Positions 1 to 64,000 of a stretch of 64,000 nucleotides of DNA are shown here, piece after piece; position 1 is the first letter of the stretch; every line of letters starts with the position of its first letter. The DNA comes from Liquorilactobacillus mali. GTDB lineage: Bacteria > Bacillota > Bacilli > Lactobacillales > Lactobacillaceae. The DNA is taken from assembly GCF_001437155.1 (NCBI RefSeq), contig NZ_JQAR01000001.1, positions 62,001 to 126,000 of the forward strand, in the 5' to 3' direction. The position numbers were made by a program, and so were the translations under genes. The notes under the pieces are model-generated. The model made no database searches, was not told where the DNA came from, and was given only the letters and a program-made list of their open reading frames with translations.

Positions 1-916
1 CAGAACCAATGAAAAGATTGGGATAACCCGAAGGCATCTGTTGAAAGTTGAAAGAACCAACAACAAACTTGGAAAGCATTTTGAGGGCATTATACTCGAA
101 TTTTAGGCTTACAGAACTTTGGGTATATTGTCCCTTACTTGAAAGTAAAGAAGCGATTGTAGGCAACAGAATAATCATTGAGATTGCCACTGCAACGAGT
201 GAATTAATAATAAAACGAATGCTTAACGAAAAAATCTTCTTTAAATCGCGTGCGCTTGAAAACACGAACCAAATAAAATACAAAATTAAAAAGAGACAGA
301 TCATGTAACCCATATAATAATTATCGATCAGCATGATGGCTAGTAGAATAATGTAAGGCCAACTTTTCTTACCCGATAAAAGTCTGTGAAGCGCTAGGGC
401 AATCAATGGTAAGAAAATTGTTGCATCTAACCATAGTAGATTCAATTGATTGGCGACAAACCAACCCATCATTGAATAAGAAGTAGAGAAGGCAATAATT
501 GACAACCCTGATTGTGTGCGCATTTTTTTTAAAAAATAGCCAAATGATAAACCTGCACAGCCATACTTTAAGAGTGTGATCAGCATGACTCCCGCCGCTA
601 AGTACTTCTCGGGAAATAATAGTAAGAATAAATTAAATGGACTCATGAGGTAATATGCCCATTCACCAATCATGTTGCCCCCGACTTCCTTGGAGAATGA
701 ATAAAAGAAGCCACTAGGATTTGATAAAAGAGTTCTTCTAAAATATGCGAAGAAATCAATGTATTGCTGTCCTAAGTCAACGGTTAACAGACTGCTTTTA
801 CCAAATGGAAACATTTTCTGTGAGATAAAGTAACCGCCCATTAGAAAGATGGGTAAGAAAAAACTAAGTATTAAAGGATAATGACTGCGAACAAAGTGTG
901 TTAATCTTATTTTCAT
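1..916 (-). CDS. yfhO: YfhO-family multispanning membrane protein (3' end outside window)
   Basis: The minus-strand frame is open from an ATG at 916 to the window edge (305 codons), so the C-terminal part is missing. An AGGAG ribosome site precedes the ATG. The N-terminus shows a membrane segment, then the stretch FPFGKSSLLTVDLGQQYIDF, which is typical of YfhO proteins, then many further hydrophobic segments (for example IIAFSTSYSMMGWFVANQ and YMICLFLILYFIWFVF). YfhO proteins are large membrane proteins of the GT-C glycosyltransferase type, and in some Firmicutes they take part in glycosylating lipoteichoic or wall teichoic acid. That role is inferred from the family. The gene is divergent from the PBP gene and nothing else of its operon is visible. 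Confidence 0.8.
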   Translation of the reverse strand, partial: MKIRLTHFVRSHYPLILSFFLPIFLMGGYFISQKMFPFGKSSLLTVDLGQQYIDFFAYFRRTLLSNPSGFFYSFSKEVGGNMIGEWAYYLMSPFNLFLLLFPEKYLAAGVMLITLLKYGCAGLSFGYFLKKMRTQSGLSIIAFSTSYSMMGWFVANQLNLLWLDATIFLPLIALALHRLLSGKKSWPYIILLAIMLIDNYYMGYMICLFLILYFIWFVFSSARDLKKIFSLSIRFIINSLVAVAISMIILLPTIASLLSSKGQYTQSSVSLKFEYNALKMLSKFVVGSFNFQQMPSGYPNLFIGS

Positions 917-1124
917 GCTAAACTCCTAATAATGATTTATGTAACATCTCTAATTATAATACAGACTAAAATTCAAAGTTGAAAAAAGCATGTAGTTTTT
1001 ATTAAAGTTTAGACAATTAATAAAGTATCAAGACTAATTTATGGTAACATTATTAGGTGAACTATTATGTGGCAGGCCCGTGTTAGAAAATGGCTAATTA
1101 ATTATTTATTGTGAGGGAAAAAAA
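917..1124. other. Divergent intergenic region between yfhO and the PBP gene
   Basis: This 208-base AT-rich spacer separates two divergent genes, so it should hold both promoters. On the plus strand TAGACA (1010-1015) and the extended element TGGTAACAT (1042-1050) are weak candidates. No convincing consensus pair, riboswitch or operator was found. Confidence 0.4.
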
Positions 1125-3200
1125 TTGAAGTTTCTTAGAAAGACAAGTAAAAAAAGGCAAACAAAGAAATCACAGACACCCTTTAGACTGAACTTTCTTT
1201 TTGTTATTGTTTTTTTGCTTTTTGCTGCCTTGATTTGGCAGTTGGCATATCTCCAAATTGTTAACGGGACTAAGTTTGAATCTGAAATCAGCAGTACAGA
1301 TACACAAACTGAAACCGGAAGTGTTCAGCGTGGGATGATTTACGATTCAACTGGGAAAGTATTAGTCTCAAATAGTGCATCACGAGCGATTACATATACA
1401 AAGCCATTGTCTGTTACTTCGAAACAGATGTATCAAATTGCTAATGAACTCGTTAAATATGTCAAGATAGATACTAGTACATTAACAACGTCAATGAAAT
1501 CTGATTACTACCTTGGGAGTGAAAAAAATCTTAAAGCTGTTAATAATGAATTAAAAAAACAGATATCTAAGTTTTCAAGCCTGAGTGGAACAGAGACTTA
1601 CAAGGCCGAAGTGGCTTATGTGAAAAAACACAAGTTGGCGGCGAATTTAACAAGCAAACAAAAACAAGCAGCAGTCGTTTACTCGAAGATGAGTGGGGCA
1701 TATGCGCTTTCGACGGTGTATTTGAAGTATGAAGATGTTAGTGATAGTGAGATGGCAGAAGTCGGAGAAAACCTTTCTCAGATGCCAGGTGTAAAGATTG
1801 GCACAAGCTGGTCGAGAAGCTATCCAAATGGTAGTTCTGTCAAGAGTGTCATTGGGACTGTAACAAGTAAAAAACAAGGACTTCCAAGCGACCAGTTGAG
1901 TGAACTTTTAGCAGAAGGATACGCAAGAGATGACAGTGTCGGCTCAAGTTACATTGAATCTCAATATGAAAATGTATTAAAAGGCACAAAATCAGTTACA
2001 ACACTTGAAACCCAAAACAATAAAATCACTAAGGAAATCAAGACGTATGGTGGTAAGAAGGGCGACAATATCGTTTTAACGATTAATGAAAAGTTCCAAA
2101 AAGATGTGCAAAATATTATGGAAAGTGCTGTTAAGAGCGTTTCAGGAAGTAATCCTTATCTTGCTGGTGCTTATGCTGTAATAATGAATCCGAATACGGG
2201 AGCGATTTATGGTTTAGCAGGTGTAAGCCGCAATATTAAGACCGGTAAGGTTTCTGAAAATGCACTCGGTACGATCAATCAATCATTTGTTATGGGGTCT
2301 GTTGTTAAAGGTGCGACAGTAATGGGTGGTTTAATGTCTGGTGCAATTACACCTACAAGCAATACTTTTACTGATCAGCCAATTAAATTGAAAGATACCG
2401 CAAGTAAGTCTTCATGGTTTAATTCTTCGGGGAGCAATGATATGCAATTAACTGCTTCGGAAGCACTGGAGATTTCTTCAAACTCATATATGATGCAATT
2501 GGCGATGCGTGAAGCAGGATTCCAGTATAAGGAAGGTGCATCGTTGAATATGTCTACCTCAATCTTTAGCAAACTTAGAGGATATTTCAATCAATTTGGG
2601 TTGGGCGTGAAGACTGGAGTCGATATTCCAGGAGAAGCTTCTGGATATGAAGGTCCTTCAACACAGAGCGATATTGGTAAAGCTCTTGACTTATCATTTG
2701 GTAACTATGATTCGTATACCACAATTCAGTTAGCACAGTATATGTCAACTGTTGCAAATGGCGGTTATCGTTTACAACCACACATTTTACAGGCTATTCG
2801 AGGTACAAGTAAAAACGGGGGCTTGGGTAAGACTAAGTACCAATTTACGCCAAATGTCTTAAATGTTGTAGATGCGACGAGTGACGAATGGAATGTTGTA
2901 AAAAATGGTTTTTGGAGCGTAGTTCATGGCTCTAATTCGATGAGAACTGGTACAAAACTTGAAGACTTGAATCCACAAGTAGTTGCCAAGACTGGTACTG
3001 CGCAGACATATTATGGAACAAATGAAACAACTACTCTGAGTGGTGTTTCTTATGCACCCGCTAAAAATCCACAAGTAGTGATTGCGATTGCATTTCCAGG
3101 AATGTCTGAAGAAGATTCAATCAATATGACTTCAATGCATGAAATTTATGAAGCCTACTGGAAAGATGTACAATCCAGTGATGGCTATACTACAAATTAG
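1125..3200 (+). CDS. pbp2B: Class B penicillin-binding protein, PBP2B type (transpeptidase)
   Basis: This enzyme cross-links peptidoglycan on the outer face of the membrane. The 691-residue protein has a basic cytoplasmic N-terminus, one membrane anchor (about residues 24-45), a dimerisation region and a C-terminal transpeptidase domain. All three catalytic motifs are present: SVVK at 392-395 with the acylated serine, SSN at 451-453 and KTG at 622-624. There are no PASTA repeats, which separates it from the PBP2X of the dcw cluster at 44894. The start is TTG at 1125, preceded by GAGGG at the usual distance; no in-frame ATG gives the basic tail and anchor. Its place upstream of rpmG and the folate cyclo-ligase gene matches PBP2B loci in lactobacilli. 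The 2B label is by context and motif; the exact subfamily is not proven. Confidence 0.9.
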   Translation: MKFLRKTSKKRQTKKSQTPFRLNFLFVIVFLLFAALIWQLAYLQIVNGTKFESEISSTDTQTETGSVQRGMIYDSTGKVLVSNSASRAITYTKPLSVTSKQMYQIANELVKYVKIDTSTLTTSMKSDYYLGSEKNLKAVNNELKKQISKFSSLSGTETYKAEVAYVKKHKLAANLTSKQKQAAVVYSKMSGAYALSTVYLKYEDVSDSEMAEVGENLSQMPGVKIGTSWSRSYPNGSSVKSVIGTVTSKKQGLPSDQLSELLAEGYARDDSVGSSYIESQYENVLKGTKSVTTLETQNNKITKEIKTYGGKKGDNIVLTINEKFQKDVQNIMESAVKSVSGSNPYLAGAYAVIMNPNTGAIYGLAGVSRNIKTGKVSENALGTINQSFVMGSVVKGATVMGGLMSGAITPTSNTFTDQPIKLKDTASKSSWFNSSGSNDMQLTASEALEISSNSYMMQLAMREAGFQYKEGASLNMSTSIFSKLRGYFNQFGLGVKTGVDIPGEASGYEGPSTQSDIGKALDLSFGNYDSYTTIQLAQYMSTVANGGYRLQPHILQAIRGTSKNGGLGKTKYQFTPNVLNVVDATSDEWNVVKNGFWSVVHGSNSMRTGTKLEDLNPQVVAKTGTAQTYYGTNETTTLSGVSYAPAKNPQVVIAIAFPGMSEEDSINMTSMHEIYEAYWKDVQSSDGYTTN

Positions 3201-3240
3201 ACTGTCAAGGTAATTTCCTTAACATTTTTCGAAAAAATAC

Positions 3241-3269
3241 TAGCGTGTTCGTATAAAAGATGGTATCAT
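3241..3269 (+). promoter_or_regulatory. Probable extended -10 promoter of rpmG
   Basis: TGGTATCAT at 3261-3269 is an extended -10 element. The -35 position (3241-3246, TAGCGT) is poor, which fits extended -10 promoters. It lies about 60 bases before the rpmG start. Confidence 0.45.
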
Positions 3270-3329
3270 ATTTACGTTAGAGGCTTAGTTGCCCTTTTGA
3301 AATGAAGTCGTAGTTTGGAGGTTTAGAAT

Positions 3330-3479
3330 ATGCGTGTACACATTACAATGGAATGTACTGAATGTCATGAGAGGACATATCTATCAAGTAAGAATAAGCG
3401 TAATAACCCGGATCGCTTGGAATTGAATAAGTTCTGCCCACGTGATAACAAGGTAACATTACATCGCGAAACAAAATAA
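3330..3479 (+). CDS. rpmG: 50S ribosomal protein L33
   Basis: A 49-residue protein beginning [20 protein letters not shown] and ending in HRETK, the pattern of bacterial L33. It binds the large subunit near the exit site. A CTEC pair is present near the N-terminus; the second site has a single Cys (FCPRD) instead of a CxxC, so a complete four-Cys zinc ribbon is not formed. The ribosome site GGAGG stands 8 to 9 bases before the ATG. The gene is monocistronic: its own promoter lies upstream, and a terminator starts at its stop codon. Confidence 0.97.
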
Positions 3480-3507
3480 CAACAGGAACTTTTTCCTGTT
3501 GTTTTTT
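3478..3507 (+). terminator. Rho-independent terminator of rpmG
   Basis: An 11-bp perfect stem, AACAACAGGAA (3478-3488) with TTCCTGTTGTT (3493-3503), has a CTTT loop and runs into a T tract. The left arm overlaps the rpmG stop codon. Confidence 0.93.
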
Positions 3508-3511
3508 ATTA

Positions 3512-3520
3512 TGTTATACT
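3512..3520 (+). promoter_or_regulatory. Extended -10 element of the folate cyclo-ligase gene
   Basis: TGTTATACT is an extended -10 element just after the rpmG terminator. It would start transcription near 3527, downstream of the TTG at 3524, and so supports the ATG at 3569 as the gene start. No good -35 is visible, because that position falls in the terminator stem. Confidence 0.45.
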
Positions 3521-3568
3521 CTTTTGAAATTCTTAATATGGGATCTTTTTGGGGGCTACTCGATAGTA

Positions 3569-4120
3569 ATGATGAAAGAAAAAATACTATTTAGAAGAAA
3601 ACAATTAGCGATATTTGAAGAACGAAAGCATGAGTGGGAGAAGGAATTAGAAGAACTATTGCTATATAGGAAGCTTTTTAATTCTTCTGAATGGATCAAT
3701 GCTGATATGGTAGGAATGACTTTGAGTTTGCCTTCTGAAATCGACACTAAACCAATAATTTTACAAGCATGGTTAGAATCTAAGCAGGTTTGTGTCCCTC
3801 TCACTTTACCGCAAAGAAAGATGAACTTTAAATTGTTGACTAAGACGACAAGAGTTGCGAAGAATAAATTTGGAATCCTAGAACCTGAGAAGACAAGTAC
3901 AGAAATTGATAAAAAACAAATCGACTTAATTATTGTCCCAGGCTTAGCATTTTCTTCTAGAGGAGAACGACTTGGCTTTGGCGGTGGCTATTTTGACCGT
4001 TTTTTGGCCGATTATGAAGGTAAAACAATTAGTCTAGCTGAAAAACCACGTTATTTTGAGAAATCAGTATGGCCGATTGAAGAAACTGATGTTTTGATAA
4101 AAAAAATATTGACGTTGTGA
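3569..4120 (+). CDS. 5-formyltetrahydrofolate cyclo-ligase
   Basis: This enzyme converts 5-formyl-THF to 5,10-methenyl-THF with ATP and so returns stored folate to one-carbon metabolism. The conserved C-terminal signature VPGLAFSSRGERLGFGGGYF is intact (nucleotide and substrate binding). From the ATG at 3569 the protein has 183 residues, normal for the family. The frame is open further up to a TTG at 3524, but that start would lie upstream of the likely transcription start and gives residues unlike the family. GGGGG at 3551-3555 is a weak, slightly distant ribosome site; the second ATG at 3572 is equally possible. It is followed closely by the rhomboid gene, in the same order as yqgN-yqgP in Bacillus. 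Confidence 0.92.
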   Translation: MMKEKILFRRKQLAIFEERKHEWEKELEELLLYRKLFNSSEWINADMVGMTLSLPSEIDTKPIILQAWLESKQVCVPLTLPQRKMNFKLLTKTTRVAKNKFGILEPEKTSTEIDKKQIDLIIVPGLAFSSRGERLGFGGGYFDRFLADYEGKTISLAEKPRYFEKSVWPIEETDVLIKKILTL

Positions 4121-4132
4121 GGATGATTTATA

Positions 4133-4783
4133 GTGGTAAAGAAACCTGTGGTTACCTATACACTTTTAGGCATAAACGTACTCGTCTTTATCTTAATGAC
4201 TTTGGCAGGTGGTAGTCAAAGTGTGGGGGTACTGGTTGAGTTTGGTGCAAAAGTTAATACACTTATTGTTGCGGGGCAATGGTGGCGCTTAATCACACCG
4301 ATGTTCTTGCATATTGGTTTTGAACATATTGTTTTAAACATGATAACCTTGTATTTCGTAGGAATTCAACTTGAAAATATTTTGGGCCGCGGCCGTTTTT
4401 TAGCTGTCTACCTAGTGAGTGGAATTGCCGGAAATCTTGCAAGTTTTGCATTCAATCCAGACGCCTTATCTGCAGGTGCAAGTACTGCATTGTTTGGATT
4501 ATTTGGAATTTATTTGATGATGGGAGAATCATTCAGTAGCAATCCATATATCAGAGCAATGGGAAAGCAATTTTTGCTACTTGTTGTATTGAATATTATG
4601 TTTGGTTTTTATGGTAATGTTGATTTGGCAGGCCATATCGGTGGTCTTGTTGGCGGCTTTTTGATGGGATATTGTGTGGGTGTTCCACGCGTAGGCAGTA
4701 TTCCTCTCCCAAAAAGAATTGTCAGCACTTTGGCACTGGTATTTCTATGTATTATGATGTTTACTTTGGGTTTTAAAAATTAA
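4133..4783 (+). CDS. gluP: Rhomboid family intramembrane serine protease
   Basis: This membrane protease cleaves substrates within the bilayer using a Ser-His dyad. The 216-residue protein has about six membrane segments. The catalytic serine is in GASTALFG (Ser117) and the histidine in AGHIGGLVGG (His168). The oxyanion-side HIGFEHIVLNM segment is also present. It lacks the extra cytoplasmic and TPR domains of Bacillus GluP (YqgP), as is usual in lactobacilli, so the symbol is only by homology. The start is GTG at 4133 with TGAGGATG upstream, overlapping the stop of the preceding gene region. Natural substrates cannot be read from the sequence. Confidence 0.92.
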   Translation: MVKKPVVTYTLLGINVLVFILMTLAGGSQSVGVLVEFGAKVNTLIVAGQWWRLITPMFLHIGFEHIVLNMITLYFVGIQLENILGRGRFLAVYLVSGIAGNLASFAFNPDALSAGASTALFGLFGIYLMMGESFSSNPYIRAMGKQFLLLVVLNIMFGFYGNVDLAGHIGGLVGGFLMGYCVGVPRVGSIPLPKRIVSTLALVFLCIMMFTLGFKN

Positions 4784-4816
4784 AGTTTTCTATTATAATC
4801 AATTGGAGATGTTTTT

Positions 4817-5017
4817 TTGAAGACACTTTACGACGTGCAACAGCTGTTGAAAAAATTTGGAGTTTTTGTTTATGTCGGTAAACGGCTGTGGGATATTGAG
4901 CTGATGGCACTCGAGCTTGATAACTTGTACCGAGCTGGAGTTATCGACAAACAAACATTTTTGAATGCTAAACTTATTTTGACTCGTGAACATAAGGTTG
5001 AGGAAGAAAATAACTAG
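4817..5017 (+). CDS. yqgQ: YqgQ family small protein (DUF910)
   Basis: A 66-residue protein with the YqgQ pattern (DVQQLLKKFGVFVYVGKRLW, then WDIELMALELDNLYRAGVI). The family folds as a small three-helix bundle and is always found next to the ROK glucokinase gene in Firmicutes; its biochemical role is unknown. The start is TTG at 4817 with GGAG upstream. The stop is 26 bases before the glucokinase ATG, so the two are translated from one message. Confidence 0.9.
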   Translation: MKTLYDVQQLLKKFGVFVYVGKRLWDIELMALELDNLYRAGVIDKQTFLNAKLILTREHKVEEENN

Positions 5018-5043
5018 ATGTTTAATTTTTGGAGGGACATTTA

Positions 5044-6003
5044 ATGGACAAAAAATTGATTGGTGTTGATTTGGGCGGTACAACAATCAAGTTTGCAATT
5101 TTAACTGAAAAGGGTGAAATTCAACAAAAATGGAGCTTTGAAACCAATATTCTTGATGATGGAGCACACATTGTTCCAGATATAGTTGAGTCTATCAATC
5201 ATCACCTGAATTTATATGGTATGGAACCTGAACAGTTTCTTGGTATTGGTATGGGATCCCCAGGAACAGTTGATTTAGAAGCAGGAACTGTGACAGGTGC
5301 GTATAATCTTAATTGGAAAACCTTGCAAGAAGTAAAAAAGGTTGTCGAAGAGGAGACAAAGATACCTTTTGCTATTGATAATGATGCGAACGTTGCTGCT
5401 TTAGGTGAGCAATGGAAGGGTGCAGGCGAAAATGATAAAGAAGTTGCGTTTATCACGTTAGGAACAGGCGTCGGTGGCGGATTAGTTTCTAATGGGGAAC
5501 TTCTTCATGGACTTGGAGCAGCGGGTGAAATTGGACATATGGTTGTACAGCCAAATGGATATTTGTGTACCTGCGGTAATCAAGGATGTTTAGAGACATA
5601 TGCCTCAGCAACTGGTGTTGTTCGGGTTGCACGCGATCTTGCGGAAGAATTTGCGGGAGATTCCAAATTGAAGAGCGCATTAGATGACGGGCAGGAGATT
5701 ACATCTAAGATTGTGTTTGACTTGGCGAAAGAAGATGATCTTCTCGGCAAGATGGTCGTTGATCGTGTCTGTTACTACTTGGGTTTGGCTTCTGGTAATA
5801 TTGGAAACTTATTGAATCCTTCAGCTATTATTATTGGTGGCGGGGTTTCTGCGGCTGGAGTATTTTTATTAAGTCGTGTGGAAAAATATTTTCTGGAATT
5901 TGCTTTCCCAACAGTTAGAAAATCTACCAAACTTAAATTAGCACAATTAGGAAACGAGGCTGGTGTTATTGGTGCTGCTTCGTTAGCATTACGTTTCAAA
6001 TAA
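5044..6003 (+). CDS. glcK: Glucokinase, ROK family
   Basis: This enzyme phosphorylates glucose to glucose 6-phosphate with ATP for glycolysis. The 319-residue protein opens with the phosphate-binding motif DLGGTTIKF, and has the catalytic acidic region IDNDANVAALGEQ, the EIGH metal motif and the ROK zinc cluster CTCGNQGCLE. The start at 5044 has GGAGGG 7 bases upstream. An in-frame TTG at 5029 would place the ribosome site inside the gene and is rejected. The neighbours yqgQ and yqhL support the assignment. Confidence 0.96.
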   Translation: MDKKLIGVDLGGTTIKFAILTEKGEIQQKWSFETNILDDGAHIVPDIVESINHHLNLYGMEPEQFLGIGMGSPGTVDLEAGTVTGAYNLNWKTLQEVKKVVEEETKIPFAIDNDANVAALGEQWKGAGENDKEVAFITLGTGVGGGLVSNGELLHGLGAAGEIGHMVVQPNGYLCTCGNQGCLETYASATGVVRVARDLAEEFAGDSKLKSALDDGQEITSKIVFDLAKEDDLLGKMVVDRVCYYLGLASGNIGNLLNPSAIIIGGGVSAAGVFLLSRVEKYFLEFAFPTVRKSTKLKLAQLGNEAGVIGAASLALRFK

Positions 6004-6033
6004 GAGGTCAGAATGAAAAGGGGATGATAGTTT

Positions 6034-6441
6034 ATGGTATTAAATGTTTCAGTATGGGTTGTGATTGATATTATTGCCATTGCAATTCTACTTTACATTA
6101 TCGGAAATCAGCTATATTTATGGTATCAAGGAAGACGAGTTGCAACTTTGCTTGAGAACAAAGAATTCAGACAAGGGATGCATGTTGGGCAGATTATTGA
6201 TTTGAGAGATAAGGATAATTTTGATGCTGGTCATATAATGGGAGCACGTAACGTTCCATACACACAATTCAAAATTATGAAAGAATCAATTCGTAAGGAT
6301 ATGCCTGTTTACCTGTATGATCAAGGCAAGTCTTTGAGTACAAGAATAGCGGTTAAGCTGCATAAAGACGGATACAAAGACATTTTTGTATTAAAAAATG
6401 GTTTTGAACGTTGGGATGGCAAGATCAAAAAAAGAAAGTAA
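6034..6441 (+). CDS. yqhL: Membrane-anchored rhodanese-like protein, active Cys absent
   Basis: A 135-residue protein with one N-terminal membrane segment (about residues 6-27) and a cytosolic rhodanese domain (about 40-135). The domain keeps the family ends: IDLRDKDNFDAGHIMGARNV near the start and GFERWDGKIK near the end. In active rhodaneses the loop after the central strand begins with the persulfide-carrying Cys; here the loop reads YDQGKS, with Asp96 where that Cys is expected. It is therefore probably not a sulfurtransferase and may bind rather than react. It lies 30 bases after glcK and is likely co-transcribed. Confidence 0.85.
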   Translation: MVLNVSVWVVIDIIAIAILLYIIGNQLYLWYQGRRVATLLENKEFRQGMHVGQIIDLRDKDNFDAGHIMGARNVPYTQFKIMKESIRKDMPVYLYDQGKSLSTRIAVKLHKDGYKDIFVLKNGFERWDGKIKKRK

Positions 6442-6520
6442 CAAGGTAGTATTAGCGAAGGGGTTTGAGGACTTTTTTGTATAATACAGGATTAACGAAA
6501 AAGTACGTTTATAGATAATG

Positions 6521-6564
6521 AAAAAAGGGCTGCTACAAAACATTTGTTTTGGCACAGCCCTTTT
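6521..6564. terminator. Bidirectional terminator between yqhL and the DUF3042 gene
   Basis: A stem made of GGGCTG...CAGCCC and CAAAAC...GTTTTG around an ATTT loop is flanked by an A run on the left (6521-6526) and TTTT on the right. It can end transcription from yqhL (plus) and from the convergent DUF3042 gene (minus). Confidence 0.88.
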
Positions 6565-6632
6565 CTCAAATACAATTAATTATTTTTAGGATAGTTAATT
6601 GTATATCACAGTATTATGTTATTTTAAAAGTG

Positions 6633-6809
6633 TTATCCTTGGTGTGCAGAATGCATTTTACGGATTGCACGACGACGATGTTGATCATCGCGTTCTTCTT
6701 TTATTTCAATTGGTTCAACAACATTTTTCTTGAAAGCATAAAAACAACCTGCAGCTGCACCGATTGTTGTAACAATTCCTAATAAAAATCCTGTATTAAA
6801 CTGTTTCAA
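6633..6809 (-). CDS. DUF3042 family small membrane protein
   Basis: A 58-residue protein starting MKQFNTGFLLGIVTTIGAAA and ending in RKMHSAHQG, the pattern of DUF3042 proteins of lactobacilli. It has one N-terminal membrane segment (about residues 7-26) and a charged C-terminal tail (EPIEIKEERDDQHRRRAIRK). The start is TTG at 6809 with a strong GAGGAGG site 7 bases away. The function is unknown. It is convergent with yqhL and divergent from miaA. Confidence 0.85.
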   Translation of the reverse strand: MKQFNTGFLLGIVTTIGAAAGCFYAFKKNVVEPIEIKEERDDQHRRRAIRKMHSAHQG

Positions 6810-6857
6810 TAAGAAAACCTCCTCAATCTAGTTACTACATAGTCATTATGAAGTATT

Positions 6858-6886
6858 TTGACTCTAAATTCCAGTTTATTGATTAT
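6858..6886 (+). promoter_or_regulatory. Probable sigma-A promoter of miaA
   Basis: TTGACT (6858-6863) and GATTAT (6881-6886) are separated by 17 bases, 44 bases before the miaA start. The -35 box is good and the -10 box is moderate. Confidence 0.5.
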
Positions 6887-6929
6887 TTTGCTCAAGATGA
6901 AATAAAAAATAGTGAAAGGAGCCGTTTTT

Positions 6930-7862
6930 TTGGCATATAAAGTAATAGTTATTGTGGGTCCTACCGCTGTTGGAAAAACCTCATTGTCTCTTGCTTTGGC
7001 ACAAAAATTCAATGCTGAAATAATTTCAGGAGATTCTATGCAGGTTTATCGTGGCCTAGATATTGGGACAGCAAAGGCCACCATGGAAGAAAGAAAGTTA
7101 ATTCCCCATCACTTGATTGATATTAGGGAAATAAATCAACATTTTACGGTCGCAGATTTTGTGCGGGATGCAAGAAAGCAGATCAAGAAAATCAGTGAAA
7201 GAAATAAACTACCTTTGATAGTAGGTGGCACTGGGTTTTACCTGCAGGCACTTCTTGATGGCTATAATTTGGGTGGTAATGATGTCAGAGGTGATCAAGA
7301 CATCCGAAACAAGTTCCAAGATTTTGCTTTAGAAAATGGGAATGAGGCTTTGTGGAGCTATCTAAATAAGATTGACTCAGCTGCAGCAGCGCAAATTCCT
7401 GTTAATAATGTTAGAAGAGTTATTCGTGCAATTGAAGTATATGAGGTTACGGGACGCAAATTTTCGGAACAATTTGATCAACGAGATGAGGAAATAGATG
7501 CTTTGGTAATCGGTTTGAATACGAAACGAAATGTCTTGTATGAAAGAATCGAGCAAAGAGTTGATCAAATGATACAAGAAGGGTTGCTGGATGAGGCACG
7601 CTGGTTGTTCCAAGAAGGCGGTATGAATTTACAACCTGGTAAGGGAATCGGATATAAGGAGCTTTTCCCCTTTATTGAAGGAACGGACAGTCTAGCAAAT
7701 GGAGTAGCAGAAATAAAGAAAAATTCGAGGCATTACGCCAAAAGGCAGTTGACTTGGTTTAGAAACAAAATGAATGTAAGATGGTTTGATTTAGTTTCTG
7801 ATGAAACTGAATTTGAGAAGATAACAAGTGCAGTTTTGTTGTGGCTTAAAGAGAAAGGATAG
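6930..7862 (+). CDS. miaA: tRNA dimethylallyltransferase
   Basis: This enzyme adds a dimethylallyl group to A37 of tRNAs that read UNN codons. The P-loop GPTAVGKT is at residues 10-17 and is followed by the family pattern ISGDSMQVYRGLDIGTAKAT and then HHLIDIR. QPGKGIGYKEL and the C-terminal YAKRQLTWFRN region also match. The chosen start is TTG at 6930 (310 residues), with AAGGAG ending 8 bases before it. The upstream in-frame GTG at 6912 overlaps that ribosome site and is rejected. YnbB follows directly. Confidence 0.95.
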   Translation: MAYKVIVIVGPTAVGKTSLSLALAQKFNAEIISGDSMQVYRGLDIGTAKATMEERKLIPHHLIDIREINQHFTVADFVRDARKQIKKISERNKLPLIVGGTGFYLQALLDGYNLGGNDVRGDQDIRNKFQDFALENGNEALWSYLNKIDSAAAAQIPVNNVRRVIRAIEVYEVTGRKFSEQFDQRDEEIDALVIGLNTKRNVLYERIEQRVDQMIQEGLLDEARWLFQEGGMNLQPGKGIGYKELFPFIEGTDSLANGVAEIKKNSRHYAKRQLTWFRNKMNVRWFDLVSDETEFEKITSAVLLWLKEKG

Positions 7863-7869
7863 ATAGAGT

Positions 7870-9144
7870 TTGAGTACATGGATGGGTGAATTACCGGTAA
7901 AATTACAGCAAACGATTGAAGAGGTCGAAAAACAAATAAAGAGTAAGATACAAGAGATTGACGATCAGGCTACATACAATCAAATGAGGGTGCTGAAATG
8001 TTTTAAAAAGCATAACGTAGCCGAGGAAGATTTTGCAGGTTCGACTGGCTATGGGTATGATGATGTCGGTCGAGACAAACTTGATGCAATTTATGCAGAT
8101 TACTTTAATACCGAAGATGCAATGGTTAGACCGCAATTAATTTCCGGAACACATGCCATTACAACAGCACTTTTTGGGGTGCTTAGGCCAGGAGATACAT
8201 TATTTTATATGACAGGAATGCCATATGATACCATTCAGCATGTTGTCGGTATTGTTGGAGATGAACCTGGAGCAATGAAAGATTTTGGTATTAACTTTAA
8301 TCACTCGTCATTACTTGAAAATGGTGAGGTTGATTATGAAGATGTTGCGAAAAAATTGAAAGCTGACGAGAAGATTAAAGTAATTGCTATTCAGCGTTCA
8401 CGTGGTTATTCAGACAGAGCAAGCTTTACTGTCGAAAAAATCAAGCAGATGATTAAATTTGTAAAACAAATCAGGCCAAATGTGATTGTATTTGTTGATA
8501 ATTGTTACGGTGAGTTTTCAGAAATTCACGAACCAACCGAATATGGTGCAGATCTGATGGCGGGTTCATTGTTTAAAAATGCTGGTGCTGGAATTGCTAA
8601 GACCGGGGCCTACATAGTGGGAAGAAAAGATCTAATCAAGCAAGCAGGGAATAGATTAAATGTTCCAGGAGCAGGTAAAAATGAAGGGGCGACTATCGGA
8701 CACATGCGTGATATGTTTCAAGGTTTCTTCTTGGCACCAAATGTGACTGCTAATGCAATTAAGGGCGCAGTATTTGCAAGTGCACTGTTAGAAAAAATGG
8801 GACTCGATGTTTCACCAAAATGGAATGAACCGAGAACAGATTTGGTACAGACGATTAACTTTGGAAACCCTGAGGCAATGATTTCTTTTTGTGCGGCAAT
8901 TCAACATTATTCACCTGTGAATTCGTTTGTAGATCCGGTACCCAGTTACATGGACGGATACGAGGACGAAGAAATAATGGCATCGGGTAGTTTTACAGAA
9001 GGTTCAACAATTGAACTATCATCTGACGGGCCTTTGAGACCTCCATTTACTTTGTATATTCAAGGAGGATTAACTTATTCACACGTAAAAATTGCGATTA
9101 GTAACGCAGTAAGCGAAACTTTCTTCGAAAACAAAAAGATGTAA
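7870..9144 (+). CDS. ynbB: YnbB family PLP-dependent protein (methionine gamma-lyase family, aluminium resistance protein)
   Basis: A 424-residue fold-type I PLP enzyme. QLISGTHAITTALFG is the cofactor phosphate region, VFVDNCYGEF holds the PLP-ring aspartate, and AGSLFKNAGAGIAKTGAYI is the lysine region. The family is annotated as aluminium resistance protein or methionine gamma-lyase-like, but its substrate is not established. The start is TTG at 7870, after AAGGA in the end of miaA. The order miaA-ynbB-glnR-glnA is the same as in Bacillus (with hfq missing here), which supports the call but does not explain the link. Confidence 0.9.
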   Translation: MSTWMGELPVKLQQTIEEVEKQIKSKIQEIDDQATYNQMRVLKCFKKHNVAEEDFAGSTGYGYDDVGRDKLDAIYADYFNTEDAMVRPQLISGTHAITTALFGVLRPGDTLFYMTGMPYDTIQHVVGIVGDEPGAMKDFGINFNHSSLLENGEVDYEDVAKKLKADEKIKVIAIQRSRGYSDRASFTVEKIKQMIKFVKQIRPNVIVFVDNCYGEFSEIHEPTEYGADLMAGSLFKNAGAGIAKTGAYIVGRKDLIKQAGNRLNVPGAGKNEGATIGHMRDMFQGFFLAPNVTANAIKGAVFASALLEKMGLDVSPKWNEPRTDLVQTINFGNPEAMISFCAAIQHYSPVNSFVDPVPSYMDGYEDEEIMASGSFTEGSTIELSSDGPLRPPFTLYIQGGLTYSHVKIAISNAVSETFFENKKM

Positions 9145-9149
9145 GAAGA

Positions 9150-9169
9150 TGTAACATTTGGCGTTGACA
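9150..9169 (+). promoter_or_regulatory. Candidate GlnR operator overlapping the glnR -35 box
   Basis: An imperfect dyad, TGTAAC (9150-9155) and GTTGACA (9163-9169), overlaps the -35 hexamer, the place where GlnR represses its own operon. The half-sites resemble TGTNA/TNACA, but the dyad is 3 bases longer than the usual 17-bp box, so the call is tentative. Confidence 0.45.
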
Positions 9170-9192
9170 TTCATAATGCCCCTTGCTATCAT
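9164..9192 (+). promoter_or_regulatory. Sigma-A promoter of glnR-glnA
   Basis: A perfect -35 TTGACA (9164-9169), a 17-base spacer and TATCAT (9187-9192), 28 bases before the glnR ATG. This is one of the best promoters in the window. Confidence 0.9.
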
Positions 9193-9219
9193 AAGGGCGT
9201 AACTTAGAGGAGGGTTGTT

Positions 9220-9609
9220 ATGAAAGAGAAGGAGCTCAGACGGTCGCTTGCTGTTTTGCCTATTGGTACTGTGATGAAACTCACAAATTTATCTGCACGT
9301 CAGATTCGTTACTACGAAGAACAAGAGTTGGTCATGCCTAAGCGCAGTGAAGGTAATCGTAGAATGTATTCTTTGAATGACATTGATCGTCTACTTGAGA
9401 TTAAGGATTTCTTGGATGAAGGGATTAATATGGCTGGTATTAAGCATATATACGATGAGAAGGAACGAAAACTTGCTGAGAAACAAGCTAAGCTTGAGAA
9501 ACCACTGACGGATACTGATGTGCGACGGATTTTGCGTGATGAGTTTATTGCAGTGAGTGGGCTCGGCAAACAGAATGAGTCTTCTTTTAAACATAATAGT
9601 AACTTCTAA
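9220..9609 (+). CDS. glnR: Nitrogen repressor GlnR, MerR family
   Basis: This dimeric repressor responds to nitrogen supply through feedback-inhibited glutamine synthetase. The 129-residue protein has a winged-helix MerR domain at about residues 12-85 ([20 protein letters not shown], then [14 protein letters not shown]) and a short C-terminal tail. GlnR proteins use this tail to sense glutamine synthetase. The ribosome site AGAGGAGGG is strong. It is followed by glnA in the same operon, and a candidate operator overlaps the promoter, which is the expected autoregulatory arrangement. Confidence 0.95.
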
Positions 9610-9631
9610 AAATTCAATAAGGAGCGATTTA

Positions 9632-10978
9632 ATGATGGTAAAGCCTAATTATACAAAGGATGATATCCGTAAAATAGCCAAAGATGAAAATGTTAAGTTT
9701 TTGCGTTTGATGTTCACCGATCTATATGGTGTTATCAAGAATGTTGAGGTTCCAATTAGCCAACTTGAAAAATTATTGGATAACAAATTAATGTTTGATG
9801 GTTCTTCAATTGATGGTTTTGTTAGGATTGAAGAGAGTGATATGTGGTTATATCCAGACTTATCAACTTGGATGATTTTCCCATGGGGAAGCGAACATGG
9901 GAAAGTAGCTCGTGTTATTTGTGAGGTCTACAATGCTGATCGCACACCATTCATCGGTGATCCACGTAATAACTTGATTCGAGTTCTTGACGAAATGAAG
10001 GAATTAGGCTTTACCGACTTTAATATTGGACCTGAACCAGAGTTCTTCTTGTTTAAACTTGATCCAGAAACTGGCAAGCCAACATTGAACCTTAATGATA
10101 AGGGAAGTTACTTCGATTTAGCTCCTGTTGATTTGGGCGAGAATTGCCGTCGTGACATTGTTTTGGAATTGGAAAACATGGGCTTTGATATTGAGGCTTC
10201 TCACCATGAAGTTGCTCCTGGACAACATGAAATCGACTTTAAGTATGCTGATGCACTCCAAGCATGTGATAATATTCAAACATTTAAGTTAGTTGTAAAA
10301 ACTGTTGCAAGAAAACATGGTTTACATGCAACATTTATGCCAAAACCACTTGACCGCATTAACGGATCAGGTATGCACATTAATATGTCATTGTTTAATG
10401 GTGATGGAAACGCATTTTTTGATGAAAATGATGAAATGCAATTATCTACAGAAGCACGTTACTTCTTAGGCGGGTTGTTGACACATGCACGTAGCTTCAC
10501 AGCTGTAACTAACCCAACTGTTAACTCATACAAGCGTTTAGTTCCTGGATATGAAGCACCTGTTTATGTTGCTTGGTCTGGTCGTAACCGTTCACCACTT
10601 GTACGTGTTCCAATCGCACGTGGTATGTCAACACGTCTTGAATTACGTAGTGTAGATCCAAGTGCAAATCCATACTTAGCAATTGCTTCAATTCTAGAAG
10701 CAGGGTTGGATGGGCTACGTAAGAAGATCGAAGCTCCAAAGCCAATCGATCGCAACATCTATGTGATGGATGAGGAAGAACGTAAGGCAAATGGTATCTC
10801 TGATCTTCCATCAACATTGCATAACGCACTTAAAGAACTTGAAAAAGATGAAGTAATTGCAAAAGCAATGGGTCCTCATTTGTATCAAAACTTTATTGAA
10901 GGTAAGAAACTCGAATGGGGTGCTTATCGTCAAGAAGTTTCACAATGGGAACGTGATCAGTACTTAGAATTATATTAG
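9632..10978 (+). CDS. glnA: Glutamine synthetase, type I
   Basis: This enzyme makes glutamine from glutamate, ammonia and ATP, and in Gram-positives also controls GlnR. The 448-residue protein shows the family motifs [38 protein letters not shown] and NRSPLVRVP. The start is ATG at 9632 after AAGGAG; ATG 9635 is a near-equal alternative. A longer frame from 9557 would overlap glnR and is rejected. The length near 445 and the absence of an adenylylation-site region fit the Gram-positive GSI-alpha type. Confidence 0.97.
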
Positions 10979-10987
10979 AGTCAAAAT

Positions 10988-11044
10988 AAAAACCGTTGGC
11001 AAATTAGTTACCTGTTCATCAGGAATAATCGCCAATGGTTTTTA
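10988..11044 (+). terminator. Terminator of glnR-glnA
   Basis: The long stem AAAACCGTTGGC / GCCAATGGTTTT has one G-U pair, an inner CCTG/CAGG hairpin and a T-rich end. It lies between the convergent glnA and the YolD-like gene; the A-rich left flank means it could also act on the minus strand. Confidence 0.85.
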
Positions 11045-11076
11045 TTAGTCAACAACTAAGATATTTAGGGATGATT

Positions 11077-11400
11077 TTATCTTTTTGCCAGTTTAATGTA
11101 TTTTATTTGGTTAATATTTAACAGGTGCGATAAATTATCTCCAAGACTATCAAGTTTAAGAATTGTTTTATTGTTTTTGTTTCTTGAGATGAAACCAGTT
11201 GCTACAAATTCATTATCATGAATATCTTTATAACTTATACTGATGACTTTATGTTTTTGAATAGCCTGGTTAATAAAATAGTTAAGCTGGAAGATAGGCA
11301 TCTGTATGCAGTTACTAAAATCTTGCTTAGCATACGAAGTAAATTGCTTTTGGATATTCTGAGTGACTTGCTGCAGTGTTGTTTTTTTTAATTCTAGCAT
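11077..11400 (-). CDS. YolD-like protein, SOS-regulated
   Basis: A 107-residue protein. Its C-terminal half (about 45-105) follows the YolD pattern: a short helix, then ISISYKDIHDNEFVATGFIS, a strand pair, then LSHLLNINQIKYIKL. YolD-like proteins are small, of unknown biochemical role, and are often encoded next to Y-family DNA polymerase genes and under LexA control. Here no polymerase gene is adjacent. The ATG at 11400 has AAGGAG 12 bases upstream. Two SOS boxes cover its promoter, which supports the family assignment independently. The sequence similarity is recognised by eye only. Confidence 0.65.
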   Translation of the reverse strand: MLELKKTTLQQVTQNIQKQFTSYAKQDFSNCIQMPIFQLNYFINQAIQKHKVISISYKDIHDNEFVATGFISRNKNNKTILKLDSLGDNLSHLLNINQIKYIKLAKR

Positions 11401-11423
11401 ATTGGAAACACTCTCCTTTTTCA

Positions 11424-11435
11424 GAACATTTGTTC
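11424..11435 (-). promoter_or_regulatory. SOS (LexA/DinR) box 1
   Basis: The perfect palindrome GAACATTTGTTC matches the Gram-positive LexA box core GAAC-N4-GTTC. It lies just downstream of the -10 box of the YolD-like gene. Confidence 0.85.
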
Positions 11436-11444
11436 GATATTTAT

Positions 11445-11472
11445 ATTATAGAACAAATGTTCGAAAAAGCAA
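11445..11472 (-). promoter_or_regulatory. Promoter of the YolD-like gene
   Basis: On the minus strand the -35 is TTGCTT (11467-11472) and the -10 is a perfect TATAAT (11445-11450), with a 16-base spacer. SOS box 2 lies entirely in the spacer. Confidence 0.8.
11451..11462 (-). promoter_or_regulatory. SOS (LexA/DinR) box 2
   Basis: A second perfect palindrome, GAACAAATGTTC, 27 bp centre to centre from box 1 and inside the promoter spacer, so a bound LexA would block polymerase. Confidence 0.88.
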
Positions 11473-11583
11473 GCGGTAAAAGTATTTTTTATTAAGAAAT
11501 TCTAATTAAGAATAACTTGAAATGTTTTGAAAAAAAGTACATGATAATCTTAATACAATATTTTAGAGGAGAGTTTTGTAAAC

Positions 11584-12204
11584 ATGTCTAAACGGGGAAT
11601 GTTGATAGTATTGTCTGGACCTTCTGGAGTTGGTAAGGGAACAGTTAGGAAAGCTATTTTTGAGCAAGATGATAATAAGTTTCATTATTCGATCTCTATG
11701 ACTACGAGATCGATGCGAAAAGGTGAGGTTGATGGAAAAGATTATTATTTTGTTTCGAAGGCTGAGTTTGAAAAGGAAATTCGAAATGGCGGCATGCTTG
11801 AATATGCTCAGTATGTTGACAATTATTATGGAACACCGCTAAAATATGTTAATGAGATGCTTGATCAAGGCAAGGATGTTTTTCTTGAGATCGAAGTAAA
11901 TGGTGCTATGCAAGTTCGTGAAAAATGTCCTGATGGTTTATTTATTTTTTTGACACCTCCAGATCTTATGGAACTGCGTCATAGAATAAGCGGACGTGGA
12001 ACAGATGATTTAGCGACTATTGATAAGCGTATGGCTAAAGCAGTTGAAGAAATTGAAATGATGCAAAATTACGATTACGCGGTTGTTAATGACGAAGTTT
12101 TGAACGCGGTTGAGAAGGTAAAGACTATTATCAGGGCTGAAAGATGGCGGGTAAAGAGATTCTTACCTGATTATAAAAAGCGATTAGGAGATGATTTGAA
12201 ATGA
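11584..12204 (+). CDS. gmk: Guanylate kinase
   Basis: This enzyme phosphorylates GMP to GDP with ATP. The 206-residue protein has the P-loop GPSGVGKGT at residues 12-20, the GMP-binding region [20 protein letters not shown] type (here [20 protein letters not shown]), and the LID arginines in RISGRGTDD. The ribosome site GAGGAG lies about 12 bases before the ATG. It overlaps rpoZ by 4 bases, and is the first gene of a long operon running to thiN. Confidence 0.97.
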
Positions 12205-12413
12205 TTTTATATCCATCAGTTGATGATTTATTGGAGCGGATTGATTCGCGTTATTCGTTGGTAATGTTAGCTAGTAAAAGAGCTCATGAATTGGATGCAG
12301 GTGCAATTCCAATGCTTAGTGAATATAAGTCTGTTAAGAATGTTGGCAAAGCGCTTGAGGAAGTTGTTGCTGACGATTTAATTATTGATCCGGACCACAG
12401 AGACGAAGTATAG
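12201..12413 (+). CDS. rpoZ: RNA polymerase omega subunit
   Basis: A 70-residue protein ([20 protein letters not shown], then [10 protein letters not shown]) with the omega pattern. It helps assemble and stabilise RNA polymerase around beta prime. The start overlaps the stop of gmk (ATGA), and AGGAG in the end of gmk is the ribosome site. The conserved gmk-rpoZ-coaBC-priA order supports the call. Confidence 0.95.
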
Positions 12414-12430
12414 TTTCTTACTTCAGAGAA

Positions 12431-12487
12431 AGGCCATGAGACTGCTGATATGCTGGTATCAGAATAATAGTCACAATGGTCTTTTTT
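12431..12487 (+). terminator. Terminator or attenuator after rpoZ
   Basis: GGCCAT...ATGGTC with an inner CTGATA...TATCAG hairpin is followed by a run of six T. It probably ends part of the gmk-rpoZ transcription before coaBC. Confidence 0.7.
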
Positions 12488-12502
12488 GATGTTCTTTTTT
12501 GG

Positions 12503-12524
12503 CTATATTATTGATACAATATAG
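12503..12524 (+). promoter_or_regulatory. Extended -10 promoter with dyad before coaBC
   Basis: TGATACAAT (12512-12520) is an extended -10 element. It sits within a perfect 7-bp inverted repeat, CTATATT (12503-12509) and AATATAG (12518-12524), which might be an operator or may be chance in AT-rich DNA. The -35 position is poor. Confidence 0.45.
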
Positions 12525-12546
12525 TTATCATTAAGGAGGGTTACAA

Positions 12547-13725
12547 TTGGAGAATATGCATGTCGCTGTCTGTGTAACTGGAGGAATTGCAGCTTATAAA
12601 GCGGTTATTTTTATTAGAAAATTAATCAAGGAAAAAGCAGAAGTTAAAGTCGTAATGACCGAAGAAGCAGCGAGCTTTGTGACTCCGCTAACCTTTAAAA
12701 CTATCAGTCGGAATAATGTATACTGTGAAATGGGACAACAACAGGGAATTGTTGATCATGTTGAACTTGCTAAATGGGCGGATATCGCAGTGGTTATCCC
12801 TGCAACTGCCAATACTGTCGGCAAAATTGCTAACGGTATTGCCGACAATTTTGCAACAACATGTTTGATTGCTATGGATTGTCCAAAGTTTATAGTACCT
12901 GCAATGAATGATAAAATGTATGATAATGAAGCAGTGCAAAGAAATCTGCAGCAACTAAATGAAGATGGATATCAAGTCTTGGAACCTGATACTGGATTTC
13001 TCGCTGAAGGATATGATGCTAAAGGCCGTATGCCAGAACCGGATGCAATTTTTAAATGGATTAGTGATTTCATCTCAAACAAGCAAGATCTAAAAGGGAA
13101 AAAAGTCGTGGTTACTGCAGGACACACGATTGAAGCGATTGATCCTGTAAGATATATTACGAACCATTCTTCTGGTAAGATGGGATTTGCAGTCGCTAGG
13201 GATGCAGTAAGACGTGGAGCGGATGTAATCCTAATAAGTGGGCCAACTCATTTGGCTAATGACACAGGTGCGGAGCTGGTATCTGTTAGAACGACTGCTC
13301 AAATGTATAAGGCTGTAGAAGAACAATATTTGGATTCAGACATTGTGATTATGGCGGCCGCAGTAGCCGATTATCACGTGCTCCGGCCTTCAAAACAAAA
13401 AATTAAAAAGACGGGCAGTAAATTGACTCTTGAACTAGAAAAAAATATTGATATTTTAAAAGAACTTGGTCAGAAGAAAAAAGCACAAAAATTGATTGGT
13501 TTTGCCGCTGAAACACAAAATCTATTAGAAAATGGACAACAAAAATTGATTAGTAAAAATCTCGACTTGATTGTTGCAAATGATGTTTCACGTTCAGATA
13601 TTGGTTTTGGCAGTGATGAAAATGAAGTGGTCTTTATGCGACCTGGCAAAGAAAATATCAATAGTCCAAAAACTGATAAAAATGATATTGCCAAGATGAT
13701 TTTTGATCTCATTACAGAAGACTAG
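12547..13725 (+). CDS. coaBC: Bifunctional phosphopantothenoylcysteine decarboxylase / phosphopantothenate-cysteine ligase
   Basis: The two domains catalyse consecutive steps of coenzyme A synthesis. The N-terminal FMN flavoprotein domain (about 1-180) has CVTGGIAAYK, PATANTVGKIANGIADN and PAMNDKMYD; the C-terminal ligase domain (about 185-392) has SSGKMG, AAAVADYH and KIKKTG. In the flavoprotein clamp the usual ACG segment reads AEG (Glu154), so the catalytic Cys known from E. coli is replaced. The start is TTG at 12547 with AAGGAGGG 6 bases upstream. The stop codon is part of the ribosome site of priA. Confidence 0.95.
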   Translation: MENMHVAVCVTGGIAAYKAVIFIRKLIKEKAEVKVVMTEEAASFVTPLTFKTISRNNVYCEMGQQQGIVDHVELAKWADIAVVIPATANTVGKIANGIADNFATTCLIAMDCPKFIVPAMNDKMYDNEAVQRNLQQLNEDGYQVLEPDTGFLAEGYDAKGRMPEPDAIFKWISDFISNKQDLKGKKVVVTAGHTIEAIDPVRYITNHSSGKMGFAVARDAVRRGADVILISGPTHLANDTGAELVSVRTTAQMYKAVEEQYLDSDIVIMAAAVADYHVLRPSKQKIKKTGSKLTLELEKNIDILKELGQKKKAQKLIGFAAETQNLLENGQQKLISKNLDLIVANDVSRSDIGFGSDENEVVFMRPGKENINSPKTDKNDIAKMIFDLITED

Positions 13726-13730
13726 GGGGA
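13724..13730 (+). promoter_or_regulatory. Ribosome binding site that points to the ATC start of priA
   Basis: AGGGGGA overlaps the coaBC stop codon and ends 7 bases before ATC at 13738. It is about 47 bases from the first ATG in frame (13777), much too far to serve that codon. Confidence 0.65.
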
Positions 13731-13737
13731 ATTCACA

Positions 13738-16158
13738 ATCGCATCTTTTGCTGAAATAATTGTTGACGTACCAGCTATGCAAACTGACAAGCCTTTTGTA
13801 TATCAAATTCCTCCTAAATTTGAAGATATGATTCAGGTAGGAATGCGGGTAAGTGTGCCATTTGGAAATGGTAATCGGTTAATTCAGGGATTTGTAGTAG
13901 GATTAAAAGCTGGCAATGATTTTTCTGGAAAAATCAAGGAAATAAAGTCTTTGATTGATGTTGAACCAGTACTAACTGAGGAATCAATTGCATTAGCAAA
14001 ATGGTTGGCGCATGAGACATACTCATTTCTGATAAGTTGTCTGCAGGTAATGCTGCCAAGTGCGATGCGCGCTAAATATTATAAACAGTTGGTTCTTGTT
14101 GATGATGCAGTTGATCCAGCAGTTAAAGAGTATTTTTCTTCCAATAAGAAACAAATTCTGAATGAAGATAAGATCAATCCAGCATTATTGAAACAATTAA
14201 TGGCTGCCAGAACTTCAGGAAAAATTAATTTAGAATATTTGATGAAAGATAGTTTAGTTGAAAAAAAGGTTCAGGTTATTCTGAACAATTTGACAGCAAA
14301 AAGTTACAAAATTGAAAAAGATAAATTGCGTGCCAATGCTTTAAACTTGAATAGACTGCTTGATTATTTGATTAAACTTGAAGATTCACCAGTTGAACAA
14401 ACAATGGTTGAGCAAAAATTAGGAATTACAAGTGCTGTAATAAAAAATGCAGAATCAAAGAATTGGCTAAAACGCAAAGCTATTGTGAAAAGAAGGGCAG
14501 CTTATAAGCAAAGTGATTTTGTTAGAACCACATCAAAAGAACTTACCAGTGCCCAAAAAGATGTTATTGCTAAAATCAGCAATTCCATGGATGAAAATAA
14601 AGAAAAAATTTTCTTGCTCGAAGGTGTAACAGGGAGTGGAAAGACAGAAGTTTATCTTCAGGCAATGGCAAAAGCGCTTAAGGAGGGCAAGACTGCTCTA
14701 ATGCTAGTTCCAGAAATAGCATTAACACCGCAAATGGTAAAGAATGTAGTTGGAAGATTTGGCTCAAATGTAGCGCTATTGCACAGTGGGCTATCCGAAG
14801 GTGAACGTCTAGATGAGTGGCGCAGAATTCAAAATGGAAGTGCAAAGGTAGTTGTTGGTGCAAGATCGGCAGTTTTTGCTCCTTTGAAGAAAATTGGCAT
14901 AATTGTTATCGATGAAGAACATGAAGCAAGTTATAAGCAAGAAAAAATGCCGCGGTATCATGCCATAGAAGTTGCGAAGTGGCGTGCACGATACCACAAT
15001 TGTTCTTTAGTTTTAGGCAGTGCCACACCTTCACTTGAGTCAAGGGCGCGTGCCCAAAAAGGTGTCTACGAATGGCTTCATCTTAGTGAGAGAATCAATA
15101 AGATGCCTTTGCCAGAAGTTGAACTGATTGATATGAGAAAGGCAACTAAAAAAATTGATGATAATGTTGATTTTTCGACTGAATTGCGCAGTGAAATTGC
15201 TCTGAGACTGAAACGTAAGGAACAAATCATTTTGATGCTCAATCGGAGAGGGTACTCTTCTTTTATGATGTGCCGTGACTGTGGTGAGGTTTTGCTATGT
15301 CCAAATTGCGACATTTCACTAACTCTGCATTTAGACAGTCATTCAATGAAATGCCATTATTGTGGACATGAAGAGAAAATACCACAGAAATGTCCAAGTT
15401 GTGGCAGTAATAAAATTCGATACTATGGAACTGGAACTCAAAAGGTTGAGCAGGAATTGCAAAACTTATTTCCAGAAGCACGTGTTTTGAGAATGGATGT
15501 GGATACCACTAGAAGAAAAGGAATGCATGCCAAAATCTTGAAGCAATTTGGTGAAAAGAAAGCTGATATCCTATTAGGAACACAAATGATTGCAAAAGGA
15601 TTGGATTATCCTGATGTGACATTGGTCGGTGTTTTGAACGCAGATACAGCACTTGGACTGGCTGACTTTAGGGCAAGTGAACGAACCTTTCAATTATTAA
15701 CACAGGTAAGTGGAAGGGCAGGAAGGGCCGATAAAGAAGGCAAAGTCATTATTCAGACTTTTAATCCTGAACACTATGCTCTGCAACTGGCAAAGAAACA
15801 AGATTATGAAAGATTCTTTGTTAGAGAAATGAATGTGCGGCATCAAAATGGTTATCCACCATATTTTTATACGGTCCAAATTACTGCCAGTGCAAAAGAA
15901 GAAGGTCTGGCTGCAAAAAAGATCTACCAGATTTATGCTGAATTAAAATCTTCTTTGAGTCCAAAATCGATTATTTTAGGACCAACGCCGAAAGCAATAA
16001 TGCGTATTAATAATCAATTTTATTACCAGTTGATTATCAAATATAAAAAAGAACTTAATTTAGATGCAGCGTTAAATACAATTTTACAGAAGAGTCAAAA
16101 AGATGAGCGGCAGGGAATTTTAATTTCAATCGATAAAGAGCCACTTAATTTTATTTAA
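13738..16158 (+). CDS. priA: Primosomal protein N' (replication restart helicase PriA)
   Basis: This 3'-5' helicase reloads the replisome at stalled forks. Domains: an N-terminal DNA-binding region, a helicase with Walker A GVTGSGKT (residues 296-303) and DEEH, a zinc-binding insert with eight Cys in four pairs (CRDC, CPNC, CHYC, CPSC), and helicase motifs to GRAGRADKEG. The family N-terminus, AEIIVDVPAMQTDKPFVYQI here, lies upstream of the first ATG (13777). The frame opens after a TAG at 13723, and no ATG, GTG or TTG occurs before 13777. The most likely start is therefore ATC at 13738 (806 residues), served by AGGGGGA. A sequencing error changing ATG to ATC is the alternative. Confidence 0.9.
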   Translation: MASFAEIIVDVPAMQTDKPFVYQIPPKFEDMIQVGMRVSVPFGNGNRLIQGFVVGLKAGNDFSGKIKEIKSLIDVEPVLTEESIALAKWLAHETYSFLISCLQVMLPSAMRAKYYKQLVLVDDAVDPAVKEYFSSNKKQILNEDKINPALLKQLMAARTSGKINLEYLMKDSLVEKKVQVILNNLTAKSYKIEKDKLRANALNLNRLLDYLIKLEDSPVEQTMVEQKLGITSAVIKNAESKNWLKRKAIVKRRAAYKQSDFVRTTSKELTSAQKDVIAKISNSMDENKEKIFLLEGVTGSGKTEVYLQAMAKALKEGKTALMLVPEIALTPQMVKNVVGRFGSNVALLHSGLSEGERLDEWRRIQNGSAKVVVGARSAVFAPLKKIGIIVIDEEHEASYKQEKMPRYHAIEVAKWRARYHNCSLVLGSATPSLESRARAQKGVYEWLHLSERINKMPLPEVELIDMRKATKKIDDNVDFSTELRSEIALRLKRKEQIILMLNRRGYSSFMMCRDCGEVLLCPNCDISLTLHLDSHSMKCHYCGHEEKIPQKCPSCGSNKIRYYGTGTQKVEQELQNLFPEARVLRMDVDTTRRKGMHAKILKQFGEKKADILLGTQMIAKGLDYPDVTLVGVLNADTALGLADFRASERTFQLLTQVSGRAGRADKEGKVIIQTFNPEHYALQLAKKQDYERFFVREMNVRHQNGYPPYFYTVQITASAKEEGLAAKKIYQIYAELKSSLSPKSIILGPTPKAIMRINNQFYYQLIIKYKKELNLDAALNTILQKSQKDERQGILISIDKEPLNFI

Positions 16159-16177
16159 AGGGAAACGAGGTATTTAG

Positions 16178-17131
16178 ATGGTATCAGTAATTTTTATGGG
16201 AACTCCCGAATTTGCAGCAACTATTCTCGAAGGAATAATCGCTGCTGATTATGACGTTAAAGCAGTTGTGACACAACCAGACAGGTATACAGGCAGAAAA
16301 CGCATTTTGACTGCTTCACCGGTGAAACAAGTGGCAGTAAGCCATGGTATTCCAGTGTATCAGCCTCAAAAATTGGGAAAGAGTACTGAACTTGCACAGT
16401 TGATAGAAATCAAACCAGATTTAATAATCACTGCAGCCTTTGGTCAATTCTTACCAATGTCGCTAATCAACTCCGCAAAGATTGCAGCCGTGAATGTACA
16501 TGGTTCGCTGCTGCCTAAGTATCGTGGGGGAGCACCTGTCCAATACGCTATTATGAATGGTGAAGATAAGACTGGGGTCACATTGATTTACATGATTAAG
16601 AAGATGGATGCTGGAGATATGTTGGCACAGGCTGAACTACCAATCTTGCCAGATGATGATAATGGAACAATTTTCACTAAGATGAGTCTTTTAGGAAGAG
16701 ATGTTTTAATAAAGACACTTCCTAAAATTATTAGTGGTGAGGTCACGGCGATAAAGCAAGACGAAGCAGCAGCTACATTTGCTCCAGTTATTTCAGCAGA
16801 ACAGGAGAAGTTATCGCTAGATTTGACCGCACAACAACTTGATTATATGATTAGAGCACTTAGACCGCAGCCAGGTCCATATTTTGAAAAACTTTTGAAT
16901 AAAAGGACAAAACTATGGGATATAAGGCCACTTGATGAAAAAACTGAATACGAACCTGGAGTAGTTGTGTTTGTAGACAAAAAACAATTGAAAGTGGCTG
17001 CTGCTCAGGGAAGTGTGTATGAAATTAAGGAAATTCAACCTGCCGGTAAGCCGCGAATGACAATCAATAACTTTCTGAATGGTCAAGGTCAGGGAATAAA
17101 AGTAGGACAGAGGATTATAGCAGATGAATGA
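16178..17131 (+). CDS. fmt: Methionyl-tRNA formyltransferase
   Basis: This enzyme formylates initiator Met-tRNA with 10-formyl-THF. The 317-residue protein has the N-terminal FMGTPEFA motif, the catalytic region VNVHGSLLPKYRGGAP, and the aspartate of MDAGDM. The C-terminal OB-like domain spans about 205-317. The ribosome site ACGAGG lies 8 bases before the ATG. It overlaps rsmB by 8 bases, so the two are translationally coupled. Confidence 0.97.
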   Translation: MVSVIFMGTPEFAATILEGIIAADYDVKAVVTQPDRYTGRKRILTASPVKQVAVSHGIPVYQPQKLGKSTELAQLIEIKPDLIITAAFGQFLPMSLINSAKIAAVNVHGSLLPKYRGGAPVQYAIMNGEDKTGVTLIYMIKKMDAGDMLAQAELPILPDDDNGTIFTKMSLLGRDVLIKTLPKIISGEVTAIKQDEAAATFAPVISAEQEKLSLDLTAQQLDYMIRALRPQPGPYFEKLLNKRTKLWDIRPLDEKTEYEPGVVVFVDKKQLKVAAAQGSVYEIKEIQPAGKPRMTINNFLNGQGQGIKVGQRIIADE

Positions 17132-18455
17132 AGACAATAAAAACCCTAGATTAATGGCAGTTGAAATTCTAACCAAGATTACCAAAAATGGAGCCTATTC
17201 GAACTTGGCACTTAATCAGGTACTTAAAAAAGATCAACTGTCAAGAGTAGATGCTAATCTACTAACAATTATTGTATATGGAGTTCTCCAGAATCTTTTA
17301 TTACTCGAATTTTGGTTGGAACCTTTTGTTAAGGGCAAGAAAGTGGATGACTGGGTCAAGCAACTATTATTGATGTCCTTGTATCAACTGAAATTTCTAG
17401 ATAAGATCCCAGATCATGCAGTACTGAATGAAGCAATCAAGATTGCAAAAAGTAAAGGACACGATGGTACAAGAAAGTTTGTAACAGGTGTTTTGCATGC
17501 AATTTTACGTAAGGGTGTTCATGATGCTGCAAGTATCGAAGATGAGAGTGAGCGACTAAGTATTGGCTATAGTGTACCTGTATGGATAGTTGAAGAGTTA
17601 AAGAAACAGGTTGGATATGATAAAACAGTCGCAATTTTAAATTCTTTGAATAAAGCACCAAAGCAAGCAATTAGGGTAAATGAATCAAAGACATCAATTG
17701 AAGATATTAAAACTGAATTAACTCGCGAAGGTTTTAAAGTCGAAAATAGTCAAGTTGCAGCTGGGAGTCTAATCGTGGAAAAAGGGCATGTCAGTTCGAC
17801 CCATCTCTTTGAAGAAGGTAAAATAATGCTGCAAGACGAAAGTGCAAGTCTTGTAGTTGAGGCCATGAATTTGAATGGAGACGAACAGGTTTTAGATGCC
17901 TGCGCTGCCCCAGGTGGAAAAACAATGCAGATTGCTGATTATCTGAGAACTGGTACGGTCACGGCTTTGGATATTCACAAACATAAGGTAAAACTGATCA
18001 AGGAAAATGCTAAAAAATGCGGTTTTGAAGAAAAAGTAAATTCAATACAACTTGACGCTAGAAAATTGAATGAACATTTCAAACCTAAAAGTTTCAATCA
18101 AATATTGGTTGATGCACCTTGTTCTGGTATCGGATTAATGAGGAGAAAACCGGAAGTTAGATATGAGAAATCTATGCAAGATTCGTTAAACTTGCATAGG
18201 GTTCAAGTTGGAATATTGGATAAAGTTGCAGATTATGTTGAAATTAATGGGTACTTAACGTATAGTACTTGTACTATATTAGAAACTGAAAACACCAGTG
18301 TAATTAAGGAGTTTTTAGAAATGCATCATGAATTTGAACAAGTTGAGATAAAGACAAGATTGAATTTTCCTAATACTAAAAAAAGTTTGACAATCTATCC
18401 AGATGATTATGAATCTGATGGCTTTTTCATTACCCGATTGAAGAGAGTAAGATAA
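17124..18455 (+). CDS. rsmB: 16S rRNA (cytosine-967-C5) methyltransferase
   Basis: This enzyme methylates C967 of 16S rRNA with SAM. The 443-residue protein has an N-terminal NusB-like RNA-binding domain (about 5-135) and a C-terminal Rossmann methyltransferase. The SAM motif DACAAPGGKTMQ, the DAPCSGIG motif with the release Cys, and the STCT motif with the catalytic Cys are all intact. It lies between fmt and the phosphatase gene in the order found in most Firmicutes. Confidence 0.95.
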   Translation: MNEDNKNPRLMAVEILTKITKNGAYSNLALNQVLKKDQLSRVDANLLTIIVYGVLQNLLLLEFWLEPFVKGKKVDDWVKQLLLMSLYQLKFLDKIPDHAVLNEAIKIAKSKGHDGTRKFVTGVLHAILRKGVHDAASIEDESERLSIGYSVPVWIVEELKKQVGYDKTVAILNSLNKAPKQAIRVNESKTSIEDIKTELTREGFKVENSQVAAGSLIVEKGHVSSTHLFEEGKIMLQDESASLVVEAMNLNGDEQVLDACAAPGGKTMQIADYLRTGTVTALDIHKHKVKLIKENAKKCGFEEKVNSIQLDARKLNEHFKPKSFNQILVDAPCSGIGLMRRKPEVRYEKSMQDSLNLHRVQVGILDKVADYVEINGYLTYSTCTILETENTSVIKEFLEMHHEFEQVEIKTRLNFPNTKKSLTIYPDDYESDGFFITRLKRVR

Positions 18456-18472
18456 ACGAGGTGAGTTTCCTG

Positions 18473-19222
18473 ATGAATTTTGCGTATAAGAGTGATGTGG
18501 GCGAAGTAAGACCCAACAATGAGGATTATGTAGGTGTTTTTAAAAACATTGCCAATATAAGCTTTGCGATTGTTGCGGATGGCTTAGGGGGTCACAAAGG
18601 TGGCGATGTTGCCTCTGAAATGGCAGTCTCCCACTTGGGTTTTCGATTTGAAGAAACCGAAATTGATACAATTGATGTTGCTGCAAAGTGGCTGGTAGAT
18701 GAGGTTCAACGGGAAAATAAATTAATTTTAGAGCGCTCAAACCAATATGAGGACTTGAATGGTATGGGTACGACGATTGTGTGTGCTATTTTCTTTGGTG
18801 ATGAGGTGCTCTTGGCAAATATTGGCGATAGTAGGGGTTACTTGTTGCGAGACAGCGATTTGATGCAGCTAACCGAGGATCATTCTTTAGTAAATGAATT
18901 ATTAAAAAGTGGTCAGATTAGCTCGGAAGAAGCAAGAAATCATCCTCAAAAAAATATTGTTACTAGAACACTTGGAATATCGGAAAATGCAAACATCGAT
19001 GAAAAGATTATCAAGATGGAAGAAAATGATATTTTATTGCTTTGCTCTGATGGACTTACTAATATGGTTGATGATCAATTGATAAAAACGGTGTTGCTGA
19101 ATAATGAATCTTTTGCAGATAAGTGCGACAAACTGATCGATATGGCAAATAAGGCTGGTGGAAATGACAATGTTACACTTTTACTTGCTTCTTCCTCGTT
19201 TGAGAGGAGGGATGAGCAGTGA
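18473..19222 (+). CDS. stp: PP2C-type protein phosphatase (Stp/PrpC)
   Basis: This metal-dependent Ser/Thr phosphatase reverses PrkC phosphorylation. The 249-residue protein has the PP2C metal and core motifs: RPNNEDYVG, VADGLGGHKGGDVAS, LANIGDSRGYL, TEDHSLVNEL, LCSDGLTNM and GGNDNVTLLL. The start is ATG at 18473, 9 bases after GAGGTG; the GTG at 18461 forms part of that ribosome site and is rejected. It overlaps prkC by 4 bases, the usual coupled phosphatase-kinase pair. Confidence 0.95.
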   Translation: MNFAYKSDVGEVRPNNEDYVGVFKNIANISFAIVADGLGGHKGGDVASEMAVSHLGFRFEETEIDTIDVAAKWLVDEVQRENKLILERSNQYEDLNGMGTTIVCAIFFGDEVLLANIGDSRGYLLRDSDLMQLTEDHSLVNELLKSGQISSEEARNHPQKNIVTRTLGISENANIDEKIIKMEENDILLLCSDGLTNMVDDQLIKTVLLNNESFADKCDKLIDMANKAGGNDNVTLLLASSSFERRDEQ

Positions 19223-21234
19223 AACCAGGATACGTACTGAGTGGACGATATAAGGTTGTAGAGACATTAGGCGAAGGTGGGATGGCCAATGTCTATCTTG
19301 CATATGATTTAATCTTAAAGAGAAATGTTGCGGTTAAGTTGATGCGCCTTGATCTACGCGACAATGAGGCTGCGATTAGAAGGTTTCGACGTGAGGCAAT
19401 CTCTTTGACAGAGCTCGTCCATCCGAACATTGTCAGCATTTATGATATTGATGAAGACAACGGTACACAGTTTTTAGTGATGGAATACGTAGAAGGAATG
19501 GATTTAAAGAGTTACATAGCACAAAATTTTCCTATTAGTTACGAACAGGTAGTCAACATCATGGATCAGGTGTTGTCGGCAGTTGAGGAAGCACATGCAC
19601 ATGATATTATTCATCGCGATTTGAAGCCCCAAAACATTTTGATCAATGCTGATGGACAGGTAAAAATTACTGATTTTGGAATAGCACTAGCAACTTCCGA
19701 ATATTCGTTGACACAGACAAATACACTAATGGGATCGGTGCACTATCTTTCTCCAGAGCAGGCAAGAGGAAGCGTAGTTACTAAGCAATCAGACATTTAC
19801 TCATTGGGCATAATCTTATTTGAATTATTGACAAGTCGGGTTCCTTATCAGGGAGAAACAGCTGTTTCAATAGCTTTGAAACATTTTCAAAATGATATGC
19901 CTTCTGTTAGGTCATTCGACAGTCAGATACCGCAAGCACTTGAAAACGTGGTATTAAAGGCGACTGCAAAAAGTTTAACAGAACGGTATCAGAATGTTTC
20001 AGAAATGAAAGATGATATTGAGACCGCGCTCTCATACACTAGAAGTAATGAAGGAAAGTGGAAACCCGCGAGTATAATTGAGGACGAAACTAAGGTTTTG
20101 GAACCTCTAAATGCACAGCAGGTTAAAAAAAATATTGGCCTAGGCGATAAAAAAGATGGTTCTGAAAAAGATAAGAAACCGAAAAAGAAGTGGAGCAAAA
20201 AGAAAAAATGGCTAATATGGTCACTGATTGTGGCAGCTATATTTATTTTGATAATTTTTATAACTGCGTTAGCAATGAGTCCAAAAGATGTGGCAGTTCC
20301 GGATCTGCAAGGAATGAATGAGACAGAGGCGAAAACCGCTCTTAAATCCCAACAGTTGTCAGTTGGAAATATTATCAAGCGAAATAGTACAAAATATGAT
20401 AAGGGGCAGATTATCTCATCTAATCCGACCGTGGGTTCAAGTGTACGTCAAGATTCAAAAGTTGATCTGATAATTTCAAAGGGTCCTGAAAAAAATGTGT
20501 TTGGTAATTATAAAGGACAATCATACGCTAAGGTGAAAAGTAAGCTTGAGAACAAGGGTGTTACTGTTGTCAAGGAGACAAAGAGCTCCAACTCGGTCGC
20601 AAAAGGAGAAATTATCAGTCAGAATATTTCGTCCAAGAAGAAGGTAGTTTGGGATCAAACAACGGTCAGATTTGTTGTTAGTTCTGGTGCAAAGAAAGTT
20701 ATTTTACGTGATTTGACGGGCTATACTGAAAAGAGCGTGGAGGACTATGCTGAAGAGCTAGGTCTTGCATTAAATATTGAAAATGATTCTTCGGGCAGTT
20801 CTAGTACAGGATTGGTGATTTCACAAGAACCTGCTGCGAATACACGCGTTGAAGCAGGCGATACTTTAAACGTGGTTTTAGGTTCGACTTCTGAGAGTTC
20901 TTCAAGCGATGAATCGCAGCAAAGCAGTAGTTCAAGCAGTAGTGAAAGTAGTTCAACTAATACTTTTTCTGTTCGTGTAAATATTCCATACCAGGCTTCT
21001 TCCAGCAGCACACAGAGTTCTACAGGTTCTTCGGAAAGTTCTAGTACAATGAATACGATTCAAATTTACTTGCAAGATGATAATCATAGCTATAGTGATA
21101 TCTATCAGCAATTTACGATTTCATCTGATACGAGTGTGACTCTGCCATTTACATTAAGTGGTTCGGATACTGGTAAATATAAAATTGTTAGAGATGGTCA
21201 GGTTATTGCTGAGAAAACAGATGTGACAAGCTAA
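19219..21234 (+). CDS. prkC: PASTA-domain Ser/Thr protein kinase (PrkC/StkP/PknB family)
   Basis: This membrane receptor kinase senses muropeptides or lipid II and controls wall synthesis and division. The 671-residue protein has a cytosolic kinase domain (about 10-270; Lys40, HRD Asp134, DFG Asp152), a basic juxtamembrane linker, one membrane segment (about 331-352) and three PASTA repeats (about 355-555). The region after the PASTA repeats is unusual: a long Ser-rich linker (about 555-610) and a terminal segment of about 60 residues with beta-strand character, a pattern that could be wall-spanning. The start is GTG at 19219 with GAGGAGGGA upstream. Confidence 0.95.
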   Translation: MKPGYVLSGRYKVVETLGEGGMANVYLAYDLILKRNVAVKLMRLDLRDNEAAIRRFRREAISLTELVHPNIVSIYDIDEDNGTQFLVMEYVEGMDLKSYIAQNFPISYEQVVNIMDQVLSAVEEAHAHDIIHRDLKPQNILINADGQVKITDFGIALATSEYSLTQTNTLMGSVHYLSPEQARGSVVTKQSDIYSLGIILFELLTSRVPYQGETAVSIALKHFQNDMPSVRSFDSQIPQALENVVLKATAKSLTERYQNVSEMKDDIETALSYTRSNEGKWKPASIIEDETKVLEPLNAQQVKKNIGLGDKKDGSEKDKKPKKKWSKKKKWLIWSLIVAAIFILIIFITALAMSPKDVAVPDLQGMNETEAKTALKSQQLSVGNIIKRNSTKYDKGQIISSNPTVGSSVRQDSKVDLIISKGPEKNVFGNYKGQSYAKVKSKLENKGVTVVKETKSSNSVAKGEIISQNISSKKKVVWDQTTVRFVVSSGAKKVILRDLTGYTEKSVEDYAEELGLALNIENDSSGSSSTGLVISQEPAANTRVEAGDTLNVVLGSTSESSSSDESQQSSSSSSSESSSTNTFSVRVNIPYQASSSSTQSSTGSSESSSTMNTIQIYLQDDNHSYSDIYQQFTISSDTSVTLPFTLSGSDTGKYKIVRDGQVIAEKTDVTS

Positions 21235-21265
21235 ATTTGCAAAGCTTGAAAGGCAGGGTGATTTA

Positions 21266-22141
21266 TTGTTAAGAGGTCAAATTCGACAATCGTTGAGTGG
21301 ATATTATGATGTTGATATGGAAGGCATTACTTATCGAACACGTGCACGTGGAAATTTCCGAAAAAAAGGTGAAGCTCCACTCGTGGGTGATTGGGTAGAA
21401 TTCAAGGCTGAGAATCAAAATGAGGGTTACATTTTACGAATAGAAAAGCGAAAGAATGAATTAATACGACCACCAGTAGCTAATATTGATTATGCAATTG
21501 TGGTAACGGCTTGTAAGGAGCCCAAGTTCTCTTCAAATTTATTGGATCGTCAGTTAGTGATGCTTGAGAAGAATCAAATTACGCCGTTATTGTTTTTTTC
21601 AAAGGCAGATTTATTAACTGAAGAAGAGTTTCTAGAGATAAAACAAGTTGTAGCGGACTATCAAAAAATATATGACTGTCAATTAGGGAGCCTTGATTCT
21701 GTCGTAGCACTTACAGAAAAATTTCAGCAGAAGACGGTTGTTGTAATGGGACAGACCGGTGCTGGCAAATCAACATTACTGAATAATCTTCAACCAAAAC
21801 TCAAGTTAGAAACTGGTGAAGTTTCGAAGGCTTTGAGTCGAGGAAAACATACAACGAGAAAAGTGACACTCTTACCCATAAAGGGAAATTTAATTGCAGA
21901 TACCCCAGGTTTCTCATCCTTTGACTTATTGGAGATAAAAAAAGAGGAATTGGCAAAATATTTTCCGGATTTTCAAAACTATGCTGCAGGATGTAAGTTC
22001 AGAAGCTGTATTCATTTGAATGAACCAGGATGTAAAGTCAAAGAGGCTGTGAAAAATGGTGAGATTAAGTCAAGCAGATATGAAAATTATCAACAGTTTC
22101 AAGAAGAAATAAGTAAGCAAAAGGTAAAATATCGAAAATGA
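21266..22141 (+). CDS. rsgA: Ribosome small-subunit-dependent GTPase A
   Basis: This circularly permuted GTPase acts late in 30S maturation. The 291-residue protein has an N-terminal OB domain (about 1-65), then the permuted G domain: FSKAD (G4), GQTGAGKST (G1) and DTPGFSSF (G3), and a C-terminal zinc cluster (CKFRSCIHLNEPGCKVK). The start is TTG at 21266 with AGGGTGA upstream. It follows prkC by 31 bases, as is usual in Firmicutes. Confidence 0.96.
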   Translation: MLRGQIRQSLSGYYDVDMEGITYRTRARGNFRKKGEAPLVGDWVEFKAENQNEGYILRIEKRKNELIRPPVANIDYAIVVTACKEPKFSSNLLDRQLVMLEKNQITPLLFFSKADLLTEEEFLEIKQVVADYQKIYDCQLGSLDSVVALTEKFQQKTVVVMGQTGAGKSTLLNNLQPKLKLETGEVSKALSRGKHTTRKVTLLPIKGNLIADTPGFSSFDLLEIKKEELAKYFPDFQNYAAGCKFRSCIHLNEPGCKVKEAVKNGEIKSSRYENYQQFQEEISKQKVKYRK

Positions 22142-22150
22142 GGTGTTAGG

Positions 22151-22804
22151 ATGAAAATTGCTCCTTCAATTTTAAGTGCTGATTTTGCAAATTTAAAAGA
22201 TGACGTAGAAATGACGGCTCGGGCTGGTGCTGAATACTTGCACATTGACATAATGGATGGCCATTTTGTGCCCAATCTCTCATTTGGCGAACCAATTTTA
22301 AAGGCAATTCGACCGTATTCAAAACAAGTCTTTGACTGCCATCTGATGGTTGAAAATCCTGAAGAATATGTTGCAATTCTTGCAGATGCAGGTGCTGATG
22401 TATTGGGAGTACATTATGAAGCAACTCCGCATATTCACCGAGTCTTACAGCAAATCAAGGAGGCTGGATGTAAAGCAGAAGTTGTAATCAATCCTGGGAC
22501 ACCTGTGATCGTTCTCGAAGATTTGCTGGAAATGGTAGATGCGGTTTTGATTATGACTGTTAATCCAGGATTCGGGGGCCAGAAGTTTTTACCGGGTATG
22601 CTTTCAAAAATTCAAGCTTTGAATCAGATTAAGAACGACAAAAAACTTGATTTTGATATTGAGGTTGATGGGGGCATCAACAGTGAAACGATTAAACAAT
22701 GTCAACAAGCAGGGGCTACAATTGCGGTGGCTGGATCGTTTGTGTTTAATTCGACTGATCCAGTTGAAAAAATACAATTATTACACAGGGTGACAGGTGA
22801 TTAG
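22151..22804 (+). CDS. rpe: Ribulose-phosphate 3-epimerase
   Basis: This enzyme interconverts ribulose 5-phosphate and xylulose 5-phosphate in the pentose phosphate pathway. The 217-residue TIM barrel has APSILSADFANL, HIDIMDGHFVPN with metal ligands, HLMVENPE, MTVNPGFGGQKF and EVDGGI. The ribosome site GAGGTG overlaps the rsgA stop codon. The next gene overlaps or abuts it. Confidence 0.97.
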   Translation: MKIAPSILSADFANLKDDVEMTARAGAEYLHIDIMDGHFVPNLSFGEPILKAIRPYSKQVFDCHLMVENPEEYVAILADAGADVLGVHYEATPHIHRVLQQIKEAGCKAEVVINPGTPVIVLEDLLEMVDAVLIMTVNPGFGGQKFLPGMLSKIQALNQIKNDKKLDFDIEVDGGINSETIKQCQQAGATIAVAGSFVFNSTDPVEKIQLLHRVTGD

Positions 22805-22805
22805 A

Positions 22806-23453
22806 GTGGAAATAAATCTATTAGTTGGAGGCCCAATCAGTGAATGGCCGGAAGAACTGCTGAAAAAAGAGGATGATAAGATCTGGGTTGGTGCAGATCG
22901 TGGGGCCTTGCGGTTAATTCGGAATGGCATTCAACCAACAATCGCAATTGGTGATTTCGACTCTTCGACAAAAGCAGAACAAGATCTGATTAGGGAAAAT
23001 AGTAAGAAAGTTTACACTGCTAAACCTGAAAAAGACGACACTGATACGGAGCTCGCATTAAAAATTATATTTAAGAGTTTTCAAGATATTAGTAGAATAA
23101 ACATATTCGGTGCCACTGGCGGTAGGATAGACCATCTTTTGGCTAATTTGTTTTTTGTGTTAAGGAAACCATTTTATGAATATGCAGATAAAATTTTTAT
23201 TTTTGATCGTTTTAACACTATTAACTTCTATAAACCAGGTACTTATACTATTCAAAAGGAAAATGACAAGAAGTATTTGGCATTTGTTCCATTGACTAGT
23301 GTCGAAAAACTAAGTTTGCTTGATGAAAAATATCGTTTGGATAAAAGAGATTTTAAATTTCCCATATCGTTGGCAAGCAATGAGTTTGTGGGTGAAAAAG
23401 GAAGCTTTAGTTTTGTAACCGGGGTTGTGTGTGTGATTCAAAGCAAGGATTAG
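22806..23453 (+). CDS. thiN: Thiamine pyrophosphokinase
   Basis: This enzyme makes thiamine pyrophosphate from thiamine and ATP. The 215-residue protein shows VGADRGALRL, IAIGDFDSS, KPEKDDTDTELAL and GATGGRIDHLLANL, the family's main motifs. The start is uncertain: GTG at 22806 gives MEINLLVGGP, close to the family N-terminus, with AGGTGA upstream; GTG at 22797 would add three residues and overlap rpe. It is the last gene of the gmk-thiN operon, with a strong terminator after it. Confidence 0.93.
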   Translation: MEINLLVGGPISEWPEELLKKEDDKIWVGADRGALRLIRNGIQPTIAIGDFDSSTKAEQDLIRENSKKVYTAKPEKDDTDTELALKIIFKSFQDISRINIFGATGGRIDHLLANLFFVLRKPFYEYADKIFIFDRFNTINFYKPGTYTIQKENDKKYLAFVPLTSVEKLSLLDEKYRLDKRDFKFPISLASNEFVGEKGSFSFVTGVVCVIQSKD

Positions 23454-23506
23454 GCGAAACAAGGAATATTGTAAAAAAATAAACTTTTTAGTTGACCAGA
23501 ATATGC

Positions 23507-23547
23507 GAAGGAGTTTCTGTTTTAAACAGAGACTCCTTCATTTTTTT
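23507..23547 (+). terminator. Terminator of the thiN end of the operon
   Basis: A 16-bp stem, GAAGGAGTTTCTGTTT with AAACAGAGACTCCTTC (one G-U pair), is followed by seven T. Confidence 0.93.
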
Positions 23548-23572
23548 ATTCGTTGAACGAAATTCACTTACA

Positions 23573-23588
23573 AGTGAAGTTGATATCA
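23573..23588. repeat. Perfect 7-bp inverted repeat between thiN and rpmB
   Basis: TTCACTT-AC-AAGTGAA lies after the thiN terminator and before the rpmB terminator, with no gene nearby to regulate. No function is assigned. Confidence 0.4.
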
Positions 23589-23641
23589 TAATTTCAGTAA
23601 ATTTTAAAAAGCTTAGAGGATATAATCGACATATTTGCAAA

Positions 23642-23676
23642 TAAAATAAAAAAAGACCCGTAAAAAACGAGTCTTC
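23642..23676 (-). terminator. Terminator of rpmB
   Basis: Read on the minus strand, AAGACTCG and CGGGTCTT (one G-U pair) form a stem followed by a long T run, just after the rpmB stop codon. Confidence 0.88.
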
Positions 23677-23681
23677 AGTGT

Positions 23682-23867
23682 TTAAACACGAGTAACTTTA
23701 CCGGATTTCAATGCACGAGCTGAAACCCAAACCTTCTTAGGTTTACCATCAACCAAGATGCGAACTTTTTGCAAATTTGGTTTCCATGAACGGTTTGTTT
23801 GGTTTAAAGCATGTGAACGTTTCTTTCCGAAAGTTGTTTTACGGCCAGTAATAAAATCTTTTGCCAT
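23682..23867 (-). CDS. rpmB: 50S ribosomal protein L28
   Basis: A 61-residue protein beginning [20 protein letters not shown], with [12 protein letters not shown] and [12 protein letters not shown], the L28 pattern. It lacks the Cys pairs of zinc-binding L28 forms. The ribosome site AAAGGAGGA is strong. The gene is on the opposite strand between thiN and yloU, the same arrangement as in other Firmicutes. Confidence 0.98.
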
Positions 23868-24005
23868 TATTAGTTCCTCCTTTAATGATAGGATTCAAAG
23901 CATACGTACTACTTACTCACTAGAATAAGTTATCATAATTAACGAATGATTGCAAGAATTTTCTGTAAAGTAAAATAACTTGGCAGATAAGTTATTGTTT
24001 TTTGC

Positions 24006-24034
24006 TTGAAATTGTCACAATCATGCGGTATAGT
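24006..24034 (+). promoter_or_regulatory. Sigma-A promoter of yloU-fakA
   Basis: TTGAAA (24006-24011), a 17-base spacer and TATAGT (24029-24034), 67 bases before the yloU start. Confidence 0.82.
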
Positions 24035-24100
24035 GATTTGTCGTATTTTATGCTAGAATAATACTAGTGATTGTGTGTTAAATTAAGGAGGCTGTATCTA

Positions 24101-24463
24101 ATGGCTGTAAAAATCAAAACGCAATTTGGAAATATTGATATCAATAATGATGTTATTGCAACAGTTGTTGGTGGTGCTGCGACTGAAATATTTGGAATTG
24201 TCGGAATGGCAAGTAAAAACCAGATTAGAGACAATCTTAATGAAATTCTGAAACGAGATAACTATTCAAAGGGTGTCGTTGTGCGTCAAGAGGATGACGG
24301 AGTTGCAGTTGATGTGTATATAATTGTAGGTTATGGCACAAAGATCTCTGAAATTTGCCGTAATGTGCAAGACAAGGTTAAATATAATTTGGAAACCATG
24401 TTAGGAATAACAGCTAATTCGGTCAATGTTTTCGTACAGGGTGTACGAGTCATTGAAGAATAA
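24101..24463 (+). CDS. yloU: Asp23/Gls24 family protein (YloU)
   Basis: A 120-residue Asp23-family protein (INNDVIATVVGGAATEIFGI, then VDVYIIVGYGTKI). Members are abundant small proteins tied to cell envelope stress; YloU is encoded next to the fatty acid kinase gene in nearly all Firmicutes, but its exact role is unknown. The start is ATG at 24101 with AAGGAG 10 bases upstream; the in-frame TTG at 24071 would lie before that site and is rejected. Confidence 0.93.
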   Translation: MAVKIKTQFGNIDINNDVIATVVGGAATEIFGIVGMASKNQIRDNLNEILKRDNYSKGVVVRQEDDGVAVDVYIIVGYGTKISEICRNVQDKVKYNLETMLGITANSVNVFVQGVRVIEE

Positions 24464-24492
24464 TTGAGTGTTATGGGGACCAAGGAGGATAA

Positions 24493-26190
24493 TTGAATTT
24501 GAAAGTCACAGAAATAACTGAGACGCATTTTAGAAAGATGGTTGCGGTCAGTTCAAAAAGATTAAGTAATAACGCAGAGTTTATTAATTCATTAAATGTG
24601 TTTCCTGTCCCAGATGGAGACACGGGAACGAATATGAGCCTTTCTTTTGCCAGTGGAGCAAAGTATGTGGCTGAATCTACTGCTAACACAGTAGGTTCTT
24701 TGGCTGTGGCCTTAGCTAAGGGACTACTAATGGGTGCTCGTGGAAATTCAGGAGTAATATTATCTCAGATATTCCGTGGATTTTATAAAAGTACAGAAAA
24801 GAAGGACAGCCTAAATGCTGCCGATTTGGCTGCGGCTTTGACTGCGGGTGTTGAGACGGCATATAAGGCTGTAATGAAACCCACTGAAGGAACAATCTTA
24901 ACGGTTGCACGCGAAGCTGCTAAGGCGGCTAACAAGGCAGCCAGTGAGAGCGACGATACTGTCGTAGTTATGGAAGCTGCCTATGAAGCTGCAAAGAAAG
25001 CATTGGCAACTACTCCAGATTTATTACCAGTGTTGAAAGAAGTCGGGGTAGTCGACTCTGGTGGACAGGGTCTTACTTTTGTGTATGAAGGCTTTTTTGA
25101 TGTACTTTCTGGGAATAAACGTGCTGAAGACGACGCACATCAGCCAAGTGTCGAAGAAATGGAAGAGATGGTGAATGCGGAACATCATAAGAGTGTTCAA
25201 AGTCAGCTTAGCACAGAAGATATCAAGTACGGATATTGTACTGAAATAATGGTTAAGCTGGGTGCGGGGCGCCTAGTCGATTCAAAATTTGATTATGATG
25301 AGTTCCGCAATCACTTAAGTGAAATTGGTGATTCATTATTGGTAATTGCTGATGACGAAATTGTCAAAGTACATGTTCATACTGAGCATCCAGGGGATGT
25401 TATGTCTTATGGACAGCGTTTTGGATCTTTGATTAAGGTCAAAGTTGATAACATGCGTCTACAACATGAGACGATTTTGGAACATGATGAGCAAGAAGAA
25501 GGCAAAGAGGAAACTGAAAAAGGTGCAAATAGTGATGGGTATGGCATTATTGCAATTGCTTCAGGCAAAGGTGTCGCTAACTTGTTTAAGAGTTTGGGTG
25601 CTACCTATGTTTTGAATGGTGGTCAGACAATGAACCCAAGCACACAAGATATTGTTGATGCAATTAAGAAGGTCAAAGCCAAAAAGATCATTATTTTACC
25701 AAATAACAAAAATATTTTCTTGGCTGCTGAGCAAGCCTCAAAAGTTGCGGATGTACCGACAAAAGTTGTTGCAAGTAAGACAATTGCTCAAGGAATGACG
25801 GCATTAATTGCATTCAATCCCGCAGAAAATTTGGATGAAAATGCAGCAAACATGAGTGATGAGATGGATTCCGTGAAGTCAGGTCAAGTTACTGTTGCAG
25901 TTCGTGATACAACTATTGAAGGAAATATAATCAAGAAAGATGATTATATGGGGATTATCGATGGAAAAATTGAGTTGACGAATCCAGACAAAGTTGATGC
26001 GGCTATTCAGATGGTAGGGAAAATGCTTGATGATGATAGTGAAATCGTTACGATAATTGTTGGTCAAGACGGTACTTCGGCAGAAGCTGAAAGTATCAAA
26101 AAGGCAGTTCTAGATATTGATGAAGATCTAGAAATCGAGATTCATCAGGGTGATCAGCCTGTATATCCATATCTAATTTCTGTTGAATAA
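24493..26190 (+). CDS. fakA: Fatty acid kinase catalytic subunit (DAK2 domain)
   Basis: FakA phosphorylates fatty acids held by a FakB protein so that exogenous fatty acids enter phospholipid synthesis. The 565-residue protein has an N-terminal DhaL-type kinase domain (about 10-205; PVPDGDTGTNMSL and GARGNSGVILSQ bind Mg and ATP), a middle domain (CTEIMVKLG, VHVHTEHPGD) and a C-terminal EDD-like domain. The start is TTG at 24493 with AAGGAGGA 2-10 bases before it. No fakB lies in the window. Confidence 0.93.
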   Translation: MNLKVTEITETHFRKMVAVSSKRLSNNAEFINSLNVFPVPDGDTGTNMSLSFASGAKYVAESTANTVGSLAVALAKGLLMGARGNSGVILSQIFRGFYKSTEKKDSLNAADLAAALTAGVETAYKAVMKPTEGTILTVAREAAKAANKAASESDDTVVVMEAAYEAAKKALATTPDLLPVLKEVGVVDSGGQGLTFVYEGFFDVLSGNKRAEDDAHQPSVEEMEEMVNAEHHKSVQSQLSTEDIKYGYCTEIMVKLGAGRLVDSKFDYDEFRNHLSEIGDSLLVIADDEIVKVHVHTEHPGDVMSYGQRFGSLIKVKVDNMRLQHETILEHDEQEEGKEETEKGANSDGYGIIAIASGKGVANLFKSLGATYVLNGGQTMNPSTQDIVDAIKKVKAKKIIILPNNKNIFLAAEQASKVADVPTKVVASKTIAQGMTALIAFNPAENLDENAANMSDEMDSVKSGQVTVAVRDTTIEGNIIKKDDYMGIIDGKIELTNPDKVDAAIQMVGKMLDDDSEIVTIIVGQDGTSAEAESIKKAVLDIDEDLEIEIHQGDQPVYPYLISVE

Positions 26191-26206
26191 TGATTTTCAT
26201 GATGAT

Positions 26207-26242
26207 GGAGCTGGGTCAAAAGTTTAACTTTGACCTGGCTCC
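26207..26242 (+). terminator. Hairpin after fakA, weak T tract
   Basis: A 14-bp stem, GGAGCTGGGTCAAA with TTTGACCTGGCTCC (two G-U pairs), around AGTTTAAC. The tail TCTATTTG is T-poor for a terminator. It belongs to a hairpin type also seen at 40884 and 61066. Confidence 0.7.
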
Positions 26243-26269
26243 TCTATTTGTTCCAGATAAACGTGTTTG

Positions 26270-26372
26270 TTACATAAGTCAAAATTTTCCGTCTGGTCTC
26301 GGATTACTCATAGCAAAGGATTTATCGCGTTTGTAATTTAGATTCAGTGCTCAAATTTTACGACTTATGTAA
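26270..26372. repeat. Long inverted repeat between fakA and recG
   Basis: TTACATAAGTC plus AAAATTT (26270-26287) pairs with AAATTTT (26353-26359) and GACTTATGTAA (26362-26372), an 18-bp stem with a 2-base bulge and a loop of about 65 bases. It has no coding potential, and lies directly upstream of the recG ribosome site. Its role is unknown; it could be a recG leader structure or a small mobile-element relic. Confidence 0.6.
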
Positions 26373-26411
26373 TGTTTCTATTTTTGGGTCATTTAAAGAG
26401 AGGTGATGTTT

Positions 26412-28451
26412 TTGGCAAGACAACTTAGTGATTCGGTGGCAGTTCTGTCAGGTGTTGGTCCTAAGAAAGTTCAAGCACTGAACAAATTGGGCATAAATAC
26501 CATTGAAGACCTGTTAACTGCATATCCATTCAGATATGACGATTACGCTGCGCGTAAGCTTGCGGAAATTGGCGATCAGGAAAAGGTAGCTTTAAAGGGA
26601 ACCGTTGCAACAGAACCAGTACTGAGTCGCTTTGGACGCCAGAAAAATCGCCTGAATTTTAAGCTTTTGGTAGAACACGATGTGATTATGGTGACTTTTT
26701 TTAATCAAGGATATTTGCGTTCTAGAATTGAGTTGGGTAAAGAATTAACTGTTTATGGCAAATGGAACCATAAAAGACAAAGCTTAACAGGTATGAAAAT
26801 ATTGGCAGACGAGAACAGTAATGAGCTTGGCGGAGTATACCGTTCTTCGAAGGAGATCAAACAGTCCCAGGTAAAAAAATTAATAGAGCAGGCATATGAT
26901 GAGTATGAAGATGCAATCGTTGATATTATTCCGGATTATCTGGCAAAAAAATATCATTTGCTTTCACGAAGAGAAATTATTCATGAGATTCATTTTCCAA
27001 AAGATCAAAAATCTGCGAAATTGGCACGCCGCAGCGGAACTTTTGAGGAATTTTTTCTTTTTCAAGCTCGAATGCAGTATATCAAGGAAAATGACAACAT
27101 TAATGAAGGATTGAAAATTGACTACAAACTTGGAAAACTAAAGCAGTTTATTGCAAGTCTACCTTTTGAATTAACAAATTCACAGAAAAAAGTCGTGAAT
27201 GAGATCTGCCACGATTTGCATATGCAAAGACACATGAACAGGTTGCTGCAAGGAGATGTTGGCTCAGGAAAGACGATTGTTGCAGCAATTATTATGTATG
27301 CAGCTATTACAGCAGGATTCCAAGCCGCATTAATGGTCCCAACTGAGATATTAGCTCAACAGCATGCTACAAAGTTGGCACAGTTGTTCGAGCCTATAGG
27401 GGTTACTGTGGCACTCTTGACGAGTTCGACTGTAACGCGAGTGGCACAAAGACGTGAATTATTATCCAATTTAAAAAAAGGGACAATCAATCTTGTAGTC
27501 GGGACACATGCGTTGATTCAACCAGATATTGAGTTCTTGAATCTTGGCCTGGTTGTAACAGATGAGCAACATCGTTTTGGTGTCGGGCAAAGACAAATCC
27601 TCAGGGAAAAGGGAAAGTCACCTGATGTATTAATGATGACTGCAACCCCGATTCCACGGACATTGGCACTGACAACTTATGGAGAAATGGATGTTTCCAC
27701 GATTAGAGAGTTACCAAAGGGACGCAAAGCTATTCGGACCCAGTGGGTGAAGAACCGTCAATTAGCGAGTGCCTATGAGTTTCTCGAGCGTGAGTTAGCT
27801 AATAATTCACAGGCATATATCGTCAGCCCTTTAATTGAAGAATCTGAGGCAATGGATTTGAAAAATGCTGAGGAAATATTCAATAAAACAAATGAACGTT
27901 TAGGATCGCGATATCAAGTTGGGCTTCTTCATGGTAAAATGAGCAGTGAAGAAAAAGAAAAGGTAATGTCCGCTTTTAAGGGGCACGAGATTGATGTGCT
28001 GGTAGCAACTACAGTAATTGAAGTGGGAGTTGATGTGGCTAATGCGACTGTCATGATGATTCTTGATGCTGATAGGTTTGGTTTGGCACAGCTCCATCAG
28101 CTGCGGGGTCGAGTCGGCCGAGGAGATAAGCAATCCTATTGTCTTCTCGTTGCTGATCCCAAAAATGAATATGGGATCGCACGGATGCAGATAATGACAG
28201 AAACAAATGATGGATTCGTAATTGCACAAAAGGACTTGGAGCTTCGAGGACAAGGCGATATTTTAGGAAATAAACAATCTGGGATGCCTGAGTTTAAATT
28301 AGGTGATCCAATCGCTGATTTGCGAATATTACAGATAGCAAAAGAAGAGGCACAGCAAATAATCAGCGATGAACACTTTAAACAAAAAAAAGAAAATGGA
28401 GAACTGATAAAGTATTTGAATCGAACTTTATTGGGAACATCATTTGACTAA
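26412..28451 (+). CDS. recG: ATP-dependent DNA helicase RecG
   Basis: This helicase remodels stalled replication forks and Holliday junctions. The 679-residue protein has the N-terminal wedge OB domain (about 55-150), Walker A GDVGSGKT, the DEQH box (TDEQHRFG), TATPIPRTL (motif III) and the C-terminal motifs QLRGRVGRG and the TRG-type region. The start chosen is TTG at 26412, 6 bases after AGGTGA; the upstream GTG at 26403 lies inside that site. Confidence 0.95.
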   Translation: MARQLSDSVAVLSGVGPKKVQALNKLGINTIEDLLTAYPFRYDDYAARKLAEIGDQEKVALKGTVATEPVLSRFGRQKNRLNFKLLVEHDVIMVTFFNQGYLRSRIELGKELTVYGKWNHKRQSLTGMKILADENSNELGGVYRSSKEIKQSQVKKLIEQAYDEYEDAIVDIIPDYLAKKYHLLSRREIIHEIHFPKDQKSAKLARRSGTFEEFFLFQARMQYIKENDNINEGLKIDYKLGKLKQFIASLPFELTNSQKKVVNEICHDLHMQRHMNRLLQGDVGSGKTIVAAIIMYAAITAGFQAALMVPTEILAQQHATKLAQLFEPIGVTVALLTSSTVTRVAQRRELLSNLKKGTINLVVGTHALIQPDIEFLNLGLVVTDEQHRFGVGQRQILREKGKSPDVLMMTATPIPRTLALTTYGEMDVSTIRELPKGRKAIRTQWVKNRQLASAYEFLERELANNSQAYIVSPLIEESEAMDLKNAEEIFNKTNERLGSRYQVGLLHGKMSSEEKEKVMSAFKGHEIDVLVATTVIEVGVDVANATVMMILDADRFGLAQLHQLRGRVGRGDKQSYCLLVADPKNEYGIARMQIMTETNDGFVIAQKDLELRGQGDILGNKQSGMPEFKLGDPIADLRILQIAKEEAQQIISDEHFKQKKENGELIKYLNRTLLGTSFD

Positions 28452-28466
28452 AGAGGGATGGATTTA

Positions 28467-29489
28467 ATGAAAATTGCAGTTGATGCTATGGGTGGAGATA
28501 ACGCACCTCAAACGGTTGTTGAAGGGGTTGAGCGAGCAAGAGATGAATATAGTGATCTTGAATTCAACCTCTATGGTAAAGAAAGTGAAATTAAGAAGTA
28601 TTTAAAGGATCAATCTCGAATTCAGATTATTCATACTGATAGTGAGATTGACATGAATGATGAACCTGTTCGAGCAATTCGGCGAAAGAAGGATTCATCA
28701 ATGGTTTTAGCTGCAAAGGCAGTTAAAGATGGCGAAGCCGATGCGTTCTTTTCATGCGGTAATACAGGTGCACTTCTTGCTGCCGGATTGTTGATTGTTG
28801 GAAGAATCAAAGGAATCAGTCGTCCTGGATTACTTTCCACGCTTCCGATGATTTCAAAGGGTGATGGAGCATTAAATCTGTTGGATAGCGGTGCAAATGC
28901 CGATAATAAACCTGAACATCTTTATGAATATGCGATTCTTGGTAAGTACTATGCACAAAAGGTCAGAGGAATTGCTAATCCAAGAATAGGCTTGCTGAAC
29001 AATGGGACTGAGGAACACAAGGGTAGCAAGACTACACAAGAAGCATATCAATTATTAAAGGCAAATCCAAATTTGAATTTTGTTGGTAATGTAGAATCTA
29101 ATTCTATTCTGAAAGATGTAGCAGATGTAGTGGTTGCAGATGGTTTCACTGGCAATGCTGTTTTAAAAGCAATTGAAGGGACTGCCTCGGCCACAATGCA
29201 TTTGTTGAAGGATTCAATTATGAGTAGCGGGGTATCAGGCAAATTAGGGGCATTGTTACTCAAATCGACTTTTAGCGAATTAAAAAATAAGATGAATCAA
29301 TCACAGTATGGTGGAGCTGTTTTGCTTGGTGTTAAGGCACCTGTTGTGAAGGCCCATGGTTCAAGTGATAGTGCAGCTGTCTATTATACATTGAAGCAGA
29401 TTCATAAAATGTTGGAAGAAAAAATGATTCCTGATTTAGTTGCGTATTTCGAAGAAGCAGCAAAAAAAACAGATGGTGTGGAGGAATAA
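28467..29489 (+). CDS. plsX: Phosphate acyltransferase PlsX
   Basis: PlsX converts acyl-ACP to acyl-phosphate, the first step to phosphatidic acid in Gram-positives. The 340-residue protein starts [15 protein letters not shown], the family hallmark, and has [34 protein letters not shown] and [13 protein letters not shown]. The start is ATG at 28467 after GAGGGAT; the ATG at 28458 overlaps that site. acpP follows after 3 bases. Confidence 0.96.
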
Positions 29490-29492
29490 AAG

Positions 29493-29735
29493 ATGACAGA
29501 AAAAGAAATTTATGACAAGATTGTAAAAATTATTAACGAACGCTTTGATGTTGAGGAAGACAAGGTAACCCCTGATTTGAACTTCTCAACGGACTTGAAT
29601 GCCGATTCAATAGATATTGTTGAATTTGTGCTTGAACTTGAAGATACATTCTCGGCTGAAATACCTGATGAAGATGCAGAAAAATTAATCACTGTCGCAG
29701 ATGCAGTTAAGTATATTGCGAATCACCAAGAATAG
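29493..29735 (+). CDS. acpP: Acyl carrier protein
   Basis: An 80-residue acidic protein carrying fatty acyl chains on a phosphopantetheine arm. The attachment serine is in NADSIDIVEF (DSI rather than the common DSL). It is co-transcribed with plsX, which uses acyl-ACP as substrate. A terminator follows, so rnc has its own promoter. Confidence 0.95.
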   Translation: MTEKEIYDKIVKIINERFDVEEDKVTPDLNFSTDLNADSIDIVEFVLELEDTFSAEIPDEDAEKLITVADAVKYIANHQE

Positions 29736-29758
29736 TCACTGACATTTAAACTTCTGGA

Positions 29759-29806
29759 AGATAGATTGCAGCAGGGAAAATCCTGGGTGGTAATCTATCT
29801 TTTTTT
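29759..29806 (+). terminator. Terminator after acpP
   Basis: The outer stem AGATAGATT / AATCTATCT encloses an inner CAGG/CCTG hairpin and is followed by seven T. Confidence 0.9.
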
Positions 29807-29826
29807 AGAAGAATGACTGTCATGCT

Positions 29827-29855
29827 TTGTTCAGATAGATATGTAAGGGTATAAT
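29827..29855 (+). promoter_or_regulatory. Sigma-A promoter of the rnc-smc-ftsY operon
   Basis: TTGTTC (29827-29832), a 17-base spacer and a perfect TATAAT (29850-29855), 37 bases before rnc. Confidence 0.82.
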
Positions 29856-29891
29856 ATAAAGTATTAAGTTGTAAAAAGGAGAAGACAAAAA

Positions 29892-30581
29892 GTGATAATC
29901 GGATTAGTACAAAAGCTAAAAAACGATTTTGAAATAGATTTTAAACGACCTGAGCTACTTGATGAGGCATTTACACATGCTTCATATGTTAACGAGCATC
30001 CCAAGGAGCATCTAAAGTATTACGAACGAATTGAATTCTTGGGAGATGCCGTAATGCAGCTTTGTGTCTCTGAATATTTGTATCGCCGCTATCCTGGAAT
30101 GTCGGAAGGAAAGCTTTCACGGTTACGTGCAGCAATGGTTTGTGAAGATAGTTTCAGTAAATTTGCAAAAGAATGCAATTTTGATGAGTATATCAGACTT
30201 GGTAAGGGTGAAGAAAAGGCAAATGCAAGGCAAAGACCGGCCTTGTTGTGCGATATTTTCGAGGCTTTTATTGGAGCATTGTATCAAGACCAAGGGAAAA
30301 AAGCAGTAGAAAAATTTATTGCAAAAGTTGTTTTTCCTAAATTGGATTTGGGATGGTTTGATCACTTGTTAGATCATAAGACGGAATTGCAAGAACTATT
30401 GCAGGAAAAAGGTGAGGTAACCATCACTTATGATGAAGTTGCTGATCTTGGACCAGAACATGACAAAATGTACACAATGGCCGTTAGCGCTGATGGTAAG
30501 GTTTTAGGAACAGGCAGTGGACATTCAAAGAAAGAGGCCGAACAGGCAGCTGCAAATGCTGCATTAAAATCTTTAAAGTAA
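29892..30581 (+). CDS. rnc: Ribonuclease III
   Basis: This endonuclease cuts double-stranded RNA, including rRNA precursors. The 229-residue protein has the signature ERIEFLGDAVMQL, the second metal cluster DIFEAFIGALY, and a C-terminal dsRNA-binding domain (about 160-229; KTELQELLQEKG ... SKKEAEQAAANAAL). The start is GTG at 29892 with AAAAGGAG upstream. smc follows at 39 bases. Confidence 0.97.
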   Translation: MIIGLVQKLKNDFEIDFKRPELLDEAFTHASYVNEHPKEHLKYYERIEFLGDAVMQLCVSEYLYRRYPGMSEGKLSRLRAAMVCEDSFSKFAKECNFDEYIRLGKGEEKANARQRPALLCDIFEAFIGALYQDQGKKAVEKFIAKVVFPKLDLGWFDHLLDHKTELQELLQEKGEVTITYDEVADLGPEHDKMYTMAVSADGKVLGTGSGHSKKEAEQAAANAALKSLK

Positions 30582-30620
30582 AGAAGCCTATATAGTAAGG
30601 AAATAAAGGGGCAGTGCTGA

Positions 30621-33600
30621 ATGAAGTTAAAGTCACTGATAATCAATGGCTTCAAGTCTTTTGCAGATAAAACACAAATTGATTTTCAAGATGGGATGAC
30701 AGCAATTGTCGGACCAAATGGAAGCGGTAAGAGCAATGTAATTGAAGCGATTCGCTGGGTCTTAGGAGAACAGTCTGCTAAGAATCTTCGTGGTGAAAAA
30801 ATGCCAGATGTAATTTTTGCTGGGACAGATACTCGTGCACCTCTTAACCGCGCAGAAGTTGAGATTATTTTTGATAACAAGGATCACTATTTGCCGTTGA
30901 ATGAAGACGAGATTGCAATTGCGCGTAGAATTTATCGTAATGGTGATAGCGAATTTTTATTGAATGGAAAACAGGTTCGCTTGAAGGATATCACAGGTCT
31001 GATGTTGGATACAGGGCTTGGAAGAGAATCATTTTCAATTATTTCTCAGGGACGCGTTGAATCAATCTTTAATAGTAAGCCTGAGGAACGCCGGGTGATC
31101 ATTGAAGAAGTCGCCGGTGTTTTGAAATATAAAAAAGAGAAGCAAAAGGCACAACAAGAATTGGCTGAAACTGCAGATCATTTGAATAGAGTTGCAGATA
31201 TTGTTGTGGAACTACAAAAGCAAAGAGAGCCATTAAAAGAGCAGAGCAGTATTGCAAGGGATTATCTAGAACAGAAAAAAGATTTTGATCATTATAACTT
31301 AAGTAAGTTAGTTCTAGAAATTGCTGAGAATAAGCAGAAAAAAGTTGTATTTGAAGGCGAAATTGCACAGTTAGAGGCAGTTAAGGCTAAAAATAAAAAG
31401 CAGATTGAGCAATACGAGTCGTCTGTTAATTCATTGCATAAGAAGCAAGACGAATTGAATCACAATCTTGATCGCTTGCAAGAAGAAGCAGCACTTTTAA
31501 CTGGTCAAAAAGAACGTTACAGTGGGAAAAAAGAAATTACACAAAAGGAAAAAGATTATCAGTTACAAAAAGTTACTGAGGTTAAGGCACAAAAGAAATT
31601 AAACCAGAAAAAACTGAAACAAGTAGAAATTGAACACACGGAATTAATGAAACAGATTAAAAGACTTACAGAAGAACAAACGGAATTGCAAAGAAAAGTC
31701 ACTGCTTTAACGGAACTGCATGAGTATGATGCAGACCAGATTGCAGCTGAAATTGAAGACTTGAGACAACGAATAATTACAAAGATGCAAGAGCAGACGT
31801 CTTTAAAAAATCAGGCTTTATATCTTACAAAAGAAGAGCAAAGAAACAGGGCAAGTAAAGATATTTTCCTCAAGAAAACAAAAAAACAGCAGGAAAATAT
31901 TCAGACTCTTAAAAAGAAAATAGACGATCTGAGTTTAATTTACGAAGAAAAATGCAAGCTGTTAGAAATTGAAAGCAAACGCTTTGAAACTGAGCAAGAT
32001 GAGTTGTCAGGTTTACAAGTGAAGCTGCAACAGCAAAAAGACAACTGGTATAAGGCATTAGCAATTGTTCAACGTGCACAGGCACAACATGATAGCCTAA
32101 AGAATATTGATGATAATTTTGCCGGTTATTATCGTGGTGTCAAGGAAATTCTGCAGAAAAGAGCAAAATTTGCTGGAATTATTGGTGCAGTTGCAGAACT
32201 GTTGGATGTTCCTTCAAATATTGCATATGCAATTGAAATTGCTTTAGGAAGCCAAACTCAAAATGTTGTTGTTGAAAACGAGCAGGCAGCAAAGGCCGGT
32301 ATAAATTATTTAGTAAAGAATCGTTTGGGAAGAGTTACTTTTTTGCCACGGACTACAGTGAGACAGCGAAAAATAAGCAAGTATCAATCTGAGACATTAG
32401 CAAAAATTCCGGGTGTTCTTGGAATTGGTAATCAGCTGGTAAAGTGTGCTACAGAGGATCAGCCAATCTTAAATTATTTACTGGGTACAACAGTCATTGT
32501 GAAGGATATTGATATTGCGGTGGATGTTGCAAGGAAGCTTGACCATAGTTTACGGATCGTTTCGCTAGCAGGTGATGTTGTTAATCCTGGCGGTGCAATG
32601 ACCGGTGGGGCAAATAAGCAAAAAAATAGTGGACTAATAGAGCAAAAAGAGCGAATCAAGACATTAGAAAATGATCTTGCCGAAATGAAGCAAAAGATGA
32701 AAAAGATTGAACTTCAGGGTGCCAATGCAAAAAAAGATTTTGAGCAAAAAAAAATAGATGTTCAAATGATTGAAAAAAATTTGGTTGCGAAAAAAGAAGA
32801 AAGCCATAACATAGAATCTCAACTTGTACTTTTGAAAAATCAATTAAGGGATTTAAAAGAGGCTCTTGAGCTACAACAAAAAGAGTTTGAACAGGAAATA
32901 AAAAATGATGCATTTGTTGCGAATAAGGATTCTCTTGCTGAAAAGCAGGCTATTTTAGAGCAAAAAATAAATACACTTAGGGCTGATTTTGACAGCAAGA
33001 AGAATATGCTTGCAAAGCTAAATGAAGTTAAAGAACAAAATACACAAAAGGGCAATGATATGAAACAACGTTTGGCAATTGTCACAGAAAGATTGAGTTC
33101 TTTAAATGAAAAAGCTGCTGCTAATAAAAAACAGATTAATGAGTACCAAGATGCACTTCAAGATGAACAGAAAATATTAGACGAGATTGACAATAAGCAA
33201 AAAATTGACTCTCTAAAATCTGAGGAAATAGTACAACAACTGCGACAGATTAACGAAAAACAAGAGTCAATTGCTATTAAGCTTGTAAAGGGTAAAAAAT
33301 TGCGAGCCGATATTCATGAACATCTGCAGTCAAATGAAACTGAATTGACAAGAGTTAATAACCTGCAGGAGCTAACATTTAATGAGCAGCGTGAACAGAG
33401 TATTAAATTAAGCAAGGTAAATGGTATACTTGATCAGAGCCTGTCCGAACTAGCACAATCATATGAATTAACATATGAGGCTGCAAAGGCCCAAAATAAA
33501 GAACATGATTTGAAACACGTATTGCAGAAGTTAAAGCTGCTGCGGTTAGGTATTGAAGAACTAGGACAAGTTAATGTCGGTTCAATTGATGAATATGAAC

Positions 33601-34187
33601 GTGTAAATGAACGATTTGAGTTTCTATCAATGCAGCAAAATGATTTGTTAGAAGCAAAAAAACAGTTGCAAAAAAGTATGCAAGAAATGGATAATGAAGT
33701 TAAAGTCCGTTTTGGAAACACATTCAAGGCTGTTGCGGATGCATTTACCGAGGTCTTTCCACAGATGTTCGGTGGTGGGAAAGCATCTCTGAAATTAACT
33801 GATTCAAGCGACCTATTGACAACAGGAATAGAGATCATGGCACAACCACCTGGTAAAAAACTGCAGAAATTATCTCTATTGTCGGGAGGAGAAAAGGCAT
33901 TGACTGCATTGACATTGCTCTTTGCCATCCTGAAAGTAAAACCAGTGCCTTTTGCAATTCTAGATGAGGCGGAAGCAGCCCTAGATGATGCGAATGTAGA
34001 TCGTTATTCATCATATTTGCAGAACTTTCATGACCAGACACAATTTATTATTATTACACATAGAAAAGGGACGATGAGTCGAGCTGATATCTTATATGGA
34101 GTGACGATGCAGGAATCGGGCATATCAAGGACGGTTTCAGTTTCTCTTGAAAATATACTCGAAGAAAATGTCGCTAAAGGGGGATAA
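30621..34187 (+). CDS. smc: Chromosome segregation protein SMC
   Basis: This ATPase is the core of the condensin that organises the chromosome with ScpA and ScpB. The 1188-residue protein has Walker A GPNGSGKS (31-38), long coiled coils on either side of a hinge (about 500-660; NPGGAMTGGA closes the hinge), the ABC signature LSGGE (1087-1091) and Walker B FAILDEAEAALDDAN. The ribosome site is AAAGGGG. It is followed within 3 bases by ftsY. Confidence 0.97.
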   Translation: MKLKSLIINGFKSFADKTQIDFQDGMTAIVGPNGSGKSNVIEAIRWVLGEQSAKNLRGEKMPDVIFAGTDTRAPLNRAEVEIIFDNKDHYLPLNEDEIAIARRIYRNGDSEFLLNGKQVRLKDITGLMLDTGLGRESFSIISQGRVESIFNSKPEERRVIIEEVAGVLKYKKEKQKAQQELAETADHLNRVADIVVELQKQREPLKEQSSIARDYLEQKKDFDHYNLSKLVLEIAENKQKKVVFEGEIAQLEAVKAKNKKQIEQYESSVNSLHKKQDELNHNLDRLQEEAALLTGQKERYSGKKEITQKEKDYQLQKVTEVKAQKKLNQKKLKQVEIEHTELMKQIKRLTEEQTELQRKVTALTELHEYDADQIAAEIEDLRQRIITKMQEQTSLKNQALYLTKEEQRNRASKDIFLKKTKKQQENIQTLKKKIDDLSLIYEEKCKLLEIESKRFETEQDELSGLQVKLQQQKDNWYKALAIVQRAQAQHDSLKNIDDNFAGYYRGVKEILQKRAKFAGIIGAVAELLDVPSNIAYAIEIALGSQTQNVVVENEQAAKAGINYLVKNRLGRVTFLPRTTVRQRKISKYQSETLAKIPGVLGIGNQLVKCATEDQPILNYLLGTTVIVKDIDIAVDVARKLDHSLRIVSLAGDVVNPGGAMTGGANKQKNSGLIEQKERIKTLENDLAEMKQKMKKIELQGANAKKDFEQKKIDVQMIEKNLVAKKEESHNIESQLVLLKNQLRDLKEALELQQKEFEQEIKNDAFVANKDSLAEKQAILEQKINTLRADFDSKKNMLAKLNEVKEQNTQKGNDMKQRLAIVTERLSSLNEKAAANKKQINEYQDALQDEQKILDEIDNKQKIDSLKSEEIVQQLRQINEKQESIAIKLVKGKKLRADIHEHLQSNETELTRVNNLQELTFNEQREQSIKLSKVNGILDQSLSELAQSYELTYEAAKAQNKEHDLKHVLQKLKLLRLGIEELGQVNVGSIDEYERVNERFEFLSMQQNDLLEAKKQLQKSMQEMDNEVKVRFGNTFKAVADAFTEVFPQMFGGGKASLKLTDSSDLLTTGIEIMAQPPGKKLQKLSLLSGGEKALTALTLLFAILKVKPVPFAILDEAEAALDDANVDRYSSYLQNFHDQTQFIIITHRKGTMSRADILYGVTMQESGISRTVSVSLENILEENVAKGG

Positions 34188-34189
34188 AA

Positions 34190-35200
34190 ATGGGCTTTTT
34201 TGATAAACTTAAACATGTTTTTAGCGGTCAGGAAGAGGACAAACAGACCGTTGAGGAACAAAAATATGAAAAAGGACTGGAGAAATCACGCAAAACTTTT
34301 GGTGATAAACTCAATGAACTTTTTGCAAACTTCCGCAGTGTTGATGAAGAATTCTTTGAAGAATTGGAAGAAAAGTTGATTGAGGCTGATGTCGGCTTTG
34401 AGACTGCTGTCAAGATTAGTGAGGAGCTTCAAGAAGAGGTAAAGCTGCGCAATGTAAAAGATAAAAAGGATGTTTCAAATGCGATTATTGAAAAACTTGT
34501 TTCGCTATATGAAGCAGAAGGAACGACAGAAGATAATTCATTACACTTTTCCCAGAACGAACCAACTGTTTTTCTCTTTGTGGGTGTTAATGGTGTCGGG
34601 AAGACGACAACAATCGGGAAACTTGCCCATAGGTATCAGCAGGAGGGAAAGAAGGTTTTACTTGCTGCGGCGGATACATTTAGAGCTGGTGCAATTGAGC
34701 AGCTTGTTGAATGGGGAAGACGAGTGGATGTTGAAGTTGTTCGAAAACCTGAAAGAAGCGATCCAGCAGCAGTTGTTTTTGATGCCGTTCGGAAGGCCAA
34801 GAATGAGAATTATGATATTTTATTGGTAGATACTGCTGGCAGGCTGCAAAATAAGGTTAACTTGATGAACGAGTTGGGTAAGATTGCACGAGTGATTACT
34901 CGTGAATTACCGGATGCGCCACAAGAAGTTTTATTAGCCTTGGATGCAACTACTGGTCAAAATGCATTAACGCAGGCAAAACAGTTTAAGGATGTCACGA
35001 ATGTGACAGGGATTGTTTTGACTAAGTTGGATGGAACCGCTAAAGGCGGAATTGTCTTAGCGATTCGTAATGAATTACATCTTCCGGTTAAACTTGTTGG
35101 ACTGGGTGAAAAAATGGATGATTTGCGTGACTTTGAACCAGTCGAGTTTGTTTATGGGCTCTTTAACGGGTTGGTGGAGGCTCCAAAAGAAGAAAATTAA
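34190..35200 (+). CDS. ftsY: Signal recognition particle receptor FtsY
   Basis: FtsY docks SRP-ribosome complexes at the membrane. The 336-residue protein has a short acidic A domain (about 1-45), the N domain and the G domain with GVNGVGKTTTIGK (G1), DTAGRLQNK (G3), TKLDGTAKGG (G4/G5 side) and GLGEKMDDL. It is part of the rnc-smc-ftsY-ylxM-ffh run, so both halves of the SRP pathway are made together. Confidence 0.97.
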   Translation: MGFFDKLKHVFSGQEEDKQTVEEQKYEKGLEKSRKTFGDKLNELFANFRSVDEEFFEELEEKLIEADVGFETAVKISEELQEEVKLRNVKDKKDVSNAIIEKLVSLYEAEGTTEDNSLHFSQNEPTVFLFVGVNGVGKTTTIGKLAHRYQQEGKKVLLAAADTFRAGAIEQLVEWGRRVDVEVVRKPERSDPAAVVFDAVRKAKNENYDILLVDTAGRLQNKVNLMNELGKIARVITRELPDAPQEVLLALDATTGQNALTQAKQFKDVTNVTGIVLTKLDGTAKGGIVLAIRNELHLPVKLVGLGEKMDDLRDFEPVEFVYGLFNGLVEAPKEEN

Positions 35201-35224
35201 TCTGGTTGAAGTAGGTGACGAGCG

Positions 35225-35563
35225 ATGGCAATTGAAAAAACAAATAGGATCAACGCTTTATTTGAATTTTATGAACCGCTTTTGACTAGTAAACAGATGG
35301 AGTATCTTGCCTTATATTATCGGGATGATTACTCACTTGGTGAAATTGCTGAAAATTATCAGATTTCAAGACAAGCTGTGTATGATAATATAAGAAGGAC
35401 GGAAACAATCCTTGAATCCTATGAAAAGAAACTTCATCTGTTGCAGAATTTTCAGGAACAAAGTCAAAGGACTGATGAGCTTCAGAGTTATGTTCAAAAA
35501 AATTATCCAGATGATAAGGTTTTAAGCAGGTTAGTTGAACAATTAGAAGAATTAGAAGAATGA
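35225..35563 (+). CDS. ylxM: UPF0122 family protein YlxM
   Basis: A 112-residue protein with a sigma-70 region 4-like helix-turn-helix ([19 protein letters not shown], then [10 protein letters not shown]) and an acidic coiled C-terminus. In streptococci YlxM modulates SRP GTPase activity rather than DNA. Its position between ftsY and ffh fits that role. Confidence 0.93.
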
Positions 35564-35578
35564 AAGTTGGTGGATTAA

Positions 35579-37012
35579 GTGGCATTTGAAGGATTAACAG
35601 AGCGACTTCAGAATGCAATCAGCAAGTTGCGGAAAAAAGGTAAGATCAGTGAAGCTGATGTACGAGAAGTCATGCGTGAAATTAGGCTTGCATTACTCGA
35701 AGCCGATGTAAATTTCCAAGTGGTAAAAGATTTCGTTAAGACAGTTAGAACTCGTGCGATCGGTGCAGAGGTTCTAGAGAGCTTAACTCCTGCGCAACAA
35801 ATTGTAAAAATCGTTAATGATGAACTAACCAAAGTCATGGGCGAGGAAGCTGTCGAATTAAATAAATCAGACAAGATTCCAACGATCATTATGATGGTTG
35901 GTCTCCAAGGTGCTGGTAAGACAACTACATTAGGTAAATTAGCTTTAAAGTTAAAGAATGAAAAGAAAGCTCGTCCGTTAATGATTGCTGCGGATGTTTA
36001 CAGACCCGCTGCGATTGATCAGCTGGAAATATTGGGTAAGAGTATTGATGTACCTGTCTTTTCAATGGGAACTGATGTTTCACCAGTTGAAATTGTCAGA
36101 AAAGGGCTAGAATTAGCTGCTGAGAAGAAAAATGATTATGTGTTGATCGATACTGCTGGTCGTTTGCAAATTGATGAATTATTGATGGATGAACTTGCTC
36201 AAATCAAGACATTGGCACAACCAGATGAAATCTTATTGACAGTTGATGCAATGACAGGGCAAAATGCAGTTGAAGTTGCCAAAGGTTTCAATGAACAATT
36301 GGATGTTACAGGTGTTGTATTGACCAAGTTAGATGGTGATACACGTGGTGGTGCTGCATTATCAATTCGTGCGGTTACCGGCAAGCCTATTAAGTTCATT
36401 GGTCAAGGTGAGAAAATGACTGATTTGGATGTATTTTATCCAGATAGAATGTCATCACGTATCTTAGGAATGGGTGACATGCTGACCTTGATTGAAAAGG
36501 CGCAGCAAGATTTCGATGAGAAAAAAGCTCAACAAATGCAAGAAAAGATGCGTGAGAACAGTTTTGACTTCAATGATTTTATTGATCAAATGGAGCAAGT
36601 TCAAAAAATGGGGCCAATGGAAGATATCATAAAGATGATTCCTGGGATGGCAAATAATCCTGCAATTAAAAATTTAAAAGTTGACCCTAAAGACATTGAG
36701 CATCTTAAAGCTGTTGTATATTCAATGACTAACGAGGAACGCGAAAATCCAGATCTATTCAATCCTAGCCGGAGAAAAAGAATTGCTGCCGGCTCAGGTC
36801 GTCCAATTCATGAAGTTAACAGAATGATTAAACAATTTAACGAGATGAAGAAGATGATGGGGAAGGTTTCTAAGGGAAACTTTGAAGGCATGGAAGGTAT
36901 GTTTGGCAATGGTTTATCTGGTAAACTTGCAAAAATGTCAATGAATTCTATGGCACGAAAGAATAAGAAGCGCAAACTTAAGCGTTTGAAGAATAAAAAA
37001 CGCAGGAAATAA
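35579..37012 (+). CDS. ffh: Signal recognition particle protein Ffh
   Basis: Ffh binds signal peptides and 4.5S/6S RNA. The 477-residue protein has the N domain, the G domain (GLQGAGKTTTLGKLA, DTAGRLQ, TKLDGDTRGGAAL, GQGEKMTDL) and a Met-rich M domain (about 300-450) ending in a very basic tail rich in Lys and Arg. The start is GTG at 35579, 16 bases after ylxM. Confidence 0.97.
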   Translation: MAFEGLTERLQNAISKLRKKGKISEADVREVMREIRLALLEADVNFQVVKDFVKTVRTRAIGAEVLESLTPAQQIVKIVNDELTKVMGEEAVELNKSDKIPTIIMMVGLQGAGKTTTLGKLALKLKNEKKARPLMIAADVYRPAAIDQLEILGKSIDVPVFSMGTDVSPVEIVRKGLELAAEKKNDYVLIDTAGRLQIDELLMDELAQIKTLAQPDEILLTVDAMTGQNAVEVAKGFNEQLDVTGVVLTKLDGDTRGGAALSIRAVTGKPIKFIGQGEKMTDLDVFYPDRMSSRILGMGDMLTLIEKAQQDFDEKKAQQMQEKMRENSFDFNDFIDQMEQVQKMGPMEDIIKMIPGMANNPAIKNLKVDPKDIEHLKAVVYSMTNEERENPDLFNPSRRKRIAAGSGRPIHEVNRMIKQFNEMKKMMGKVSKGNFEGMEGMFGNGLSGKLAKMSMNSMARKNKKRKLKRLKNKKRRK

Positions 37013-37041
37013 ATTTTTTTGTATCTGTCAAGAAATAATCC

Positions 37042-37070
37042 TTTACACCAAGCCAAAATACTGTTATATT
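37042..37070 (+). promoter_or_regulatory. Sigma-A promoter of rpsP
   Basis: TTTACA (37042-37047), a 17-base spacer and TGTTATATT (37062-37070, an extended -10), 36 bases before rpsP. Confidence 0.85.
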
Positions 37071-37105
37071 ATTAACGTTAAGAAAGTTAATAGGAGGTGT
37101 AGTTA

Positions 37106-37378
37106 ATGTCAGTTAAAATTCGTTTAAAACGTATGGGTTCTAAAAAGCGTCCATTTTACCGTATCGTTGTTGCAGATTCACGTTCACCACGTGATGGTCG
37201 TTTCATCGAAACAGTTGGAACATACAATCCATTAACAGAACCTGAAAGTGTTACACTTAAGGAAGAAAATATTTTGAACTGGTTGAGCAATGGAGCACAA
37301 CCTTCAGATACAGTACGTAATATTCTTTCAAAGAATGGTGTCATGAAGAAGTTCCATGATGCAAAATTCAGTAAATAA
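37106..37378 (+). CDS. rpsP: 30S ribosomal protein S16
   Basis: A 90-residue protein starting [20 protein letters not shown] with [11 protein letters not shown], the S16 pattern. It binds 16S rRNA early in 30S assembly. The ribosome site AGGAGG is strong. It leads the rpsP-rimM-trmD-rplS order common to bacteria. Confidence 0.98.
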
Positions 37379-37499
37379 TAAGACTTATTGCATATAAAAA
37401 GACCCTTAATTGTAATCTTAACTTATGTGCTTTGATAGTTGAATATTTGTAATAATTGGCTATACTGTATGTTTGATTAAGAATTGTATATAATTAGTG

Positions 37500-37552
37500 A
37501 ATCCCTTTAGATGAAGCAGTGATGTTTTATTTGGGGGATTTTCTTTTTTAAA
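37500..37552 (+). promoter_or_regulatory. Candidate attenuator hairpin between rpsP and rimM
   Basis: AATCCC (37500-37505 region) and GGGATT near 37540 can form a short stem followed by TTCTTTTTT, just before the rimM ribosome site. A TATAAT sits at 37489-37494 just upstream without a clear -35. The stem is only 6 bp with a large loop, so the call is tentative. Confidence 0.4.
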
Positions 37553-37563
37553 GAGGTGGAAGA

Positions 37564-38073
37564 ATGAGTTTTTATGAAGTAGGACAGATTATTAACACTC
37601 ACGGAATACATGGTGAGGTAAAAATTAAAATAATTACTGACTTTCCAGATGAACGCTTCAAAAAGGGCAAAATGTTATATCTACTATTGCCTGATAGGGA
37701 ACTTGTACTGAAAATTATAGCTGTCCGTAAAGTAAAACAATTTTATTTATTAACATTTGAGAATTATCAGGATATAAACCTAGTTGAGAAATTCAAGGGA
37801 TTTAAATTGGCAGTTAAAGAAGAACAACAAAAAAAATTAGCTGATAACAACTTTTATCATCATGAAATAATTGGATTGAAAGTATTTGATGAGGAAAACA
37901 ATGAAATAGGAGAAGTTAGTGAAGTCATGAGTTTAGGTGCTAATGATGTTTGGAGCGTTAAAAGAGTTGGGAAAAAGGACCTACTTTTACCTGCAATTCA
38001 TGATGTTATAAAAAAGGTCGATATTGCAAATGGAAGCATAATCGTCGATGTGTTAGATGGGTTGGATGATTAA
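37564..38073 (+). CDS. rimM: 16S rRNA processing protein RimM
   Basis: RimM binds S19 and helps mature the 30S head. The 169-residue protein has an N-terminal beta-barrel ([14 protein letters not shown]) and a C-terminal PRC-barrel ([31 protein letters not shown]). Its stop overlaps the trmD start by one base (TAATG). The ribosome site is GAGGTGG. Confidence 0.95.
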
Positions 38074-38810
38074 TGAAAATCGATATTTTAAGTTTATTTC
38101 CGGAAATGTTCAAGGGCCCCTTGGAATCATCCATTGTGGGTAAGGCAATTGAAAGTAAAATCATAGATGTCGACATTACAAACTACCGTGATTTTACAAG
38201 CAATAAGCAGCACCATGTTGATGATTATCCGTATGGCGGTGGTGCTGGAATGTTATTACAAGCGCAGCCAATCTTTGATGCCTTGGATTATGTTGAGAAG
38301 AAGAGCGACGGATTGGGAAGTGTTATTTTACTTGATCCGGCAGGAAGACAATTTAATCAAAAAGTGGCAGAAGAGCTATCTGCAAAAGATCATCTAACAT
38401 TTATTTGTGGCCATTATGAGGGTTACGATGAGAGAATTAGGAAGAGAGTCACTGATGAAATTTCATTGGGAGACTATGTTCTAACTGGTGGAGAACTTGG
38501 CGCAATGGTAATAATCGATGCTACTGCCAGGCTATTACAGGGTACCTTAGGGAATAAGGATTCTGCACCGGGAGACTCATTTTCAAGTGGTTTGTTGGAG
38601 TATCCTCAGTATACGAGACCAGTCTCATATAGGGGGATGGATGTTCCTGAGGTACTTGTTAGCGGTAATCATCAAAAGATTGCGCAGTGGCGAGAATATG
38701 AGTCCTTGAGACGAACATTTTTACGAAGACCAGATTTGCTTGCGAAACTAGAATTAACCGAACAACAAAAAATAATGTTGGATGAAATAAGGAGCAACAC
38801 TAGAAAATAA
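38073..38810 (+). CDS. trmD: tRNA (guanine-37-N1) methyltransferase
   Basis: TrmD methylates G37 of tRNAs and prevents frameshifting. The 245-residue SPOUT enzyme has the deep trefoil-knot motifs [26 protein letters not shown] and [13 protein letters not shown]. It is translationally coupled to rimM. Confidence 0.97.
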
Positions 38811-38814
38811 GCAC

Positions 38815-38843
38815 TTGATAATTATTTTACGGTATGATAATAT
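38815..38843 (+). promoter_or_regulatory. Probable promoter of rplS
   Basis: TTGATA (38815-38820), a 17-base spacer and TAATAT (38838-38843). The -10 is only moderate. Confidence 0.55.
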
Positions 38844-38845
38844 TG

Positions 38846-38918
38846 TGAGTGGCTATGCGCCATATTAACAATATTCCGCTGTTGAAAGACAAGAATGTTG
38901 GCGAAAGGAAGAAACAAG
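38846..38918 (+). ncRNA. Candidate L19 leader (rplS 5' UTR)
   Basis: The roughly 70-base leader before rplS contains GTGGCTATGCGCCAT-type pairing and a conserved-looking GACAAGAATGTTGGCG segment ending at the ribosome site. Firmicutes are known to carry an autoregulatory L19 leader here. I place it by position and look, not by a model match. Confidence 0.4.
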
Positions 38919-39266
38919 ATGAACCCATTAATCAAAAAAATTACGGAGTCTCAATTACGTAGTGATATTCCAGATTTCCGCCCTGGTGATACTGTTCGTG
39001 TCCACGCTCGTATCGTTGAAGGTACTCGTGAACGTATCCAGATTTTCGAAGGTGTAGTTATCAAACGTCGTGGTGAAGGTATCAGCGAAACTTATACAGT
39101 TCGTAAGATTAGTAGTGGTATTGGTGTTGAACGTACATTCCCAGTCCACACACCACGTGTTGAGAAGATTGAAGTAATTCGTCAAGGACGTGTACGTCGT
39201 GCTAAGTTATATTACTTGCGTGCATTACATGGTAAAGCAGCTCGTATTCCTGAAAGACGTCGTTAA
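38919..39266 (+). CDS. rplS: 50S ribosomal protein L19
   Basis: A 115-residue protein ([20 protein letters not shown], then [17 protein letters not shown] and [13 protein letters not shown]) of the L19 family, located at the 30S-50S interface. The start is ATG at 38919 with AAGGAAG upstream; an in-frame TTG at 38895 has no such site and adds residues foreign to the family. Confidence 0.98.
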
Positions 39267-39276
39267 TATAACGTTC

Positions 39277-39307
39277 AAAAAGCCTTGTTTATCAAGGCTT
39301 TTTTTGT
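39277..39307 (+). terminator. Terminator of rplS
   Basis: AAAGCCTTG-TTTAT-CAAGGCTTT with a T run of seven. Confidence 0.95.
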
Positions 39308-39515
39308 TTTACAATATTATATTTTTCTTACTTAAAAGGGCGAGGAAGATCACTAAGAGATACATCATGGAAGAGGCACATGCTTGACCTGAAATTGCTG
39401 CTGAGATAACGATAATTACATAAATTATTTATTTATTGGTTGTATAAGTATGAAAGGATATATGCGTACAGAAGTACTAAAGTGGTGATTGCTTCTGACT
39501 CCTAGACATATAATC

Positions 39516-39920
39516 TTATAGTGTATTGATCAAAAAACGAACACGATTTTCTAAATGTGCTGGAATTGCGTATTTTTGCATAAAAGATACTACATTTATT
39601 TTGTTGTAAGGAGTCTGACTATATAAATGAAAAATGATCTGAAGAGCATAATCGTTGACATAGGATTCAATTTTAAACTTTTGTGCAGGGGTACGATTGT
39701 ATAAGCGAAGGTCAAGCGGATCGCCATAGATTAGATGGGCCAACTCATGAGCTAATTGAAAAATAAATTGATTAGGATTATGCCAATTTGAATTCATGAT
39801 AATGCATCTTAAATTATAAACAGCAACTGGCGGAGTCGTAGGGGAAAGTTCTTGCGTCCAAATAATTCTAATATGCTCTTTTTTTGCCAACTCTAATAAC
39901 TTCTCCAATACTGCATACAC
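39516..39920 (-). CDS. ImmA/IrrE family metallo-endopeptidase
   Basis: A 134-residue protein with the zinc protease motif HELAH at residues 58-62, followed by an acidic and helical C-terminal part. In ICEBs1 and many prophages such a protease (ImmA) cleaves the element's repressor after DNA damage or a peptide signal. Here it is encoded 5 bases after the XRE repressor gene in the same direction, the usual pairing. The start is GTG at 39920 in the reading MYAVLEKLL. No integrase, relaxase or phage structural gene is nearby, so it is an isolated module or relic. Confidence 0.85.
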   Translation of the reverse strand: MYAVLEKLLELAKKEHIRIIWTQELSPTTPPVAVYNLRCIIMNSNWHNPNQFIFQLAHELAHLIYGDPLDLRLYNRTPAQKFKIESYVNDYALQIIFHLYSQTPYNKINVVSFMQKYAIPAHLENRVRFLINTL

Positions 39921-39925
39921 CTCAC

Positions 39926-40246
39926 TTATTTTGAAGGCTTATTTCGCAATAGATGACGAATTATTTCTAGTTCATCTTCTGGGATTGCTTTTCCTTCAAA
40001 TGTAAGTACGCCATCGGGTACGATTGCTAAATCAATTTTGTTTATATTTTTTTCAGAAGCTCGCCCAGTCAAATAATCTAAAGAAACACCAAAATAATCG
40101 GCGACTTTTTTAACACGCTCGATAGAAGGAATGCGATGCGACCACTGATAGATAGTATTTCTACCAAAGCCTAATGTTTCTTCAAGTTCGTAAATAGACA
40201 TATTTCTTTCTTTAGCAAGTTGTTTGATTACTTCCAATGTATTCAT
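39926..40246 (-). CDS. XRE family transcriptional repressor (phage/ICE immunity type)
   Basis: A 106-residue protein with an N-terminal lambda-repressor-like HTH (about 4-62; SIYELEETLGFGRNTIYQWS with VADYFGVSLDYLTGR) and a short C-terminal part that would be the target of an ImmA protease. The likely operators are CTAAC-N6-GTTAG sites at 40271-40286 and 40301-40316 in the divergent promoter region. It is read as a repressor of the divergent HTH gene and probably of itself. This role is inference from layout. Confidence 0.88.
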   Translation of the reverse strand: MNTLEVIKQLAKERNMSIYELEETLGFGRNTIYQWSHRIPSIERVKKVADYFGVSLDYLTGRASEKNINKIDLAIVPDGVLTFEGKAIPEDELEIIRHLLRNKPSK

Positions 40247-40270
40247 TTTAAAACTCCTACTAGATTTTTT

Positions 40271-40286
40271 ATAACTAAAAAGTTAG
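40271..40286. promoter_or_regulatory. Second repressor operator, near the XRE gene start
   Basis: The 16 bases here match the perfect operator at 40301-40316 at 12 of 16 positions and are exactly 30 bp away, about three helical turns. The core TAACT-AAAA-AGTTA is itself palindromic. Confidence 0.65.
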
Positions 40287-40293
40287 AAAAATA

Positions 40294-40322
40294 TTGAAAT
40301 CTAACGTATAAGTTAGTATAAT
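40294..40322 (+). promoter_or_regulatory. Promoter of the divergent HTH gene with operator in its spacer
   Basis: TTGAAA (40294-40299), a 17-base spacer and a perfect TATAAT (40317-40322). The spacer contains the perfect palindrome CTAAC-GTATAA-GTTAG (40301-40316), so repressor binding would exclude RNA polymerase. Confidence 0.85.
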
Positions 40323-40463
40323 TTACCTAATAACATTATGAAAAAAATGAAACAATATTAAGTTAAGGAAAATTATTTTGATATTACTGGGTTGATTCTA
40401 TAATAAGATTCGGTAGTCGTCAAATAAATTAGGTAATTTATTAACGAATTGGAGTGGGGTAAA

Positions 40464-40658
40464 GTGAAATATGATCTTACAGATGCAATATTATTGGGTC
40501 TAAAAAGAAATAAGCGAATGAAATTAAAACCAAGTTCACAGTCTGATATAGCTGCTCATTTTGGCCTTTCTAAACCATATGTAAACCAATTGATTAACGG
40601 AAGGGTTGCACCAACAGAGAATACTGATGAATGGATCAGAAAATTTGTTTGTATGTAG
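40464..40658 (+). CDS. Small helix-turn-helix protein, Cro-like by position
   Basis: A 64-residue protein with an HTH (SDIAAHFGLSKPYVNQLING). It is divergent from the XRE repressor and driven by the operator-covered promoter, the place of cro, xis or an antirepressor in phages and ICEs. The start is GTG at 40464 with GGAGTGGGG just upstream; the in-frame TTG at 40449 lies inside that site. The leader of about 135 bases between promoter and gene is long and contains only a 7-codon ATG frame at 40337. Confidence 0.75.
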   Translation: MKYDLTDAILLGLKRNKRMKLKPSSQSDIAAHFGLSKPYVNQLINGRVAPTENTDEWIRKFVCM

Positions 40659-40755
40659 GAGTGGGATCTTAATACCATAAACTGAAGGCTTGCCAGCCGT
40701 CAATTCAAACTAAGAAGATTTACTAACAGAGTTTATATAAAGAAGAAAGGGCGGC

Positions 40756-40806
40756 ATGAGTCGGCAAAATAGCCGGCAAAATCCGGTTACGAATGCAAAA
40801 TTATGA
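40756..40806 (+). CDS. Tiny ORF with SRQN tandem repeat (16 codons), unproven
   Basis: MSRQNSRQNPVTNAKL, preceded by AAGAAAGGG 5 bases away. The repeat SRQN-SRQN comes from a 12-bp DNA repeat, AGYCGGCAAAAT twice (40759-40782). It may be a peptide, an uORF, or a gene remnant; no function is proposed. Confidence 0.3.
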   Translation: MSRQNSRQNPVTNAKL

Positions 40807-40824
40807 ACATAGGAGTTATTTGTA

Positions 40825-40857
40825 ATGAGTAATTCAGTGTTAGACTCAGAGTTTTAA
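40825..40857 (+). CDS. Tiny ORF (10 codons), unproven
   Basis: MSNSVLDSEF, with AGGAG 9 bases before the ATG. It lies 18 bases after the previous tiny frame and before the terminator. The frame is so short that chance cannot be excluded. Confidence 0.25.
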   Translation: MSNSVLDSEF

Positions 40858-40883
40858 CTTATTGAGCATAATTTATAAAAAAT

Positions 40884-40931
40884 AAAAAAGGAACCAAGTC
40901 AAAAGTTAAATTTTGAGCTGGTTCTTTTTTT
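40884..40931. terminator. Bidirectional terminator between the HTH island and DUF4044
   Basis: A long stem (GGAACCAAGTCAAAA with TTTTGAGCTGGTTC, a few mismatches) has A6 before and T7 after, so it can serve the plus-strand island transcript and the minus-strand DUF4044 gene. Confidence 0.85.
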
Positions 40932-40969
40932 ATGAATTGAAGTTAGCTATTGTCGTAAAATTTAGTTGA

Positions 40970-41089
40970 TTAGTATCCTATTACTGAGAAGATTGCACTC
41001 AGAACGATAGTCCCTACAGTAACAATAATCATCAGCCAAACAACTACCATTGTAATTTTTTGGAAACGTGTTTTCTTCTTCTTTGGCAC
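40970..41089 (-). CDS. DUF4044 family small membrane protein
   Basis: A 39-residue protein, MPKKKKTRFQKITMVVVWLM followed by a hydrophobic stretch to VIGY. The basic N-terminus and single membrane helix match DUF4044 of lactobacilli, a family of unknown function. The start is GTG at 41089 with AAAGGTGA upstream and a consensus promoter. A longer antisense frame over the same DNA has no family likeness. Confidence 0.8.
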   Translation of the reverse strand: MPKKKKTRFQKITMVVVWLMIIVTVGTIVLSAIFSVIGY

Positions 41090-41124
41090 AACAAAATTCA
41101 CCTTTCGTATAAGCTTTACAATAT

Positions 41125-41153
41125 ACTATACTTTTTACTGTGAATTGTGTCAA
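41125..41153 (-). promoter_or_regulatory. Sigma-A promoter of the DUF4044 gene
   Basis: On the minus strand: a perfect TTGACA (41148-41153), a 17-base spacer and TATAGT (41125-41130). Confidence 0.88.
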
Positions 41154-41199
41154 ATAGACTTTATCAGAAACTTTGTATGCAAAGTCTTTCTAAAACAAA

Positions 41200-41228
41200 T
41201 TGAATTTGTATAAACTAACAATTATAAT
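41200..41228 (+). promoter_or_regulatory. Sigma-A promoter of the aspartokinase gene
   Basis: TTGAAT (41200-41205), a 17-base spacer and a perfect TATAAT (41223-41228). The leader of about 80 bases shows neither a lysine riboswitch nor a T-box. Confidence 0.82.
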
Positions 41229-41312
41229 TGAATGAGTAAATATAGTAATAAAATTTCATTTATTTATAATTTAAATAACGAAATAAACTGAAACGGAATG
41301 GAGTAAAAAGTA

Positions 41313-42512
41313 ATGGAAATTATGGTACAGAAGTTTGGCGGAACATCGGTTCAGGATGATAAGGCGCGACATAAGGCACTAGAACATGTGCGTTATGCCT
41401 TAGAAAAGGGATATAAGGTTGTTGTTGTTGTTTCTGCAATCGGAAGAAAAGGGGCACCCTACGCAACTGATTCACTCTTGAATCTTGTAGATGCGGATCA
41501 AACAAGCTTGTCAGCACGTGAATTGGATATGATTGTTTCGGTTGGTGAGATTATTTCGACCGCCGTATTTACACAACTGTTGAAAAAAGAGGGTATCTCT
41601 GCAACAGCAATGACTGGTCCAGATGCAGGATTTAGAACTAATAATGATTATCAAAATGCTAAGGTTTTGGATGTAAAAACTGACAATATTAATAAGGCTT
41701 TTTCCGAAAACGATGTTGTCGTAGTAGCTGGTTTTCAGGGGCTATCAAGAGATGGTCATATGGCAACTCTGGGAAGAGGAGGCAGTGACACCTCTGCAGC
41801 ACTTTTGGGGGCAGCACTTTCAGCCAAAAGAGTTGATATCTTTACTGATGTTTCTGGGATGATGACTGGTGATCCTAGACTCGTGAAGAAAGCTAAATTT
41901 TTGAAAAACGTGAGTTACGAGGAAGTTGCTAATATGGCACATGAAGGGGCAAAGGTTATTCACCCACGCGCCGTTGAAATTGCGCAGCAAGCTCATGTTC
42001 CTTTAAGGATTCGTTCAACTTGGGACGGAGTGGATGAGTTAGGAACATTAATCTCAGATAAAAACCTTGCCTTACAAGACTATCGTGGTGTTACGGGGAT
42101 TGCCCATCAAGTTGGGCTGACACAATTCAGTGTTTTGACAGAGAACCTTTCGGCTGATCAAGTATTTAATTTGTTAGCAGATAATCATTTAAGCGTGGAC
42201 TTTATTAATATTTTGCCTGAAAAAGTTGTTTTCAACTTAGACCATGAGGAGTCTCAGGTAGCTAAGAAATTACTGCAGAATAAAAACATCACTTATACTT
42301 TAGTAGAAAATTGTGCTAAGGTGTCAATTGTAGGTGCAGGTATTATGGGGACACCTGGAATAGCGGCAAAAATTGTAACTGCACTTTCCAAGCATAATAT
42401 CGAAATTTTGCAAACAACAGATAGTTACACAACCATTTGGGTACTGGTTAAAGCAGCAGATTTAGAAGTAGCGGTAAATGCCTTGCATGATACTTTTTTA
42501 CTGCGAGATTAG
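41313..42512 (+). CDS. dapG: Aspartate kinase, DapG-like
   Basis: This enzyme phosphorylates aspartate, the first step toward diaminopimelate, lysine, threonine and methionine. The 399-residue protein has the KFGGTSV motif, SAIGRKGAPYATDSLL (very like Bacillus DapG), RGGSDTSAALLG and DVSGMMTGDPR. Two ACT domains follow (about 265-399) for feedback control. With dapF and a DAP-type murE in the window it probably supplies peptidoglycan DAP. GGAG lies about 9 bases before the ATG. Confidence 0.93.
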   Translation: MEIMVQKFGGTSVQDDKARHKALEHVRYALEKGYKVVVVVSAIGRKGAPYATDSLLNLVDADQTSLSARELDMIVSVGEIISTAVFTQLLKKEGISATAMTGPDAGFRTNNDYQNAKVLDVKTDNINKAFSENDVVVVAGFQGLSRDGHMATLGRGGSDTSAALLGAALSAKRVDIFTDVSGMMTGDPRLVKKAKFLKNVSYEEVANMAHEGAKVIHPRAVEIAQQAHVPLRIRSTWDGVDELGTLISDKNLALQDYRGVTGIAHQVGLTQFSVLTENLSADQVFNLLADNHLSVDFINILPEKVVFNLDHEESQVAKKLLQNKNITYTLVENCAKVSIVGAGIMGTPGIAAKIVTALSKHNIEILQTTDSYTTIWVLVKAADLEVAVNALHDTFLLRD

Positions 42513-42530
42513 GAAGTATGGGTGATTAAG

Positions 42531-42872
42531 ATGGTTTGGTACCACCAATTGCTACTGATTGTGCTAGTATTTTTGTTTTTAGTAATCTTGAAGAAGTTTT
42601 TACCTAAGAAACTACGAAAAAAAATGAGAATTTCTAGTTTAATGATTATTCCTGTGCTGTATTGTATTTTTATGACCTCATTAACGAAATTGGAATTGTC
42701 GGTGATTCCATTCTTATTTTTTGGGTTAGGCCTGCTGGGAATTATGATGACACTGGTATATGCATATGTTGAAGGTGAGATAATTTACCGTGTTTTTTTC
42801 AAATCATATTTTCTTTTTTGTGCGCTTGCAGTATATGGGGTATTTGTTCCACTATTTATCCTTAGTATATAA
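42531..42872 (+). CDS. Small integral membrane protein, probable DUF3397
   Basis: A 113-residue protein with four hydrophobic segments and a basic loop (KKFLPKKLRKKMR) after the first. DUF3397 proteins of this length lie just before mraZ in lactobacilli, which is the main reason for the call; the function is unknown. The ATG at 42531 follows GGGTGAT; the GTG at 42522 with AGGAAG is a possible alternative that adds three residues. Confidence 0.7.
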   Translation: MVWYHQLLLIVLVFLFLVILKKFLPKKLRKKMRISSLMIIPVLYCIFMTSLTKLELSVIPFLFFGLGLLGIMMTLVYAYVEGEIIYRVFFKSYFLFCALAVYGVFVPLFILSI

Positions 42873-42886
42873 ACTTATTTTTTCCA

Positions 42887-42926
42887 AAAGCTGTCTCAGA
42901 CTTAATTGTTTGGGATGGCTTTTTTA
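42887..42926 (+). terminator. Terminator before mraZ
   Basis: AAAAGCTGTCTCA pairs with TTGGGATGGCTTTT (some G-U pairs), followed by T. It separates the dapG unit from the dcw cluster. Confidence 0.85.
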
Positions 42927-43040
42927 GTGCGTTGATGTATTTGAAGAAAAAAGCCTAAGTATTCAAGGTTTTGGACCATTAAGAAGTCGCTTTTGGACTT
43001 GAAAAAAGAATTTAATAATTAAGTGGTAATTTATGGGTGA

Positions 43041-43070
43041 AAAAGTGGTGTGAAGTGGTGAAATGTGGTA
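43041..43070 (+). promoter_or_regulatory. MraZ operator: three 10-bp direct repeats
   Basis: AAAAGTGGTG, TGAAGTGGTG and AAATGTGGTA follow one another exactly every 10 bases (GTGG in each), about 40 bases before mraZ. Related GTGG copies occur at 43023 and ATGGTAGTG at 43081. MraZ rings bind such 10-bp-spaced repeats and repress the dcw operon. Confidence 0.75.
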
Positions 43071-43107
43071 GTATCAAAATATGGTAGTGTCAAGGGAGGT
43101 GTCTTAC

Positions 43108-43539
43108 ATGTTTATGGGCGAATATCGACACGCAATTGATGAGAAGGGCCGATTAATTATTCCTTCAAAATTTCGTGAAGATTTAGGTGAAGTCTTTGTA
43201 ATAACACGTGGAATGGATGGATGTCTGTTCGGATATCCTGAATCAGAATGGAATATCTTACAGGAAAAATTGCAAAAACTCCCACTTACTAAAAAAGATG
43301 CTCGTTCATTTGTAAGATTTTTTTACTCCGCAGCTACTGAATGTGAGTTCGATAAACAAGGAAGAGTAAGTATCCCAAAGTCACTTCGAAGTCATGCATC
43401 ACTTGAAAAAAAGTGTGTTGTTGTAGGTGTCTCAAACAGATTTGAAATATGGTCTGAAGCACGTTGGGATGACTTCTCGACTGAGGCAGAAACAAACTTT
43501 GATGAAATTGCCGAAAATATGATTGATTTTGGTCTTTAA
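43108..43539 (+). CDS. mraZ: Transcriptional regulator MraZ
   Basis: A 143-residue, ring-forming DNA-binding protein that controls the dcw cluster. Two AbrB-like halves are visible: [20 protein letters not shown] and [20 protein letters not shown]. The start is ATG at 43108 with GGGAGGTG upstream, giving the usual family length; the in-frame ATG at 43081 is rejected. Confidence 0.96.
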
Positions 43540-43554
43540 TAATGGAGGATTAAC

Positions 43555-44505
43555 GTGGCAGATTTTGAACATACAACCGTTTTATTGCATGAAGCGGTAG
43601 AGGGATTAGCAATTAAACAAGACGGTATCTACGTTGACTGTACCTTGGGTGGCGGTGGACATAGTGGGCTAATCGTGTCTAAGCTGTCTGAAGAGGGACA
43701 TCTTATATCCTTTGATCAAGACCAAACTGCAATTACATACAATGAGGATAGATTTAAAGATGACTTAGCTTCTGGAAAGATTACGTTTGTGAAATCAAAT
43801 TTCAGATTTTTAAGTACAAAACTATTGGAAAAGGGCATCACTAGCGTAGATGGAATTTTATATGACTTAGGAGTTTCGTCACCGCAATTTGATAATGCAG
43901 ATCGCGGATTCAGTTATCGATATGATTCTAAGCTTGATATGCGCATGGATCAAACACAGAATTTGACCGCTGAGAAGATTGTCAATGAATGGCCATACGA
44001 AAAATTAGTTCGTATTTTCTTTAGATATGGTGAAGAAAAATACGCCAAATCAATTGCACGAAGAATTGAAAAGGAAAGACAAATTGCACTAATTGAAACC
44101 ACCGGTCAACTAGTTGAATTGATAAAAGAGTCAATTCCTGCTAGAGCAAGACGTACCGGTGGACATCCAGCAAAAAAAGTTTTTCAGGCGATTAGGATAG
44201 CTGTCAATGATGAACTTGGGGCATTGGAACAATCATTAGAAGAAGCCTTAGAATTGATTAATGTTGGTGGAAGAATCAGTGTTATTACATTTCAATCGCT
44301 TGAAGATCGTCTAGTTAAGTCGATGTTCAAGGAAAAGAGTGAAGTACAAGACTTGCCGCAAGGTTTACCGGTGATACCTGATGAGTTTCAACCAAAGTTT
44401 AAGCTAGTGTCACGAAAACCAATTCTACCGAGTGAAGAGGAACTACTGAATAATCACCGAGCACATTCTGCAAAATTAAGAGTGATTGAAAGAATAAAAA
44501 GATAA
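43555..44505 (+). CDS. rsmH: 16S rRNA (cytosine-1402-N4) methyltransferase
   Basis: RsmH methylates N4 of C1402 in the ribosomal P site. The 316-residue protein has [13 protein letters not shown], the SAM motif [31 protein letters not shown] and [15 protein letters not shown]. The start is GTG at 43555 with GGAGGA upstream. It is the second gene of the dcw cluster, as usual. Confidence 0.97.
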
Positions 44506-44525
44506 CAATAAAGGATGTGAAGAAA

Positions 44526-44897
44526 ATGGCACAAAGTACAGCACGACAATTAGAAGCAATTCCTAAACGACAGGAACAAACGGTACCGATACATAAAGCA
44601 TTACCTAAAGTAAAGAGCACTCGAGTACCGTTTTCGGGATTTGAAATTATGAGTGCAGCATTGTTGAGTTTATTATTCATGGGAATGATGATTCTTGTGA
44701 TATCTTCTAAAGTTAATCTCTCAAGTACCCAATATGAATTACAAAATGTGAATCAAAAAATTGTTGAGATTCAAAACGATAATGTTAACACAAAACAGGA
44801 AGTCAGTGAGCTTTCAAATAAGAGCAGGTTAATGAAGATTGCACAGGATGCGGGCTTAACCATGAATGATAATTCAATAAGGAATGTTTCAAAATGA
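44526..44897 (+). CDS. ftsL: Cell division protein FtsL
   Basis: A 123-residue bitopic membrane protein: cytosolic N-terminus (about 1-38), one membrane segment (about 39-60) and an extracytoplasmic leucine-zipper coiled coil (LSSTQYELQNVNQKIVEIQN). It links divisome proteins DivIB and DivIC. The start is ATG at 44526; an in-frame GTG at 44517 is too near AAGGA. It overlaps pbp2X by 4 bases. Confidence 0.9.
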   Translation: MAQSTARQLEAIPKRQEQTVPIHKALPKVKSTRVPFSGFEIMSAALLSLLFMGMMILVISSKVNLSSTQYELQNVNQKIVEIQNDNVNTKQEVSELSNKSRLMKIAQDAGLTMNDNSIRNVSK

Positions 44898-47041
44898 TTA
44901 AAAAAAATGAACGAGAGACAAAAAAGCGAAGACAGCAAAATAGAAAGAGGTTCGGTCGATGGATTTTCTTTAGTGTTGCAATCATTTTCGCAATGTTTAT
45001 CGGTCGTTTTTTTTATATTGCAGTTTTTCAATCCGTGGATCACGTTAATTTAAAAAAAAGTGTGGCAAAGCTATATGCCAGTAAGACGGAGATAAAAGCT
45101 CAGCGTGGAACGATTTATGATGCTGATAATCAACCGATTGCAGAAGATACATCAACTTATACAATTTACATAGTTTTATCAAAAACGGCCGTAGCATTTG
45201 GAAAAAGAGAGTATCTGGCTGATAAAGATAAGGATAAGGCAGCAAAAATTTTGAGTAAAAACTTGTCGATTTCATATGATAAAGTCAAGAAAATTTTGAA
45301 TCCAGAAAATCAAGATACATATCAAGTTGAACTTGGGACAGCTGGAAAAAATATTTCACTTGAAACTAAAAATAAGATAGAAGCTGCTAACATAAAGGGA
45401 ATTAATTTTACAGAATCGCAAGCTCGGCTCTATCCTAATGGAACTTTTGCTTCCCAATTGATTGGAATTGCAGAAAATAATGGCGGGAAAATGGTTGGAG
45501 TCATGGGCCTTGAAAGTCAATATAATAAATTATTGACCGGTGTAAACGGGGTAAAGAAATTTGAAAAAGATATCAAAGGAACTCCTATTCCTGGATCAAA
45601 AATAAAGTCTAGGAAAGCCAAAAATGGTGACAATGTTTATACGACGATTGACTCAAGACTGCAGACTTATTTGGAGACATTAATGTCACAAGCACAAAGC
45701 AAGTATCATGCAAAAGAAATGAATGCTGTTTTGATGAATGCAAAAACTGGAGCGATTGTTGCTGCGACTCAGCGTCCAACCTTTAATGCTCAAACCAAGG
45801 TTGGTCTGAGCGATATGTGGCGTAATACTTTAGTTGAGGATGCATTTGAACCAGGGTCAACAATGAAAATCTTGACGATGGCAGCGGCAATCAACAGTGG
45901 AAATTATAATGAAAATGCGACCTACAAATCTGGAACTTATAAAATCAATGGACAGACTGTGAGCGATTGGAACACAAGTGGATGGGGAAATATTACCTAT
46001 CGTGATGCCTTTATTCGTTCATCTAATGTCGGGATGGCACATTTAGAACAGACGATGGGAGCAAAAACTTGGCTGAAATACATTAAACGTTTTGGTTTGC
46101 TGAAATCGACAAATTCGGGGCTTTCAAATGAAGCAAAAGGCAGTATAGAATATGACTATCCAATTGAACAAGCAAATACTGCATATGGTCAAGGAATAAC
46201 TGCAACTGTATTTCAAATGCTTCAGGCATTTTCAGCAGTTACTAATAATGGTAAAATGGTAAAGCCACAGTTAGTTCGAAAAATCGTGAACCCTAATAAT
46301 GGTAAAACGGTTTATAAGTTTAACAAAAAAGTTGTTGGTCATCCTATTAAATCTTCAACCGCCAAAAAAGTATTGAGCATGATGCAAGATGTTGTCTATA
46401 ATCAAAATGGTACAGGAAGTGCCTTTAAGATAGATGGATATCGAATTGGGGTGAAAACCGGGACAGCACAGATTGGTAATAGTACAGGAACAGGATATCT
46501 TAAAGGAGATACAAATTATATCTTCTCTGTTGCAGGGGTGGCACCTGCGAATAATCCAAAGTACATCTTGTATATCACTATGAAACAACCTACGACTTTT
46601 GCTAGCGGAACTTCGGGACAAATGCTAGCCAGTGTTTTTAACCCACTATTAAAGCGAGCACTGGATGAAAGTTCTGGGCAAGCTGCAAGCAATACACAAG
46701 TTGCAATAAAAAATTATATAGGTAAGAATGTAACTAGTGTAAAGGCTGCATTAAGAAATGCTGGATTGTTAGTTACAACGATTGGTAGTGGTAACAAAAT
46801 TACGGCACAATCTGAATCGGCTGGAAGTACTTCTTTGTCTGGGGAACGGATAATTTTAGTATCAAATGGCGAAAAGATGATGCCTGATTTGACTGGATGG
46901 TCTAGAAGCGATGTTGTAAAACTTGGTAAACTATTAGGAATTAATTTTAACATTGAGGGTTCTGGCTATGTCAGTGAACAAAGTGTGGCGGCTAATAAAT
47001 CATTGAATGGAACTACAAATATTACTGTAAAGCTCAAATAG
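44894..47041 (+). CDS. pbp2X: Penicillin-binding protein 2X (septal transpeptidase, PASTA)
   Basis: This class B PBP cross-links septal peptidoglycan. The 715-residue protein has one N-terminal membrane segment (about 24-45), a dimerisation domain, the transpeptidase with STMK at 322-325, SSN at 376-378 and KTG at 521-523, and two C-terminal PASTA domains (about 600-715). It is in the dcw position of ftsI/pbpX and coupled to ftsL through an ATGA overlap. Confidence 0.96.
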   Translation: MIKKNERETKKRRQQNRKRFGRWIFFSVAIIFAMFIGRFFYIAVFQSVDHVNLKKSVAKLYASKTEIKAQRGTIYDADNQPIAEDTSTYTIYIVLSKTAVAFGKREYLADKDKDKAAKILSKNLSISYDKVKKILNPENQDTYQVELGTAGKNISLETKNKIEAANIKGINFTESQARLYPNGTFASQLIGIAENNGGKMVGVMGLESQYNKLLTGVNGVKKFEKDIKGTPIPGSKIKSRKAKNGDNVYTTIDSRLQTYLETLMSQAQSKYHAKEMNAVLMNAKTGAIVAATQRPTFNAQTKVGLSDMWRNTLVEDAFEPGSTMKILTMAAAINSGNYNENATYKSGTYKINGQTVSDWNTSGWGNITYRDAFIRSSNVGMAHLEQTMGAKTWLKYIKRFGLLKSTNSGLSNEAKGSIEYDYPIEQANTAYGQGITATVFQMLQAFSAVTNNGKMVKPQLVRKIVNPNNGKTVYKFNKKVVGHPIKSSTAKKVLSMMQDVVYNQNGTGSAFKIDGYRIGVKTGTAQIGNSTGTGYLKGDTNYIFSVAGVAPANNPKYILYITMKQPTTFASGTSGQMLASVFNPLLKRALDESSGQAASNTQVAIKNYIGKNVTSVKAALRNAGLLVTTIGSGNKITAQSESAGSTSLSGERIILVSNGEKMMPDLTGWSRSDVVKLGKLLGINFNIEGSGYVSEQSVAANKSLNGTTNITVKLK

Positions 47042-47068
47042 GGCAAATAGGGATAGTATGGTGAATTT

Positions 47069-48556
47069 ATGCAAGCAAGCAAATTAATTAATAATTTAAA
47101 GTTTAAAAAAGTAATACCTGAAAGTTTTGAAGACTTTTCTGTCTCTTTATTGACACAAGATACACGCGAGGTTATTGGCGGAAGTATTTTTGTGGCAATT
47201 AAAGGAGCAAAAGCCGATGGACACAAAATGGTACAAGAGGCTGTAGAAAAAGGTGCAGCAATGATTATTGCACAGGAAGAACTGACTGAAGTTTCAGTGC
47301 CAGTTGTATATGTGCAAAATACCAAAAAAGCAATGGCAATTTTGAGTAGCTTTTTTTATGAAACATCAAGCCAGGCACTTCGCATAATTGGTGTAACAGG
47401 AACAAATGGAAAAACGACTGTTACACATATTGTTGAAGCAATTTTTCGCAATCTGGGTGAGAAAACCGGATTGATTGGTACGATGTATCGCAAAATTGAT
47501 GATGAAATTTTGAAAACAAAAAATACAACCCCTGATATTATCACTTTGCAGCGTACTTTGAATAAGATGGTTGAAAAGGGTGTAAGTACAGTTGCAATGG
47601 AAGTTTCTTCAATTGCTTTGATTCAAGGAAGAGTGTGGGGAATTGATTTTGATGTCGCAGTTTTTACTAATCTGACACAAGATCATTTGGATTACCACAA
47701 GACAATGGCCAACTATGAACATGCGAAAAGCCTATTGTTTTCACAGCTAGGGAACAAGTATACACATTCTGGGGATTCCAAGGTAGCTGTTTTGAACATT
47801 GATGATCCAGTCGGTGAGCGATTTGAGGCTGATACTGCTGCTGAGATTCTTACTTATGGTATTAAAAAAGAAGCAATGATTAAAGCGGAAAATATTGAAA
47901 TTCATAGTGAAGGAACTGATTTTGATTTAATTGTTTTTGGCGAGAAGTTCCATCTGGGTGTAAAAATGGTGGGATTATTTAATGTATACAATATTTTGGC
48001 TGCTTTTTCTGCTGCATATGCTTGTGGAGTCGAGTCTGAAAATATTATTAGTGCACTTGAGGAATTTCCAGGTGTTAAAGGCAGACTTCAACTCATTACT
48101 TCTGCAAGCAGGGTCTCTGCAATTGTAGATTACTCACATACACCTGATGGGCTATTAAATGCTTTGGAAACAATAAACGATTTTGCAAAGGGAAAAGTTT
48201 TTTGTGTAGTTGGCTGTGGTGGTGATCGAGACAAGTTAAAAAGGCCCAAAATGGCTAAGATTGCCGTTGAGCATAGTGACTATCCTATCTTTACGTCAGA
48301 TAATCCGCGTTCAGAAAACCCACAAACAATAATTGACGAAATGCTTGTGGGAGTACCTGAGCAGGTGGAAATTCCAACGTTTGTTAATAGACGTGAAGCA
48401 ATTAACTTTGCTGTTGCAATGGCAAAACCAAAAGACATTATTTTGATTGCTGGAAAAGGGCATGAAGATTATCAAATAATTGGGGATACAAAACATCATT
48501 TTGATGATGTTGAAGAAGCAAAGAAAGCACTCTATTTAAAGGAGCAAAGAGATTAG
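47069..48556 (+). CDS. murE: UDP-MurNAc-tripeptide synthetase MurE, DAP-adding type
   Basis: This ATP-dependent ligase adds the third stem amino acid. The 495-residue protein has GTNGKTT (P-loop), TTPDIITLQ, the central domain DYHKTMANYEHAKSL with the carbamylated Lys, and the specificity loop SDNPRSENP. The DNPR motif marks meso-DAP-adding enzymes, in contrast to the lysine-adding type. MurE inside the dcw cluster between pbp2X and mraY is as in Bacillus; many lactobacilli have murE elsewhere. Confidence 0.94.
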   Translation: MQASKLINNLKFKKVIPESFEDFSVSLLTQDTREVIGGSIFVAIKGAKADGHKMVQEAVEKGAAMIIAQEELTEVSVPVVYVQNTKKAMAILSSFFYETSSQALRIIGVTGTNGKTTVTHIVEAIFRNLGEKTGLIGTMYRKIDDEILKTKNTTPDIITLQRTLNKMVEKGVSTVAMEVSSIALIQGRVWGIDFDVAVFTNLTQDHLDYHKTMANYEHAKSLLFSQLGNKYTHSGDSKVAVLNIDDPVGERFEADTAAEILTYGIKKEAMIKAENIEIHSEGTDFDLIVFGEKFHLGVKMVGLFNVYNILAAFSAAYACGVESENIISALEEFPGVKGRLQLITSASRVSAIVDYSHTPDGLLNALETINDFAKGKVFCVVGCGGDRDKLKRPKMAKIAVEHSDYPIFTSDNPRSENPQTIIDEMLVGVPEQVEIPTFVNRREAINFAVAMAKPKDIILIAGKGHEDYQIIGDTKHHFDDVEEAKKALYLKEQRD

Positions 48557-49519
48557 ATGAATTCAATTGAAATGATTCTTACCGTCATAGTTAGTTTTTT
48601 AGCAACATTAATTTTTTTACCGGTCTTTATCAATTATGCACACAAGAAAAAGCAAGGGCAGATGATTCGTGAAGAAGGACCCAAGTGGCATGAAAAAAAG
48701 TCGGGGACACCGACAATGGGAGGATTTGTATTTAACATTGCGATACTGGTGACCGCAATTATCATTCCTGCTATTTATGGACAGTTGAGTGCCAGGTTAT
48801 TGGTGCTGGACTTCATCTTGTTACTTTATGGAATATTGGGATTCTGGGATGATTCTATAAAGTTGTGGAAAAAACAAAATGAGGGATTGAAAGCTTGGCA
48901 AAAGCTACTTGGTCAAATAGTTGGTGGCTTAATTTTTACTATTGTGTATTTGCATGAAGGACTTCCACTTGCTTTGCACTTCTTTGGTAACGAGATTAAT
49001 ATCGGTTTTTTGTTTGTATTTTTTGTTATCTTTTGGCTTGTGGGATTTTCAAATGCAGTGAATCTTACAGATGGAATTGATGGACTTGTAGCAGGACAAG
49101 TCATCATAGCGTTTGGAACATATGCAGTGATCGCAGCTGCTCAAAACCAAGGTGATGTTTTGATCTTTTGTCTGGCGGTTATCGGTGCACTCTTTGCTTT
49201 TCTCTTATTTAATCATAAACCTGCAAAGATTTTTATGGGAGACATGGGATCGTTGGCCTTAGGTGGTGCTTTAGCTGCAGTTTCAATATTATTACATCAT
49301 GAGTTATCACTGCTCGTAATTGGGATTATATTCGTGATTGAAACTGCAAGTGTAATGCTGCAGGTTGCTTCATTCAAATTAACTGGGAAACGTATTTTCA
49401 AGATGAGTCCAATTCATCATCATTTCGAATTGAGCGGCTGGAGTGAATGGCGAATAGATGTAACCTTTTGGCTAATTGGTCTAGGAGCAGGCATTTTAAG
49501 TCTTATAGTGATACTTTAA
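48557..49519 (+). CDS. mraY: Phospho-MurNAc-pentapeptide translocase MraY
   Basis: MraY transfers phospho-MurNAc-pentapeptide to undecaprenyl phosphate to form lipid I. The 320-residue protein has about ten membrane segments; GTPTMGG, the DD pair in [33 protein letters not shown] and MSPIHHHFE are all present. The ATG follows the murE stop directly; AAAGGAG in murE is the ribosome site. Confidence 0.97.
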
Positions 49520-49546
49520 ATTTTTATTGGAAAAGGGATGGCCATT

Positions 49547-50914
49547 ATGAAAAAAATAACAACTTACCAGAATAAAAATGTATTAGTTGTTGGATTGGGA
49601 AAAAGTGGGATTAATTCTGCAAAGCTTCTTTGCAAGTTAGGTTCAAAAGTAACAGTGAACGATTTAAAAGAGGCACCGCAAGAAGTTAAAGACGATTTGC
49701 AGGGTGAAGGAATAAATGTAGTGACAGGAGGCCATCCGCTTTCACTTTTAGATGAAACAGATTTGATAGTAAAGAATCCTGGAATTCCTTATAGCAATGT
49801 CTTGATTGCTGAGGCTGTAAGACGTGGAATGACGATCATTACTGAGCCAGAATTAGCTTACGAGATCTTGGACGCTCAGATGATTGGCGTGACAGGGACA
49901 AATGGTAAGACAACTACGACGACTCTTATTACATTAATGCTTAATCATGGAAGGCAAAAGGGTGAAGCATATGCTGCAGGAAATATTGGGATCCCTGCAA
50001 CTATAGTAGCACAAAAGGCAACTAAAGATGATGTGATGGTTACTGAACTATCAAGTTTTCAACTGATGGGAACAACAAAACTTCGTCCTCACATAGCTGT
50101 CTTGACTAATATTTATGAGGCTCACACGGACTACCATGGAACGCGTGCTAATTATATTAAAGCAAAAATGAATATTACAAAAAATCAGACAAAAGACGAT
50201 TATTTCGTAGTTAATTGGGATTCTGAAGAGTGGCGCAACTTAAGTACACAATCAGATGCAACGATTATTCCTTTTTCGCGCAAAGACAATAGTGAGTCTG
50301 GTGCTTATGAAAAAGATGGTTGGCTCTATTTTAGAGAAGAAAAAATTATGCCTGCATCTGAGATTAAGATTCCAGGAGAACATAATGTTGAGAATGCACT
50401 TGCAGCGATAGCCGTTGTAAAAATATTGGGACAGGCAAATGAAAACATTGTGGAAGTTCTGAAGACATTCTCTGGTGTTAAGCACCGTACACAATATGTT
50501 ACAACAATTAAGCAGCGCAAATTCTATAATGACTCAAAAGCAACCAATATGGAAGCCACAGAAAAAGCATTAGCTGGATTTAATAACCCAGTAGTGCTAC
50601 TAGCAGGAGGCTTAGACCGTGGCTTTACATTTGAACGACTAATCCCTTATTTTAAGAACCTTAGGGGGATAATTGTATTCGGTGAAACTGCTGACTTGGT
50701 AGCACAGGCAGCAAAACAAGCAGGGGTCCAACAAATAGTGAAAACTGAAAATGTTAAGTCAGCAGTACCAATTGCGTATGATATGAGTAAAGAAAATGAT
50801 GTGATTTTACTTTCACCAGCATGTGCAAGTTGGGATCAATACCCGACTTTTGAAGTGCGTGGAGATATGTTTATTGAAGCGGTCGAAGATCTAAAGAAAG
50901 AAATGGAGATGTAG
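49547..50914 (+). CDS. murD: UDP-MurNAc-L-alanine:D-glutamate ligase MurD
   Basis: MurD adds D-glutamate to UDP-MurNAc-L-alanine. The 455-residue protein has an N-terminal Rossmann domain ([17 protein letters not shown]), P-loop [29 protein letters not shown] and the C-terminal domain ([11 protein letters not shown]). The start is ATG at 49547 with AAAAGGG upstream; ATG 49538 overlaps that site. Confidence 0.96.
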
Positions 50915-50918
50915 TATA

Positions 50919-52010
50919 GTGCGCTTATTAATATCTGGTGGTGGTACGGGTGGACATATCTATCCAGCCCTGGCATTAATTGATACTTTAAAAAAAGATG
51001 ATGACAGCAATTCATTCTTGTATGTCGGAACAAACAGGGGTCTTGAAAGTAAGATTGTTCCAAATGCAGGAATTGATTTTAAAACGGTTGAGATACAGGG
51101 ATTCAAACGATCGTTGTCACTGCAGAACTTTAAGACTATTTATTTATTTTTAAAAAGCGTTCATGAAGCTAAGAAAATAATTAGGGAATTCAAACCTGAT
51201 GTTGTTGTTGGCACTGGTGGTTATGTTTGTGGAGCGGTTGTTTATGCAGCATCACAAATGCACATTCCAACTTTTATTCATGAACAAAACAGCATTGCAG
51301 GTGTTACAAACAAGTTTCTAAGTCATTTTGTTGATAAGATTGGTATCTGCTTTGAGGCTGCTAAAAAGGAATTTCCAAGTCAGAAGGTTGTCTTTACCGG
51401 CAATCCTCGCGCACAACAGGTAGCTAATATTAAAGCAACTGGACGATTAGCTGAATTGGGTTTATCAGAAAATAAAAAAACAGTGCTGATTTTTGGTGGC
51501 TCAAGAGGTGCTAAGCGTATTAATGAGGCAGCAATGGATGCATTTGCTTTGTTTGATACGAATGAATTTCAAGTGTTATTTGTGACAGGCAGCATTTACT
51601 ATGAGAAAATAAGAGATGAGATTGGTGAAAAAAAATTAAATAATATCGTTATTAAATCTTATATTCAAGATATGCCAGCTATTTTGCCTGAAATTGATCT
51701 AATAGTTGGACGTTCCGGAGCAACAAGCCTAGCTGAAATAACTGTGTTGGGAATTCCATCAATATTGATTCCAAGCCCGAATGTGACACATGATCATCAA
51801 ACTTATAATGCACGCAGTCTTGCCGATATCGGTGCTGCAATAATGCTTAAGGAAGATATGTTGAGTGGTCAAACATTGGCAGATGAAGTTAATGGGTTAA
51901 TGAAGGATGATGAGAGAAGAAACAGAATCGCCCAAGAAGCTAAAAAAGCGGGTATTCCAGATTCTTCTACGCGAATTGAAAAGGTTTTGACAGATTTGAT
52001 TAACAGATAA
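50919..52010 (+). CDS. murG: UDP-GlcNAc:lipid I GlcNAc transferase MurG
   Basis: MurG turns lipid I into lipid II at the inner face of the membrane. The 363-residue GT-B enzyme has [50 protein letters not shown] and [10 protein letters not shown]. The start is GTG at 50919, 4 bases after murD, with GGAG in murD. Confidence 0.97.
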
Positions 52011-52032
52011 TTGGAAAAAGATGGAGGTTGGT

Positions 52033-52881
52033 ATGAAATTTAAATTGAATAATTTCTTTGGCAAAGAAAAAAGAATTAACCAACCTCTTACACCATGGGA
52101 ACAAGCCCAGAAAAAGAGACATAAGGGCGTTTTAAAAAGGAATAGTTTTAAAAAAAAGAGAATGGGTAACAAATTACCCAAATTAGTCAGACAAAGGAAA
52201 GCACTCTTGCACAAAAGAATGAGTATCAATTTACTCGTTTTTGGATTGATTACCTTAGCATCACTTTATTTTATCCTGCCGATCAGCAGGGTCAAAGAAG
52301 TAAATGTTTCTGGCACTGATAATGTTACACAAGAAGCAATTAAGAGAGCAAGTGGCATTAAAATAAATGACTATATGCTGCAAGTGTATCTGGGGAAAAG
52401 GCATTCTGCTAGATCGATTAAAAATAATATTAGTGAAGTTAAGAATGTTGTTTTTAACTTACATGATAGAAGAGTTAACATACGAATCTCTGAGGAAAAA
52501 ATTGTAGGGTATTTGTTAAAAAACAACAAATACTATGCCTTGAATAGTAAAGGCAATGTGTCAATTGTACAACGAACAGCACCTGAAGGAAATTTACCAG
52601 TGTTCTCAAATTTTAAAACCTCTTCTGAAACTAAGCTGTTAGCAAAGCAGATGAACAAGTTGTCTTCAAGTTTGTTGACAGGTATTTCGGAGATTGATGC
52701 AGTTCCTGCTTCTGTTAATCCAGAGCGGATCAGGGTCTATATGAATGATGGTAATGAGATTATTGCAACACTATCGACATTTGCAAGTAAGATGCAATAT
52801 TATTCACAAATTAAAGCGAAAGCAACGGGAAAAATCAGAATAGATTTTGAAGTTGGTGCATATTCAACAGAATTAAAATAA
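52033..52881 (+). CDS. divIB: Cell division protein DivIB (FtsQ homologue)
   Basis: A 282-residue bitopic membrane protein: long basic cytosolic N-terminus (about 1-68), one membrane segment (about 69-88), a POTRA domain (ISRVKEVNVSGTDNVTQEAI) and the FtsQ beta domain. It stabilises the FtsL-DivIC complex. The start is ATG at 52033 with GGAGG upstream; ATG 52021 overlaps that site. Confidence 0.92.
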   Translation: MKFKLNNFFGKEKRINQPLTPWEQAQKKRHKGVLKRNSFKKKRMGNKLPKLVRQRKALLHKRMSINLLVFGLITLASLYFILPISRVKEVNVSGTDNVTQEAIKRASGIKINDYMLQVYLGKRHSARSIKNNISEVKNVVFNLHDRRVNIRISEEKIVGYLLKNNKYYALNSKGNVSIVQRTAPEGNLPVFSNFKTSSETKLLAKQMNKLSSSLLTGISEIDAVPASVNPERIRVYMNDGNEIIATLSTFASKMQYYSQIKAKATGKIRIDFEVGAYSTELK

Positions 52882-53019
52882 AAAAATTAATAATTTGTAC
52901 AATAAAAATGTCTGAAAAGTGTATAAATGCTACGTGTTGTGGTAAAATTCTAGTTGTTAGTTTGAGTAAAATATTAGTAATGATTTTTTTATTTTATTTT
53001 TTAGAAGGGAGCTCAACCA

Positions 53020-54339
53020 ATGGATAATTCAGGAATTTATGTTGGACTTGATATTGGAACTACTTCGATTAAAGTAATCGTAGCAGAATTTGTCAAAGGA
53101 CAGCTTAATATCATTGGGGTAGGCAGTGAGCGCTCTGATGGGTTGAGCCGCGGGGTCATCGTTGATATTGACAGAGCTGTAGATGCGATTAAGGCAGCAG
53201 TTGATCAGGCAGAGCAAAAAGCAAATATTCAAATTTCCGAAGTAACAGTTGGTATACCTGCCAATCTTTTAGAAATTGTTCCATGTAATGGAATGATCGC
53301 TGTTGGTGATGGTAATGGAAATTCTAAAGAAATCGATAGTGCTGATGTCTATCATGTAACAAAGGCAGCACTTGTACAAAAACTACCACCAGAACGAGAT
53401 ATTATTGATGTCATCCCTGATGAGTTTACGGTTGACGGTTTTGACGGTATCAAAGATCCTCGTGGTATGGTCGGTGTTCGTCTTGAAATGAACGGTGTTT
53501 TATATACTGGACCAAAGACTGTTCTGCATAACACTGTTAAGTGTGTTGAGCGTGCTGGACTTGTTGTAAAGGATACAATTGTTGTACCTTTGGCACTTGC
53601 AACACAGGCACTTAGTGATGGAGAACAAGACTTTGGAGCAGTTCTAATTGATTTGGGTGGCGGTCAAACAACGGCAGCAGTCGTACATGATCACAAGTTA
53701 AAATATACATATGTTGATCAAGAAGGCGGTAAATTCGTTACTAAGGATATCTCCGTTGTTCTGAATACGTCGATTGAAAATGCCGAAAAGATTAAGCGCA
53801 ACTTTGGATATGCTGCTAGTTACTTAGCATCTAAAGATGATGTTTTCCCAGTAGAAGTAGTCGGAAAGACCGAATCTGTACAGATTAGCGGAGAATACCT
53901 GAGTGAGATTATAGAGGCACGCTTGACACAGATTTTCATGAAATTGAAAGATGTTTTAGAAGAAATCGATGCATTAAAACTTCCAGGTGGAATTATTATT
54001 ACTGGTGGCGTTTCCGCATTACCAGGTATTAAGGAATTAGCAGAAGATATTTTTGAGACAAACGTTAAATTGTTTATTCCGCAGCAAATGGGGTTACGAC
54101 ATCCTTCATTTACACAAGCAATTGGATTAGTTTCATATATGACTAAACAAAGCGAAATTGAGAAAGTTGTAAAATCTACTCTGGGAAATAGTGTTCCGGA
54201 GATTGAAAATAATACTGAAGTTGAAGCGCAGGAACAACAGTTGGATTATAACAAAAATACTGTACAGAAAAAACAAAAAATTAAAAAGAATAGTTCTTTA
54301 GAGGGAATCAAGAACTTTTTCAATACCTTTTTTGACTGA
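53020..54339 (+). CDS. ftsA: Cell division protein FtsA
   Basis: This actin-like protein tethers FtsZ to the membrane. The 439-residue protein has the phosphate loops GLDIGTTSIKVIV and IDLGGGQTTAAV, IITGGVSALPGI, and a C-terminal amphipathic anchor (SLEGIKNFFNTFFD). GAAGGGAG is the ribosome site. The 138 bases upstream are very AT-rich and may hold a promoter, but I see no clear consensus pair. Confidence 0.97.
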   Translation: MDNSGIYVGLDIGTTSIKVIVAEFVKGQLNIIGVGSERSDGLSRGVIVDIDRAVDAIKAAVDQAEQKANIQISEVTVGIPANLLEIVPCNGMIAVGDGNGNSKEIDSADVYHVTKAALVQKLPPERDIIDVIPDEFTVDGFDGIKDPRGMVGVRLEMNGVLYTGPKTVLHNTVKCVERAGLVVKDTIVVPLALATQALSDGEQDFGAVLIDLGGGQTTAAVVHDHKLKYTYVDQEGGKFVTKDISVVLNTSIENAEKIKRNFGYAASYLASKDDVFPVEVVGKTESVQISGEYLSEIIEARLTQIFMKLKDVLEEIDALKLPGGIIITGGVSALPGIKELAEDIFETNVKLFIPQQMGLRHPSFTQAIGLVSYMTKQSEIEKVVKSTLGNSVPEIENNTEVEAQEQQLDYNKNTVQKKQKIKKNSSLEGIKNFFNTFFD

Positions 54340-54360
54340 GAATAATTTGGAGGGAATGCA

Positions 54361-55608
54361 ATGGAATTTTCACTGGATGCAAATGAAAATAAAGGAGCAA
54401 CAATCAAGGTTATTGGCGTCGGCGGTGCCGGCGGAAATGCCGTGAATCGAATGATTGCTGATGATGTAAAAGGTGTTGAATTTATTGTTGCTAATACAGA
54501 TGTTCAAGCTTTAGAAAGTTCAAAAGCTGAGACAAAAATTCAACTTGGACCAAAACTTACTCGTGGATTGGGAGCAGGTTCAAACCCTGAAGTTGGTGAT
54601 AAGGCAGCTCAAGAAAGTGAAGAGGCTTTGGCCGAGGCTCTTAAGGGAGCAGATATGATTTTTGTTACTGCCGGAATGGGTGGCGGAACAGGAACTGGTG
54701 CCGCACCTATTATTGCTAAAGTTGCTAAAGAGCAAGGTGCTTTGACAGTTGGTGTTGTTACACGTCCATTTAGTTTTGAAGGTCCAAAACGTGCACGCTT
54801 TGCAGCAGAGGGCGTTGCCCAAATGAAGGAGCATGTTGATACACTGGTAATCATTGCGAATAACAGACTATTGGAAATTGTAGATAAAAAGACACCAATG
54901 ATGGAAGCTTTCAAGGAAGCTGATAATGTTTTAAGACAGGGTGTTCAAGGAATTTCAGACTTAATTACTTCTCCAGGGTATGTTAACTTGGATTTTGCTG
55001 ATGTAAAAACAGTCATGGAAAATCAAGGCTCTGCATTGATGGGAATCGGGTCAGCAAATGGTGAAAATAGAACGGCTGATGCAACTAAGAAAGCAATTTC
55101 TTCGCCATTGTTAGAGGTTTCAATTGATGGAGCTGAACAGGTATTGCTTAATATTACTGGTGGTCCGGATTTGAGCCTCTTCGAAGCACAGGATGCTTCA
55201 GATATTGTTGCTCAAGCTGCAACGAGTGATGTTAACATTATTTTCGGTACATCGATTAATGAGGATCTTGAAGATACTGTGGTTGTGACTGTCATTGCGA
55301 CTGGGATTGACAAGAAGAAACAAGACAGCAGAAGATCTAGAGCAATTCAGGATAATCATAATAATATCCGCAAAAATGATATTGGTGAAGCTACAAGGGA
55401 AATTGAGAATAATGATCCGCTTAAAGATTGGGATTTACGTCGTGAAACTTCAGAAGAACGTCCAGTCTCTGATACAAAATCAAATGAATTTAGGAATGTT
55501 GAAAAGAAAAAATTTGATATATTTAAGATGGATACTGAAAAAGAAAAAGATGATAATGATGAGGATGGTTTAAACACACCTCCATTTTTCCGTCATCGCC
55601 GCAAATAA
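54361..55608 (+). CDS. ftsZ: Cell division protein FtsZ
   Basis: This tubulin-like GTPase forms the division ring. The 415-residue protein has [13 protein letters not shown], the tubulin signature GGGTGTG at 107-113, and the T7 loop [11 protein letters not shown]. After the GTPase core comes a long charged linker (about 320-402) and the conserved C-terminal peptide [11 protein letters not shown] that binds FtsA and SepF. GGAGGG is the ribosome site. Confidence 0.98.
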
Positions 55609-55644
55609 CAGTTAGGATGCAATTATGATTAGGAGGTGAAAGGA

Positions 55645-56067
55645 ATGGCTTTAGGAGCAAAATTTGGCAAGTTTTTTGGAATATCTGAGGATCAATTTGA
55701 TGAAGATGAGGATTATCAATATGAGGAACAGCAAGCTTCACAAGTTGATACGAATAAAAAGGTTGTTTCACTTGATGGAAAGAGGCGAACGATGTCTGAA
55801 AAGAAGATTGCACTTTTTGAACCAAGAGTTTATTCTGATGTCAAGGCTATAGCCACTCGTTTACTGAGTGATCAAGCTGCTGTTGTAAATTTTCAACGCA
55901 TGGATGAGCAGCAGTCCAAAAGAATTGTTGACTTTTTAACCGGTACTATTTTTGCAATCAACGGTGAGATTCAAAGAGTTGGAGATCAGATTTTCCTTTG
56001 TACACCGGCAGGCTTTGTTGTTGAAGGAAACGTTACGTCAGAGTTTACAGATTCGGATTTCAATTAA
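55645..56067 (+). CDS. sepF: Cell division protein SepF
   Basis: SepF polymerises, binds FtsZ and bends to the membrane. The 140-residue protein has an N-terminal amphipathic helix (GAKFGKFFGI), an acidic linker and the SepF core (LFEPRVYSDVKAIATRLLSD, VVNFQRMDEQQSKRIVDFL). The start is ATG at 55645 after AGGAGGTGA; ATG 55636 overlaps that site. Confidence 0.95.
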   Translation: MALGAKFGKFFGISEDQFDEDEDYQYEEQQASQVDTNKKVVSLDGKRRTMSEKKIALFEPRVYSDVKAIATRLLSDQAAVVNFQRMDEQQSKRIVDFLTGTIFAINGEIQRVGDQIFLCTPAGFVVEGNVTSEFTDSDFN

Positions 56068-56088
56068 TTCAAGGAGTTATGTGTATAT

Positions 56089-56367
56089 ATGATTTTAATA
56101 ATTATCAATCGCCTTTTTGAACTGTATTCATTCGCGATTATAGTGTACGTTTTGATGAGTTGGTTTCCTACAGCTCAAGGCTCAAAGTTAGCTGAGATCT
56201 TGGGCAAAATATGTGAGCCGTACCTATCATTTTTCGATAGATTCGTGCCCTTGATTGGTGGAATCAGTTTTGCTCCGATAGTTGCTTTGGTTGCACTTCG
56301 TTTTATTCAGAGTGGCTTTAATTTTGTGTTTAGTTCGATTTTTGGATTCTTAGTGATTTTGGTGTGA
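56089..56367 (+). CDS. ylmG: YggT family membrane protein (YlmG)
   Basis: A 92-residue protein with two membrane segments separated by the conserved loop SWFPTAQG ... CEPYLSFFDRFVP. The family lies between sepF and ylmH in Gram-positives and affects membrane organisation or division; its mechanism is unknown. AAGGAG is the ribosome site, 11 to 12 bases before the ATG. Confidence 0.92.
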   Translation: MILIIINRLFELYSFAIIVYVLMSWFPTAQGSKLAEILGKICEPYLSFFDRFVPLIGGISFAPIVALVALRFIQSGFNFVFSSIFGFLVILV

Positions 56368-56376
56368 CTACTCAGC

Positions 56377-57162
56377 ATGGATAAACAAACGATATATCAA
56401 CATTTTAGAAGTGACGAGTCAGCGATTATTGATGAACTTAGTAGTTTGATGGCGCAGGCAGCAACGGAATATCGGCCCATATTGACTGAGTTTTTAAATC
56501 CGCGTGAGGTGTATATTGCACAAACACTTTTGAATACTGAATCTGATTTAAAAATGAAAACTGATGGTTTGTTACAAGGAGCAGAGCGGCAAAGAGTCCT
56601 GTTTTATCCGGAATATTATGAGCCAAGCGAGGCGGATTTCGAACTTTCACTAATTTGGATAAAATATCCTACAAAGTTTGCGACGCTTAAGCATAGCCAG
56701 ATTTTAGGTGCATTAACCCACATTGGACTTAGACGTAATTTGATTGGTGATATTGTAACTGATGATGAACGATGGCAATTTATTACCGCGGCTAACATGG
56801 TCAATTTCTTGAAGATTCAAGTTGAGACTGTCGGTAGAGTAAAGGTTCATCTTGAAGAAGTGGATAAATCTGAGATAGTATCTCCCATTGATGAATGGCA
56901 AGGGCTTCAAGTAACAGTCAGTTCACTAAGATTGGATACTTTGATTGCAGGGGTTTATAATCTATCTAGGAAGCATGTTAAGGACTTGCTGAACGCAGGT
57001 AAGGTGGTCCTTAATTGGATGGACATTGAGAAACCTGATGTTGAAGTAGCAGAACATGATATTGTTTCTGTGCGCGGTTATGGACGATTCAGATTGAAGG
57101 CTCTTCAAGGTGTGTCAAAAAAAGGAAAAATCCGCGTAGAATTAGATGTCTTAAAAAAATAA
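56377..57162 (+). CDS. ylmH: RNA-binding S4 domain protein YlmH
   Basis: A 261-residue protein: an N-terminal YlmH domain (about 1-165, GALTHIGLRRNLIGDI) and a C-terminal S4 RNA-binding domain (LRLDTLIAGVYNLSRKHVKD, NAGKVVLNW). YlmH binds ribosomes and has been tied to rescue of stalled translation in Bacillus. It follows ylmG by 9 bases without a strong ribosome site of its own. Confidence 0.93.
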   Translation: MDKQTIYQHFRSDESAIIDELSSLMAQAATEYRPILTEFLNPREVYIAQTLLNTESDLKMKTDGLLQGAERQRVLFYPEYYEPSEADFELSLIWIKYPTKFATLKHSQILGALTHIGLRRNLIGDIVTDDERWQFITAANMVNFLKIQVETVGRVKVHLEEVDKSEIVSPIDEWQGLQVTVSSLRLDTLIAGVYNLSRKHVKDLLNAGKVVLNWMDIEKPDVEVAEHDIVSVRGYGRFRLKALQGVSKKGKIRVELDVLKK

Positions 57163-57186
57163 TACATACATGGAGGTGTTGGGGAT

Positions 57187-57900
57187 ATGACTTTGACCCC
57201 ACTAGATATTCATAACAAAGAGTTTCGTGTTAAGTTGCGTGGTTACGATCAAGACGAAGTAAATGATTTTTTGGATCAAATTATTAAAGACTATGAGTTG
57301 AACATCAAGGAAAATGAACGATTAACTGATGGTTTGAAGCAAAATGAAGAAAAGTTGAAATACTTTAATGATTTAAAAGATTCTCTTAATCAGTCGATTA
57401 TCGTTGCACAGGAGGCGGCTGATAAAGTCAAGGCAAATTCTCAACGCGAAGCGGAAATCATTAATCATGAGGCACAAAAACAGGCTAAGGATATTGTGGA
57501 CGAAGCAAATGAGAAGGCAAGAAAGATTGTCGAAGATGCATCTCAAAAGGCAAAAAGATTAATATTTGAGACTGATGATTTGAAGAAACAAGCACGAATT
57601 TTCAGACAAAAGTTGCAAGTTATGATGGAGTCTCAGCTTGAGGTCGTTAAAGGCAGTGAGTGGGATGAGATTTTGCGTCAAGGCGATACAAGCAGTTATG
57701 AAGAAATTCAAGAAGCAATTAGAAGAGATTCTGAACTTGACAAAGCTGCTGCTAAAGAAGTACAATCATTTTCAAATATTGATGTTGAAGATGAAGATAC
57801 TGCTGATGAAAAGAGTGAGAAGAAGGCAGTAGTCATTTTCCCAGAAGATGATGAAGGTCAGCATTTTGATGAGAAGTCATCTTCTGAAGATATTAAGTAA
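57187..57900 (+). CDS. divIVA: Cell division initiation protein DivIVA
   Basis: A coiled-coil protein that binds curved membranes at poles and septa. The 237-residue protein has the N-terminal lipid-binding domain (LDIHNKEFRVKLRGYDQDEV), a long coiled coil (about 60-165) and an acidic C-terminal tail rich in Asp, Glu and Lys. It closes the dcw cluster. The ribosome site GGAGG lies a little over 10 bases upstream. Confidence 0.95.
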   Translation: MTLTPLDIHNKEFRVKLRGYDQDEVNDFLDQIIKDYELNIKENERLTDGLKQNEEKLKYFNDLKDSLNQSIIVAQEAADKVKANSQREAEIINHEAQKQAKDIVDEANEKARKIVEDASQKAKRLIFETDDLKKQARIFRQKLQVMMESQLEVVKGSEWDEILRQGDTSSYEEIQEAIRRDSELDKAAAKEVQSFSNIDVEDEDTADEKSEKKAVVIFPEDDEGQHFDEKSSSEDIK

Positions 57901-57904
57901 TAAA

Positions 57905-58134
57905 AAGAATACGAACAGCGAGGTTCCTGAGATAGCGAGTCAATGTATGGTGAAAGTTTGACATTCAATTCTTCGATGTTTATCATCTTTTTACTGGTAG
58001 ACTGAATTTTGTAGTAAGTTTATCCGGTTGGCAATCGTTAATTAGCTGTTTAAGAGAGAAAAATACATCTGTGTTTTTCTAAATTGGGTGGTACCGCGAA
58101 AGATTTTCGTCCCTTGGGATGAGGTCTTTTTTTT
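57905..58134 (+). promoter_or_regulatory. T-box leader of ileS (isoleucine)
   Basis: The T-box sequence GGGTGGTACCGCG is at 58086-58098. A stem I distal loop GGTGAAAG is flanked by GTCAA and TTGAC arms (57938-57961). Two ATC triplets at 57982-57987 fit an Ile specifier. The terminator arm pair around CGTCCC/GGGATG ends in eight T (58127-58134). Uncharged tRNA-Ile should favour the antiterminator and raise ileS expression. Confidence 0.92.
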
Positions 58135-58168
58135 GTTTAAAATAATAATTTAATAAGGAGAGATACCG

Positions 58169-60967
58169 ATGAGAATTAAAGAAACACTGAATCTAGGCAA
58201 AACCAAGTTTCCAATGCGAGGCAACTTGCCTGTGCGGGAACTCGAACGACAAAATGTGTGGGAAGAAAATAAGGTTTATGAAAAAAGGCAAAAGTTGAAT
58301 GAGGGTAAACCGACTTTTGTATTACATGATGGACCTCCATATGCAAACGGAAATATTCATATGGGTCATGCAATGAATAAAATTTCAAAAGACTTCATTG
58401 TTCGTTCTAAATCAATGATGGGATTCAGATCTCCTTATGTCCCTGGTTGGGATACTCATGGACTTCCAATTGAGCAACAGTTGAAAAAGGCTGGAGTTGA
58501 TCGTAAGTCAATGTCTGTTGCTGAATTTCGTGAAGAATGTCGGAAATATGCACTCAAACAGGTGGACAAACAGCGTAAAGATTTCAAACGTCTTGGGGTT
58601 GCTGGTGAATGGGACAACCCTTATGTGACACTTGATCCAACTTTTGAAGCACAAGAAGTTCGCGTCTTTGGTAAGATGGCAGAGCGTGGTTTGATTTATA
58701 AAGGTAAGAAACCTGTATTTTGGTCATGGTCATCAGAATCTGCTTTGGCTGAAGCTGAAGTTGAATATCATGATGTCACATCTCCATCTGCTTTTTATGG
58801 AGAACATGTTATTGATGGCAAAGGTGTATTAGATGATGACACGTACATGGTTGTATGGACGACAACTCCATGGACAATTCCTGGTTCTGAAGGTATTACT
58901 GTAGATAAGGATTTTGATTATTCTGTTGTGCAGCCGGCTGGTGACAAGCGTAAATTTGTAATTGCTACAGATCTTGTCGAAGTTAATGCAGAACGTTTTG
59001 GGTGGGAAAAGTTTGAAACGTTGAAGACCGTTAAAGGTTCAGAGTTGGAATATGTATTGACAGAGCATCCTTTTAATCCGGAGCGCAAGTTAGTTACAAT
59101 GCTTGGCGATTTCGTAACATTGGATTCAGGTACTGGACTTGTTCATACTGCTCCTGGGTTTGGTGAAGATGACTTTAATGTCGGAATGCAATATAACCTT
59201 GATATTTTTGTTCCAGTTGATGATAAAGGCTACTTAACAGCAGAGGCCGGCAAAGATTTTGAGGGTGTCTTTTATGAAGATGCAAATCAAATTTCATTAG
59301 ACAAATTAAAGGCTGCCGGTCTTCTTCTCAAGTATATGCCACTTGAACATAGCTATCCATTTGACTGGCGTACAAAGAAGCCAATTATCTTTAGAGCTAC
59401 ACCACAATGGTTTGCATCAGTTGATAAGATTCGTTCCGAGATCCTTGCTGCAATTGACGATGTGCAGTTCTTCCCAGATTGGGGACAAAAGCGTCTTTAT
59501 AACATGATCCGTGATCGTGGAGATTGGGTAATTTCAAGACAGCGTGTTTGGGGTGTTCCACTTCCAATCTTCTACGGCGAAGATGGTGAAGCAATCATCA
59601 CTAAGGAAACAGTTGAACATGTTGCTGATTTATTTGAGAAGAATGGTTCAAATATCTGGTTCCAAAAAGAAGCAAAGGAATTATTACCTGAAGGATTTAC
59701 AAGTGAACATTCACCAAATGGTATATTTACTAAGGAAACAGATATTATGGATGTCTGGTTTGATTCAGGTTCCTCACATCAAGGTGTCCTGGCAGCACGC
59801 GAAAACTTGAAATACCCAAGTGATATGTATCTAGAGGGATCCGATCAGTATCGTGGCTGGTTTAACTCTAGCCTGATTACAAGTGTGGCTGTTTCTGGTA
59901 AGGCACCATACAAACAAGTTCTTTCACAAGGCTTTACACTTGATGGTGAGGGTCGCAAGATGAGTAAGTCCCTCGGTAATACAATTGTTCCTGAAAAGGT
60001 AATCAAACAAATGGGTGCCGAAATTATTCGTCTATGGGTTCTAAGTGTTGATACATCTGCCGATGTTCGTGTTTCAATGGATAGTTTTAAACAGATTTCT
60101 GAGTCTTATCGTAAAATTAGAAATACAGTTCGTTTCTTGTTAGCTAATACAACTGACTTTGATCCAGCTAAAAATACGGTTGCATTTGATGATATGGAAG
60201 CACTTGATCAATATATGGAAATTAGGATTAATAAGTTTACCAAAGAAGTTCTGGATGCCTATGCAACATATAGTTTCATGGATATCTACAAAAAACTGAT
60301 TAACTTTGTTACTGTTGATCTTTCCGCATTTTACTTGGATATTGCAAAAGATGTTGTTTATATCGAAAGTGCAGACAGTCGTAAGCGACGTTCAATGCAA
60401 ACTGTTCTATATGATGTTGCCGTTCGTTTGACAAAGCTGTTAACACCTGTTTTGCCTCATACAACAGAGGAAATTTGGGGATACTTGAAGGAGCCTGAAG
60501 AGTTTGCACAGTTGGCTGAAATGCCTGCAGTAAATCATTACAACAACGAACTTGAAACAAGCAAGAATTTTGCAGATTTTATGGATATTCGTTCAGAAGT
60601 ATTCAAAGCGTTGGAGAAAGCACGCAATGAGAAATTAATAGGTAAGTCTTTTGAAGCACAGGTTGTATTGTATGCATCAGACAATGTTATTCAATTGTTA
60701 GAGAAGCTTCACACTGATGTTCGTCAAGCCTTGATTGTTTCTGCATTGGAGGTCAAGTCCTTAAGCGATGCACCTGCAGAGGCAGAAAAATATACCGATG
60801 AATTATCAATTGTCGTTAGACATGCTAAAGGAGAGGTTTGCCCACGCTGCCGCATGATTAAGGAAGATGTTGGATCTGATAAAGACTTCCCAACACTTTG
60901 TGCAAGCTGTGCAGCAATTGTCAAAGCAGTTTTTCCAGAAGCAGTAACTGCTGGATTAGAGGAGTAA
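58169..60967 (+). CDS. ileS: Isoleucyl-tRNA synthetase
   Basis: This class I synthetase charges tRNA-Ile. The 932-residue protein has the HMGH motif (64-67) in [11 protein letters not shown], the editing domain ([12 protein letters not shown]), KMSKS at 597-601, the anticodon-binding domain and a C-terminal zinc cluster with CPRC (891-894) and CASC near 912-915. AAGGAG is the ribosome site. The length and bacterial-type editing domain are normal for IleS1. Confidence 0.98.
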
Positions 60968-61244
60968 AGTGGTTTTATCGTTACTGTGTGAAACTATGTG
61001 AGAATTTATTAATACTAGGTCAGCAAAATCTTGACTTATGAAACGTGTTATATTAATTGATGAAGGAAACTGGGGCAAAATTTTAATTTTTGACTCAGTT
61101 TCTTTTTTAGGTACAGCTTAACCATAAAAGGGTAAGTTATAAAAAATAAATAAAGTTTGAATAATTGCAGGATAGAAGACTAAATTGAATAAATTCTGCT
61201 ATTATAGTTGTAAGATATTGTTAAACCAGTAGGAGGTCATTCTG
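60968..61244. other. Intergenic region between ileS and dapF
   Basis: The 277-base AT-rich spacer holds a terminator-like hairpin (61066-61107) and the dapF leader. A TTGACTTATG at 61031-61040 resembles the hairpin arm at 26362. No clear promoter pair for dapF was found; TATAGT near 61200 has no matching -35. Confidence 0.45.
61066..61107 (+). terminator. Terminator of ileS
   Basis: GAAACTGGGGCAAAA pairs with TTTTGACTCAGTTTC (mismatches) and is followed by a T run. It resembles the hairpins at 26207 and 40884. Confidence 0.8.
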
Positions 61245-62222
61245 ATGAAGATGATTAAAGTTCACGGTTCGGGAAATGATTTTTTTATTTTAGATGAAAA
61301 ACAGGTAGATAAGAATTTATCTGAAGAAGAGCTCAAGCAATTGGCTAGACACGTATGTGATCGCAAGACTGGGCTGCACGGTGGCTCTGATGGAATACTT
61401 TACGTTACGGGTGGGCATGATGATTCTGTGGTTGGTAAAATGAGAGTTATTAATGCTGATGGTAGCGAGGCAAGTATGTGTGGTAATGGGATTCGTACAG
61501 TTGCAAGATATTTAAGTGAACAAAAAAATTTGACGGATTTTAAGATTGAGACAATGTACGCAGATCTTGAAGTGAAAAAAGCAAAAGACTTTGCTCCAAA
61601 TGTTACAGCATTTGATGCAGAAATATCACCGGTCAGTTTTGCTGCCAGTGATTTGAAAATGCATATTGACGGTAAAGAAAAGTTATTTAATGAGGTAGTA
61701 CCGGAACTGTCTAAAACTTTGAAATTTTCAGCTGTAGCAGTTCCTAATCCTCATCTGATCACTTTCGTTGATCATGACGAATTAGTGGGTCCTGAATTGG
61801 GGAGAATCGCAACTTATTTGAATAATGGTAAGAACCCAATTTTTCCTGACGGTGTTAATGTCAGTTTTGTTGAAGTCCTCGCAGATAACAATATTTTTGT
61901 TAGAACTTTTGAAAGAGGTGTCGGCTTCACAAACGCTTGTGGAACTGCAATGTCGGCTTCTTCATTGATATATTCGTTACTTTATGCATCACACACAAAT
62001 TTGGAAGATTTAATAACGGTGCGCAATCCTGGAGGAATGGTCAATACAAAGGTTCATCAAAGAGAAGATGGTTCATACTGGATGTCTCTAATTGGTAATG
62101 CAACATTTGTTGCAAAGGTTGAATTATCGCAAGAACGGGCATTAATAGGTGATTTTACTGATGCTAAGTGGATTGCAACAACTGAACAAGCTGCATATGA
62201 GAATTTTGTAGGGAGCCTATAA
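61245..62222 (+). CDS. dapF: Diaminopimelate epimerase
   Basis: DapF converts LL-DAP to meso-DAP for peptidoglycan and lysine. The 325-residue protein has both catalytic cysteines: Cys79 in MCGNGIRTVARY and Cys232 in NACGTAMSA. GSGNDFFI and EASMCGNG also match. It is longer than the E. coli enzyme, as is common in Firmicutes. It agrees with the DAP-type MurE at 47069. AGGAGG is the ribosome site. Confidence 0.96.
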   Translation: MKMIKVHGSGNDFFILDEKQVDKNLSEEELKQLARHVCDRKTGLHGGSDGILYVTGGHDDSVVGKMRVINADGSEASMCGNGIRTVARYLSEQKNLTDFKIETMYADLEVKKAKDFAPNVTAFDAEISPVSFAASDLKMHIDGKEKLFNEVVPELSKTLKFSAVAVPNPHLITFVDHDELVGPELGRIATYLNNGKNPIFPDGVNVSFVEVLADNNIFVRTFERGVGFTNACGTAMSASSLIYSLLYASHTNLEDLITVRNPGGMVNTKVHQREDGSYWMSLIGNATFVAKVELSQERALIGDFTDAKWIATTEQAAYENFVGSL

Positions 62223-62223
62223 T

Positions 62224-62775
62224 ATGAAATACGAAGAAGAAGTAATTAGTTCCAAAGAAGTGTATCGAGGTAAAATCATTAGGGTCGAAGAAGAACAGGT
62301 CAAGCTGCCAAATGGTGAAAAGGCTAAAAGAGAAATTGTACGCCACCATGGGGCTGTTGCTATTATTTGTGTAACAGCAGAAAATAAGATGATATTTGTT
62401 AAGCAATGGCGTGAACCTATGCAACGTGTTACTTTGGAGATTCCTGCAGGTAAGATTGAAGTAAATGAAACAGATCCTAAAAGAACCGCTATTCGGGAAC
62501 TCAATGAAGAGGTTAGACTGCACCCTGAAAGTTTGGAGTTGATTGCGGATTTCTATACATCACCAGGTTTTGCAGATGAAAGAATGCTGATGTATTTAGC
62601 TCATAATTTAGAACCAGTTTCTGAAGAGTTACCGCAAGATGCAGATGAATTTCTCAATACTGTAGAATTGACACTTGAAGAAGCAAAAGAGAAGATTAAG
62701 TCTGGACTAATCTGTGATAGCAAAACAATTATGGCTGTCTGGAAATGGGAGCTGCTTGAATTAAGGAGAAGTTAA
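62224..62775 (+). CDS. nudF: Nudix hydrolase, ADP-ribose pyrophosphatase type
   Basis: A 183-residue protein, predicted to hydrolyse ADP-ribose to AMP and ribose 5-phosphate. The Nudix box at residues 76-98 keeps G76, E82 and RELNEE (91-96), but has eight residues instead of seven between E82 and the RE pair, and the usual final G is Arg. The VTLEIPAGKIE and YTSPGFADERML context is that of NudF. It starts 1 base after dapF and is coupled to it. Confidence 0.88.
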   Translation: MKYEEEVISSKEVYRGKIIRVEEEQVKLPNGEKAKREIVRHHGAVAIICVTAENKMIFVKQWREPMQRVTLEIPAGKIEVNETDPKRTAIRELNEEVRLHPESLELIADFYTSPGFADERMLMYLAHNLEPVSEELPQDADEFLNTVELTLEEAKEKIKSGLICDSKTIMAVWKWELLELRRS

Positions 62776-62776
62776 T

Positions 62777-63046
62777 TTGGGATTAAAAGATAAAATTTTC
62801 GGTAAAGTTGGACGTCATTCACAACATCCTGATGTACAAGAAACAGCAAGTGAGAAGAGAGCTTTTCAAAATGATGAAGAAACACAAGAAGAAATTCCAA
62901 GTCGTGCTCAGCAAAGACAAAATATAAAAAACGAAATTGCTGAGGAGAAAAAAAGAAAATTAACAAGAAGATTAAACTGGATAATTGCGGGATTAGTTGT
63001 GGCAATTATTTGTGTTTATTGTTTTATGGTGTTTGTAAACTTTTAG
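62777..63046 (+). CDS. Small membrane protein of unknown function
   Basis: An 89-residue protein that I do not recognise as a named family. It is charged and hydrophilic for about 65 residues, with a glycine-lysine start (GLKDKIFGKVGRHS), then a single C-terminal membrane segment (about 68-88). Such tail-anchored small proteins are found between nudF and mtnN in lactobacilli. The start is TTG at 62777 with AAGGAG 8 bases before it; the preceding stop is at 62775. Confidence 0.8.
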   Translation: MGLKDKIFGKVGRHSQHPDVQETASEKRAFQNDEETQEEIPSRAQQRQNIKNEIAEEKKRKLTRRLNWIIAGLVVAIICVYCFMVFVNF

Positions 63047-63068
63047 ATAAGAGGAATGGTAACTTAAG

Positions 63069-63755
63069 ATGAAATACGGAATTATATGTGCAATGGATGA
63101 GGAAATAAAAGCACTGAAAGCAGAACTAAAAGAAGCAAAACAAACTGATATAGCTGGAATTACTTTTCTTGAAGGAAAAATTAATGATAGTGAAGTTGTA
63201 CTTGTTCAGTCTGGAATTGGTAAGGTTCAAGCTGGAATGACAACGGGTTTGTTGATTGCACAATTTGAAGTAGAGGCTGTTATAAATTCAGGTTCGGCAG
63301 GTGGAATCGGGCAAGGCTTGCATGTTGGTGACGTTGTTTTGTCTACAGCTGCCGCATACCATGATGTTGATGCTACTGCATTTGGTTATTTACCAGGCCA
63401 ATTGCCGCAGCAACCACAGAAATTTGCAGCTGACCCACAGCTTATTGAAGTGTTGAAAAAAGCTGCTGAAAAAAATCAACAGCATGTTGAAACTGGACTG
63501 ATTGTAACAGGAGATCAATTTGTTGCTTCTTCTGATAAAATAAAGGCAATCAAGGATATTTATCCTGATGTTTTATGCTGCGAAATGGAAGGTGCAGCAA
63601 TTGCACAAGCGGCGTATCAGTTTAAAGTGCCTTTCGTAATTGTTCGTGCAATGTCAGATACGGGTGATGAAGAAGCAGGAATTTCATTTGACGAATTTAT
63701 TATCGAGGCTGGTAAGAAGTCCGCACAAATGATTCTTAATGTTTTAGCAAAATAG
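63069..63755 (+). CDS. mtnN: 5'-methylthioadenosine / S-adenosylhomocysteine nucleosidase
   Basis: This enzyme removes adenine from MTA and SAH, clears these inhibitors and feeds AI-2 formation. The 228-residue protein has GIICAMDEEI, VNSGSAGGIG-type NSGSAGGIGQ, TGDQFVASSDK, CEMEGAAIAQ and RAMSDTGDEEA with the catalytic acid. GAGGAATGG upstream serves as ribosome site. Confidence 0.96.
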   Translation: MKYGIICAMDEEIKALKAELKEAKQTDIAGITFLEGKINDSEVVLVQSGIGKVQAGMTTGLLIAQFEVEAVINSGSAGGIGQGLHVGDVVLSTAAAYHDVDATAFGYLPGQLPQQPQKFAADPQLIEVLKKAAEKNQQHVETGLIVTGDQFVASSDKIKAIKDIYPDVLCCEMEGAAIAQAAYQFKVPFVIVRAMSDTGDEEAGISFDEFIIEAGKKSAQMILNVLAK

Positions 63756-63766
63756 GAGCGATAAAA

Positions 63767-64000
63767 GTGAAACATATTTATTTGGATAACGCGGCTACGA
63801 CACCGATGGCTGCACCGGTTATCAAGACAATGACTGAGACCATGACTAATGTCTTTGGGAATGCTTCAAGTACGCATTTTTATGGAAGACAAGCAAGAGC
63901 CATTTTAGATGATAGCAGACACCTGATTGCTCAGTCGATTAACGCAAAAAAAGATGATGAGATTGTTTTTACAAGTGGCGGTACTGAAAGTGATAATACT
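63767..64000 (+). CDS. iscS: Cysteine desulfurase (IscS/NifS type), 5' part only
   Basis: The frame starts at GTG 63767 with TAGGAGCG, which overlaps the mtnN stop, and runs 78 codons to the window edge. It reads KHIYLDNAATTPMAAPVIKT, then NASSTHFYGRQAR and EIVFTSGGTESDN, the family's N-terminal motifs. The PLP lysine and catalytic Cys lie outside. In lactobacilli a cysteine desulfurase here usually precedes mnmA and supplies sulfur for tRNA thiolation; that neighbour is not visible. Confidence 0.93.
   Translation, partial: MKHIYLDNAATTPMAAPVIKTMTETMTNVFGNASSTHFYGRQARAILDDSRHLIAQSINAKKDDEIVFTSGGTESDNT

Follow-up and report, generated by a model that had tools for sequence, protein, structure and literature searches.

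Small XRE repressors followed by an HEXXH metalloprotease of the M78 family are described as ImmR/ImmA of ICEBs1 in Bacillus subtilis and as immRA of TnSmu1 in Streptococcus mutans, where repressor cleavage on DNA damage is the proposed release (PMC8960796, PMC10233336). ImmA is reported to cleave ImmR in its C-terminal part, and damage to release the element (PMC8960796). Repressors are likewise paired with M78-type proteases in CapH/CapP of CBASS and in DdrO/IrrE of Deinococcus (PMC10233336, PMC10904395). MpaR of the Listeria monocin locus, a phage-derived bacteriocin locus, is described as a metalloprotease anti-repressor that acts on CI-like repressors and also controls a separate prophage, so that a metalloprotease of a phage-derived locus acts on another prophage (PMC6872733). 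In E. coli, the repressor of the cryptic Rac prophage, RacR, controls the adjacent small genes ydaS and ydaT, and no metalloprotease partner is named in the portions of the two reports drawn on here (PMC5700373, PMC5700377).

A window of 64,000 nucleotides from Liquorilactobacillus mali (the whole stretch analysed, taken from a genome of 2.44 Mb in 78 contigs) was found to contain a locus of this kind. In it, rep is followed directly by immA (5-bp gap), in the order XRE repressor then M78 HEXXH protease of an ImmR/ImmA-type module, and the pair faces a small gene, cro (Table 1). Whereas ICEBs1 and TnSmu1 are ICEs with integrase and transfer genes, the window locus has no element, and cro is the sole gene found under the facing promoter. 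The Rac prophage survives as a larger remnant. The monocin locus is described as encoding phage-tail-like particles (PMC6872733), unlike the window locus, for which a partner prophage with the same operator was not found; neither was a CBASS gene or a repair regulon seen beside the switch, in contrast to CapH/CapP and DdrO/IrrE. The locus probably goes back to an ancient temperate phage, integrated at the rplS 3' end in the Liquorilactobacillus ancestor, whose three-gene immunity switch has been kept as a core chromosomal locus. The finding is no artefact and is partly new: the kind of module is known (ImmR/ImmA-type lysogeny control), but the element is gone and the circuit is fixed in the genus genomes searched. 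The locus was not found reported in the titles and abstract beginnings of open-access literature on Liquorilactobacillus prophages or on ImmA and its repressor.

Table 1. Features of the switch locus and its neighbours in the window.
Feature	Position	Strand	Description	Basis
rplS	38919..39266	+	left neighbour	
Empty attachment site	39219..39268	+	rplS 3' end, duplicated around the G011 prophage	50 bp, one mismatch in G011
immA	39516..39920	-	M78 metalloprotease, 134 aa, GTG start, HELAH	ORF, Pfam, 14-genome alignment
rep	39926..40246	-	XRE repressor, 106 aa	ORF, Pfam, 14-genome comparison
O2	40271..40286	.	12/16 copy of O1, 30 bp upstream, core TAAC-N6-GTTA	
Pcro	40294..40322	+	TTGAAA (40294-40299), 17-bp spacer, TATAAT (40317-40322)	
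O1	40301..40316	.	candidate operator CTAACGTATAAGTTAG, 14/16 symmetric, in Pcro spacer	
Prep	40395..40423	-	proposed promoter facing Pcro, TTGACG (40423-40418), 17 bp, TAGAAT (40400-40395)	
O3	40423..40442	.	dyad AATAAATTAGGTAATTTATT, 18/20 symmetric, at Prep -35; proposed Cro or weak Rep site	
cro	40464..40658	+	Cro-like HTH protein, 64 aa, GTG start	ORF, Pfam, relatives
DUF4044 gene	40970..41101	-	right neighbour, convergent with cro	

Genes were called from open reading frames, Pfam and relatives. Rep matched Pfam HTH_3 (E 2.7e-10) and ImmA matched Peptidase_M78 (E 1.1e-6, 28.8 bits against a cut-off of 22), while the match of Cro to HTH_3 was weak (20.7 bits, under the cut-off of 23); the initial annotation of an XRE repressor and an ImmA-type protease facing a small HTH gene was confirmed at this strength. 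The start of cro was judged from relatives to be GTG 40464 and not TTG 40449. At its other end, the final codons of the window cro (40640-40658) are in another frame, ending FVCM, compared with the other 13 genomes; this looks like one base missing from a run of A, either a natural change or a sequencing error. An AlphaFold2 model of ImmA (pLDDT 86.8) was aligned structurally with a M. tuberculosis regulator (Z 8.7), IrrE (8.2), CapP (7.9) and PprI (7.7); other zinc proteases gave Z from 6.8, so the margin of IrrE and CapP is small. The M. tuberculosis regulator holds an M78/IrrE-type domain. Foldseek with the same model gave no match at E <=0.001, and a sequence search of the PDB gave two matches for ImmA (E about 0.04) and two for Rep. 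Nothing scored above cut-off in an NCBIfam scan; Rfam on 38800-41400 returned an L19 leader under threshold and otherwise weak matches. A PADLOC scan of the three proteins themselves gave weak matches to capH (5e-5) and capP (0.0095), and the neighbours of the switch are rplS, DUF4044 and dapG, with no CBASS cyclase or effector.

The open reading frames of window positions 36000-44500 comprised trmD, rplS, immA/rep/cro, DUF4044, dapG and other host genes (host names partly by eye), and no integrase, relaxase, structural, replication or transfer gene was among them. Nineteen phage query proteins from five elements, four integrases included, reached a best E of 0.06 in 28 flanking stretches of the 14 Liquorilactobacillus genomes compared; that sole weak match, to a 70-aa protein in G011, had been considered as an integrase remnant beside the switch and was disregarded. 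Both searches bear out the absence of integrase, relaxase and structural genes nearby that had been noted at the outset. With neither an integrase nor structural, replication or transfer genes, the window locus is not an intact prophage or ICE.

The promoter region was then compared across the 14 genomes. A consensus promoter with a 17-base spacer, a perfect 16-bp palindrome within it and a 12/16 copy exactly 30 bp away had been claimed from the sequence; the promoter (TTGAAA-17-TATAAT) and the copy, which lies upstream, were found as claimed, but the palindrome falls short of perfection in the window and is perfect in 2/14 genomes (G004 and G007). Pcro reads TTGA(AA/TT)-17-TATAAT with O1 in its spacer in 14/14 genomes, and in each of them the facing Prep, TTGAC(G/T)-17/18-TANNAT, follows. 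The O1 half CTAAC is present in 13/14 genomes and GTTAG in 14/14; the left arm is altered in G009, leaving 10/16 symmetric positions. The centre of O2 lies 30-32 bp upstream of that of O1. The O2 core is unchanged in 11 of the 14 genomes, carries a single change in G010 and has three changes each in G004 and G007; O2 with <=1 change was found in 12/14. Symmetry of O3 ranged from 14 to 18 of 20 positions across the 14 genomes. Much of the DNA between Pcro and Prep has diverged among the genomes. Because it is placed in a promoter and conserved there, the O1 motif is taken to be more than chance.

Retention was assessed over the rplS-dapG interval, whose presence or absence in relatives the initial annotation had proposed to compare. 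A Rep search recovered the locus in 14/14 genus genomes, with ImmA, Cro, DUF4044 and DapG adjoining Rep in every one; full rplS stands on the other side of the switch in 11, a prophage lies between in G006 and G011, and a contig ends there in G003. Eight records named Liquorilactobacillus or Lactobacillus also contain the locus, and among them L. mali KCTC 3596 comes nearest (Rep 97% identical). G010 is the most compact, with 50 bp between rplS and immA and 55 bp between cro and DUF4044, and the conserved unit is therefore the three genes with their control region. Residues H58, E59, H62 and E85 of ImmA (HE-x2-H plus E85), the recognition helix NTIYQW and hinge EGK of Rep, and 14 consecutive residues of Cro (FGLSKPYVNQLING) were unchanged in all 14. 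Simple Nei-Gojobori counts gave dN/dS of 0.025-0.099 for Rep (9 pairs), 0.025-0.118 for Cro (9 pairs) and 0.097-0.129 for ImmA (5/9 pairs with finite dS; the other four had infinite dS and no ratio); these ratios are rough because dS exceeded 1 in many pairs and the counts are simple. Cro frames took in a few codons before the likely start, and RplS rows with G006 and G011 were dropped (short wrong frame; the true rplS is beyond the prophage). Pairwise distances tracked those of DapG (r 0.73 for Rep, 0.82 for ImmA and 0.71 for Cro; 0/2000 permutations each). Mean distance was 0.55 for ImmA, 0.37 for Rep and 0.28 for Cro, so that ImmA evolves faster and Cro has changed least of the three. When 38 repressors were placed in a tree, the 14 genus Reps stood alone under one branch (support 91/86; bootstrap not settled). 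Presence in 14/14, low dN/dS, invariant residues, DapG-tracking distances and the single Rep branch together argue for vertical inheritance under selection: with the same flanks throughout, the switch appears immobile and vertically inherited, and the rough dN/dS values indicate purifying selection.

Several variable features were seen around the locus. Two small genes (about 102 and 100 aa) outside any Pfam family lie beside immA on the rplS side in G001, G003, G012 and G013 (L033, L035, L044, L045), and in G001 a transposase-like ORF (by eye) also lies between rplS and immA. An asparagine synthetase-like gene (by eye) stands between DUF4044 and dapG in six genomes (L033, L035, L040, L041, L044, L045) and is absent from the window. 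G003 (E 6e-29) and G013 (E 1e-30) each have a second, stand-alone Cro paralogue, and G001 has a broken one (L114 5875-6090, L116 175-438, L115 about 5586-5993); no Rep or ImmA was seen near these copies, whose surroundings include a GNAT-like gene and a gene for a small membrane protein (by eye). Between cro and DUF4044, at about 40750-40935, the window has, in diverged form, a repeat about 140 bp long that is dispersed through intergenic DNA and often ends in a terminator-like hairpin (core ATGAGTAATTC-N4-TTAGAC-N3-GAGTTTT; loci L126-L155). Copies with <=1 mismatch in the core numbered 63 in G009, 39 in G011, 14 in G003, 13 in G005, 12 in G012, one each in G000, G006 and G013 and 0 in six genomes, the reversed control giving 0 in 14/14. 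An ORF after cro, MSNSVLDSEF, was rejected as a conserved peptide since it sits in the diverged copy of this repeat.

The rplS 3' end was examined as a prophage site. In G011 a 39,010-bp prophage lies between rplS and the intact switch. A second copy of the rplS end, identical over 32 bp and, past a single mismatch, over a further 17 bp, adjoins immA at a distance of 39,010 bp from the first; the integrase of the insert adjoins rplS and an endolysin gene is near its other end. Its own repressor is of a different helix class, and an operator like O1 was absent by eye. G006 carries a broken-off prophage: a 388-codon ORF after rplS looks by eye like the G011 integrase, 45 bp of the rplS end recur next to immA, and a contig break lies between. 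These two inserts mark the rplS 3' end as a site that prophages use; the window shows the site empty. It is likewise described as the site of a prophage (GBS3) in Group B Streptococcus (PMC7487436), and in S. pyogenes a prophage is placed between gph and rplS (PMC8115907). The sign of a simple deletion relic, as named beforehand, was to be the presence of integration genes at this position in close relatives. G006 and G011 do have such genes, but as parts of prophages lying between rplS and the intact switch, the one in G011 with its different repressor, so that the window locus is not a simple recent deletion.

Complete elements of matching layout were found outside the genus. In G235 (L119) and G264 (L120), from another genus of the family, rplS is followed by an integrase (PHROG 1), further genes, ImmA, Rep and a facing Cro, and then by phage genes; the rplS end is masked in G235, and of the two copies in G264 one (L120) has the order rplS, int, ImmA, Rep / Cro. 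For G235 and G264, respectively, the proteins are identical to those of the window at 36 and 47% of positions (Rep), 28 and 38% (ImmA) and 42 and 47% (Cro). Enterococcus phoeniculicola (L055) has rplS, int, ImmA-like, Rep and Cro-like genes in the same order; Rep alone matches the window by sequence (41%), the ImmA-like and Cro-like genes being named by motif and place. The rplS integrases of G011, G235, G264 and L055 are 37-64% identical to each other. Among 287 family genomes outside the genus (an even draw from a larger group), a Cro profile at E 1e-8 found four, each with Cro beside a Rep homologue; two are at rplS and the other places are phage-like regions by eye. The Rep/Cro pair was also seen in phage-like regions away from rplS (L121 in G264, L117 in G101, L118 in G149), and the module is therefore found with different integration sites. 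The lysogeny modules at rplS in L119, L120 and L055 share place, gene order and orientation with the window locus; unlike it, these elements keep integrase and phage genes and are sporadic, whereas the window locus is fixed in the genus genomes searched. The same genes in the same order at rplS, beside integrases and recombination genes in G235 and G264, point to derivation from a phage, and by this comparison the window locus appears to be the arm of an rplS element, less the integrase and other phage genes. Of the earlier description as the control core of an ICE or phage, the phage part stands, with a prophage at the rplS 3' end as source; an ICE core was rejected, as the nearest relatives with the same order adjoin phage genes.

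Phage databases were searched with the same proteins. Rep was matched by 386 of 50,697 INPHARED phage records, and Cro by L. casei phage PLE2 only (two records; 50% over 38 aa, E 1e-4), whose Rep match is 41% identical. Unlike the window locus, PLE2 is a whole phage that carries integrase, lysin and replication genes; between its integrase and those at rplS, identity is only 24-26%. In Aerococcus agrisoli, an element carries the operator of the window in the corresponding promoter spacer (TTGACA-A-CTAACTAATAAGTTAG-TAATAT), and elements of E. pallens and E. phoeniculicola carry the O1 right half. Recognition helix and operator were compared in 80 IMG/VR sequences, the best of 484 related to Rep. 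Within these 80, a spacer ending GTTAG precedes 12/18 repressors with the helix NTIYQW against 0/62 others; collapsed at 90% identity, the GTTAG promoter accompanies 5/8 against 0/37, with a Fisher p of 5e-5 that is a guide only because phages are related by descent. The latter count leaves out the three loci that suggested the pattern and becomes 7/10 against 0/37 with them (15/21 against 0/62 uncollapsed); a narrower class, [RKH]NTIYQW, gave 14/15 against 1/68. The three exceptions among the eight non-redundant NTIYQW repressors are L170, L172 and L186. This helix-operator association is the best support for O1 as the probable cognate site of Rep. No phage with the full O1 operator and -10 was found in IMG/VR, and of 86 stretches there that fitted the Cro profile pattern none was confirmed.

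The comparison shows that the locus came from a phage at this place, was inherited vertically with low dN/dS and kept its promoters, and that operator and recognition helix are associated in phages; binding, cleavage, signal, bistability and role are proposed. After loss of the integrase and other phage genes, the rep/immA/cro decision circuit would have been retained. Rep would bind O1 and O2 and hold cro off, while Prep, some 60 bp from Pcro and facing it, would make rep-immA. On a signal, probably DNA damage, ImmA would cut Rep, perhaps near the EGK hinge; Pcro would then fire, and Cro, probably at O3, would shut Prep, latching the state. The working of Rep, ImmA and Cro is proposed by analogy with ImmR/ImmA. 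Counted against this explanation were the fast evolution of ImmA, the 3/8 NTIYQW exceptions, the Rep-only match in E. phoeniculicola, the altered end of the window cro and the different repressor class of the G011 rplS prophage.

As to role, releasable immunity against phages using the same operator is the most likely candidate, advanced tentatively. It is preferred because Rep keeps a phage-type specificity and no chromosomal site beyond its own locus stood out. No phage of the genus is known to be held off, as no IMG/VR phage or resident prophage with the operator was found: a resident prophage sharing the operator, one of the checks first suggested, was not seen in the 14 genomes, nor was any resident prophage seen using the O1 promoter. 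A second Rep match (E 1e-18), present in 0/14 genus genomes and 86/287 other family genomes, was not counted as support for immunity; it hardly bears on O1 because several of the other-family Reps inspected have another recognition helix. Against this role, conservation of Cro and ImmA is not something that immunity by itself would require. A conceivable, somewhat more speculative reading is that a bistable device which stands alone and regulates itself has been retained for as long as the genus has existed, as a domesticated lysis-lysogeny switch of very small size serving for releasable immunity or as a one-bit damage memory: a complete phage decision circuit with two facing promoters, whose operators would occur nowhere else in the genome and which would carry no cargo.

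Control of chromosomal genes by Rep and/or Cro through sites unlike O1-O3, which would make the locus a cell stress switch, is a less likely role but the foremost rival. It would fit Cro being the most conserved of the three proteins with its invariant 14-residue block, the kept zinc-site residues of ImmA and the lack of a known phage target in the genus. The genome searches, made with the O1 and O3 patterns, speak against it. O1 with <=1 mismatch was found at the locus in 13/14 genomes (not G009) and at nine off-locus places in the 14 genomes, all inside mechanical ORFs; one, in G010, lies near the start of an ORF. Reversed controls gave no fewer, and an O1 operator regulon was rejected on this count. 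CTAAC-N6-GTTAG, for which a genome-wide search had been suggested, gave 2 forward matches against 4 for the reversed control, so that no enrichment was seen. The O1-promoter pattern recovered the locus in 13/14 genomes (G010, with TTGATT, was missed) and two imperfect off-locus matches, and the strict O3 pattern the locus in five genomes, with three one-mismatch sites elsewhere.

An addiction or regulatory trap, in which Cro freed from repression would damage the cell, so that Rep becomes indispensable and the module stays although it brings no advantage, is improbable. It would account for Rep in 14/14 genomes and has precedents in essential repressors of cryptic prophages: RacR with YdaS/YdaT in E. 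coli is reported as such a trap (PMC5700373, PMC5700377), although a letter disputes that YdaS/YdaT are toxins (PMC5917428). In TnSmu1, immR is reported as impossible to delete (PMC10233336). Deletion of the whole module would free the cell, yet 0/14 genomes have done so, and the low dN/dS of Cro itself is unexpected for a mere burden.

The two remaining accounts are very improbable. Repeated independent insertion of related phages at rplS, in place of one ancestral event, would suit the use of rplS in G006, G011, E. phoeniculicola, G235 and G264, but is opposed by the DapG-tracking distances of all three proteins, the single branch of the 14 Reps and the identical gene content and flanks. A decaying relic, a prophage arm surviving by chance without function, would explain the missing phage genes and the altered cro end and is largely disfavoured by full-length genes in 14/14 genomes at dN/dS near 0.1 or below, set against the diverged DNA between the promoters. 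The initial alternative of a relic or a domesticated switch was right in outline, the evidence (14/14 genomes, dN/dS about 0.03-0.13, promoters and operator kept) favouring retention and not decay.

Tail, lysis, capsid or recombinase genes are the best-known cases of domesticated prophage parts. At this locus the decision circuit alone appears to have been kept, with its promoters and operators and with nothing obvious left to decide. The locus offers a natural test case for a phage repressor serving as immunity, a Cro rewired to the host, or a bistable switch useful by itself. The rplS 3' end is established as a prophage site in Liquorilactobacillus, and the pair of recognition helix and operator may help to predict repressor specificity in related phages.
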